Origin: Candidatus Muproteobacteria bacterium RIFCSPHIGHO2_12_FULL_60_33
Lineage (GTDB): Bacteria > Pseudomonadota > Gammaproteobacteria > Acidiferrobacterales > Sulfurifustaceae
NCBI GenBank assembly: GCA_001785195.1
Contig: MFTB01000048.1
Location: 1 to 45,351 of the forward strand
DNA: 45,351 nucleotides
Direction: 5' to 3'
This document shows positions 1-45,351 of the stretch, piece by piece (positions within the stretch are counted from its first letter, which is position 1; every line of letters starts with the position of its first letter). Position numbers and translations under genes: made by a program. The notes beneath the pieces were generated by a model. It made no database searches and was not told the origin of the DNA. It saw nothing but the letters and a program-made list of their open reading frames with translations.

Positions 1-69
1 GGCGAGTTGAGGCGAGCGCCGATTCCGGCGAGAAGCGCAGGGGGTGGTCGCGTCATCCGGGGGGGTGCT

Positions 70-145
70 TTCTTTGGTTACATTCTTTGCACGAGCAAAG
101 AAAGTAACCCAGGGTGCAGGGGCGGAGCCACCCGCAAGTAGCTTT
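70..145. repeat. Partial copy of the TTTGGTTACTTTCT...AGAAAGTAACC repeat end
   Basis: ctttctttggttacattctttgcacgagcaaagaaagtaacccagggtgcaggggcggagccaccc compared with 17474-17541. Confidence 0.75.
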
Positions 146-273
146 TGAGTCGCGCGCAAAGCGCGCGAACCATTCAAAACCTGGACCCCGGCTTTCGCCG
201 GGGTGACGATAAGTCAGGGGTGAAGCCCACTCGATAAAATAATATTCCCCCCCTCTCCCTAGTTATTCCCGCC

Positions 274-350
274 GGGGTGCAAGAAAATCACTTGCACCCG
301 TTCGGCGGCGTGAATGTCCACTGGACATTCACGAGAACCCCGCCTCACCT
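274..350 (+). repeat. Double-hairpin module, copy A
   Basis: GGGTGCAAGaaaatcaCTTGCACCC + GTGAATGTCCactGGACATTCAC. Confidence 0.8.
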
Positions 351-400
351 CCCGCCAGGGGAGAGGGAATCATAAGACTATCCCCCCAATTACTTATAAA

Positions 401-1369
401 ATGCACGCAGGAACTAACCTTGATCCTGCCAAGAGAAAACAATTGAAAACCCTCCGCCTCGGTACGCGCAAAAGCCAACTCGCCCTGTGGCAGGCGCATT
501 ATGTGCGTGATGCCCTGGAGCGTCATCACCCGGGCCTGAAGGTCGAGCTCGTCACCATGACCACCGAGGGCGATCGCATCCTCGACCGCAGTCTCGCCCA
601 GGTCGGAGGCAAGGGCCTGTTCATCAAGGAACTGGAACAGGGCCTGCTGCAAAACCATATCGATATCGCCGTGCATTCCCTCAAGGACGTCACGGCCAAG
701 GTTCCCGATGGCCTGCATCTTGCCGTGGTGTGCGAGCGCGAAGACCCACGCGACGCCTTCATCTCCAATCGTTATGCCACACTCGCCGCGCTCCCGCGCG
801 GCGCGCGCGTCGGCACCTCCAGCCTGCGGCGCCAGTGCCAGCTGCGCGAGGCCTTTCCGCCGCTTGAAATCGTCACGCTGCGCGGCAACATCAACACGCG
901 CCTCGCCAAGCTCGATGCCGGCGAATACGACGCCATCATTCTCGCCGTGGCCGGCATCAAGCGCCTGGGCATGGAAGCGCGCATCCGTGAGCGGCTCGAT
1001 CCGGCCGTGAGCCTGCCGGCCGTCGGCCAGGGCGCCATCTGCATCGAATGCCGCCAGGAAGATGCCACCACCAACGCATTGCTCGCACCGCTCAACCATA
1101 GCGACACGCAAATATGCGTGACGGCGGAACGCTCCCTCAACGCCCATCTCGAGGGCGGCTGCCAGGTGCCGATCGGCGGTTTTGCCGAATTGCACGGCGA
1201 CGAGTTGCATCTGCGCGGCATGGTGGGCGAGCCGGACGGCAGCCGCCTGCTGCGCGCGGAGATCCGCGGTCCTTCGGCACAGGCCGAACAACTGGGCGCG
1301 CAGCTCGCGCAACAGTTATTGGCACAGGGGGCCAAGGACATTCTCGACAAGGTATACGGACGTGCCTGA
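401..1369 (+). CDS. hemC: Hydroxymethylbilane synthase (porphobilinogen deaminase)
   Basis: [28 protein letters not shown] and EGGCQVPIG motifs; the 314 start of the track ORF lies in repeat sequence, so the real start is probably 401 or about 443. Confidence 0.95.
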
Positions 1370-2165
1370 ATCCCCTTCCCCGCAACGCACGCTCGCCGGC
1401 GTGCGTGTGCTCGTCACCCGCCCGCGCGATCAGGCGGAAAATCTCGTGCGACTCATCGAGGCGCGCGGCGGCGAGGCCATCCGCTTTCCGGTGATCGAAA
1501 TCGCGGAACCGCAGGACACGCAGGCCTTGCTGGCCGTCATCGACCGGCTGAAGGATTTTGCGCTGGCGATCTTCATCAGCCCGAACGCGGTCAATCGGGC
1601 GATGAACCTTATTCTGGCGCGTGGCGGATTGCCGCCGGCGCTGCGCGCGGCCTGCGTCGGCCGCGGCAGCGCGCGCGAACTCAAGCACTTCGGGATTGAA
1701 AATGTGATCGTGCCGCAGGGCCGGTTCGACAGCGAGGCACTGTTGGAACTGCCCGAGCTGCAAGCCGTGAGCGGGAAACGCATCGTGATCTTTCGCGGCG
1801 ACGGCGGGCGCGAACTGCTCGGCGACACCCTCAAGGCGCGCGGGGCGGAAATCGAGTACGCCGAGTGCTACCGGCGCGTGCGCCCCCACACCGACATGAC
1901 GCCGCTGTTGCGCCGCTGGGCGCGCGGGGAAATCGACATCGTCAGCGTCACCAGCGTGGACGGCCTGCACAACCTCTTCGACATGGTCGGCAAGGCCGGC
2001 CAGCACTGGCTGATCCGGACCCCGATTATCGTGGTCAGCGAGCGCATGGTGGAGGTCTGCCGCGAACTGGGCTTCAAGACCGAACCACGGGTGGCGGCGA
2101 CGGCCAGCGACGAGGCCATTCTGGAAGCCATCCAGGCATGGCGGGACGGGCAAAACACCTTATAA
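1362..2165 (+). CDS. hemD: Uroporphyrinogen-III synthase
   Basis: GTG start overlapping the hemC end; [32 protein letters not shown] and C-terminal [14 protein letters not shown]; hemCD gene order. Confidence 0.92.
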
Positions 2166-2194
2166 TCCTGCTTCGCACTCAGGCCGGAAATCCC

Positions 2195-3274
2195 ATGACC
2201 GACACGGACGCCAAAAATCCCCCTGCCGAATCGGCCGTCGCCTCCCGGCGCGCCAAAACCGCGTCGAAGAAATCCGAGAATGATTCGCGCTACGGGCGCG
2301 TGCGTGGCGGGCTCGCCGTCATCCTCGCCACGCTGGCGCTCATCGCCAGCGGATACCTGTGGTACGTCATGTTCCATGAGAGCGCGGATTTGTTCTCGCG
2401 CGATATCGTCGGCGCGCTCGACCGCATCGAATCCGACACCAACCAGGCGCTGGAAACCGTCGCCAACGCCGAGAAGGACATCAAGACCCTCAAGGAGACC
2501 CAGGACGCGATCCGGGCCTCGCTCGAAAAAATCACCAGCGATCTGCGGCGCAACCGGCTCGAATGGGCGGTGACGGAAACCGAGCAGCTGATGATCATCG
2601 CCAACAACCGCCTGCAACTGGCGCGCGATACACATTCCGCGCTCGCCGCCCTGCGCGCCGCCGACCAGCAATTGCAACAACTGGCCATGCCGAAGTTTCT
2701 GCCCGTGCGACGCGAACTCGCGCGCGAGATTTCCCTGCTGGAATCCCACGAAAAGCTGGATGTCAGCGGCATCACCCTGCGCCTCGCTACCCTGGCCGAC
2801 AACGTGGACCGGCTGCCGCTGGCGCTGGACATCCGGCTGCGTGAAATCGAAGAGGCCAAAATCCCCGTCAAGGAAGGCGTTGCGCAGGTTGCCAGCGCGG
2901 ACGGCAACTGGCGCCAGACCGCGCGCAGTCTGTGGCAGGACATTCTTTCGCTGGTGCGCATCCGCGACGACGTGGCCTCGCAACGTCCGCTGCTCCCGCC
3001 GGAACAGCAATACTTTCTGCGCGAGAACCTGCGCCTGATGCTGTACGGCGCGCAGCAGGCGCTGCTGCAGGGCAGCGTCCCCACCTATCAGCAGAATCTC
3101 AAGACGGCGCAACGCCTGCTCAAGGATTACTTTGACGTCGAATCGCAGGTGGTCACGGCGATGCAGACCGAGCTCACCCGCCTGCAAACCATGAAGATCC
3201 TCACCGACATGCCGGACATCACCGCGTCGCTGACCACCCTGCGGCGCCTGGGCGGGCGGAGCGAAGCACCATGA
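2195..3274 (+). CDS. hemX: HemX-family membrane protein (uroporphyrinogen-III C-methyltransferase-like)
   Basis: Position between hemD and hemY, one N-terminal TM segment then a long coiled-coil-like region. Confidence 0.85.
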   Translation: MTDTDAKNPPAESAVASRRAKTASKKSENDSRYGRVRGGLAVILATLALIASGYLWYVMFHESADLFSRDIVGALDRIESDTNQALETVANAEKDIKTLKETQDAIRASLEKITSDLRRNRLEWAVTETEQLMIIANNRLQLARDTHSALAALRAADQQLQQLAMPKFLPVRRELAREISLLESHEKLDVSGITLRLATLADNVDRLPLALDIRLREIEEAKIPVKEGVAQVASADGNWRQTARSLWQDILSLVRIRDDVASQRPLLPPEQQYFLRENLRLMLYGAQQALLQGSVPTYQQNLKTAQRLLKDYFDVESQVVTAMQTELTRLQTMKILTDMPDITASLTTLRRLGGRSEAP

Positions 3275-4515
3275 AGACACTGATTTTCATCATCGCCCTG
3301 CTGTTCACGGCGGCACTGATTACCTTCTACGCCCTCGAGAATCCGGGTTACGTGCTGATTTCGCGCGCGCCGTGGAGCATCGAGATGACGCTGACGGTTT
3401 TCATCCCGCTCATGATCGCGGTGTTTTTCCTGTTCTACCTGCTGCTCTTCCTGATCGTGCGCCTGTGGCGCATCCCGCGCGACGTCGGCCGCTGGCGCGG
3501 GAAACGGCACGACCGGGAGTCACGCACCTCGCTCATCCAGGGCCTGACGAATCTGGCGGAAGGAAACTGGGTCGAGGCGGAAACGCAGTTGCTCGCCGGC
3601 ATGCGCCATGGCGACACGCCGCTGCTGAATTACCTGGGCGCGGCCCTGGCCTGCGAAGGCCAGGGCAACAGCGAAAAACGCGATGAATACCTGGCGCTGG
3701 CGCACAAGAACGCGCCGCAACACGATCTCGCCATCGGCATGACGCAGGCGTATCTGCAACATCAGGCGCATCAGATGGAGCAGTCGCTCGCGACCCTGAA
3801 CGAACTGCGCGCTAATGCCCCGAAACACCGGCAGGTGCTGAAACTGCTGGCGCAGGTGCACCTCGAATTGCGCGACTGGACCGGCCTGATCAATCTGATA
3901 CCGGACCTGCGCCAGGGCTACACCATGAGCACGAAGGAAATCGACGAGCTGGAATTGCAGGCGCACCGCGAACTGCTGAAACTTTCCATCCCCTCCGGCC
4001 GGCCGGGCGTGCTGGAAAAGGCCTGGAACGCGGTGCCAAAATCCTTGTGCCGTCATCCCTCGATGATCGCCATCTACGCCCGCCAGCTGATCCAGCAGAA
4101 CGAGATGGCACAGGCCGAAGCGGTGCTGCGCAGCGCCATCGAGGACAACTGGGATTCGGCGCTGGTGGAACTTTACGGTCAGGCACAAGGGACGAATTCC
4201 GCGGACCAGCTGGAAACCGCCGAGGGCTGGCTGACGTCACACCGCGACGACCCGAAATTGCTGCTGACGCTGGCGCGCCTGGCGGCGCGTAACAACCAGG
4301 ACAGCAAGGCGCGCGGCTATTATGAAACCTGCCTGGCGCAGCACGGGCCGGTGGATGCGTATCGCGAACTGGGTAACCTTTTGGAAAAACTCGGCGACAA
4401 GGACAAGGCGCTCAACACCTACCGCCGCGGCCTCGAGATGGTGGCCAGCGAACTGCGCGCCATCCCCGCGCGCGGACAAGGATCGCTCATCTCGCGCTTC
4501 CGCGCGGCGCGTTAA
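3271..4515 (+). CDS. hemY: HemY, TPR-containing heme biosynthesis-associated protein
   Basis: N-terminal TM pair, ENPGYVLI..., TPR-like C-terminus, ATGA overlap with hemX. Confidence 0.88.
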   Translation: MKTLIFIIALLFTAALITFYALENPGYVLISRAPWSIEMTLTVFIPLMIAVFFLFYLLLFLIVRLWRIPRDVGRWRGKRHDRESRTSLIQGLTNLAEGNWVEAETQLLAGMRHGDTPLLNYLGAALACEGQGNSEKRDEYLALAHKNAPQHDLAIGMTQAYLQHQAHQMEQSLATLNELRANAPKHRQVLKLLAQVHLELRDWTGLINLIPDLRQGYTMSTKEIDELELQAHRELLKLSIPSGRPGVLEKAWNAVPKSLCRHPSMIAIYARQLIQQNEMAQAEAVLRSAIEDNWDSALVELYGQAQGTNSADQLETAEGWLTSHRDDPKLLLTLARLAARNNQDSKARGYYETCLAQHGPVDAYRELGNLLEKLGDKDKALNTYRRGLEMVASELRAIPARGQGSLISRFRAAR

Positions 4516-4526
4516 GCCGTCAATGA

Positions 4527-4937
4527 TCAGTTCGGCAACTCCAGCTTGAAATGCCGCTCGCGGTATAAATCCATCGAATACGTGAAATCGCCGACGAATT
4601 TCCCGGCGCGGTAATCGATGGAGAGCAGGTCCGGCACGAAGCGGCCGCGGTCGCCCACCACCGGGTAGTCACTGGCCTCGGCGCCGTTGTCAATGTCATT
4701 GAAGCTGCATGCCTTCTGGAAGCACGCCGGGCGGAACCACACGCGCAGTTTCGAGTTCACCGGAACCGCGTTTTCAACCGCCTCGTCCCGGAACCACACG
4801 CGCTTGGCGATCATGCAGCCGAATATCAATTGCACCTCGGCGTACAGCGGCCCGGCGCGCCGAGCCAGCGCGCGTTCGGCCGCGGCGCTCAGTTCCACGC
4901 GCACCGGCTTGCCATGAAGCTGGATGGTTACGATCAT
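4527..4937 (-). CDS. Conserved hypothetical protein
   Basis: 136-aa ORF, coherent composition, convergent to hemY. Confidence 0.65.
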   Translation of the reverse strand: MIVTIQLHGKPVRVELSAAAERALARRAGPLYAEVQLIFGCMIAKRVWFRDEAVENAVPVNSKLRVWFRPACFQKACSFNDIDNGAEASDYPVVGDRGRFVPDLLSIDYRAGKFVGDFTYSMDLYRERHFKLELPN

Positions 4938-4965
4938 TCGATTAAGAACCCTCTGATTAACGATA

Positions 4966-5118
4966 ATTCACCGCAAAGGCGCAAAGAGCGCAAAGGTTTT
5001 GTTTTGTTGCGGCCCAGGGTGCAACAAAACCCGTTGCACCCGTTCGGTGGCGCGAATGTTCGCTGAACATTCGCGAGAACTCCACCTTACCCTTCGCGTC
5101 TTTGCGGTGAGAAATATT
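4966..5118. repeat. Composite intergenic repeat: outer CGCAAAG-type inverted repeat enclosing a double-hairpin module
   Basis: caccgcaaaggcgcaaagagcgcaaag...cttcgcgtctttgcggtg; inner GGGTGCAAC/GTTGCACCC and CGCGAATGTTC/GAACATTCGCG hairpins. Confidence 0.85.
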
Positions 5119-5133
5119 TTTTTAGAGCTTCCT

Positions 5134-5352
5134 TCAATACCCCTGCGGCTTCTGACCCGCCTCGGCATCCTGCTCGGATGCCTTCAGGGCCTCGCGATTT
5201 TTTTCTACGCCCTGCTTGAGCTTGTCTTCCACCGCGCGGGCCTTGTCCATGGCCTGCACCGCCGGGGCGAATACCGTGTCCTTGATCTCCTTCTTCTCAC
5301 CGCAGGCAACCAACAGACCGAGGCAGCAGAGGCATGTTAACGCCGTTCGCAT
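5134..5352 (-). CDS. Small predicted lipoprotein
   Basis: MRTALTCLCCLGLLVAC lipobox then a charged helix. Confidence 0.75.
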   Translation of the reverse strand: MRTALTCLCCLGLLVACGEKKEIKDTVFAPAVQAMDKARAVEDKLKQGVEKNREALKASEQDAEAGQKPQGY

Positions 5353-5387
5353 AATTTCCCCTATAAAAAATGAAAACGTCCTCTCAC

Positions 5388-5472
5388 GTAGGGCGGGTTA
5401 GGCGGTTATTGCCGTAACCCGCCATCGGTCTCGGCGGGTTACGCGCCAGATACAGGCGCTAACCCGCCCTAC
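5388..5472. repeat. REP-like palindromic repeat
   Basis: gtagggcgggtta ... taacccgccctac, 13-bp perfect ends with inner inverted copies. Confidence 0.8.
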
Positions 5473-5480
5473 ATTTAGTT

Positions 5481-6602
5481 TTACGACGACGCGTGGGCGA
5501 ACTCAAAGGAATCATAGTACAAGCGGTCCTCCGGCAGGCGATGTTTTTTCACCATGCCCTTGATGGCATCGATCATGGGCGGCGGGCCGCTGGCATACAC
5601 CTCGTGCCGGCTCAGGTCCGGGTGGTCCTCGGCCACCGCCTCGTGCACCCAGCCCTGCCGGCCGCTCCAGTGGTCCTCCGGCTTCGGTTCCGACAGTACC
5701 GGCGTGAATTTGAAATTACTGTGTTGCTTGGCCCAGGCTTGCGGCAGGTCGGGCAGATACAAATCACGCTTGGCGCGCACGCCCCAGTACAGGTGCAGCG
5801 GGCGCTGGATGCCCTGCGCAAAGGCATATTCCAGGATGCTCTTGATGGGCGCAAAGCCGGTGCCGCCCGCGATCAGGATGGCCGGACGGTCCGAGGTCGC
5901 TCTCGACATCCTGTCTCCCGTGACGTACATGGACGTACTAATGTCGCGAGAAGCAGGAAGCTGAGAGCGACCGACATTTGTACTTCCCTGTACATCATCT
6001 TCGCGCAGAAAAAACATCCCGAACGGGCCCTGGAACCGGAGCAGGTCCTTTTCCTTCATTTTCTCGAACACGTGGCCGGTGAAATGCCCGCCCGGGACAT
6101 GGCGGATGTGCAGCTGCAACAATTCATCGGAGAGCGGCGAAGTCGCGAGCGAGAAGCTGCGCCGCTGGTTGCCGCTCAAAAGAATATCGATGTACTGCCC
6201 GGCGAGATATTGCAGCCGCTGGCCCTCGGCCAGTTTGAGCGAGAGTCGCATCACGTCGTCGGCGAGCTTTTCCATTTGCACCACGCGGGCCGGCAGGATG
6301 CGGATGGGGATGTCCTTGGCTGCGGCGATTTCCTTTGCCTCGATCACCAGATCGGACAGGGGTTTAGCCTGACAGAACAAGGCATGTCCGTTTTCCTTCT
6401 CCGCCGCGCTCATGGCCTTGGGCTCGTAGGTCCCGTAATCAACCTCGCCGGAAACAAGTTTTCCCTTGCAGGTGCCGCAGGCGCCGCTGCGGCAACTGTA
6501 GGGCAGCATCACGCCCTGGCGCAGCGCCGCCGCCAGCACGGTTTCTTTTTCCTCCGCGGTAAATTCACGGCCGCTGGATCGGATGCATATCTTGAAGGTC
6601 AT
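5481..6602 (-). CDS. 2Fe-2S ferredoxin domain / FAD-NAD(P) oxidoreductase (CDP-6-deoxy-delta-3,4-glucoseen reductase family)
   Basis: YSCRSGACGTCKGKL cluster motif, RRSFSLATSP flavin motif, ILIAGGTGFAPIKSI nucleotide-binding motif; carries an in-frame palindromic insert. Confidence 0.88.
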   Translation of the reverse strand: MTFKICIRSSGREFTAEEKETVLAAALRQGVMLPYSCRSGACGTCKGKLVSGEVDYGTYEPKAMSAAEKENGHALFCQAKPLSDLVIEAKEIAAAKDIPIRILPARVVQMEKLADDVMRLSLKLAEGQRLQYLAGQYIDILLSGNQRRSFSLATSPLSDELLQLHIRHVPGGHFTGHVFEKMKEKDLLRFQGPFGMFFLREDDVQGSTNVGRSQLPASRDISTSMYVTGDRMSRATSDRPAILIAGGTGFAPIKSILEYAFAQGIQRPLHLYWGVRAKRDLYLPDLPQAWAKQHSNFKFTPVLSEPKPEDHWSGRQGWVHEAVAEDHPDLSRHEVYASGPPPMIDAIKGMVKKHRLPEDRLYYDSFEFAHASS

Positions 6603-6663
6603 GGCAATGGATGCAATGGTTTTTATATTTCTTAAGGAAGTTCTGATCAATTACAAAAAAACT

Positions 6664-6822
6664 ATCTCTCACCGCAAAGGCGCAAAGAGCGCAAAGATTT
6701 TGTTTTGTTGCGGCCCAGGGTGCAACAAAACCCGTTGCACCCGTTCAGCGTCGCGAATGTTCACTGAACATTCGCGAGGACCCCGCCTCACCCTTCGCGT
6801 CTTTGCGGTGAATAATCATTAA
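6664..6822. repeat. Second copy of the composite CGCAAAG/double-hairpin repeat
   Basis: Near-identical to 4966-5118, flanking the other side of the lipoprotein/oxidoreductase pair. Confidence 0.85.
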
Positions 6823-6975
6823 ATCAGAGGTTCCTTAACGTGAAACACCTATTGTTCCCCAAAACGGCGGGGAGAAAAACCACGGATAAAAACCGGGTAT
6901 GGCGCTGCTGAATGCACCTGCCCGCTTACGCGGGCATGACGACGAATCGAAAAAGGGGGAAGTCTGGGGTGCGGT

Positions 6976-7560
6976 TCAGATCCAGGAGACGCCGCCGACG
7001 TTTTCCCAGATGCGCACGGCGCGGTCGACCTGTTTATGCGTGATCGCCTCGTTGGCCGCGCGGCGGCATTCCTCGCGCGTGCCGCATTCCACGCCGTCCA
7101 CGTTATATACCAGACGGCTGGCAGTGCGAGCGTAGGCGTTGCCGTTCCACTCGTAGCGGCTGTAGGCGCCCTCGGTGGCGGACATTCCGGTATAGCTTTC
7201 GATCACCGGGTAACCGCCCTTGTCTTCGCGCAGGCGGAAAGTGGCGTCGAAGCTGAGCAGCGTGGTCGCGGCGCTGGCGGTTTTCTCCACCAGCCGGGCG
7301 CGGCAATCGCTGCCCGTGCAGCGTTCGTGGGTGACGATGAACAGGTCGCCGCGGACGGTCTTGGCCACCCAGCGGCGACTGAAGGTCGGATGATCGCAGG
7401 CCTCGATTTCGCCGGCCGGGGTCAGCGCGCAGGTGCTGGCGATAGCGGCCGGGATCTCGCGGTCGGCGAGCACCGGGTCGGAGCTTTCACCGGTGCCGGT
7501 CCAGACGCTGGCGGCGAATCCGATGATCAGGGTAGGCAACAGTGTCAGGGCCTTTTTCAT
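6976..7560 (-). CDS. Predicted secreted protein of unknown function
   Basis: MKKALTLLPTLIIGFAASVWTG signal peptide, paired Cys residues. Confidence 0.65.
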   Translation of the reverse strand: MKKALTLLPTLIIGFAASVWTGTGESSDPVLADREIPAAIASTCALTPAGEIEACDHPTFSRRWVAKTVRGDLFIVTHERCTGSDCRARLVEKTASAATTLLSFDATFRLREDKGGYPVIESYTGMSATEGAYSRYEWNGNAYARTASRLVYNVDGVECGTREECRRAANEAITHKQVDRAVRIWENVGGVSWI

Positions 7561-7829
7561 GGATCATTACCTTCTCTTACCGGTATCAGGAGCATATTCC
7601 GTGCCAGGGGGACCGCCTTGGAAAAATCCATTATTTACAGTGGATTACATCGGTGGCGGCGGGCCATGCCCAAGCCAGCCGCGGGCCGTTCGCGAAACCA
7701 TCGTTGCAGGCTGCGTCACCCTGTGGCAAAACCGGGCGCGAAATCAAATATCGTGTATTTGACATTCCCGCCCCTGCTCCCTTAAATGCGGCCCATGCTT
7801 GAACATCCCCTCAGCGCAGATTCCGGCAT

Positions 7830-8813
7830 GTGATGAACGGCAACACGCTGGTCGAAATCAAAAATCTCTCGCGCTTCTACGGCGCGTTGCAGGCGGTCAA
7901 GGACGTCAGCTTCACCATCCGACAGGGAGAAGTGCTCGGCTTTCTCGGCCCCAACGGCGCCGGCAAAACCACGACGATGCAGATCATCAGCGGCAACCTC
8001 GCGCCCTCGGGCGGGAGCGTGACCATCGCCGGCCATGACCTGCTCGAAGACCCGCGCGCCGCCAAGAGCCAGATCGGCTATCTCCCGGAACAACCCCCGC
8101 TCTACCGCGAGCTGACCGTGGACGAATACCTCGACTACTGCGCGGCGCTGAATCACGTCCCGCGCGCGCAGCGCGTGAAAGCGCGCACGAACGCCAAGGA
8201 GCGCTGTGGACTGCACGATACCGGCCGGCGCCTGATCGGCAACCTGTCCAAGGGTTTTCAGCAACGCGTGGGCATTGCGCAGGCGATCATCCATCTACCT
8301 CCGGTGGTAATTCTGGACGAACCCACGGTCGGTCTCGATCCGATCCAGATCCGCGAAATCCGCACGCTCATCCGCGAGCTGGGAAAAGAACACGGCATGA
8401 TCCTGTCCACACATATCCTGCCCGAGGTGCAGGCCACCTGCGACCGCGTCCAGATCATCAATAAGGGCGAGCTGGTGCTGAACGAAAGCATCGAGGGGCT
8501 GGAGCACCAAATGAAATCGGCCTCGCTCACGGTGGCCTTCCGTCATCCGCCGGAACAAAAGGTATTGGAAATACTTCCGGGAGTGAAATCGGTGCAGCCG
8601 GAAAAAGACGGACGGATGCACGTCTTCCATGAAGCCGAACAAAACCCGACGGAAGCCATCCTGCGGATGGCAGTCGAGAAGAACTGGGGGCTTTATGAAA
8701 TCCGCCCGGGACGGCTCTCGCTCGAACAGATATTCATGGAATTGACCACGGATGCCGCGGCCGAGAATGCGCAGGCTGCCGCCGTGGCAATCACATCGGA
8801 CAGCCAGCCATGA
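7830..8813 (+). CDS. ABC transporter ATP-binding protein (GldA-like)
   Basis: Walker A GPNGAGKTTT, signature LSKGFQQRVGIAQ, Walker B VVILDEP. Confidence 0.92.
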   Translation: MMNGNTLVEIKNLSRFYGALQAVKDVSFTIRQGEVLGFLGPNGAGKTTTMQIISGNLAPSGGSVTIAGHDLLEDPRAAKSQIGYLPEQPPLYRELTVDEYLDYCAALNHVPRAQRVKARTNAKERCGLHDTGRRLIGNLSKGFQQRVGIAQAIIHLPPVVILDEPTVGLDPIQIREIRTLIRELGKEHGMILSTHILPEVQATCDRVQIINKGELVLNESIEGLEHQMKSASLTVAFRHPPEQKVLEILPGVKSVQPEKDGRMHVFHEAEQNPTEAILRMAVEKNWGLYEIRPGRLSLEQIFMELTTDAAAENAQAAAVAITSDSQP

Positions 8814-9559
8814 TCCTGACCGTCGGCCTGCGCGAATTCAAATCGTTGTTTCTGTCGCCGCTGGCCTGGTCCATCCTCGCGGTGGTGCAGGTGATACTCG
8901 GTTTTCTGTTCCTGGCCCGCCTCGAGGTGTTCCAGCTGTACCAGCCGCAGCTGATGGCCATGGACGGCGCGCCAGGCCTCACGGAAATCGTACTGCCCGA
9001 TCTGCTCGGCAACGCGGCGGTTATTCTCTTGCTGGTGGCGCCCTTGCTGACCATGCGCCTGGTAGCGGAGGAGCGGCGCAATCGCACGCTCGCGCTGCTG
9101 TTCAGCGCGCCGCTCTCAATGACCGAGATCGTGCTCGGGAAATATCTCGGCATTCTGCTGTTCCTGCTGGTGCTGTTGCTCATGATCGCGCTGATGCCGC
9201 TGTCCCTGCTCGCGGGCGCGAGCCTGGATCTGGGCCTGATGGCCTCGGGCTTCCTCGGGCTGGCGCTGCTGCTGGCGGGTTTCGCGGCCGTGGGGCTCTT
9301 TATGTCCACGCTCACGCAATACACCACAGTCGCCGCGATCAGCACTTTCGGCGCGCTGCTGTTGTTCTGGATACTCGACTGGTCAGGCCAGGGCGTGGGC
9401 GGCGGCAACTGGATGGCCTACCTGTCGCTGTTCAATCATTACAAGCCGTTTCTGGAAGGCATTTTCGACAGCGGCGATGCGGCCTACCACGTCCTGCTCA
9501 TCACTACCTTTCTCGTGCTCAGCATCCGCCGTCTGGATGCCGACCGGCTGGGGGGTTAA
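8810..9559 (+). CDS. ABC-2 type transporter permease (GldF-like)
   Basis: Six hydrophobic segments; ATGA overlap with the ATPase gene. Confidence 0.88.
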   Translation: MILTVGLREFKSLFLSPLAWSILAVVQVILGFLFLARLEVFQLYQPQLMAMDGAPGLTEIVLPDLLGNAAVILLLVAPLLTMRLVAEERRNRTLALLFSAPLSMTEIVLGKYLGILLFLLVLLLMIALMPLSLLAGASLDLGLMASGFLGLALLLAGFAAVGLFMSTLTQYTTVAAISTFGALLLFWILDWSGQGVGGGNWMAYLSLFNHYKPFLEGIFDSGDAAYHVLLITTFLVLSIRRLDADRLGG

Positions 9560-9587
9560 TTCAAACGTGAATGAGCATTTAATAATT

Positions 9588-9702
9588 TTGGAACGCAGAT
9601 GAACGCGGATTTTATTTGAATGATAAACGCAGATGTTTTTCACAATAAATTACGTTTTATCTGCGTTCATCTATTTAGCATCAGCGTTTATCTGCGTTAA
9701 GA
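9588..9702. repeat. Inverted repeat of degenerate short-period AACGCAGATGAACGCGGAT arms
   Basis: ggaacgcagatgaacgcggat ... atctgcgttcatct ... atctgcgtt. Confidence 0.75.
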
Positions 9703-9732
9703 GATCATAACATCTTGAAGTAGGGCTACATT

Positions 9733-11082
9733 ATGTACCACACGCCAAAAACCCACTGGCAACTGCGGCTGATGAACCTCAGCTTCGTGGCGCTGTTCCT
9801 GCTGGCCGTGGGGCTGTTGCAATGGCTGGCCCGGGAATACCACTTGCAATTCGACTGGACCCGCATGCACCGGCATTCGCTCGCGCCGGCCAGTGTGGCG
9901 GTGGCGGAACGGCTCAAGGAACCGCTCAAGATTACCGCCTTCGCCAGCCAGCGCGGTGAAACGAGGCGGCTGATTCAGGAAATGGTGGGGCGCTACCAGA
10001 AGCACAAACCGGATATCCAGCTCGAATTCATCGATCCCGACACCGCGCCCGAGCGCGTGCGCGCCGCCGGCGTGCAGTTCGACGGCGAGCTGGTGTTCGA
10101 GTACGGCGACGCGCGCGAGAGCCTGCCGCCGACCCAGTTCAACGAACAGAATTTCACCAATGCGCTGACGCGTCTCGGCCATCGCGGCGAACGCTGGGTG
10201 GTGTTCCTGAGCGGTCACGGCGAGCGCAGCCCCGACAAGCAGGCGAATTTCGATCTCTCCACTTGGGCCGCGCAACTGCACAAGCGCGGCTTCAAGACCA
10301 AAACGCTGTCGCTCGGCGAGCACCCGCAGATTCCGCAGAACACGACAGTGCTGGTGGTCGCCGGCCCGCGCACGCGCCTGCTCGCGGGCGAGGTCAAAGA
10401 GATCCAGAACTATCTCAATCGCGGCGGCAACCTGCTGTGGCTGCACGACCCGGGTCCGCTGTTCGGACTGGAACCGCTGGCGGAAAATCTCGGCATCGAA
10501 TTCCAACCGGGCGTGATCGTGGACCCGACATCCGAGAGCATCACCGGCAATGCCGCAGCCATCGTCATTACCAAATATGGCGCACACCCCGTGGTGCGCG
10601 GCTTCGCCGACAACACGGTGTTCCCGCAGGCCGGCGGTATCAGCCTGAATGCACCGGAAGGCTGGCAGGGTTCGGTGCTGATGGACACGCGTCCCTCAAG
10701 CTGGTCTGAAACCGGTCCGCTCAATGGACCGATCCAGCTCGACAAGGGCCGGGACATCCGCGGTCCGCTCAACCTGGCGGTGGCACTCATGCGCACGCTC
10801 GACAACAAGCGCGAGCAGCGCGTCATTGTTGTCGGCGACGGAGATTTCCTGGCGAACACCTATCTTCCCAACGGCGGCAATCTCGAACTCGGCATGAGCC
10901 TGACCAACTGGTTGTCGCAGGACGACGCCTTCGTGAACATTCCGGTCAAGACCGCGCGCGACCGCTCGCTCGATCTGGGGCGTGGTGGCCAGATCGCCAT
11001 CGTCGCGGTGTTCCTGGCACTATTGCCAATCACGCTGGTCAGCAGCGGCGTGTGGATCTGGCTGCGGCGCCGCAAACGCTGA
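9733..11082 (+). CDS. GldG-family ABC transport auxiliary protein
   Basis: Two terminal TM segments, FLSGHGERSP and LLWLHDPGP motifs, downstream of GldA/GldF-like genes. Confidence 0.85.
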   Translation: MYHTPKTHWQLRLMNLSFVALFLLAVGLLQWLAREYHLQFDWTRMHRHSLAPASVAVAERLKEPLKITAFASQRGETRRLIQEMVGRYQKHKPDIQLEFIDPDTAPERVRAAGVQFDGELVFEYGDARESLPPTQFNEQNFTNALTRLGHRGERWVVFLSGHGERSPDKQANFDLSTWAAQLHKRGFKTKTLSLGEHPQIPQNTTVLVVAGPRTRLLAGEVKEIQNYLNRGGNLLWLHDPGPLFGLEPLAENLGIEFQPGVIVDPTSESITGNAAAIVITKYGAHPVVRGFADNTVFPQAGGISLNAPEGWQGSVLMDTRPSSWSETGPLNGPIQLDKGRDIRGPLNLAVALMRTLDNKREQRVIVVGDGDFLANTYLPNGGNLELGMSLTNWLSQDDAFVNIPVKTARDRSLDLGRGGQIAIVAVFLALLPITLVSSGVWIWLRRRKR

Positions 11083-11094
11083 ACGCAGGCACGG

Positions 11095-12012
11095 ATGCCG
11101 GACACTGAAAAATCGCAGGAAACCCGGCCGGACCCGGCCCATCCCGCCAACCCCTCGGGGCTGCGGCAGCGCTGGCTGCTCAATGCCGCCCTGCTGGTGC
11201 TGATCGGCGCGCTGGCGTGGCTCGCGATCTATCGCGCCGGCCAGGAAAAAGACGTCGCGGGACCGCCGTTGACGGCCCTGTCAGCCGATGCGATTTCACA
11301 GGTGCGCATCGAACGGCCCGATCATCCGTTCATCACGCTGGAAAAAACCGGCAAGGAATGGGCGCTCACGGCACCGGTGCGGGCGCGTGCCAACCAGTTC
11401 AATATTGACAGCCTGCTGCGCATCATCACGGCCCCGGGCGGAACCCGCTTTCCCGTCGCCGCACAAGACCTCGCCAAGTTCGGCCTGGACCAACCGCAAT
11501 CGCGCGTGCGCTTTGGCAACGAGGAAATCGCCTTCGGTTCCCTGCACCCGCTTAACAACCGGATTTATGTCCTCTATAAGAATGAGGTAGTGCTGATTCC
11601 CGGCCATTATCTCGCCACGGCCATTTATCCTTATACCAATTTCATCGACAGCCGTTTATTCGAGGAGGCCCGCAAGATCACAGCCATCAGGCTTCCCGAC
11701 TTTACAGTCACGCAGAAAAACGGCGCCTGGCTGAAACAACCGCCGGACAACAAGCTGATGTCGGATCGGGTCAATGAATTCGCCGCGGAATGGCAGAACG
11801 CGCGCGCCCTCGGCGTCGAGAAATATTCGGGCAAGGAGATTCTCGACCGGATCGAGTTCGCTTCCGTGCGTGACGGCAAGACCGAAAAGCTGACGCTCGG
11901 CATACTCGCCTACAAACCGGATTTCGTGCTTCACCGGCCGGATGAAAATCTGGAGTACCATTTCACCGAAGAGACCGGCAGAAGATTGTTACAAGTGAGG
12001 CGTGAGGAGTGA
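11095..12012 (+). CDS. DUF4340-family protein
   Basis: N-terminal TM, ITLEKTGKEWALTAPV; position after the GldG-like gene. Confidence 0.8.
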   Translation: MPDTEKSQETRPDPAHPANPSGLRQRWLLNAALLVLIGALAWLAIYRAGQEKDVAGPPLTALSADAISQVRIERPDHPFITLEKTGKEWALTAPVRARANQFNIDSLLRIITAPGGTRFPVAAQDLAKFGLDQPQSRVRFGNEEIAFGSLHPLNNRIYVLYKNEVVLIPGHYLATAIYPYTNFIDSRLFEEARKITAIRLPDFTVTQKNGAWLKQPPDNKLMSDRVNEFAAEWQNARALGVEKYSGKEILDRIEFASVRDGKTEKLTLGILAYKPDFVLHRPDENLEYHFTEETGRRLLQVRREE

Positions 12013-12078
12013 GGCGTGGGCGGCAAGCAGCCCGCTGATGCTTTACTCTTCACCCTTTACGCCTTACTCCTCACACAC
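11993..12078. repeat. Inverted repeat with GTGAGGCGTGAGGAGT-type degenerate arms
   Basis: gtgaggcgtgaggagtgaggcgtg ... ctttacgccttactcctcac. Confidence 0.75.
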
Positions 12079-12894
12079 ATGCCGGAACTGCCCGAAGTCG
12101 AAACCACCCGCCGTGGCATCGAGCCGCACGTGGTCGGCCATACCGTGGCGCGGCTGGTGGTGCGCAACCCGCATCTGCGCTGGCGCATTACGCCAAAACT
12201 TGTCCGGGAATTTTCAGGGCAGGCGATCCAGTCGGTCACGCGCCGCGGAAAATATCTGCTGCTCGGCACCGCTTCCGGCACCGCGATTCTTCATCTCGGC
12301 ATGTCCGGCAGCCTGCGCCTCATCCCCTGCGCGCAAGCAGCGGACGCCCATGACCACGTAGACATCGTGCTCGACAACGGTGATTGCCTGCGCCTGCGCG
12401 ACCCGCGCCGCTTCGGTGCACTGCTGTGGACGCGCGCTGACCCCCAAAAGCACAAACTGCTGCGCGATCTCGGCCCGGAACCCTTGTCACCGGATTTCAG
12501 CGGCGATTACCTGTTTGAAAAATCACGTCGTCGTAAACGTGCGATCCGTGATTTTCTGCTCGACAGCCGGATCATCGCCGGCATCGGCAACATTTACGCG
12601 AACGAAGCGCTGTTCGCGGCCGGTCTGCGCCCCACGCGTGCCGCCGGCCGCATCAACCGGGCCCAGTACGGACGGCTTATCGCGGCCATCCGTAAAACAC
12701 TGAACCGCGCTATCCGGGCCGGCGGTACCACCCTGCGCGATTTCCGCCGCAGTGACGGCAACCCCGGATACTTCCAGCTCTCTCTCAACGTCTACGGCCG
12801 CGCCGGCGAGCCCTGTCGCGTCTGCCGAACCCCGATCCGGACCAGGCGGCTCGGGCAAAGAAGCGCGTTTTTCTGCCCGCAATGCCAGATGTAG
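12079..12894 (+). CDS. mutM: Formamidopyrimidine-DNA glycosylase
   Basis: MPELPEVETTRRGI start, GNIYANEALF, C-terminal zinc finger CRVCRTPI...FFCPQCQ. Confidence 0.97.
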   Translation: MPELPEVETTRRGIEPHVVGHTVARLVVRNPHLRWRITPKLVREFSGQAIQSVTRRGKYLLLGTASGTAILHLGMSGSLRLIPCAQAADAHDHVDIVLDNGDCLRLRDPRRFGALLWTRADPQKHKLLRDLGPEPLSPDFSGDYLFEKSRRRKRAIRDFLLDSRIIAGIGNIYANEALFAAGLRPTRAAGRINRAQYGRLIAAIRKTLNRAIRAGGTTLRDFRRSDGNPGYFQLSLNVYGRAGEPCRVCRTPIRTRRLGQRSAFFCPQCQM

Positions 12895-13285
12895 GTAGCC
12901 GCCGGATCCCGAGGCGCAGCGCGACTCCGTTCCGTGGCGAAGCTCCTTCGGACGGAGGAAGCGGGGCTGCCACTCCAAAGCCTCGCTCCTTGAGTCGCCG
13001 GCTGCCATCTCCGAAAGCCTTCGTCTCGGGAGCTGGCAGCCCCTTCGGAGACGGCGGCAAAAGCACCCAAGGAACACAGCCAATTTGCGGATACGGGCGC
13101 CCATTACAAAAGCCGCGTGCACCTCGGGCACTGGGTGCTAGACTTAAGGTGTCGACGAATGTAACTTATCGAACCTGTTGAAAGGGCTGGATTTTCCACG
13201 TGGCGACGTATGTTTGATGCCATAAAAATGAGGAAAATCAGGCCGAAAGGGAGGAGTTTCCCGCCAGGGAATCTATATTTCTAAG

Positions 13286-15271
13286 ATGCAGTCCGCCAGT
13301 CAGAACCGGAATCTCGCACAGCATTTCGAGGCCTACAGCGAGTGGCGCCAGTCGCTCGCCACCGCCGTCACCGAACTCAAATCCTGGCTGCACGGACAGG
13401 AGCTGAGCGACACCCAGGTTGATCAGCGCCTCGAACACGTCCTGTCCACCCTGCGCGACGACAAACTCTATGTCGCCTTCGTGGCCGAGTTCTCGCGCGG
13501 GAAATCCGAGCTGATCAACGCCATTTTCTTCGCCAACTTCGGGCAACGCATCCTGCCGTCGAGCGCCGGCCGCACCACCATGTGCCCGACCGAAGTCATG
13601 TATGAAAACGGCAGCGAACCGAACCTGCGGCTGCTGCCGATCGAGACCCGCAAGAGCGGCACCACCATCACCGAGTTCCGCGGCTTCCCCGAGGAGTGGC
13701 AGGTGCTGCCGCTCGACACCAAGTCGCCGGACAAGATGGTCCAGATGCTGCAACACATCACCGAGGTCAAGCACGTCGCGCGCGAGGAGGCCCAGGCGAT
13801 GGGATTTCACGTCGCCGAGGAGGAATCGCAGACCGGGATGCGTCTTGCCGAGGACGGCCTGGTGGAAATTCCGAAATGGCGGCACGCCGTTATCAATATT
13901 CCGCACCCGTTGCTGCAGCAGGGGCTGGTCATCCTCGACACGCCGGGCCTCAATGCGCTCGGCGCCGAACCGGAACTGACGCTCAACATGCTGCCCTCGG
14001 CGCACGCGGTGCTGTTCATCCTCGCCGCCGACGCCGGCGTGACCAAATCCGACATCGACGTCTGGCACGACCACATCGGCGTGCGCAAGGACAGCCCGAA
14101 CAAGGGCCGCCTGGTGGTGCTGAACAAGATCGACGGCCTGTGGGACGAACTGCGCGACTGGAACGAAGTGCAGAACGAAATCGACCGCCAGATCCGCGAA
14201 ACGGCCAAGCATCTCGCCATTCCGGAAAGCAACGTGTTCCCGGTGTCGGCGCAGAAGGCGCTGCTCGGCAAGGTCAAGAAGGACACCAAAATCCTCGAGC
14301 GCTCGCGTATTCTGGCGCTGGAGCAGGCGCTCGGCAGCGAAATCGTTCCGGCCAAGCGCGAGATCGTGCGCGACAATATCAGCGGCGACATGGATGACGT
14401 CATCAATGCCATGCGCCTGATCATTTCGCAGCGCGTGAAGAACGTCTACGAACACATGGACGAGCTCGGCGGCCTGTCCGGCAAGAACATGGACGTCATC
14501 GAACACATGATGAAAAAGGTCAAGGCGGACAAGGAAGTGTTCGAGAAAAGCTTGCAGCGTTTCCAGGCCACGCGCAGCATTTTCTCGCAGCAGACCAACG
14601 TGCTGTACACGCACCTGAACCTGAAAAACCTCGACACGCAGATCGCCCAGACCAAGAAGGAAATGGACATCAGCCTGACCACGGCCGGGCTCAAATCGTG
14701 CATGGAGAGTTTTTTCAAACACGCCCAGGACACCATGGAAGAGGCCTCCAAACAGGCCCAGGAAATCAAATCCATGATGGAAGGGGTATACAAGAAATTT
14801 CAGGAAGAACACGGCCTCGGCAACATCAAGCCGGGCGCTTTCTCGGTCACGCGCTACCTGCGCGAGATCAAGCGCCTCCAGGACCGGCACGGCCAGTACA
14901 TGAAGGGCATGTCACTGGTCATGACTGAACAGCGGGCGCTGACACGCAAGTTCTTCGAATCCTCCGTGGTCAAGGTGCGTGCGATCTACAAGATGGCCAA
15001 CTGCGACGCCGACAACTGGCTCAAGACCATCATGTCACCCATGGAGTCGCAGGTACGGGAACATCAGGTACAGCTGCGCCGGCGGCTGGAATCCATCAAG
15101 CGCATTCACCAGGCGAGCGACACCCTGGAGGAACGCGTGAGCGAGCTGGAGCAGATCCGTGACGGCATCCGCGAGCAGGAAAAGAACCTGGAAAGCCAGG
15201 TCGAGGCGGTTATGAAGGTTATCAACTTCGACAAGGCCGACACGGAGCCCGTTGCCGGCAAGTCGGCCTGA
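13286..15271 (+). CDS. Dynamin-family (dynamin-like) GTPase
   Basis: P-loop EFSRGKSELIN, G2-like SSAGRTTMCPTE, G3 DTPGLNALG, G4 NKIDG, long coiled-coil C-terminus. Confidence 0.88.
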   Translation: MQSASQNRNLAQHFEAYSEWRQSLATAVTELKSWLHGQELSDTQVDQRLEHVLSTLRDDKLYVAFVAEFSRGKSELINAIFFANFGQRILPSSAGRTTMCPTEVMYENGSEPNLRLLPIETRKSGTTITEFRGFPEEWQVLPLDTKSPDKMVQMLQHITEVKHVAREEAQAMGFHVAEEESQTGMRLAEDGLVEIPKWRHAVINIPHPLLQQGLVILDTPGLNALGAEPELTLNMLPSAHAVLFILAADAGVTKSDIDVWHDHIGVRKDSPNKGRLVVLNKIDGLWDELRDWNEVQNEIDRQIRETAKHLAIPESNVFPVSAQKALLGKVKKDTKILERSRILALEQALGSEIVPAKREIVRDNISGDMDDVINAMRLIISQRVKNVYEHMDELGGLSGKNMDVIEHMMKKVKADKEVFEKSLQRFQATRSIFSQQTNVLYTHLNLKNLDTQIAQTKKEMDISLTTAGLKSCMESFFKHAQDTMEEASKQAQEIKSMMEGVYKKFQEEHGLGNIKPGAFSVTRYLREIKRLQDRHGQYMKGMSLVMTEQRALTRKFFESSVVKVRAIYKMANCDADNWLKTIMSPMESQVREHQVQLRRRLESIKRIHQASDTLEERVSELEQIRDGIREQEKNLESQVEAVMKVINFDKADTEPVAGKSA

Positions 15272-15290
15272 TACCTCCCGGCATCAGTCC

Positions 15291-16958
15291 CTACTTCACA
15301 ACCGCCGTACCCTCGCCGCGCGGATCAGACACTGCCTCCACGCGGCCGGTCTTTTTGTGCCACGTCACCATCTGCATGTTGCCGTAACCGGCCGGCACGG
15401 TTTCGAGCTTGTAGCCGAGTTGCTCCAACGTGCGCTTTTCCGCATCGTCGAAAGCATGCGGCTCGTGCGTCACGACGTCGGGAAGATACTGGTGGTGGAA
15501 ACGCGGCATGCCCACCCACTCTTTCGGTCCGCCGCGGCCGTGAGCGAATTCGAGGGTGGCAAGCAATACCATGGTAATGATGCGGCCGCCACCGGGCGTG
15601 CCCAGCACCACCACGGCGTCATCGCCTTCCAGGAACGTCGGCGTCATGCTCGACAGCGGCCGTTTGCCCGGGGCAATCGCGTTGGCATCGCCGCCCACCA
15701 GACCGTAGGTGTTGGGCGCGTCGGGTTTGACGGCGAAGTCATCCATCTCGTTGTTCAGCAGCACACCGGTGCCGGGCGGCATGAAGCCGGAGCCGAACGG
15801 CGTGTTCAGGCTCAGCGTGGCCGCCACGCGGTTGCCTTCGCGGTCAATGATGGAAAAATGCGTGGTGTTCGCACCTTCTCCCGCGGCCTTGGCGGGAGCG
15901 TCGGCAGGGGCCTGTTGGGGGCGGCGCATTTCTTCTCGCAGCATTACGGCGTAAGCGGGATCGAGCAGGCGTGGAACATCCACGCGCACGAAATCCGGAT
16001 CGCCGAGATGGCGCGCGCGGTCGCGGTAGGCGAGGCGCATGGCTTCGACGACGGTTTGATCGCGCCGCGCCTTGGGCATGGTATCCAGATCGAAACCCTG
16101 AAGCAGATTGAGCATCTGGGTCAGCACGACACCGCCTGACGAAGGCAGCGCTGCCGACGTGATACGGACACCGCGGTAAGTTCCGCGCACCGGCGCGCGC
16201 TCCACCACACGGTACTCGGCAATATCCTTCAAGCTCCAGATGCCACCCGCCTCGCGCACGCCCTGCACCAGGCGCTCGGCGCTCACGCCGCCATAAAACC
16301 CGGCATGCCCCTTTCCCGCCAGACGACGCAGCGTCTGCACCAGATCGGGCTGCTTGAGTGTGTCACCCGGCGCTGGAATCAGGCCATCCTTGTGATACAC
16401 CCGCGCCGCCTCTGGAAAATAATCGGTCAGGCGCATGTGCTGGCGCAGCAGCATCCTGGAATAAAGCGGCGTGACCGGAAATCCGTCGCGCGCGAGACGG
16501 ATGGCGGGCGCCAGCGCCTGCTTGAGCGGGAGTCGCCCGTATTTTTTGGCGAGATGAACCAGCGCCGCCGGTGTGCCCGGGATACCGGCCGCCAGCGCAC
16601 CGTCGATGGAAAGCGCGGGCATCGGCAGGCCATCTCGAAGATACATGTCGCGCGTGGCGGCTAGCGGCGCACGCTCGCGCGCATCGATCATCACCTCGAA
16701 ACCGTCGCGTTCACGGTGCAGCAGAAAAAATCCGCCGCCCCCCAGCCCGGAATTGTAAGGCTCGACAACAGCAAGTGCCGCGGCCACCGCCACGGCAGCG
16801 TCAAAGGCGTTACCGCCGCGCGCGAGGATTTCATGCCCGGCCTGGGTCGCCAGCGGATGGGCACTGGCGATGGCCGCGGCGGACAGGCGCGGCTCCGCCG
16901 CCCATATCGCGAGCGGCAACAGAGCGAGGAAGTACAACAGGCGGATCAGATAAAACAT
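15291..16958 (-). CDS. ggt: Gamma-glutamyltranspeptidase
   Basis: NTTHFSIIDREGNRVAATLSLN catalytic Thr region, PLSSMTPTF, signal peptide. Confidence 0.95.
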   Translation of the reverse strand: MFYLIRLLYFLALLPLAIWAAEPRLSAAAIASAHPLATQAGHEILARGGNAFDAAVAVAAALAVVEPYNSGLGGGGFFLLHRERDGFEVMIDARERAPLAATRDMYLRDGLPMPALSIDGALAAGIPGTPAALVHLAKKYGRLPLKQALAPAIRLARDGFPVTPLYSRMLLRQHMRLTDYFPEAARVYHKDGLIPAPGDTLKQPDLVQTLRRLAGKGHAGFYGGVSAERLVQGVREAGGIWSLKDIAEYRVVERAPVRGTYRGVRITSAALPSSGGVVLTQMLNLLQGFDLDTMPKARRDQTVVEAMRLAYRDRARHLGDPDFVRVDVPRLLDPAYAVMLREEMRRPQQAPADAPAKAAGEGANTTHFSIIDREGNRVAATLSLNTPFGSGFMPPGTGVLLNNEMDDFAVKPDAPNTYGLVGGDANAIAPGKRPLSSMTPTFLEGDDAVVVLGTPGGGRIITMVLLATLEFAHGRGGPKEWVGMPRFHHQYLPDVVTHEPHAFDDAEKRTLEQLGYKLETVPAGYGNMQMVTWHKKTGRVEAVSDPRGEGTAVVK

Positions 16959-17060
16959 GTCGGATAAATATTAAACGATCTCGCATGTAATACGCATTGC
17001 AGTTTATTCTGTCGAGCGGCCTGCGGCCGCGTATTACTTGTGGGTGGCTGACCCACGGCA

Positions 17061-17517
17061 GGTGACTTTCTCTTGTGCGCACAAGAGAAAGTCACCAAAG
17101 AGAATGCGCCCCGGTCGCTTCGCCGCCCACACACCGGGCAGTTCCCTGCGCGCCTCGCTGCGGCTGGGCACTCGCCTAACTCGCCGGGCGCCCACAACGC
17201 GCCTCGGGCTCGATCAAAAGTCTCGCGACTTCCCCCAGCCTTGCTCGGTGCTCGGCTCGCTCCGACGGGGATGGGAGCAAACCACCTCAGGCCTGTACGC
17301 GGAGGTGTTTTCCAACCCCGTATGGCGCGCCCGAGCATCGCCAGCCTTTGCCCGCCAGCCCAAAGGGGCGCGGGCGGGAAGCCCGCGCGTCGCGCACGGC
17401 ACAGGGACGTGCCGTTGCGCGACCTGCACGGCAAAGGCGCGAAGCGCAGGATATGCGCACCATCCGGGCGGCCTTCTCTTTGGTTACTTTCTCTTGGCCG
17501 GACAAGAGAAAGTAACC
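17061..17517. repeat. Long composite repeat bounded by two related palindromes
   Basis: ggtgactttctcttgt-gcgc-acaagagaaagtcacc (17061-17096, 16-bp perfect arms) and ggttactttctcttggccggacaagagaaagtaacc (17482-17517); related degraded sequence at 70-112. Confidence 0.8.
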
Positions 17518-17600
17518 CGGGGGTGCAGGGGGCGGAGCACCCCGCGTTTTTTATACATAAATCGCCGGAGGCGATTCAATTTCAATCACACTCAAAAATA

Positions 17601-17626
17601 AAAAAGGCGGCCACGGCCGCCTTTTT
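17601..17626. terminator. Bidirectional intrinsic terminator
   Basis: AAAAAGGCGGCC-ac-GGCCGCCTTTTT, 12-bp stem downstream of the ferredoxin gene. Confidence 0.85.
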
Positions 17627-17644
17627 ATGCCGGAAATTTTCCGG

Positions 17645-18420
<776 letters not shown>

Positions 18421-18496
18421 TCAGCCCCTCGGAATGGAATAAATCCTATCATTGGCAATAGCCGCCTCATTGACGAAAATCAAGAACACCCTGCGC

Positions 18497-19141
18497 TCAT
18501 GCGGTCTTTCGCGCCAGATGATACCCCACCTGCCCGGCCTTTTTGCTGCGAATCAGTTCCCATGTCGCCGGCAACTCCAGGTTCTCAAGCCGGCTCGGCG
18601 CCTCGACATAAATCAGCCCGCCGGGCTTGATCCACCCGCGTGCCTCCACCAGCGCGGCACAGTCCGCAATGAGATTGCTTTTAAAAGGCGGATCGAGAAA
18701 GACGATATCAAACGCCCGCGGGCTTCGCTGCAAAAATTCAACGGCGTCGGCCAACACCACCTCGGCTCCCGTGGCCTCCAGCCGTTCCACATGCTGGCGC
18801 AGTCGCTCCGCTACGCGCGGTGCCTTTTCCACCATGACCACGTCCGCCGCGCCGCGCGAGAGCGCCTCCAGGCACAACGCACCGGTCCCGGTGAACAGGT
18901 CGAGACAGCTTGCACCCGCGATGTAAGGTTGCAACCAGTTAAAAAGCGTTTCGCGCACGCGATCGGGCGTGGGACGCAAGCCCTCCGATTCGGATACATC
19001 CAGGCGCCGCCCGCGCCAGCGTCCGCCGATGATGCGAAGCTTGCGCGGATAGGATGACGGTGATTTGGGGGAAGATGGCTTCGATCCGGGAGTGCGCACG
19101 GCCGGTGTACGGCGCGGGCGTTTCCGCTCAGCGTCCGCCAC
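18497..19141 (-). CDS. rsmD: 16S rRNA (guanine(966)-N(2))-methyltransferase
   Basis: RIIGGRWRGRRL, LDLFTGTGALCLEALSRGA, DIVFLDPPF. Confidence 0.95.
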   Translation of the reverse strand: MADAERKRPRRTPAVRTPGSKPSSPKSPSSYPRKLRIIGGRWRGRRLDVSESEGLRPTPDRVRETLFNWLQPYIAGASCLDLFTGTGALCLEALSRGAADVVMVEKAPRVAERLRQHVERLEATGAEVVLADAVEFLQRSPRAFDIVFLDPPFKSNLIADCAALVEARGWIKPGGLIYVEAPSRLENLELPATWELIRSKKAGQVGYHLARKTA

Positions 19142-20432
19142 CGACGGTCACCGTTACCATGTGCTCGGGATGCACGCGCCGCCGGAAGGCCTGGCGGATT
19201 TGCGCGGCGGTCACGGCCTCGACGCGCGGAATGAAATCATCCAGGTAGGTGAGCGGCAGTCCGTAGAAGCCGATCACGGCGAGGTTCTCGGCGATCTTGC
19301 CGTTGCTGTCGAGCCGCAACGGGAAACTGCCGGTGATGTGTTTCTTCGCGGCTTCCAGCTCCGCATCCGTCGGGCCTTTGGCGACATAATCCGATATCAC
19401 CTGACGCACCAGCTTGAGCGCCTGATCGCGTTGCGCGTTTTTAGTCTGCAGGCCGATGAACAGCGGCCCGGGCATGCGCAGCGGCAGGAAATAACTGTAG
19501 ACGCTGTACGACAGGCCATGCTTCTCGCGCACCTCCGCCGACAGACGCGACACCAGTCCGCCGCCCCCGAGGATGTAGTTGCCCACGTACAGCGGAAAAT
19601 AATCCGGATCGCCACGCCGCACTCCCGGATGTCCCATATTGATGTGGGTCTGGGTGGCAGGGAAATTTATCCGCTTCTGCCAGCCGGAGTAGAGCGTGCG
19701 CACCGGTGGCAGGGGGGGCGGCGCCTTTCCGGCCGGCAGTTTGCCGATAACGCGCTCGGCGATGTTGCGCGCCCGGCGTTTGCTCGCGTCACCGACGATC
19801 ACCACCCAGGCATTGGCGCCGACATAGTGACGCCGATGAAAGGCGAGCAGGTCCCCACGCGTGATCGCCTTCAGGCTTTGCTCGCTCCCCGGTGGATCGC
19901 TGGCATAAGGGTGCTGGCCGTACATCTCGCGATAAAACGCCTTCTCGGCGATCGCACCGGGCGATTGCGCGTCCTTTTGCAGAGACACCAGCGCCTGCGC
20001 CCGCTGGCGCTCGAGATTCTCCGCGGGATACGCGGGCGCGGCCAGAACCCGCGCAAACAGGTCGAGCGCCGGATCCAGCAGCGCGGAATCCGACAGGCTG
20101 CGCAAATTCACGCTGGCCATGTCGCGGTCGATACCGGCGCCGAATTCTGCGCCCACGCCTTCGAATCGGCTGGCAATGTCATCCGCGGTCAGGCCGTTCG
20201 TGCCTTCATCCAGCATGGCGGCCGTCAGATTGGCTACGCCGGCCTTTTCCACGGGATCGCGGCTGGAACCGGCGTCGAACACCACGCGCACCTGGAGCAT
20301 GGGCAGCTCACGGCTTTCGACAAAATAGACGCGCGCGCCGTTGGATAGCATCCAGTGCTGGATTTTCGGACCCGCAAGGGCGTTGGCTGACGCCAGCAAA
20401 AGACCGATCAGCAGCAGAATCCTAGCGGACAT
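19128..20432 (-). CDS. M16-family peptidase-like protein lacking the HXXEH site
   Basis: M16 architecture; the active-site position reads AAMLDEGTNG. Confidence 0.88.
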   Translation of the reverse strand: MSARILLLIGLLLASANALAGPKIQHWMLSNGARVYFVESRELPMLQVRVVFDAGSSRDPVEKAGVANLTAAMLDEGTNGLTADDIASRFEGVGAEFGAGIDRDMASVNLRSLSDSALLDPALDLFARVLAAPAYPAENLERQRAQALVSLQKDAQSPGAIAEKAFYREMYGQHPYASDPPGSEQSLKAITRGDLLAFHRRHYVGANAWVVIVGDASKRRARNIAERVIGKLPAGKAPPPLPPVRTLYSGWQKRINFPATQTHINMGHPGVRRGDPDYFPLYVGNYILGGGGLVSRLSAEVREKHGLSYSVYSYFLPLRMPGPLFIGLQTKNAQRDQALKLVRQVISDYVAKGPTDAELEAAKKHITGSFPLRLDSNGKIAENLAVIGFYGLPLTYLDDFIPRVEAVTAAQIRQAFRRRVHPEHMVTVTVGGGR

Positions 20433-21798
20433 GTCCGCCTCCCATGCGCGGGGCGGAACGCGGCTTGCCCTTGGCCATCGGCTGCGGGTCGAGCACGGCC
20501 ACCGTGAGGTTCGTGTCCACCAGATACTTGCGCGCGACCGTCTGCACCTGCTCCGCGTTCACGGCGTTGAGATTTTTCACGTAGTCATCGAGCAGGCGCC
20601 AGTCGAGCCCGACCGCCGCGAGGCGGCCGATCTGCATCGCCTGATAGAACACCGAATCGCGCGAGTAGACATTGCCCGCCACCACCTGCGCCTTCACGCG
20701 TTTCAATTCCTCGGTGGAGACCGGCTCGTTCCGGATGCGCTCAATCTGGGCGCGGATGGCCTTTTCCAGTTCTGCCGTTGTGTGCCCGTTGGCCGGCGTG
20801 GCCTCGATGAGCAGCATGGAGGGAGAACGCGACACCGCCGAATAATCCAGGTCGATGCTGGAGGCGATTTTCTTGTCGCGCACCAGCTCACGCTCGAAGC
20901 GCGCCGCCTGCCCGCCGTCGAGCACGCCGCCGAGTATGCTCAGCGCATAGGGCTCCCATTCGGCGACTTCATTACGACCGGCCGACGCATGCACCGGAGC
21001 GTGATAACCCAGCAGAAGATACGGCACCTCCGCCGGCAGCGCGGCGCGTGCGCGACGCTCGCTTTTTTGCGGCGGTTCGACTGCTTCAGCAGTCTTCACC
21101 GGTGAGCGCGTGGGAACCGGCCCGAAATGTTTCTGCGCCAGCGCGAACACCTCTTTCGGTTGCACGTCGCCCGTCACGACCAGAATGGCGTTGGCCGGGG
21201 TGTAATAGCGGCCATACCAGTCGCGCAGGTCCTTGACCGTCATGGATTGCAGATCCGCCATCCAGCCAATGACCGGATGCTTGTACGGATGCACTGCGTA
21301 GGCGGTGGTCATGAACTTTTCACCGACCAGCGCCTCGGGCTGATCCTCGGTGCGCAGCCGGCGCTCCTCCATCACCACCTTGATCTCCTTGCTGGACTCG
21401 GCCTCGGTCAGCACCAGGTTCTGCATGCGATCGGCTTCGAGTTCGAAGGCGATCGGGAGACGCGATTTTTCCAGCTGCTGGAAATAGGCGGTGTAGTCGT
21501 AACTGGTGAAGGCGTTTTCGCGCCCGCCGTTCTCGGCGATGATGCGCGAAAACTCATTGGGTCCGTGCTTGGCCGTGCCCTTGAACATCATGTGCTCGAG
21601 CACGTGTGAAATGCCGGTGCGGCCCTCGGGCTCGTCCTGGCTGCCGACCTGGTACCAGATTTGCGATACCACCACCGGGGAGCGGTGGTCTTCGTGCACG
21701 ATGACGCGCAGGCCATTATCCAGCGTGGTTTCATGCGTCTGACTGCACGCCGTCAGCCACAGGCTCAGAAGCAAGAGCCACGAAAATTTATGCGACAT
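20422..21798 (-). CDS. M16-family zinc peptidase with lipoprotein signal
   Basis: HVLEHMMFKGT (HXXEH), lipobox LWLTAC. Confidence 0.92.
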   Translation of the reverse strand: MSHKFSWLLLLSLWLTACSQTHETTLDNGLRVIVHEDHRSPVVVSQIWYQVGSQDEPEGRTGISHVLEHMMFKGTAKHGPNEFSRIIAENGGRENAFTSYDYTAYFQQLEKSRLPIAFELEADRMQNLVLTEAESSKEIKVVMEERRLRTEDQPEALVGEKFMTTAYAVHPYKHPVIGWMADLQSMTVKDLRDWYGRYYTPANAILVVTGDVQPKEVFALAQKHFGPVPTRSPVKTAEAVEPPQKSERRARAALPAEVPYLLLGYHAPVHASAGRNEVAEWEPYALSILGGVLDGGQAARFERELVRDKKIASSIDLDYSAVSRSPSMLLIEATPANGHTTAELEKAIRAQIERIRNEPVSTEELKRVKAQVVAGNVYSRDSVFYQAMQIGRLAAVGLDWRLLDDYVKNLNAVNAEQVQTVARKYLVDTNLTVAVLDPQPMAKGKPRSAPRMGGGHVR

Positions 21799-21882
21799 GG
21801 GGTTTCCCGGATTATTCTCTTATAATATTGTGCCACAGCTTAGAGCCGCTCAACCGAAAAAGTTTCCATTCAGGATCATCTC

Positions 21883-22848
21883 TTGAGCCCGTCTCACCCT
21901 TCAGGCCAGACAGAAAAAAACCGCCCCACCGGTCTGCTGGGGCGTCTGCGCGACAAACTCGCCGCCGCCCAGCGCGGTTTCACCCGGGGGCTTTCCGATC
22001 TGCTGCTCGGGAACCGTGCGCTCGACGACTCACTTTTCGAGGAGCTGGAAACGCTGCTGCTGTCCGCCGACGTGGGGGTGGAAACCACCCGGCACCTGAT
22101 GCAGAACATCACGGAACAAGTCGCGCGCAAACAGCTGAGCGACACGCGCGCCGTGTATCGCGCCCTGCGGCAGGGCATACTTTCTATTATTCAACCCTGT
22201 GGCCGGCCGCTGGCGATCACCCCGGCCAGGCCGTTTGTCATCATGGTGGTGGGCGTCAATGGCGTGGGCAAAACCACCACCATCGCCAAGCTCGCCGGCC
22301 GTCTCAAAAAAGCCGGACACACGGTGACGCTGGCGGCGGCCGACACCTTCCGCGCCGCAGCGATTGAACAGCTCAAGACCTGGGCTGGGCGCCTCGATAT
22401 CCCCGTGATCGCCCAGCATACCGGGGCCGATGCGGCGGCCGTGGTGCACGACGCCATGCATGCCGCGTCCGCGCGAAACAGCGACGTCCTGATCGTGGAC
22501 ACCGCCGGACGCCAACACACACAGGCCGGCCTGATGGACGAGCTGAAAAAAATCAGGCGCGTGATCAACAAAAGCAATCCCGAGGCCCCGCACGAGGTGC
22601 TGCTGGTGCTCGATGCCGGCACCGGGCAGAACGCGTTGTCGCAACTCAAACATTTCCGTGAAGCCGTGGGAGTGACCGGTCTCGCGCTGACCAAGCTCGA
22701 TGGCACCGCCAAGGGCGGCATCCTGATGGCGATGGCGCGCCAGACCGGCCTGCCGATCCGCTACATCGGGGTGGGCGAAGGCATGGATGATTTACGCGAG
22801 TTTAATGCCGAGGAATATGTGGATGCGATACTGCCTGAAACCGAGTAG
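21883..22848 (+). CDS. ftsY: Signal recognition particle receptor
   Basis: VGVNGVGKTTTIAKLAG, DTAGRQHTQAGLMDELKKI, TKLDGTAKGG. Confidence 0.97.
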   Translation: MSPSHPSGQTEKNRPTGLLGRLRDKLAAAQRGFTRGLSDLLLGNRALDDSLFEELETLLLSADVGVETTRHLMQNITEQVARKQLSDTRAVYRALRQGILSIIQPCGRPLAITPARPFVIMVVGVNGVGKTTTIAKLAGRLKKAGHTVTLAAADTFRAAAIEQLKTWAGRLDIPVIAQHTGADAAAVVHDAMHAASARNSDVLIVDTAGRQHTQAGLMDELKKIRRVINKSNPEAPHEVLLVLDAGTGQNALSQLKHFREAVGVTGLALTKLDGTAKGGILMAMARQTGLPIRYIGVGEGMDDLREFNAEEYVDAILPETE

Positions 22849-22849
22849 C

Positions 22850-22934
22850 AAGTTTCAAGTGGCAAGTAGCAAGTTAAAATGATTGCCGCTTTGTATACTA
22901 CTTGCTACTTGTTACTCGATACTTGCCACTGATT
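22850..22934. repeat. Inverted repeat with CAAGTAGCAAGT-type degenerate arms
   Basis: caagtttcaagtggcaagtagcaagtt ... acttgctacttgttactcgatacttgccact. Confidence 0.75.
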
Positions 22935-22938
22935 TTTC

Positions 22939-23610
22939 ATGATTGAGTTTGCCCACGTCTTCAAGCGTTATCCCGGCGGCTTCGATGCCTTGCGCGACAT
23001 CAATCTGCGCATCGAAGCCGGCGAAATGGCCTTCATTACCGGGCATTCCGGGGCGGGCAAGAGCACGCTGCTCAGACTCATCACGGCCATCGAACGCCCG
23101 ACGCGCGGCGAGGCCGCCGTCAACGGCAAGAACCTGACCCGGCTTCCGCGCCGGCGCATCCCCTATTTCCGGCGCGAGATCGGCGTGGTGTTCCAGGACC
23201 ACAAGCTGCTGTTCGACCGCACCGTCTACGACAACGTGGCGCTGCCCCTGATCGTCACCGGCACCGACCAGTACGAAATTCCCCGGCGCGTGCGCGCCGC
23301 GCTCGAGATGGTCGGACTGCTCGACAAGGAACGCATGCTCCCGGTGACGCTTTCCGGCGGCGAGCAACAGCGCGTCGGCATCGCGCGCGCCGTCGTCAAC
23401 AAGCCCCCGCTTCTGCTCGCCGACGAGCCGACCGGCAATCTCGACAGCAAGCTCTCCGATGAAATTCTGGACCTGTTTCTCGATTTTCATCACCACGGCG
23501 TGACGGTGCTGATCGCGACCCACGACCTGCATCTCATCGATCGTGGACGCCGGCGCGTCATTGAACTGAATCACGGCGAGCTCGCGCGCGACACGGGGGC
23601 CAGACCGTGA
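22939..23610 (+). CDS. ftsE: Cell division ATP-binding protein FtsE
   Basis: [39 protein letters not shown]. Confidence 0.97.
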
Positions 23611-24524
23611 TCAGGAATTATTTTCTGCGTCACGCGCAGGTCTTCTTTTACACCCTCGGGCAGCTCGCGCGCGCGCCGGTGGCCACCTTCCTGACCGTCG
23701 CCGTGATCGGCATCACGCTGGCGCTGCCGGCCGGGCTTTATATCGCCATCGAGAATGTGCAGCGCCTGGCGCGCGGCTGGGAGGACAATGGTCAGATCTC
23801 GCTGTTCCTGAAACGGGATCTCTCCGATCCGGCCATCGAAAAACTCTCCGAGAAAATCCGGAAGTTGCCGGCAGTTTCCTGGGTGGATTACGTCTCGCGC
23901 GAGGCGGCACTGGCCGAGTTCAAGAAACTGTCTGGTTTCGGCGAGGCGCTGGGTGCGCTCGACCGCAACCCGCTGCCGCCGGTGCTGGTCGTGCATCCAG
24001 CCGCCACGCACAGCCACCCCGACGCCCTGCAGTCGCTGCTGAAGGACCTGCGCCGTTACAACGAAGTCGAGCTTGCGCAACTCGACCTCGAATGGGTCCG
24101 CCGGCTGTATGCCATGCTCGATCTGGCCCGGCAGGGCGTGCTGATCCTGGCGGCGGGGCTGGCGGTGGCCGTCCTGCTCATTATCGGGAATACCATCCGC
24201 CTCGCGGTCCTCAACCGGCGTGACGAAATCGAGATCATCAAACTGATCGGCGGCACCAATGCCTTCATCCGCCGGCCCTTTCTCTATGCCGGCATGTTAC
24301 AGGGCCTGCTGGGCGGCATCCTGGCCTGGTTGCTGGTCGGGCTTGGCCTGCTGCTCCTGTCTAGCCCGGTACACCGCCTTGCCAGCCTTTATGGAAGCTT
24401 GTTCGTGGTCGAGAACATGGGTTTTATGGCGACCCTGACCCTGATCGGGACAGGGGGGCTGCTGGGCTGGCTCGGCTCTCGGCTGGCGGTTGGCCGGCAT
24501 TTGCGGGCCATAGAACCCCGCTGA
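23607..24524 (+). CDS. ftsX: Cell division permease FtsX
   Basis: Position after ftsE, QISLFLKRDLSDPAIEKL, EIEIIKLIGGTNAFIRRPFLY. Confidence 0.96.
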   Translation: MIRNYFLRHAQVFFYTLGQLARAPVATFLTVAVIGITLALPAGLYIAIENVQRLARGWEDNGQISLFLKRDLSDPAIEKLSEKIRKLPAVSWVDYVSREAALAEFKKLSGFGEALGALDRNPLPPVLVVHPAATHSHPDALQSLLKDLRRYNEVELAQLDLEWVRRLYAMLDLARQGVLILAAGLAVAVLLIIGNTIRLAVLNRRDEIEIIKLIGGTNAFIRRPFLYAGMLQGLLGGILAWLLVGLGLLLLSSPVHRLASLYGSLFVVENMGFMATLTLIGTGGLLGWLGSRLAVGRHLRAIEPR

Positions 24525-24585
24525 CCCCTTGAAACTCCCTGCAGTCAACCCATAAACAATAGAAACAAGCGAACTTTTCCGCTGT

Positions 24586-24612
24586 TTGGCACTCACATGT
24601 GTCGAGTGCTAG
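24586..24612 (+). promoter_or_regulatory. CIRCE-like operator (HrcA site) overlapping a putative rpoH promoter
   Basis: TTGGCACTC-N9-GAGTGCTAG, one mismatch per arm to TTAGCACTC-N9-GAGTGCTAA; TTGGCA and TAGAAT 18 nt apart overlap it. Confidence 0.75.
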
Positions 24613-24666
24613 AATATATTTTACCCAAGAAACGACGGAAGGATGAGCAGCAGGAGATTCCCAGAC

Positions 24667-25521
24667 ATGACCCAGGCACTGACATTGCCCATCAATCTCT
24701 ACCCCGAAAAGGGGCTGTCGGCCTATTTGCGGGCCGTCAACGCTTTACCGGTCCTCAGCGTGAGCGAGGAGCGCAAGCTCGCGCGGCGCTACCACAAGCA
24801 CAATGATCTCGAGGCGGCCCGGCGGCTGGTAATGTCCAATCTTCGCAACGTCGCGCGCATCGCGCGCGGCTTCTCCGGCTACGGCCTGCCGCAGGCGGAC
24901 CTGATCCAGGAAGGCAATATCGGCCTCATGAAGGCGGTCAAGCATTACGACCCGGCGCGCAAGGTGCGCCTGATGTCATTCGCCGTGCACTGGATCAAGG
25001 CCGAAATCTACGATTACGTCCTGCGCAACTGGCGCATCGTCAAGGTGGCGACCACTAAGTCGCAGCGCAAACTCTTTTTCAACCTGCGTAAATCCCGCGA
25101 GCGGCTCGGTTGGATGACACGCGGCGAGGTCGAGCGGCTTTCGGAGAAACTGGACGTGTCACGGGAAACGGTGCAGGAAATGGAAGGCCGCATGAGCCAC
25201 GCCGACGTCGCGTTTGACGCCGACAACGATGCCGATGACGACAATTATCATGTCGCGCCGGCCGGCTATCTGCAGGACATGCGCTACAACCCGGAAGTGC
25301 TGGCAACAAAGTCCGATCAAGAAGATACGCGTCAGACGCAACTGCGCACCGCACTGACCTCGCTCGATGCACGCTCGCGCGACATCATTCAGCGCCGCTG
25401 GCTAGATGAAAACAAACCGACGCTGCACGAACTGGCCGACGAATACGGCATCTCCGCCGAGCGCATCCGCCAGATTGAGATGAAGGCGCTGGATGTGATG
25501 AAGGACGCGCTCGAAGCGTAA
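24667..25521 (+). CDS. rpoH: RNA polymerase heat-shock sigma factor RpoH
   Basis: RpoH box SQRKLFFNLRKSRERL; ftsYEX-rpoH order. Confidence 0.97.
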   Translation: MTQALTLPINLYPEKGLSAYLRAVNALPVLSVSEERKLARRYHKHNDLEAARRLVMSNLRNVARIARGFSGYGLPQADLIQEGNIGLMKAVKHYDPARKVRLMSFAVHWIKAEIYDYVLRNWRIVKVATTKSQRKLFFNLRKSRERLGWMTRGEVERLSEKLDVSRETVQEMEGRMSHADVAFDADNDADDDNYHVAPAGYLQDMRYNPEVLATKSDQEDTRQTQLRTALTSLDARSRDIIQRRWLDENKPTLHELADEYGISAERIRQIEMKALDVMKDALEA

Positions 25522-25547
25522 ATCACTATATCTTCTAATCAGCAACC

Positions 25548-25577
25548 AAGAAGGGCTTCCATCGGGAAGCCCTTCTT
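25548..25577. terminator. Bidirectional intrinsic terminator between rpoH and the convergent small gene
   Basis: AAGAAGGGCTTCC-atcg-GGAAGCCCTTCTT. Confidence 0.8.
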
Positions 25578-25588
25578 GTTTCGATAAC

Positions 25589-25837
25589 TTATCTTTCCTC
25601 GTCCAGCCAGCCCACCAAATAATAAAGCCGGAACCCCTCGGAAGAACGCGATGGCCCGATGACGCGGGCGGGATAGAGATTTTTATCGGGATCGGCCCCT
25701 TCGAGTGCAACGGCTTCGGAATCCATGACGGTCACGCAATTCTCCGGAAACCGGTCGCGGGTGCGCCGCGGCGCGTAGATCAGCGCAAAACATTCGCTGA
25801 CGACTTTCGTTTCCGGGTCGAGGCCGATTCGCGTCAT
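25589..25837 (-). CDS. Small conserved hypothetical protein
   Basis: 82-aa ORF between the terminator and the MITE; no family recognised. Confidence 0.6.
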   Translation of the reverse strand: MTRIGLDPETKVVSECFALIYAPRRTRDRFPENCVTVMDSEAVALEGADPDKNLYPARVIGPSRSSEGFRLYYLVGWLDEER

Positions 25838-25861
25838 GGACAGTTACAAGTCATCTCAAAC

Positions 25862-26033
25862 CAGTAGTGTCCGGTTAAATGCGAAAATGGGAATTTTGAG
25901 CGTGTAACTCATTGTTCGTCATAGAACCGACGGTCGAAGCGTCGTTGAAGTCGGAGACACCTTGACAATCCATGGAAGCCGCGTCGTTATTGAGTTTTAT
26001 AAAAGTCATCCCAAATTTAACCGGACACTACTG
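25862..26033. mobile_element. MITE-like non-autonomous element (172 bp)
   Basis: CAGTAGTGTCCGGTTAAAT ... ATTTAACCGGACACTACTG perfect 19-bp TIRs, flanked by ATCTCAAAC direct repeats at 25853-25861 and 26034-26042. Confidence 0.9.
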
Positions 26034-26105
26034 ATCTCAAACATGAATCAACATTTTTAAGGTTTCCCCTCACCCTACCTCTCCCTCAAGGGGAGAGGGG
26101 AAAGT

Positions 26106-26120
26106 TGATAATGATTATCA
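26106..26120. promoter_or_regulatory. Fur-box-like 7-1-7 palindrome
   Basis: TGATAATGATTATCA, exact match to TGATAATnATTATCA. Confidence 0.65.
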
Positions 26121-26178
26121 CACCCGACTACCGGGGCAACAACCATTTTCATTTACCGGAAACGACGGGGCACGTAAC

Positions 26179-28494
26179 ATGACGCCCTATTCCATGACTT
26201 CCCCGCTCAATTTTTTCGCCACCTGTCCCAAAGGCATTGAATCTCTGCTCGCCGACGAGTTGCGTGCGCTCGGCGCCGAGGGCGTGAAGGAAACCCGCGC
26301 CGGGGTGGCGTTCGAGGGTACGCTCACCATCGGCTACCGCGCCTGCCTGTGGTCGCGGCTCGCCAACCGCATCCTGCTGCCGCTGACAAGTTTCCCGGCG
26401 CCCACGCCGGAAGAGCTATACGCAGGCGCGCAAACCATCGCCTGGAAGGAACATCTTGCCGCTGAGGGAACACTAGCCGTGGATTTCACCACCTCGCAAT
26501 CGGCCATCACCCACTCGCATTACGGTGCCCTGAAGGTGAAGGATGCCATCGTAGACCAGTTGCGCGAGGAATTCGGCGCGCGTCCTTCGGTGGACACGGC
26601 CCAGCCCGATATCCGCGTCAATGTCTATCTGTTGCGCGACCAAGCCACGGTCAGCCTCGACCTCTCGGGCGAATCCCTGCACCGGCGCGGTTACCGGGCA
26701 CAAACGGTGCAGGCGCCGCTCAAGGAAAACCTCGCCGCCGCGATCCTGCTGCGCGCCAACTGGCCCGCCATCGCCAAGCAAGGCGGAATGCTGGTGGATC
26801 TCATGTGCGGTTCAGGCACGCTGCCGATCGAAGGCGCGCTGATCGCCGCCGACATTGCACCCGGGCTGGCGCGCGAGTACTTCGGCTTTCTCCGCTGGAA
26901 AAAACATGATGCCGCGGCATGGGCGGAACTCCTTGACGAAGCGCACCAGCGGCGCGAAACCGGGCTTGCGCACCTGCCTCCGATTCACGGTTTCGACCGC
27001 GACCTGCTGGCAATCCGGGCCGCGCGCGACAACATCAAACGCGCGGGGCTGGGCAATCTTATCGTTGCGCAACAACGTGAGCTGGCCGACTGTAGCCCGG
27101 AGGAAACGCCGACCGGGCTCGTGGTGGCCAACCCGCCCTACGGAGAACGCCTGGGCCCGAGTTCCGAGTTACCGACGTTGTACACAGAAATCGGCACACA
27201 GTTCAAAAAATGTTTCCCCGGCTGGCGCGGGGTGGTGTTTACAGGCAACCCTGAATTGGGAAAAGTGATGGGATTGCGCGCCGGCAAAATGCACACGCTC
27301 TACAACGGCGCCATCGAGTGCAAGCTGCTGCACTTTGAAATCACGCCGGAAAATGTGGTGGGCGGGCGCGCGCCGAAACCATTCGAGATCCGTCCCGGCT
27401 CGAGCGCGGAGATGTTCGCCAACCGCCTGCGCAAGGACTTGCAACATTTCGGCCGCTGGGCGCGACGCCAGGAAATCTTCGCCTATCGCCTGTACGACGC
27501 CGACTTGCACGAGTACAACCTCGCCATTGATGTATACGAAACCATCGAGAAAACACGCTCCCTGCAAAATTTTCCTTCCCCCTCCACGGGGGAAGGGAAG
27601 GATGGGGGTGAACAGCATCAAGGGCTCGCGCACCCTCACCCCCACCCTAACCCTCCCCCATCAAGGGGGAGGGGATTGAATCATGAGTCCCCCAGGCGCT
27701 ACGTGCACGTGCAGGAATACGAGGCTCCAGACACGATCGATCCAGACAAGGCAAGGCAGCGACTGCAACACGCCTTGGGTGTGATACCCCTGATACTGGA
27801 AATCCCGCGCGAGCAGATGTTCCTCAAGGTGCGTCGTCGCCAGAAAGGCGGCGGGCAATACGAAAAGCTCGACGAGACCGGCGCATTTCACGAGGTGCGC
27901 GAGGGGCCGTGCCGCTTCCTGGTGAACTTCACCGATTATCTCGACACCGGACTTTTTCTCGACCACCGTGCCACGCGCACGCTGCTGGGGCAACTGGCGA
28001 GCGGGAAACGCTTTCTCAACCTCTTCGGCTACACCGGCACCGCCACGGTGCATGCGGCGCTCGGCGGGGCCGTTTCCACCACGACCGTGGACATGTCATA
28101 CACCTATCTCGATTGGGCGCAGCGCAATTTTGAATTAAACGGTTTGAACGCCGGAAACCACGAGCTTGTCCAGGCCGATGTGCTGACGTGGCTCAAGGAG
28201 AATCGTCAGCGGCGCTATGGGTTGATTTTTCTCGACCCGCCGACCTTCTCGCGCTCCAAACGCATGGAGGACACGCTCGATATACAGCGAGATCAGGCGG
28301 CGCTTATCTCGGACACCGCCGCGCTGCTGGAACCGGACGGCATTCTGATCTTTTCCACCAACCTCCGCCGTTTCAAACTCGACCGCGAGGCGCTGGCGTC
28401 GCTCATGATCGAAGACATCACCCGCAAGACCATCCCGCAGGATTTCGAGCGCAATCCGAAGATTCACCAATGTTTTCGCATCAGGCGTGTGTGA
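26179..28494 (+). CDS. rlmL: Bifunctional 23S rRNA methyltransferase RlmKL
   Basis: THUMP-like N-terminus, DLMCGSGTLPIEG, NPPYGERLG, VQEYEAPDTID, FLDPPTFSRSKRM; start may be 26194. Confidence 0.95.
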   Translation: MTPYSMTSPLNFFATCPKGIESLLADELRALGAEGVKETRAGVAFEGTLTIGYRACLWSRLANRILLPLTSFPAPTPEELYAGAQTIAWKEHLAAEGTLAVDFTTSQSAITHSHYGALKVKDAIVDQLREEFGARPSVDTAQPDIRVNVYLLRDQATVSLDLSGESLHRRGYRAQTVQAPLKENLAAAILLRANWPAIAKQGGMLVDLMCGSGTLPIEGALIAADIAPGLAREYFGFLRWKKHDAAAWAELLDEAHQRRETGLAHLPPIHGFDRDLLAIRAARDNIKRAGLGNLIVAQQRELADCSPEETPTGLVVANPPYGERLGPSSELPTLYTEIGTQFKKCFPGWRGVVFTGNPELGKVMGLRAGKMHTLYNGAIECKLLHFEITPENVVGGRAPKPFEIRPGSSAEMFANRLRKDLQHFGRWARRQEIFAYRLYDADLHEYNLAIDVYETIEKTRSLQNFPSPSTGEGKDGGEQHQGLAHPHPHPNPPPSRGRGLNHESPRRYVHVQEYEAPDTIDPDKARQRLQHALGVIPLILEIPREQMFLKVRRRQKGGGQYEKLDETGAFHEVREGPCRFLVNFTDYLDTGLFLDHRATRTLLGQLASGKRFLNLFGYTGTATVHAALGGAVSTTTVDMSYTYLDWAQRNFELNGLNAGNHELVQADVLTWLKENRQRRYGLIFLDPPTFSRSKRMEDTLDIQRDQAALISDTAALLEPDGILIFSTNLRRFKLDREALASLMIEDITRKTIPQDFERNPKIHQCFRIRRV
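27570..27682. repeat. Palindromic repeat inserted in frame in rlmKL
   Basis: cttccccctccacgggggaaggg...ccctcacccccaccctaaccctcccccatcaagggggagggg encodes NFPSPSTGEGKDGGEQHQGLAHPHPHPNPPPSRGRGL. Confidence 0.85.
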
Positions 28495-28662
28495 ATCATA
28501 GATTTTTCTTATATGAAATAAAAAACGTTGCTAGGCCTGTTAGTTGATGGGGATCAATGAAATTATTTTATTTGTCTGTATGGTTATTGTTGTTCGATGA
28601 TAGGAATGCCGGCGGAGTCTGACAGTACAGCCGACATTATCTCATCGAAAAGGAGGTGCATC

Positions 28663-29154
28663 ATGGTAACAACCGTTCCCATCAAGAGAGTGCATGAAAC
28701 AAGGGTCGGGGAAACGATGCGCCCGCGCGGTGTATTCGAGGAAATGGAGCAGTTGGCGGAAAGGATGCTCCCGTTGTCCTGGATGCGGCCGTTATATGCA
28801 GAACGGCCGTTCTGGGGTGGAGCAATACCGCAAGTCGATATCATCGATCGGGAAGCGGAGCTTGTTGTGCGGGCGGCCGTGCCGGGTTTCGGCAAGGACG
28901 ACATTGAAATCTCCTGCACGGCGGACACCGTGACCCTGCGCGGGTGCGCGGAAGCGGAAGAAAAGGAAGGCGAAGAAGAGGGAGAGTATTACCGGCATGA
29001 AATCCGGTGCGAGGATTTTCTCCGCACCGTTCCTCTGCCTTGCCTGGTGGATGACGCCAAAGCCAAGGCGACGTTCAAGGACGGCATGCTGGAGTTGACG
29101 CTCCCGAAGGCGGAAGCCGCCAAGCGGCACACCGTCAAGATCGAAGAAGTCTGA
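28663..29154 (+). CDS. Hsp20/alpha-crystallin family small heat shock protein
   Basis: AAGGAGGTG RBS before ATG 28663; PQVDIIDREAELVVRAAVPGFGKDDIEIS, GMLELTLPK. Confidence 0.93.
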   Translation: MVTTVPIKRVHETRVGETMRPRGVFEEMEQLAERMLPLSWMRPLYAERPFWGGAIPQVDIIDREAELVVRAAVPGFGKDDIEISCTADTVTLRGCAEAEEKEGEEEGEYYRHEIRCEDFLRTVPLPCLVDDAKAKATFKDGMLELTLPKAEAAKRHTVKIEEV

Positions 29155-29178
29155 ACCATCCCCGGTTCATTTCAACTG

Positions 29179-29211
29179 AAGAACCCGGCCCCGCGTACCG
29201 GGTTCTTTTTT
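29179..29211 (+). terminator. Intrinsic terminator of hsp20
   Basis: AAGAACCCGG-n9-CCGGGTTCTTTTTT. Confidence 0.85.
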
Positions 29212-29280
29212 GTCTGCATTCAGATCGCCGGCGGGACTTTGGAATTAGTCCCGCTGGCCCTGACCTGCCCGGACCTGACT

Positions 29281-29604
29281 TTAAACCGTCGCGCGGCGGA
29301 TGGTGCGCTTAAAGCTGTGAATCTGGCGCAGGACACTGCCGAGTTCCTTGCGGTCATTGGACGCCAGAATCTCGTCACGTTTTTTTCTCAACGCCCGAAT
29401 TTTGGTTTTGATGGCCGACTTGTCGATGCCGACCACTTCATGGTGCTCATGCATTTCAATGCCGAGCGCCGTGCACAGGGCCTTGAGCAGATGGTCCTTG
29501 TTCATCTGGGTCGCGCCCTTGACCGCCTCGTGCTCGATGTCCTTGGCGATCTCGCGCATCTGCGCTACGGTCATTTCCTTCAGTTCATGATAGGTATATG
29601 CCAT
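29281..29604 (-). CDS. Small protein with SAP/Rho-N-like N-terminus
   Basis: HELKEMTVAQMREIAKDIEHEAVKGATQMNKDHLLKALCTALGIE. Confidence 0.7.
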   Translation of the reverse strand: MAYTYHELKEMTVAQMREIAKDIEHEAVKGATQMNKDHLLKALCTALGIEMHEHHEVVGIDKSAIKTKIRALRKKRDEILASNDRKELGSVLRQIHSFKRTIRRATV

Positions 29605-29835
29605 GGATGTTGCTCCTTGTCAGTAATCGTTCCGAAAGGCCCTGACAGCTTATTAAACCCCCGCCCCCCATAGCAAGCGGCGGTGTACCCAGCCTCCGAG
29701 GCGAAACCGGATGAATGGTGGGGTGCTCCACCGATGAGTGGTAGCCCGGGCTGGAAATACGCTCCATGTCAACGCTTCACAAGACCTTTCACGCCGGGTT
29801 AAGGTTGCGTCCGGCCGATCGCCTACTAATATAAA

Positions 29836-30828
29836 GTGGTGGCCACGAAAAGAAACAGGGAGGAACAAGTCATCGATTCAATTAAACTGACAGAGATTCT
29901 GGTCAGTCTGGCGACTGTCGCCGTGCTGACTCTCACCACGATGTTCGCCACCTCGGATGCCAACGTCGCCCCGCCGTCTGAAAACAAGGCGGCCGCCTCG
30001 TACATCTCGGCAGCTGAAATCATCCAGTACGGTCAACCGGAACGGCTCGCGCTGCAATCCGGCGTGGCGATGGTCGTGGATGACCGCGATGGCGTCATGC
30101 TCTACGGGCGCAACATCCAACGTCAGCGCCCCATTGCCTCGCTGACCAAACTCATGACGGCGCTGGTCATTATCGAGTCGGGGCTGATCCTCGATGAACC
30201 CCTCGAGATCACCCGCGCCGACCGCGACCGGCTGCGTGGCACGCGCTCGCGTCTGCCCTTTGGCGCGGTGTTCACGCGCTACGATCTGATGCGTGCGGCG
30301 CTCGGCGCCTCCGACAACCGCGCCGCGGCGGCGCTGGCGCGCACTTATCCCGGCGGCGACGAGGCCATGTTAGCGGCGATGAACGCCAAGGCCCGGGAAC
30401 TCGGAATGACGCAGACGCGCTTCGCGGACGCGAGCGGCCTGGATAACGGCAATGTGTCGACGGCCAGCGACCTCGCACGACTCGTCAACGAAACGCAAAA
30501 ACATTCATTGTTTCAGGTCATGACAACCGCCGCCGCGTTTCGCATCAGCGACCGGGTCTCGGGTCGTCAGATCGCCTTTCGTAACACCAACCGCCTGGTG
30601 CATCGTGACAGCTGGGAAATCGGCCTCAGCAAAACCGGCTACACCGCTGCCGCCGGCAACTGCCTGATCATGCAGGCCACCATCTCCGACCGGCCGCTCA
30701 CGATCGTATTGCTCAACTCGTGGGGCAAATACAGCCGCTACGGCGATGCCAAACGAATTCATCAATGGCTGCAAAAAGCCGAACGCCGAGTTCCGCACAT
30801 CGTCACGGCTCGCGCTTCACAGAGTTAG
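29836..30828 (+). CDS. Serine-type D-Ala-D-Ala endopeptidase (peptidase S11, PbpG-like)
   Basis: SLTK (SXXK), SDN, KTGYTAAAG motifs. Confidence 0.9.
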   Translation: MVATKRNREEQVIDSIKLTEILVSLATVAVLTLTTMFATSDANVAPPSENKAAASYISAAEIIQYGQPERLALQSGVAMVVDDRDGVMLYGRNIQRQRPIASLTKLMTALVIIESGLILDEPLEITRADRDRLRGTRSRLPFGAVFTRYDLMRAALGASDNRAAAALARTYPGGDEAMLAAMNAKARELGMTQTRFADASGLDNGNVSTASDLARLVNETQKHSLFQVMTTAAAFRISDRVSGRQIAFRNTNRLVHRDSWEIGLSKTGYTAAAGNCLIMQATISDRPLTIVLLNSWGKYSRYGDAKRIHQWLQKAERRVPHIVTARASQS

Positions 30829-31000
30829 CCCCGGACAATCCGCGTCGGTCATCGGCCCGTCGGCTGGCCGGAATCCGGTTACGGCTTTCGGCAGCATCCC
30901 TTTTCCCTTTTCGCCGTCGGTGCTCACACGCGGCAAACCGGGAATTCTTCTGAACACCTAATCAGGGTACATTACGGCATCGACCCTCTGTTTCGGGAGC

Positions 31001-31672
31001 ATGCCAATGGAAGTCCTTGAAGCCATACACCGCCGCGCCTCCACGCGCGCCTACCTCGACAAGCCGGTTGACCGCGCCACGGTGGAAGCGATTCTGGACG
31101 CCGCGCGCTGGGCGCCTTCCGGCACCAATGCTCAACCGTGGCAGGTCGTGGTGGTGACAAGCGAAACCAAGCAAAAAATCAGCACGGCACTGCTGGCGGA
31201 ACGCATCGCGGGGCGCCCGGAAAATCCGGACTACGCCTATTACCCCAAACAGTGGAACGAACCCTACAAGTCGCGGCGCGTGGCCTGCGGACTGGCGCTC
31301 TATCGGGCAATGAAAATCGGGCGTGACGACAAGGACGCCCGCCTGAAGGCCTGGAACAACAACTACTCCTTCTTCGGCGCCCCGGTGGGACTGCTGTTCT
31401 TCCTCGACCGATCGCTCGAGAAAGGCTCGTGGGTGGACATGGGGATGTTCATCGAAAACGTCATGCTCGCCGCGCTCGGCCACGGTCTGGCCACCTGTCC
31501 ACAGGCCTCGATCGCGGAATATCCCGACATCGTTCGCACCATTCTCAATGTCCTCCATACCCGTGCTCTCGTCTGCGGCATGTCGCTCGGTTATCCCGAC
31601 CCTCAAGCACCAGTGAATAACTACCGCACCGCGCGCGAGCCGGTGGCTAACTTCACCACGTGGCATGAGTAA
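31001..31672 (+). CDS. Nitroreductase family protein
   Basis: IHRRASTRAYLDKPVDRATVEAILDAARWAPSGTNAQPWQVVVV. Confidence 0.93.
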   Translation: MPMEVLEAIHRRASTRAYLDKPVDRATVEAILDAARWAPSGTNAQPWQVVVVTSETKQKISTALLAERIAGRPENPDYAYYPKQWNEPYKSRRVACGLALYRAMKIGRDDKDARLKAWNNNYSFFGAPVGLLFFLDRSLEKGSWVDMGMFIENVMLAALGHGLATCPQASIAEYPDIVRTILNVLHTRALVCGMSLGYPDPQAPVNNYRTAREPVANFTTWHE

Positions 31673-31705
31673 AAAGCCCGCCCCTTACCCAAATACCGGC
31701 TTCGT

Positions 31706-32959
31706 ATGAAAGTTCTTGTTCTTGGTGGCGGGGTCATCGGTGTCACCAGCGCCTGGTACCTCCATGGTGCCGGCCACGAGGTCACGGTCGTGGACCGGCA
31801 GGCGGGGCCCGGTCTGGAAACAAGCTTTGCCAACGGCGGCCAGATTTCGTGGGGCGCGGGCAACCCGTGGGCCGCGCCCGGCATCCCACTCAAGGCGCTG
31901 AAATGGATGCTGCGCCCGCATTCGCCGCTGGTGCTGCGTCCGCGTCTCGATCCGGCGCTGTGGACCTGGCTGTTCAGTATGCTCGCCAACTGCACGCCTG
32001 AACGTTACGCCCTCAATAAAGAGCGCATGCTGCGTGTTTCGCGTTACAGCCATGAATGCCTGGTGGGTTTGCGGCGCGAAACAGGTATACATTACGACGA
32101 GCATCTGACCGGCGTGCTCGAATTATTTCGCACCGCGCGTGAACTGGATGAGGCCGGGCGGGATATCACGCTGCTCAAACGCTGGGGCATCGATTGCCAC
32201 ATTCTCGATCGCGCCGGCTGTGTCGCTCAGGAATCCGCGCTGCGACCGTCACAGGAAAAAATCGTCGGCGGCCTGCATTTCCCCGGCGACGAATCGGGCG
32301 ACTGTTTTCAGTTTACCCAGTTGCTGGCCAATCTCGCCATGTCTCGATGCGTTACATTTTCTTTTGATACCCGCATTGAACGGCTGGAAGCGAACGGTGA
32401 CCGCCTCACGCGCGTGGTGACCGACAAGGGGGAGTTAACGGCGGATGCCTACGTGCTGGCCTGCGGGAGCTATTCCCCTCTGCTGCTGCGACCGCTCGGC
32501 ATCCGGTTGCCGGTCTATCCCGTCAAAGGCTATTCCGTCACCCTCCCGCTCACGGATGCCGCGGCAGCCCCGTCCAGCAGCGTCACGGACGCCACATACA
32601 AAATCGTGATCACGCGCCTGGGCGACAAGCTGCGCGGCGCCGGCACCGCGGAACTTGCGGGTTACGACCTGTCCTTGCGGCCAGCGCGGCTCGGTGCCAT
32701 CAAGCATGTAATGGCCGATTTATTCCCGGATGCCGTAAACCAGGCAGATGCACTATCTTGGTGCGGGCTGCGGCCGATGACACCGGACAATCCACCCATA
32801 TTGGGCGCCACGACTTACAAAAATCTGTTTCTCAACACCGGCCACGGGACCCTCGGCTGGACCATGGCCTGCGGCTCGGGAAAAATCCTGGCGGATATCG
32901 TCTCGGGACGCCCGACGGATATCGACCTGAAAGGCCTGACGCTGGCGCGATTTTCCTGA
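31706..32959 (+). CDS. dadA: D-amino acid dehydrogenase
   Basis: VLGGGVIGVTSAWYLHGAGHEVTVVDRQAGPGLETSFANGGQIS; GLRPMTPDNPPILG. Confidence 0.93.
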   Translation: MKVLVLGGGVIGVTSAWYLHGAGHEVTVVDRQAGPGLETSFANGGQISWGAGNPWAAPGIPLKALKWMLRPHSPLVLRPRLDPALWTWLFSMLANCTPERYALNKERMLRVSRYSHECLVGLRRETGIHYDEHLTGVLELFRTARELDEAGRDITLLKRWGIDCHILDRAGCVAQESALRPSQEKIVGGLHFPGDESGDCFQFTQLLANLAMSRCVTFSFDTRIERLEANGDRLTRVVTDKGELTADAYVLACGSYSPLLLRPLGIRLPVYPVKGYSVTLPLTDAAAAPSSSVTDATYKIVITRLGDKLRGAGTAELAGYDLSLRPARLGAIKHVMADLFPDAVNQADALSWCGLRPMTPDNPPILGATTYKNLFLNTGHGTLGWTMACGSGKILADIVSGRPTDIDLKGLTLARFS

Positions 32960-33154
32960 ACACGGAATGCAGGACTCCCCATCCGCGTCTAAATCCTGAA
33001 GTTCAAAGAATGTTCAGCGTGTGAAGATGTGTTGCTTGACACATTTTTCTTGAGGTTTAAGCTTGGGAACAGGTCCTGCACATAAAGAATGGCGGGCCTG
33101 TATTTGCCGGTCTTTTCCTTGAAGTGAAACTCGAAACAATAAAATGGAGGAGTT

Positions 33155-33352
33155 ATGATCAGGAAATTCATAGACTGTCGGGATTTTCCCGGCGATATAA
33201 GATGCACGGTGGCGATTTTTGCCGACGATGAGCAGGAACTGTTGGAGGTCGCGGTACAGCACGCGATCATTGTCCACAGTCACCAGGACACGCCAGACCT
33301 CCGCGCACAATTGCAACAGGCATTCAAGATCGAAAGACGGCGCGCGGCCTGA
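33155..33352 (+). CDS. DUF1059-like small protein
   Basis: RKFIDCRDFPGD..., 65 aa. Confidence 0.6.
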   Translation: MIRKFIDCRDFPGDIRCTVAIFADDEQELLEVAVQHAIIVHSHQDTPDLRAQLQQAFKIERRRAA

Positions 33353-33368
33353 TCAGCCGGTAGCGGGG

Positions 33369-34535
33369 TTACTCCGCGGAGTGGACCAGCTCGGCGGCGC
33401 GCGTCAGCGCCGCCGATCCGAAGCGCGCCTGTATCCAGTCGCTGACGGTATCGAGGCGAACCTGCCTGGATCGGGCCGCCTCATCGAACAGGTCGGCCTG
33501 GCAAGGACCGGCCGGATCGAAGCCGCTCACGCAGAAACCGAGCAGGCGCACCTCGCGATGCCGCAGGGGAAGGTTTTGCATCAGCAACGCCAGACCGGTG
33601 TCCCACAACTCCTGTGTAACGTCCGTGGACTGCGGAAACGTGCGCGAGCGCGTGATGGTGCGGAAATCGGCGAAGCGGATTTTCACGTGCACGATTCGCC
33701 CGCGCAGACGGTTGCGCCGCAGGCGCATGGCCACCTGACGCGTCATGTCGAGCAGCCAACTGCGCAGCGCCTCGACATCGGTAATGTCCTCCGCGAACGT
33801 GGTCTCGTGCGAGAGGGATTTGGCCTTGTGGTCCGGCACCACCTGGCGATTGTCCTTCCCGTGCGCCAGTTCCCACAGCGTCCCTCCCCAACTGCCGAAC
33901 AAATCCTCCAACATCTCCGGCGTCTGTGCGCGCAGATCGCCGATGGTGTGTATGCCGAGATTCTGCAAACGCCGGTTGCCGACCTTGCCCACGCCCCAGA
34001 GCTTCGACACCGGGAGCTTGTCGAGAAAGACCTGCACGCCGGCGGGGTTAACTTCGAGAATTCCGTCAGGCTTCCCTGCCTCACTGGCCACCTTGGCAAG
34101 AAACTTGTTGTGCGCCACGCCAACCGAGGCGGTGAGCTTGAGTTCATCCTGGATTTCGCGCTTGATGCGCCGCCCGATATCGGCGGGTTCGCCGAACAGA
34201 AGATGACTGTGCTTCACGTCCAGAAACGCCTCGTCGAGCGACAACGGTTCAACGAGCGGCGTGTAGCGATGGAAAATGTCGCGGATCTGCTGCGAGACCT
34301 GGGCGTAATAGGAATGGCGCGGCGGCAGGACGATCAGATTGGGACAGAGGCGCTTGGCCTGTGACGTCGGCATGGCGCTGTGGATGCCATAACGTCGCGC
34401 GGTGTAATTCGCCGCCGCGACCACCCCGCGCTTGTCGGGATTGCCGCCGACGACCATCGGCTTGCCGCGCAGGCCCGGACGATCCCGCTCTTCAATGGAG
34501 GCGTAAAACGCATCCATGTCGATGTGCAGGATCAT
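33369..34535 (-). CDS. dinB: DNA polymerase IV
   Basis: HIDMDAFYASIEERDRPGLRGKPMVVGG, SLDEAFLD. Confidence 0.96.
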   Translation of the reverse strand: MILHIDMDAFYASIEERDRPGLRGKPMVVGGNPDKRGVVAAANYTARRYGIHSAMPTSQAKRLCPNLIVLPPRHSYYAQVSQQIRDIFHRYTPLVEPLSLDEAFLDVKHSHLLFGEPADIGRRIKREIQDELKLTASVGVAHNKFLAKVASEAGKPDGILEVNPAGVQVFLDKLPVSKLWGVGKVGNRRLQNLGIHTIGDLRAQTPEMLEDLFGSWGGTLWELAHGKDNRQVVPDHKAKSLSHETTFAEDITDVEALRSWLLDMTRQVAMRLRRNRLRGRIVHVKIRFADFRTITRSRTFPQSTDVTQELWDTGLALLMQNLPLRHREVRLLGFCVSGFDPAGPCQADLFDEAARSRQVRLDTVSDWIQARFGSAALTRAAELVHSAE

Positions 34536-34564
34536 CTCGTTTTAATCTGCCGGAGAATAACTGA

Positions 34565-35205
34565 AAGCTCAAACCCCCCATCCCTTGAGGGGCGAGCCGG
34601 TGAAGTGCGATCGGTCCTGTGGACCGATCGCCCGGCAAGCGGGCAACCAGGGAAGGTTGCCCTGGACTTTCCTGCGTAGCAGGAAGCGCAGCAGGAAAGG
34701 GGCCGGGGTGAGGGTGAGATGTCGAGACAATAACGCAGCGCTTCGCCCCTCACCCTACCCTCTCCCCGGTGGGGAGAGGGATTTGAAATTGTTTGGTCAT
34801 GCTGGACGTGCATCGTAACACGCCAGCGCTTCGAAATGTACGGCTTGAAAATGAATATGATTTTGAACCGCCAAGGCGCCACAATTTTGCCGGGAGCAAA
34901 ATTGGGCGCACCTCGGTGCGCCCCGAAGGGGTGCGCGCCAAGGACGGCGCGCATCAAGGTCGCCAAGAAAGACTGTTTTCAACAATAAAAAACTTGGCGT
35001 TCTTGGCGGTTAATTTCTTTTTGTTAGGGAAGGTCTGATTAATTATGATTTTTTGACGCCAAGGCGCAGAAGCGGTACAGGGATGTACCGGTTGCGGAGC
35101 CGAGGACGCAAAGGCGCAAAGAAAAAGCTCGGGAAAATAACTGAAAAAATCTTTGCGTCTTTGCGTCTCTGCGTTGAAAACTAATAAATCAGAGTTTCCT
35201 TAGGG
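34565..35205. repeat. Cluster of three composite palindromic repeats between dinB and ygiQ
   Basis: 34565-34790 CCCTCACCCTA/GGGGAGAGGG type with internal hairpins; 34868-35024 ACCGCCAAGGCG/CTTGGCGTTCTTGGCGGT; 35055-35185 GACGCCAAGGCGCAGA/TTTGCGTCTCTGCGT. Confidence 0.8.
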
Positions 35206-35215
35206 GATTCTTTAC

Positions 35216-37504
<2,289 letters not shown>

Positions 37505-37620
37505 AGCGCCGCCGTATCAAGGCAGGAGGCGCAGTTTACCTGTGAAGTGGGTTGAATTCCACCGGGCGGGGTGTTTAGTGTGTCTCAGATAGAATACTCG
37601 CTATCGGCCCAAGAACGGAC

Positions 37621-37710
37621 GTTCAACGCCGTGTTGAGTGGCGCGAGGCACGAACCTGACAGGAAACAGCGCGATGTCTCACCGCGCCTGCCTCCAACAC
37701 AGAGTTAGAG
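37621..37710 (-). other. Candidate integron attC site 1
   Basis: Minus strand: CTCTAACTCTGTGTTGGAGG...CCACTCAACACGGCGTTGAAC; paired GTGTTG(G)AG/CTCAACAC with an extrahelical base, terminal GTTGAAC core. Confidence 0.6.
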
Positions 37711-37717
37711 TGCATTT

Positions 37718-38188
37718 TCACTGACTCTTCGGAGGCATTTTCTTTGCCAATTCTTCAGCAGCAACACATACCAAAGGCGCTTGTGGCTTTAGTGTTTTGA
37801 CGGCCTCTTGATAACCATCTTGGAACATCACGAGTTGAAAGTAAGAAATCTTTAACAGATGGAACATCATTTCTTGATTGTGTCTATTGAGTACCTCTGC
37901 GGCAGGACTTGGCTGCGTTCCCGCTTGAATTATTTTTTTTGACAAGAAACGCATTAGTTCTTTGTCGCTTGGCATAACGACTGTCGCGAGATCCTCTTTG
38001 CCACAGGCTTCGAGAATCGCTGCGGTTTTGATTTTGCCCCCAAACTCTTTATAAGCTGCTACGTAGAGCTGAACTCGAAGCTCATTTATTTTTTCGTAAT
38101 CTTGATCGAGAGCGCTAAAAGCGTTGTCAGACTGTGCAAATGCACCAAAAGACAGAAACATCAAGACCAAGAAAAAACTGGCTTTCAT
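37718..38188 (-). CDS. Secreted hypothetical protein (cassette gene)
   Basis: MKASFFLVLMFLSFGAFAQ signal peptide; AAAGGAGAG RBS directly after the attC core; lower GC. Confidence 0.72.
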   Translation of the reverse strand: MKASFFLVLMFLSFGAFAQSDNAFSALDQDYEKINELRVQLYVAAYKEFGGKIKTAAILEACGKEDLATVVMPSDKELMRFLSKKIIQAGTQPSPAAEVLNRHNQEMMFHLLKISYFQLVMFQDGYQEAVKTLKPQAPLVCVAAEELAKKMPPKSQ

Positions 38189-38202
38189 AAACTCTCCTTT
38201 CA

Positions 38203-38250
38203 CTCTAACGATAAGGTTGCGCGCGTCTGCCTCGAACCGCTAGGTTAGAT
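38203..38250 (-). other. Candidate integron attC site 2 (short)
   Basis: Minus strand: ATCTAACCTAGCGGTTCGAGGCAGACGCGCGCAACCTTATCGTTAGAG; the stop codon of the upstream gene lies inside ATCTAAC. Confidence 0.55.
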
Positions 38251-38655
38251 GCTCGCGATATAGCTCGCCCATAAGTTTCCGGTACAGACCAAACCACCAA
38301 GTGCTGCGAAAAACATAGAGACCAAGCCTGCAAGAAGTGCCGTGAATGCAAATGGATGGGCTTTTGGATTATTTTTCCAGTGGTTACTGTTCCAGTTAGT
38401 CGCCAGTTTTAGGGCGAGCCAGCCCATCATGGCCGTGGTAACGCCAGCTACCCCCGCTGCAATAAGCACTGTGAACACGAAGCGTTCTACCGCGCCTGTA
38501 AACCACGGCGGAACTCTCTTAATGCCTTTTTCTTTCAGTTTCGGCTTATCACCCAGCCCGAGCACACCGCGCAACGCATAAAGAAAAAGCGCGGTGACGA
38601 CGCCGCCGACCACGACGGAAAAGATCAAGCCGTACAGCCAGTATTTCATTTCCAC
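38245..38655 (-). CDS. Membrane hypothetical protein (cassette gene)
   Basis: Three hydrophobic segments; flanked on both sides by attC-like sites. Confidence 0.7.
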   Translation of the reverse strand: MEMKYWLYGLIFSVVVGGVVTALFLYALRGVLGLGDKPKLKEKGIKRVPPWFTGAVERFVFTVLIAAGVAGVTTAMMGWLALKLATNWNSNHWKNNPKAHPFAFTALLAGLVSMFFAALGGLVCTGNLWASYIASI

Positions 38656-38676
38656 GAGCCTCTCCCTTCCTTAAGC

Positions 38677-38757
38677 ATCTAACGAAAAGCTTGAGCAGCG
38701 AGCGGAAACGGCGCGAAGCGCCGACGTAGCGAGTCCGTCTCGAAGCGCGTGTTAGGC
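38677..38757 (-). other. Candidate integron attC site 3
   Basis: Minus strand: GCCTAACACGCGCTTCGAGACGGACTCGC...CGCTCGCTGCTCAAGCTTTTCGTTAGATG; GCTT(C)GAG/CTCAAGC with an extrahelical base, RYYYAAC and GTTRRRY cores. Confidence 0.75.
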
Positions 38758-38855
38758 ACTTTCACATGACGTACTTGAACTTACAAGGACGCCAGGGTTC
38801 AGCGCTTCTTATCTGGCTTCCAGTAATACTCATGACCAATTGGAGGACTAAACTG

Positions 38856-38899
38856 GGGTCAGATCACAATACTCGCTTATGAAAACTGTGATCTGACCC
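38856..38899. repeat. REP-like palindrome
   Basis: GGGTCAGATCACA-n18-TGTGATCTGACCC. Confidence 0.8.
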
Positions 38900-38911
38900 T
38901 AATTTTCCTGT

Positions 38912-39043
38912 CGCTTCTTCGGACTGTCGGACGGCTGGTGGTTGCGCCTGCAAGCAGACTACGACACCGAGCTGGCCAAGGACGCGTTGGCCAAGACCCT
39001 GGCCAAGATCAAGCCGTGGCCGCACACGAAACGCGCGGCGTAA
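38912..39043 (+). pseudogene. C-terminal remnant of a HigA-type antitoxin
   Basis: RFFGLSDGWWLRLQADYDTELAKDALAKTLAKIKPWPHTKRAA*, no start or DNA-binding domain upstream. Confidence 0.7.
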
Positions 39044-39066
39044 CATCCATTTCCCATACTGAGCCA

Positions 39067-39272
39067 CTACTGGGAGGATTCCACAACAACTCCCGGCACG
39101 CACGGGACGCGTGCCAAGTCCCAATTCGTCACGGCCCAACGCCAGAAATCTGCGACACTGCCATCGGCCAGTTCTGGTAAAACATCCTGACACAGAAACT
39201 CCAAAGCCCGAAGCAAGGCTGGCAGCGGGCGGGTGTCTTCAAGCGGCGCGGCGAAGGTCTGCTTGCTGGATG
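39067..39272 (-). pseudogene. gluQ: C-terminal fragment of glutamyl-Q tRNA(Asp) synthetase
   Basis: SSSKQTFAAPLEDTRPLPALLRALEFLCQDVLPELADGSVADFWRWAVTNWDLARVPCVPGVVVESSQ*. Confidence 0.75.
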
Positions 39273-39280
39273 AACTAAAA

Positions 39281-39317
39281 GGTGTCGGAGTGATTAATTA
39301 AAAATCACTCCGACACC
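39281..39317. repeat. Palindrome / terminator-like hairpin
   Basis: GGTGTCGGAGTGATT-n7-AATCACTCCGACACC flanked by A and T runs. Confidence 0.85.
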
Positions 39318-39338
39318 TTTTTTACTGTGTTAAAACAC

Positions 39339-39539
39339 TCATTCCAGCTTGCCAATAAAGCGATAGACAGCAATTAGAATTCCGAATCCGATATACAGTC
39401 CAAACAAAGCAACAAGCATTAGCATCGCCATCGCGAAACTTACTATTTTGTTTACTAATAGAAAAATAATCACGCCAACGAGACCAACAAACGAGGCAGC
39501 GATACCAGCGACGGCTATTAACGTTCTTCTTTTTGGCAT
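39339..39539 (-). CDS. Small two-TM membrane protein
   Basis: MPKRRTLIAVAGIAASFVGLVGVIIFLLVNKIVSFAMAMLMLVALFGLYIGFGILIAVYRFIGKLE, inserted between gluQ fragments. Confidence 0.55.
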   Translation of the reverse strand: MPKRRTLIAVAGIAASFVGLVGVIIFLLVNKIVSFAMAMLMLVALFGLYIGFGILIAVYRFIGKLE

Positions 39540-39715
39540 AGATCATGCCGCCTTCGTTGATGTCGCATAACGCCGTTTTAACCGGCGCGGGAAACGATCA
39601 CAACTGAATACGGCGCACCGTATCACCGCGTCCGCCTTGAACACGAAGTATGCAGTATTAACCGATCCGACAAACCCTGCAAGTCAACGCGGGTGGGTTT
39701 GAGGCTTATAGGCCG

Positions 39716-39910
39716 TCATGCGTAACCCAATCCGCCGGGCGTTTCCACGACAACACCCGGCACGTGCGGGATGCGGTCTTCCATGCGCACCAGCCATTCG
39801 CCACCGCGGCTTTTCGCCTGGAGAAAACTGCCGACCGCGGCGACCATCGAACCGAAGTGCAGCGGCCCGGTCGGCGACGGCGCGAAACGGCCGCGGCAGG
39901 GTTTGGACAT
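39716..39910 (-). pseudogene. gluQ: N-terminal fragment of glutamyl-Q tRNA(Asp) synthetase with aberrant tail
   Basis: [45 protein letters not shown] then [19 protein letters not shown]. Confidence 0.8.
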
Positions 39911-40018
39911 AAATACCGAATAGTAATGGTTATTGTGGTGATTCCAGCCGTTGCTGTTTACCGACACGTACGATGAGTTTAACCTATCAAGACTTGCATA
40001 AATCATGAACAATCCAAT

Positions 40019-40306
40019 GTAGCCCGGGTGCAAGCACGAAGTGCCGGGTGAGACGGAGATGTCGTGAATGTCCAGTGGACATTCACGCCGCCGAACGGGT
40101 GCAAATGATTCTCTTGCACCCGGGGCAGCAACGGGGAAAATCATATCGATCCCCGGATTGCGCTGCGCTTCATCCGGGCTACGAATTTGGTCAGACGAAA
40201 TGGCGCGTGGGACTTGCGGCCCGGGGTGCAACAAAAACCGTTGCACCCGTTCGGCGGCGTGAACACACGTTATGTGTGTTCACGAAGGCTCCGCCTCACC
40301 CTACGT
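40019..40306. repeat. Nested repeat cluster with two opposed double-hairpin modules
   Basis: gtagcccgggtgcaagcacgaag ... ccccggattgcgctgcgcttcatccgggctac, plus modules at 40073-40122 (minus) and 40221-40304 (plus). Confidence 0.8.
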
Positions 40307-40342
40307 CGAATTATTCAGGTTCCCTAGAACTATCGGAATCAC

Positions 40343-41836
40343 ATGAGCACGGTCCTTCGCCAACAATCCCCGGAACAGAACGCGCGGCGCGCGCGCGCGG
40401 CGGCGCAGCTGCGCGAATTCATGCCGCGCGCGGCAGTGCTGACGGATAAGGAAGATCTGCATCCGTATGAGTGTGACGGGCTGTCGGCATATCGCCGCCT
40501 TCCCTGGATTGTCGCCTTGCCGGATACCGTTGAGCAGGTGGGTCGCATCCTGCGTCTGTGTCACGAGCATGATATCCCCGTGGTCGCGCGCGGGGCGGGC
40601 ACGGGGCTGTCCGGCGGCGCGCTGCCGCTCGAAGACGGCGTGTTGCTTTCACTTTCGAAGTTCAACCGTATTCTCGAAATTGATACCGCTAACCGCACCG
40701 CCACCGTTGAACCCGGTGTGCGCAATCTTGCGATCACCGATGCCGCGGCGCCGTATGGCCTTTACTACGCGCCCGACCCGTCCTCGCAGCTCGCCTGCTC
40801 CATTGGCGGCAATGTCGCCGAGAACGCCGGCGGCGTGCATTGCCTGAAGTACGGCCTCACCGTGCACAACGTCCTGGGCCTCAAGTTCATGACCATGGAC
40901 GGCGAGCTGATTACGCTCGGCGGCAAGGCGCTCGACATCCCCGGTTACGACTTGCTGGCGCTGATGACCGGTTCGGAAGGCATGCTCGGTGTCATCGTCG
41001 AAATCACGGTGAAGCTCCTGCCGAAACCCGAACGCGCGCAGGTGGTGCTCGCCGTCTTCGATGAGATCGAAAAGGCCGGGGATGCCGTCGCCGCAATCAT
41101 CGCCGGTGGTTTCGTGCCGGCGGGGCTGGAAATGATGGACAACCTCGCGATCCGCGCCACCGAGGAATATGTGAAGGCCGGCTACCCGATCGGGGCGGTG
41201 GCGATCCTGCTGTGCGAGCTCGATGGCACCAACGAGGAAGTCTCCGAGGGCATCGCGCAGATTCGGACCCTGCTGCTGAAGCAGGGCGCCGCCGAAGTCC
41301 GCACCGCCAAGGACGAGGCCGAGCGCCTGCGCATGTGGGCCGGCCGCAAGGCCGCGTTCCCCGCCATCGGGCGCCTGTCGCCGGACTATTACTGCATGGA
41401 CGGCACCATCCCGCGCAAGCACCTGGCCAAGGTGCTGGCGCGCATCGGCGAGCTGTCGAAGGAATACGGCCTGGGGGTCGCGAACGTGTTTCACGCCGGC
41501 GATGGCAATCTGCACCCGCTGATTCTCTACGATGCGAGCAAACCCGGCGAATTGGAAAAGACCGAGGATCTGGGAGGCAAGATCCTGGAATTCTGCGTCG
41601 CCGTGGGAGGAACCATTACCGGCGAGCACGGCGTGGGTGTGGAAAAGATCAACCAGATGTGCATCCAGTTCACCAGGGAAGAACTGGCGCAGTTTCATGC
41701 GTTGAAAGCCGCCTTCGATCCCAAGGGGCTGCTCAATCCCGGCAAGGCGGTGCCGACGCTGTCGCGTTGCGCCGAATTCGGACGCATGCACGTGCATGGC
41801 GGCAAGCTCGTTTATCCCGATCTGGAAAGATTTTGA
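40343..41836 (+). CDS. glcD: Glycolate oxidase FAD-linked subunit
   Basis: VVARGAGTGLSGGALPLEDGVLLSLSKFNRILEID; NVFHAGDGNLHPLILYD. Confidence 0.94.
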   Translation: MSTVLRQQSPEQNARRARAAAQLREFMPRAAVLTDKEDLHPYECDGLSAYRRLPWIVALPDTVEQVGRILRLCHEHDIPVVARGAGTGLSGGALPLEDGVLLSLSKFNRILEIDTANRTATVEPGVRNLAITDAAAPYGLYYAPDPSSQLACSIGGNVAENAGGVHCLKYGLTVHNVLGLKFMTMDGELITLGGKALDIPGYDLLALMTGSEGMLGVIVEITVKLLPKPERAQVVLAVFDEIEKAGDAVAAIIAGGFVPAGLEMMDNLAIRATEEYVKAGYPIGAVAILLCELDGTNEEVSEGIAQIRTLLLKQGAAEVRTAKDEAERLRMWAGRKAAFPAIGRLSPDYYCMDGTIPRKHLAKVLARIGELSKEYGLGVANVFHAGDGNLHPLILYDASKPGELEKTEDLGGKILEFCVAVGGTITGEHGVGVEKINQMCIQFTREELAQFHALKAAFDPKGLLNPGKAVPTLSRCAEFGRMHVHGGKLVYPDLERF

Positions 41837-41896
41837 TATGAAGTTTCAACGCAAAGACGCAAAGACGCAAAGAACGCAAAGAAAATCAGAGGGTGA

Positions 41897-42955
41897 GTGA
41901 AAGAAGACAACGACATCTCGCAACAACTGGCCGAGGCCGTCAAAGCGGCGGCGCAGAAACGCACGCCTCTCACGATCACCGGCAGCGGCAGCAAGCGCTT
42001 TTACGCCGGCGACATCGAGGGCGAGAAACTGGATGTCACCGGGCATCGCGGCATCGTTTCCTACGAGCCGACCGAGCTGGTGGTCACCGCCCGCGCCGGC
42101 ACGCCGCTGGCTGAACTCGAAGCAGCACTGGCCGACAAGGGCCAGATGCTCGCCTTCGAGCCGCCGTGGTTCGGCGAGGGCGCGACGCTCGGCGGCACCA
42201 TCGCCTGCGGTTTTTCCGGCCCGCGCCGACCCTATGCCGGAGCCGCGCGCGATTTCGTGCTCGGCACGCGCATCATCAACGGCAAGGGCGAGATCCTGCG
42301 CTTTGGCGGCGAAGTCATGAAGAACGTCGCGGGCTACGACGTCTCGCGCCTGATGGTCGGCGCGCTCGGCAGCCTCGGCGTGCTGCTGGAAGTCTCGCTC
42401 AAGGTGCTGCCGAAACCGGCGCGCGAGGTCACACTTTGTTTCGAGATGCCAGCCGACAAGGCGATCCAGACCATGAACACCTGGGGCGCGCAACCGCTGC
42501 CGCTGTCTGCCGCTTGCCATGCGGGCGAGACCTTATATGTGCGACTCTCCGGGACCGAGCTGGGCGTGCAGGCCGCGCGCGCCAAGCTGGGTGGCAAGCC
42601 GATGGATAAAGGTAACGATTTCTGGCGCGAGATAAGGGAACACCGGCACAGCTTCTTCCAAAACGACGTGCCGCTCTGGCGCCTGTCCGTCCCGCCCGCC
42701 GCACTGCCGATCGATCTGCCGGGAAAATGGCTCATCGACTGGGGCGGCGCGCAACGCTGGCTCAAAAGCGATGCGTCCGCCACGGATATCCGCATGCAAG
42801 CGGAGAAAGCTGGCGGTCATGCCACGTTGTTCCGTCATGCGAAACAAAATGGCGCGACGTTCCATCCCCTGCCCGCCCAACTTGCTACGCTGCACCAGAA
42901 TCTGAAACGGGCGTTTGATCCGGACGGAATAATGAATCGTGTGGTGGCTGTTTAA
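41897..42955 (+). CDS. glcE: Glycolate oxidase FAD-binding subunit
   Basis: GTG start; TARAGTPLAELEAALADKGQMLAFEPPWFGEGATLGGTIACGFSGPRRPYAGAARDFVLG. Confidence 0.93.
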   Translation: MKEDNDISQQLAEAVKAAAQKRTPLTITGSGSKRFYAGDIEGEKLDVTGHRGIVSYEPTELVVTARAGTPLAELEAALADKGQMLAFEPPWFGEGATLGGTIACGFSGPRRPYAGAARDFVLGTRIINGKGEILRFGGEVMKNVAGYDVSRLMVGALGSLGVLLEVSLKVLPKPAREVTLCFEMPADKAIQTMNTWGAQPLPLSAACHAGETLYVRLSGTELGVQAARAKLGGKPMDKGNDFWREIREHRHSFFQNDVPLWRLSVPPAALPIDLPGKWLIDWGGAQRWLKSDASATDIRMQAEKAGGHATLFRHAKQNGATFHPLPAQLATLHQNLKRAFDPDGIMNRVVAV

Positions 42956-43102
42956 TCTTGAGGTTCCAATTTGGCACCTCAGGATTGAGGTCACAATTTG
43001 TGATTTCAAATTTACCAAACGCATACAGCAGAACGGGCGGGCTGAGTTTGATATGACGCCAGCAATGATTCAAAATGACCCAACTATAATTAACCAAGGT
43101 CT

Positions 43103-43402
43103 GTGATGCCGAAGATGAGATGCAGGGAGATTAAGTTCAGCGGGCACGCTTTGCGGCGCATGTTTGAACGAGCAATCAGTGTGGATGACGTGCTCACCGT
43201 GATAGCTTCCGGGGAAATCATCACCGAATATCCGGAAGATACTCCCCTCCCCAGCTATCTGATACTGGGCTTCGTGAGATCGCAACCGATACATGTTGTT
43301 GCAGGAATAGATAGAATGAGCGAAATGTGTTACATCATCACGGCTTATCCACCGGACCTTTCCCAGTGGAATGCCGACTTCAAAACCAGGAGATCGCCAT
43401 GA
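43103..43402 (+). CDS. DUF4258-family protein (putative toxin-like component)
   Basis: FSGHALRRMFERAISVDDVLTVIASGEIITEYPEDTPLPSYLILGF; ATGA overlap with the next gene. Confidence 0.8.
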   Translation: MMPKMRCREIKFSGHALRRMFERAISVDDVLTVIASGEIITEYPEDTPLPSYLILGFVRSQPIHVVAGIDRMSEMCYIITAYPPDLSQWNADFKTRRSP

Positions 43403-43623
43403 AATGCACTCTTTGTAAACAAGGTGAAACCAAGCCTGGCGAGGTAACAGTCACACTTCAGCGCGGAGAAACCACGGTTATCTTCAAGGGTGTCCCGGCT
43501 GATGTGTGCAAAAACTGCGGCGAGTATTATCTATCCGAGAAGATCGCTAAACAGGTCATGCAGCGTGCGGAAGAATCCGTGAAGAGCGGAGCTGAAGTGG
43601 AGATTCTTCGATTCGCGGCCTGA
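43399..43623 (+). CDS. YgiT-type zinc finger protein (putative antitoxin-like component)
   Basis: CTLCKQGETKPGEVTVTLQRGETTVIFKGVPADVCKNCGEYY. Confidence 0.85.
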   Translation: MKCTLCKQGETKPGEVTVTLQRGETTVIFKGVPADVCKNCGEYYLSEKIAKQVMQRAEESVKSGAEVEILRFAA

Positions 43624-43862
43624 AATCGTTGCAGCAAGTAGCGAGAAGATTTCCGGATTTCTTCCAGACTATTTGAACTAATCACTCTTATTTCACTTCA
43701 TCGGCGCGAAACGAAAGACGGCGCGGCATACCTTACAGCAGTCCAGAATCGTTGTTGCGCATCATGAAAAGTGGATTTACAGCCGGCGTCAGGCTGCTAA
43801 CATGACGCCGCATCCGGGGCTGCCCGACCCGCCTATTCCGAGCAGAAACATAGGAATTACCC

Positions 43863-45351
43863 ATGACCGTCTTTTCCACGATCCACGAATTGCTGGCGGG
43901 CAAACCCGCCGATGCCGTCGCCTTCGTCGGCAGCGGCTGTCCGTCGCTCACATATGGCGGCCTGCGCGAGCACGTCGAGCGCACCGTGGCGCGCCTCAAC
44001 CGGTTCGGGGTCGGGCGCAACGATCGCATTGCCATTGTGCTGCCCAATGGCACCGAGATGGCCAGCGCGTTCGTGGCCATTGCCGCGGGCACGACCTCGG
44101 CGCCGCTCAACCCCGCCTACCGCGCCGACGAGTTCGAGTTCTATCTCTCCGACCTCAAGGCCAAGGCCCTGGTGGTCGAGCGCGGCAGCACTTCACCCGC
44201 TCTCGGTGTCGCCGCCAAGCTGAAAATTCCCGTGCTCGAGATCGTGCGCGCCAGCAGCGACCCCGCCGGGGTTTTCGAACTGGTTCCCGTCAAGGGCGGT
44301 AAGACAGTCGCCGCACCCGCGGCCGGCGGGTTCGCCGGACCGGACGACATCGCCCTCGTGCTGCACACCTCCGGCACCACCTCGCGCCCCAAGATCGTGC
44401 CGCTGTCGCAGCGCAACGTCTGCGCCTCCGCCGGTCACATCCGTGACGTCCTGAGCCTCACGCCCGCCGACCGCGGACTCAGCATCATGCCGCTGTTCCA
44501 CATCCACGGCCTCATCGGCTCGGTGCTGTCCACGCTCTGCGCCGGCGGCAGCGTGTTCTGCACGCCCGGCTTCAACGCGCTCAAGTTCTTCGCCTGGATG
44601 GACGAGGCCAAGCCAACCTGGTACACGGCGGTGCCGACCATGCACCAGGCGATCCTGGCGCGCGCCGCGAACAACCGCGAGATCATCGCGCGCCACCCGC
44701 TGCGCTTCATCCGCTCGTCCTCGTCGTCGCTGCCGCCGCAGGTATTGCACGAACTCGAAGAGGTGTTCAACGCGCCGGTGCTCGAGTCCTACGGCATGAC
44801 CGAGGCCTCGCACCAGATGACCAGCAACCCGCTGCCGCCGCACCCGCACAAGCCCGGAACCGTCGGCGTCGCCGCCGGACCGGAAGTGGCGATCATGGAC
44901 GAGAACGGAAAGCTGCTGGGACCGAACGCGACCGGCGAGGTGGTGATCCGCGGCCCGAACGTGACCAATGGCTACGAAAACAATCCCAAGGCCAACGCCG
45001 AGGGGTTCACCCACGGCTGGTTCCGCACCGGCGATCAGGGCATGCTGGATGCCGAGGGCTATCTCACGATCACCGGCCGGCTGAAGGAGATCATCAACCG
45101 CGGCGGTGAAAAAATCTCACCGCGCGAGGTGGACGAGGTGCTGATGGATCATCCGGCGATACAACAGGTCCTGACCTTCGCCGTGCCGCACGCGAAGCTC
45201 GGCGAGGACGTGGCCGCGGCCGTGGTGCTGCGCGAGGGACAGAGCGCCGACGAAAAGGAGATTCGCGAGTTCGCCGCCAAGCGGCTGGCGGACTTCAAGG
45301 TGCCGCGCAAGATTCTGATCTTGGAAGAAATCCCCAAGGGCGCGACCGGCA
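43863..45351 (+). CDS. AMP-dependent acyl-CoA synthetase/ligase, 3' truncated by the window
   Basis: ATG 43863; LHTSGTTSRPKIVPLSQRN, ESYGMTEASHQM, GWFRTGDQGMLDAEGYLTITGRLKEIINRGGEKISP. Confidence 0.93.
   Translation, partial: MTVFSTIHELLAGKPADAVAFVGSGCPSLTYGGLREHVERTVARLNRFGVGRNDRIAIVLPNGTEMASAFVAIAAGTTSAPLNPAYRADEFEFYLSDLKAKALVVERGSTSPALGVAAKLKIPVLEIVRASSDPAGVFELVPVKGGKTVAAPAAGGFAGPDDIALVLHTSGTTSRPKIVPLSQRNVCASAGHIRDVLSLTPADRGLSIMPLFHIHGLIGSVLSTLCAGGSVFCTPGFNALKFFAWMDEAKPTWYTAVPTMHQAILARAANNREIIARHPLRFIRSSSSSLPPQVLHELEEVFNAPVLESYGMTEASHQMTSNPLPPHPHKPGTVGVAAGPEVAIMDENGKLLGPNATGEVVIRGPNVTNGYENNPKANAEGFTHGWFRTGDQGMLDAEGYLTITGRLKEIINRGGEKISPREVDEVLMDHPAIQQVLTFAVPHAKLGEDVAAAVVLREGQSADEKEIREFAAKRLADFKVPRKILILEEIPKGATG

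Follow-up and report, generated by a model that had tools for sequence, protein, structure and literature searches.

Short palindromic DNA elements residing in frame inside proteins were reportedly described by Ogata et al. (2000, 2002) as Rickettsia palindromic elements (RPE); this comparable case is said to have been reported as special to Rickettsia and to have been extended later to Wolbachia, both being intracellular. According to PMC2229807, RPE are about 105–146 bp long, possess terminal inverted repeats and occur in an intracellular alphaproteobacterium, and a guanylate kinase with an RPE is cited there as active. Furthermore, intragenic GTAG and CGTC REPs have been described by Di Nocera et al. 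(2013) in free-living bacteria, including gammaproteobacteria, for instance in uvrA of Thioalkalivibrio (PMC3733652). Because of the latter, palindromes lying in frame in genes of bacteria other than Rickettsia are no novelty in themselves.

The stretch of DNA analysed here (45,351 nucleotides, referred to as the window) belongs to a fragmented bin (G000; 1.86 Mb, 79% complete), most likely that of an uncultured Sulfuricaulis, and contains a reductase gene with an in-frame insert. Very probably, this insert is one member of a dispersed family of short DNA repeats. The repeat would be non-autonomous, would be spreading now or have spread in the past among the chromosomes of gammaproteobacteria, and would be tolerated within proteins. 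The basis of this reading consists of a dispersed family of copies, a gain of 51 or 102 bp over empty sites, the in-frame location, the search of the bin that yielded no second copy of the host genes, and an in-place change from monomer to dimer at other sites. A single 51-bp family parallels the RPE across many gammaproteobacterial lineages, a cultured free-living species included, and essential enzymes carry natural insertions of 17 or 34 residues, with empty, monomer and dimer states among sister species. This makes directly testable how new peptide segments enter proteins, which sites are tolerant, and what moves such repeats.

The insert in the reductase gene

The reductase gene is located on the minus strand (5481–6605; 374 codons plus stop if the ATG at 6605 is the start), its reading frame being the minus-strand ORF 5481–6650 in the ORF list. 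It encodes a 2Fe-2S / FAD / NAD(P) oxidoreductase, an electron-transfer component resembling BenC, MmoC and NqrF, of which the NCBIfam matches (BenC, E = 1.2e-66; MmoC, E = 1.1e-53) all fell under the equivalog cut-offs; its relatives in the PDB are 5ogx and 1krh. A first-pass annotation, made from the letters of the window only, had claimed extra residues in this protein, encoded by a palindromic repeat. The extra residues are real, forming the segment DVQGSTNVGRSQLPASRDISTSMYVTGDRMSRAT, which is encoded by exactly 102 bp (5895–5996, minus strand; 34 codons), as delimited by comparison with the empty sites of congeners and with the copy in the congener G007. As had also been claimed, this length is a multiple of three and devoid of stops, and the insert, located between FFLRED and DRPAILIAGGTGFAPI, sits just before the pyridine-nucleotide-binding loop, i.e., ahead of the ILIAGGTGFAPI strand/loop. 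Similarly, the arms GGTCGCTCTC (5895–5904) and GAGAGCGACC (5963–5972) were retrieved from the sequence. Inverted repeats are indeed there, but the single palindrome proposed earlier turned out to be two interleaved ones (A-B-A'-B'), with 30-nt arms that are 77% complementary and 26-nt arms that are 85% complementary, and the repeat ends at 5996. Folding of the 102-bp insert was better than that of 200 out of 200 shuffled sequences (z = -5.9 as RNA and -4.9 as DNA).

The A-B-A'-B' arrangement is found because one unit sits inverted at the centre of another (..TGTCG | CGGG..). Unit and local alignments placed the 5' half of the outer unit (GATGTACAGGGAAGTACAAATGTCG), with its GTAC...GTAC hairpin, at 5972–5996 on the minus strand. 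The inner unit, 51 bp long and running opposite to the outer one, occupies 5922–5972 on the plus strand (covariance-model score of 74.1 bits), and the 3' half of the outer unit (...GGGAGACAGGATGTCGAGAGCGACC) lies at 5895–5924 on the minus strand according to the unit alignment, its first bases overlapping the end of the inner unit. The 34 extra residues would go back to two insertions, first of one unit into the loop between the FAD-binding and NAD-binding domains, and then of an inverted unit into the middle of the one already there.

The absence of the insert from sister taxa, as anticipated in the first-pass annotation, was found for most tested congeners, but not for G007, which carries it at the same site with about 95–97% DNA identity to the copy in G000. 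The site is empty in all six other members of the genus from which the ortholog was recovered (G001, G003–G006 and G008), as well as in two public MAGs of the genus and in the more distant relatives aligned, except for G010. Homologues in other genera lack the insert residues, the sister G007 alone sharing them. G010, a member of another genus, contains a 28-residue insert in the same loop (L079, G010:C16:39562-40647), of which the sequence is unrelated to the repeat. This suggests that the reductase loop may be an insertion-tolerant position. In addition, the best solved relative (5ogx) differs by three residues in length at the insert loop, which is consistent with a tolerant inter-domain loop.

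The 51-bp unit, its copies and its host genes

The repeat unit comprises 51 bp (17 codons; consensus GATGTACAGGGACGTACAAATGTCGCGAGAGGCAGGATGCCGAGAGCGACC) and folds as two hairpins side by side. Most of the other copies in the bin have half the length of the 102-bp insert. The earlier idea of an RPE-like palindromic unit inside a protein is supported in principle, but the unit measures 51 bp and not about 100 bp, the 102-bp form being a nested dimer. Among 22 aligned units (mean identity of 81%), the shared hairpins are GTAC-N6-GTAC and a GTCGC/GCGAC stem with an inner pair, the stems having 4 and 5 consensus pairs, and both-sided changes that keep the pairing occurred at five of 11 pairs, in up to 10 of the 22 sequences. 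The ends of the unit (CGATGTAC... and ...GAGCGAC) are not mutual inverted repeats, so that a terminal inverted repeat is absent. An Rfam search of the window matched no family. As 51 bp is a multiple of three and the consensus is free of stops in six frames, a gene hit by the unit gains 17 codons and stays in frame. The consensus and about 60% of the copies are open in all six frames versus about 9% of the shuffled copies, and the copies average 0.7–0.85 stops over six frames, compared with 2.3–2.4 after shuffling. Since all copies share one ancestor, this six-frame openness counts as one observation (p of about 0.09) and is not strong proof of adaptation.

The search for other copies that the first-pass annotation had proposed revealed many, both intergenic and genic, with full-length matches at 79–88% identity. 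The bin yielded 38 blast matches and 54 covariance-model matches (E < 1e-4), corresponding to about 49 sites, about 24 of which lie in frame inside genes and 23–25 elsewhere; a weak match in a copper ATPase (L213), possibly due to chance, was set aside. The in-frame hosts, named according to NCBIfam, encompass MiaB, HrpB, YoaA, HemW (two sites), FtsQ, the reductase, BirA, AtpH, CoaBC, Mpl, YgiQ, MurC, ArgRS, ValRS, TldD, Obg, CysRS, a glutamate-synthase-like protein, DnaG, MltA and RNase R. A thermonuclease-like protein and MoaA are further hosts in the bin. The copy length was divisible by three in 24 of 24 copies in genes versus 17 of 23 outside genes (Fisher p = 0.009). When the joined flanks of the hosts were compared with congeners, most hosts displayed clean gaps of 17 residues (34 for dimers); the gaps were one codon off in MurC and MltA, corresponded to a longer variant in DnaG, and were less clean in ValRS. 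A flank search of the bin (79% complete) retrieved no second intact copy of the tested hosts, only distant paralogues, which indirectly favours a translated insert in a host protein that stays active. Of the possible reading frames, the one encoding DVQG..VAG.R..GAT, a peptide with many D, G, S, T and N residues, was preferred (12 of 23 copies, p = 1e-4). This fits loop tolerance, and a target preference may be its source. Insert residues should not be taken for conserved domains during annotation.

A second unit is present in the window at 35388–35438 (minus strand; covariance-model score of 72.7 bits). It adds 17 amino acids in frame to a radical SAM protein of the YgiQ family (NCBIfam TIGR03904), in its C-terminal part between LIPTYQP and GTGQVHEG, and this site is empty in G005, G003 and G007. 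The first-pass annotation had noticed neither this ygiQ copy nor the 51-bp basic unit, the nested dimer and the spread over many gammaproteobacterial lineages. The MoaA copy (L198, G000:C88:10610-10660) is a nested dimer in G000, where the N-terminal and C-terminal parts of the protein are in different frames; moaA of G000 may be frameshifted or misassembled. A copy on C98 seemed, by eye, to be located within a tRNA-Gln-like sequence; disruption of a tRNA was rejected, as ARAGORN detected no tRNA at this copy and placed a complete tRNA-Gln 300 bp from it. Many intergenic copies (L199, L200, L201, L203 and L207) make up a subfamily (AGCGCAGG.ATGCGC) located next to 'CTTTGCG' repeats, and may thus be part of a composite repeat between genes.

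Beyond the genus, the family was found in 30 of 57 genomes of the order and, in the class Gammaproteobacteria, in 75 of 369 sampled genomes (59 of 270 genera), with a patchy distribution. Full copy counts amounted to 123 in G381 (the highest), 53 in G014, 38 in G331 and 29 in G168, and G293 contained at least 15 copies. Hosts in other genomes include TopA, PrlC, TsaD, Tgt, ValRS, HrpB, AnmK, TypA, IleRS and MetE. No match was found in plasmids and phages by a distant blast search, nor in viral contigs with a degenerate exact pattern. G005, a single contig of 2,864,672 bp, corresponds to Sulfuricaulis limicola HA5T, the complete isolate genome of which has the same length (PMC5024460), and carries monomers in Obg, HrpB and MoaA.

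Site history, mobility and alternative explanations

Several sites are occupied by a monomer in one congener and by a dimer in G000, namely MiaB and CoaBC (monomer in G007) and HrpB and Obg (monomer in G005), whereas MoaA has a monomer in both G005 and G007 and is nested in G000 at another internal point. The presence of monomers at the same sites in congeners indicates that dimers arise in situ. In most dimers, the inner unit is of a single subfamily (AAGCAGGA.GCT), distinct from the outer units, and seven nested events took place at one internal base, far more than expected from random insertion (about 0.1% of insertions). This same-base nesting may reflect targeted insertion or, alternatively, gene conversion spreading an existing dimer. 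The sharing of sites is conflicting, as the reductase, MiaB, CoaBC and DnaG join G000 with G007, and HrpB and Obg join G000 with G005; therefore, precise loss, exchange or a second hit must have occurred at some sites. In the tree of these three genomes, the branch support is 59–61% only, so that loss and parallel gain at HrpB and Obg are not told apart. Mpl is a clear case of parallel insertion, since G000 and G331, a member of another family, both have the unit behind one and the same leucine codon and in an identical frame (L269 versus L149), with five congeners empty.

Concerning mobility, the insert junctions had a G before the insert in 36 of 48 cases and a C after it in 39 of 48, the terminal base being ambiguous. 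A self-comparison at lags of 51 and 102 revealed no consistent target-site duplication but only occasional direct repeats of 3–5 bp. The presence of hairpins, combined with the lack of terminal inverted repeats, points to a possible single-strand (HUH-like) mechanism. The unit is probably non-autonomous and would be moved by an enzyme acting in trans. Harmful or lethal insertions would be purged by selection and those in surface or linker loops would survive, the insert presumably being translated, near-neutral for the host protein and, in most hosts, situated in a loop. A more far-reaching possibility, put forward tentatively, is that of a class-wide element adapted to life in proteins. Its codon-multiple length and six open frames would then be adaptations, its inserting enzyme would recognise short targets, namely G|C junctions and the middle of the unit itself, and the same positions would be hit repeatedly, as in mpl of two families and in at least four monomers turned into dimers at one internal base.

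It is unlikely that the element is an ordinary REP, mobilised by a RAYT (REP-associated Y1 tyrosine transposase) and located in genes incidentally. The family shares with the GTAG and CGTC REPs its small hairpins, many copies, inverted pairs and occurrence as singles and dimers, some of them genic, and such REPs add 20–30 residues when dimeric or grouped, according to PMC3733652; in addition, Y1_Tnp genes were present in 18 of the 23 genomes examined. However, none of the 60 Y1_Tnp matches in these 18 genomes had a copy within about 1.5 kb, whereas RAYT genes have GTAG repeats or unrelated terminal inverted repeats on their flanks (PMC3733652), and the copy-rich genomes G014 (87% complete) and G293 lacked a Y1_Tnp match, so that RAYT as the mover is unsupported. 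Judged by the text description in PMC3733652, the unit is also set apart from these REPs by its two-hairpin body of 51 bp instead of 20–40 bp and by dimers formed by one unit splitting another. The consensus has no unpaired GTAG (or GTRG) end tag. CGTC REPs are defined by a terminal CGTC tag, an 8–9 bp stem, a 4–5 bp loop and a CCA-like tail (PMC3733652), whereas the consensus lacks the CGTC tag and has stems of 4 and 5 pairs with other loops. Furthermore, about half of the sites are genic, whereas REPs seldom overlap coding regions (PMC12306157).

Selection keeping the insert in the reductase and other hosts for a gained function (regulation, stability or a binding loop) is improbable, more so than transfer by a RAYT. 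It would account for the conservation of the reductase insert, which differs between G000 and G007 at 5 of 105 bases (95% identical), as compared with 70% identity at the third codon positions of the gene, and which does not fit a purely neutral passenger. The preferred peptide frame (DVQG...SGAT) could also be cited in its favour but may reflect the best-tolerated peptide or the insertion target as well. Against this reading, the hosts are unrelated and most sites are empty in sister species, the codon changes in the insert are two synonymous to three non-synonymous versus 69 to 29 in the flanks, and sister genomes contain a deletion remnant in FtsQ and a 9-bp difference in DnaG. Removal of the segment after transcription or translation, as in an intron or intein, is highly improbable. 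Although a stable fold and a location in essential genes would suit it, 17–34 residues are far under the size of inteins and 51 bp far under that of self-splicing introns (textbook values), the window had no Rfam match, and the frame is kept in every coding copy, which would be needless upon excision from RNA. Practically no weight can be given to a metagenome assembly or binning artefact; the window does come from a fragmented bin, but the same insert occurs with 97% identity in G007 (30 contigs, 99% complete), and the family is carried, as monomers in three genes, by the complete isolate genome of S. limicola. The dispersed, non-autonomous repeat tolerated in proteins is the preferred reading.

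Relation to described repeats and other repeats in the window

This dispersed repeat resembles RPE, as described in PMC10969869 and PMC2229807, in being short palindromic DNA that occurs in and between genes. Its genic copies interrupt a variety of conserved proteins without shifting the frame, and the corresponding sites of orthologs are empty. It differs from RPE by its 51-bp, two-hairpin unit without terminal inverted repeats, as opposed to 105–146 bp with such repeats, and by its occurrence in many families of gammaproteobacteria, one host being a free-living sulfur oxidiser in culture. The family works like RPE but, judged by their description, does not belong to them by size and ends. 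Similarly, Wolbachia palindromic elements (WPE) and the 107-bp Correia element are small open-frame repeats fused in frame to genes (PMC2229807), but they have other hosts, and the Correia element possesses terminal inverted repeats and target-site duplications (PMC2229807), which were not seen for the 51-bp unit. ERIC and other enterobacterial MITEs are likewise palindromic, non-autonomous and occasionally genic, but ERIC is mostly intergenic and has terminal inverted repeats and target-site duplications (PMC2229807, PMC10969869); the unit has no terminal inverted repeat and no consistent target-site duplication. A published description of the 51-bp consensus was not found in the open literature. 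As far as the literature searched shows, the novel aspects are the family of 51-bp units with two hairpins, its distribution throughout the class, the large proportion of copies in essential genes, the occurrence of nested dimers along with intermediates, and the parallel insertion at an identical codon.

The window contains other repeats as well. A second palindromic repeat family (CGTGAATGTCCACTGGACATTCACG and variants) occurs five times (4959–5115, 6660–6816, 272–349, 40047–40124 and 40221–40298), the first two copies being a 157-nt pair with 90% identity that flanks the reductase gene on both sides. In addition, near-perfect 36-nt palindromes (GGTGACTTTCTCTTG..CAAGAGAAAGTCACC) are present as two copies about 420 nt apart, at 17061–17096 and 17482–17517.
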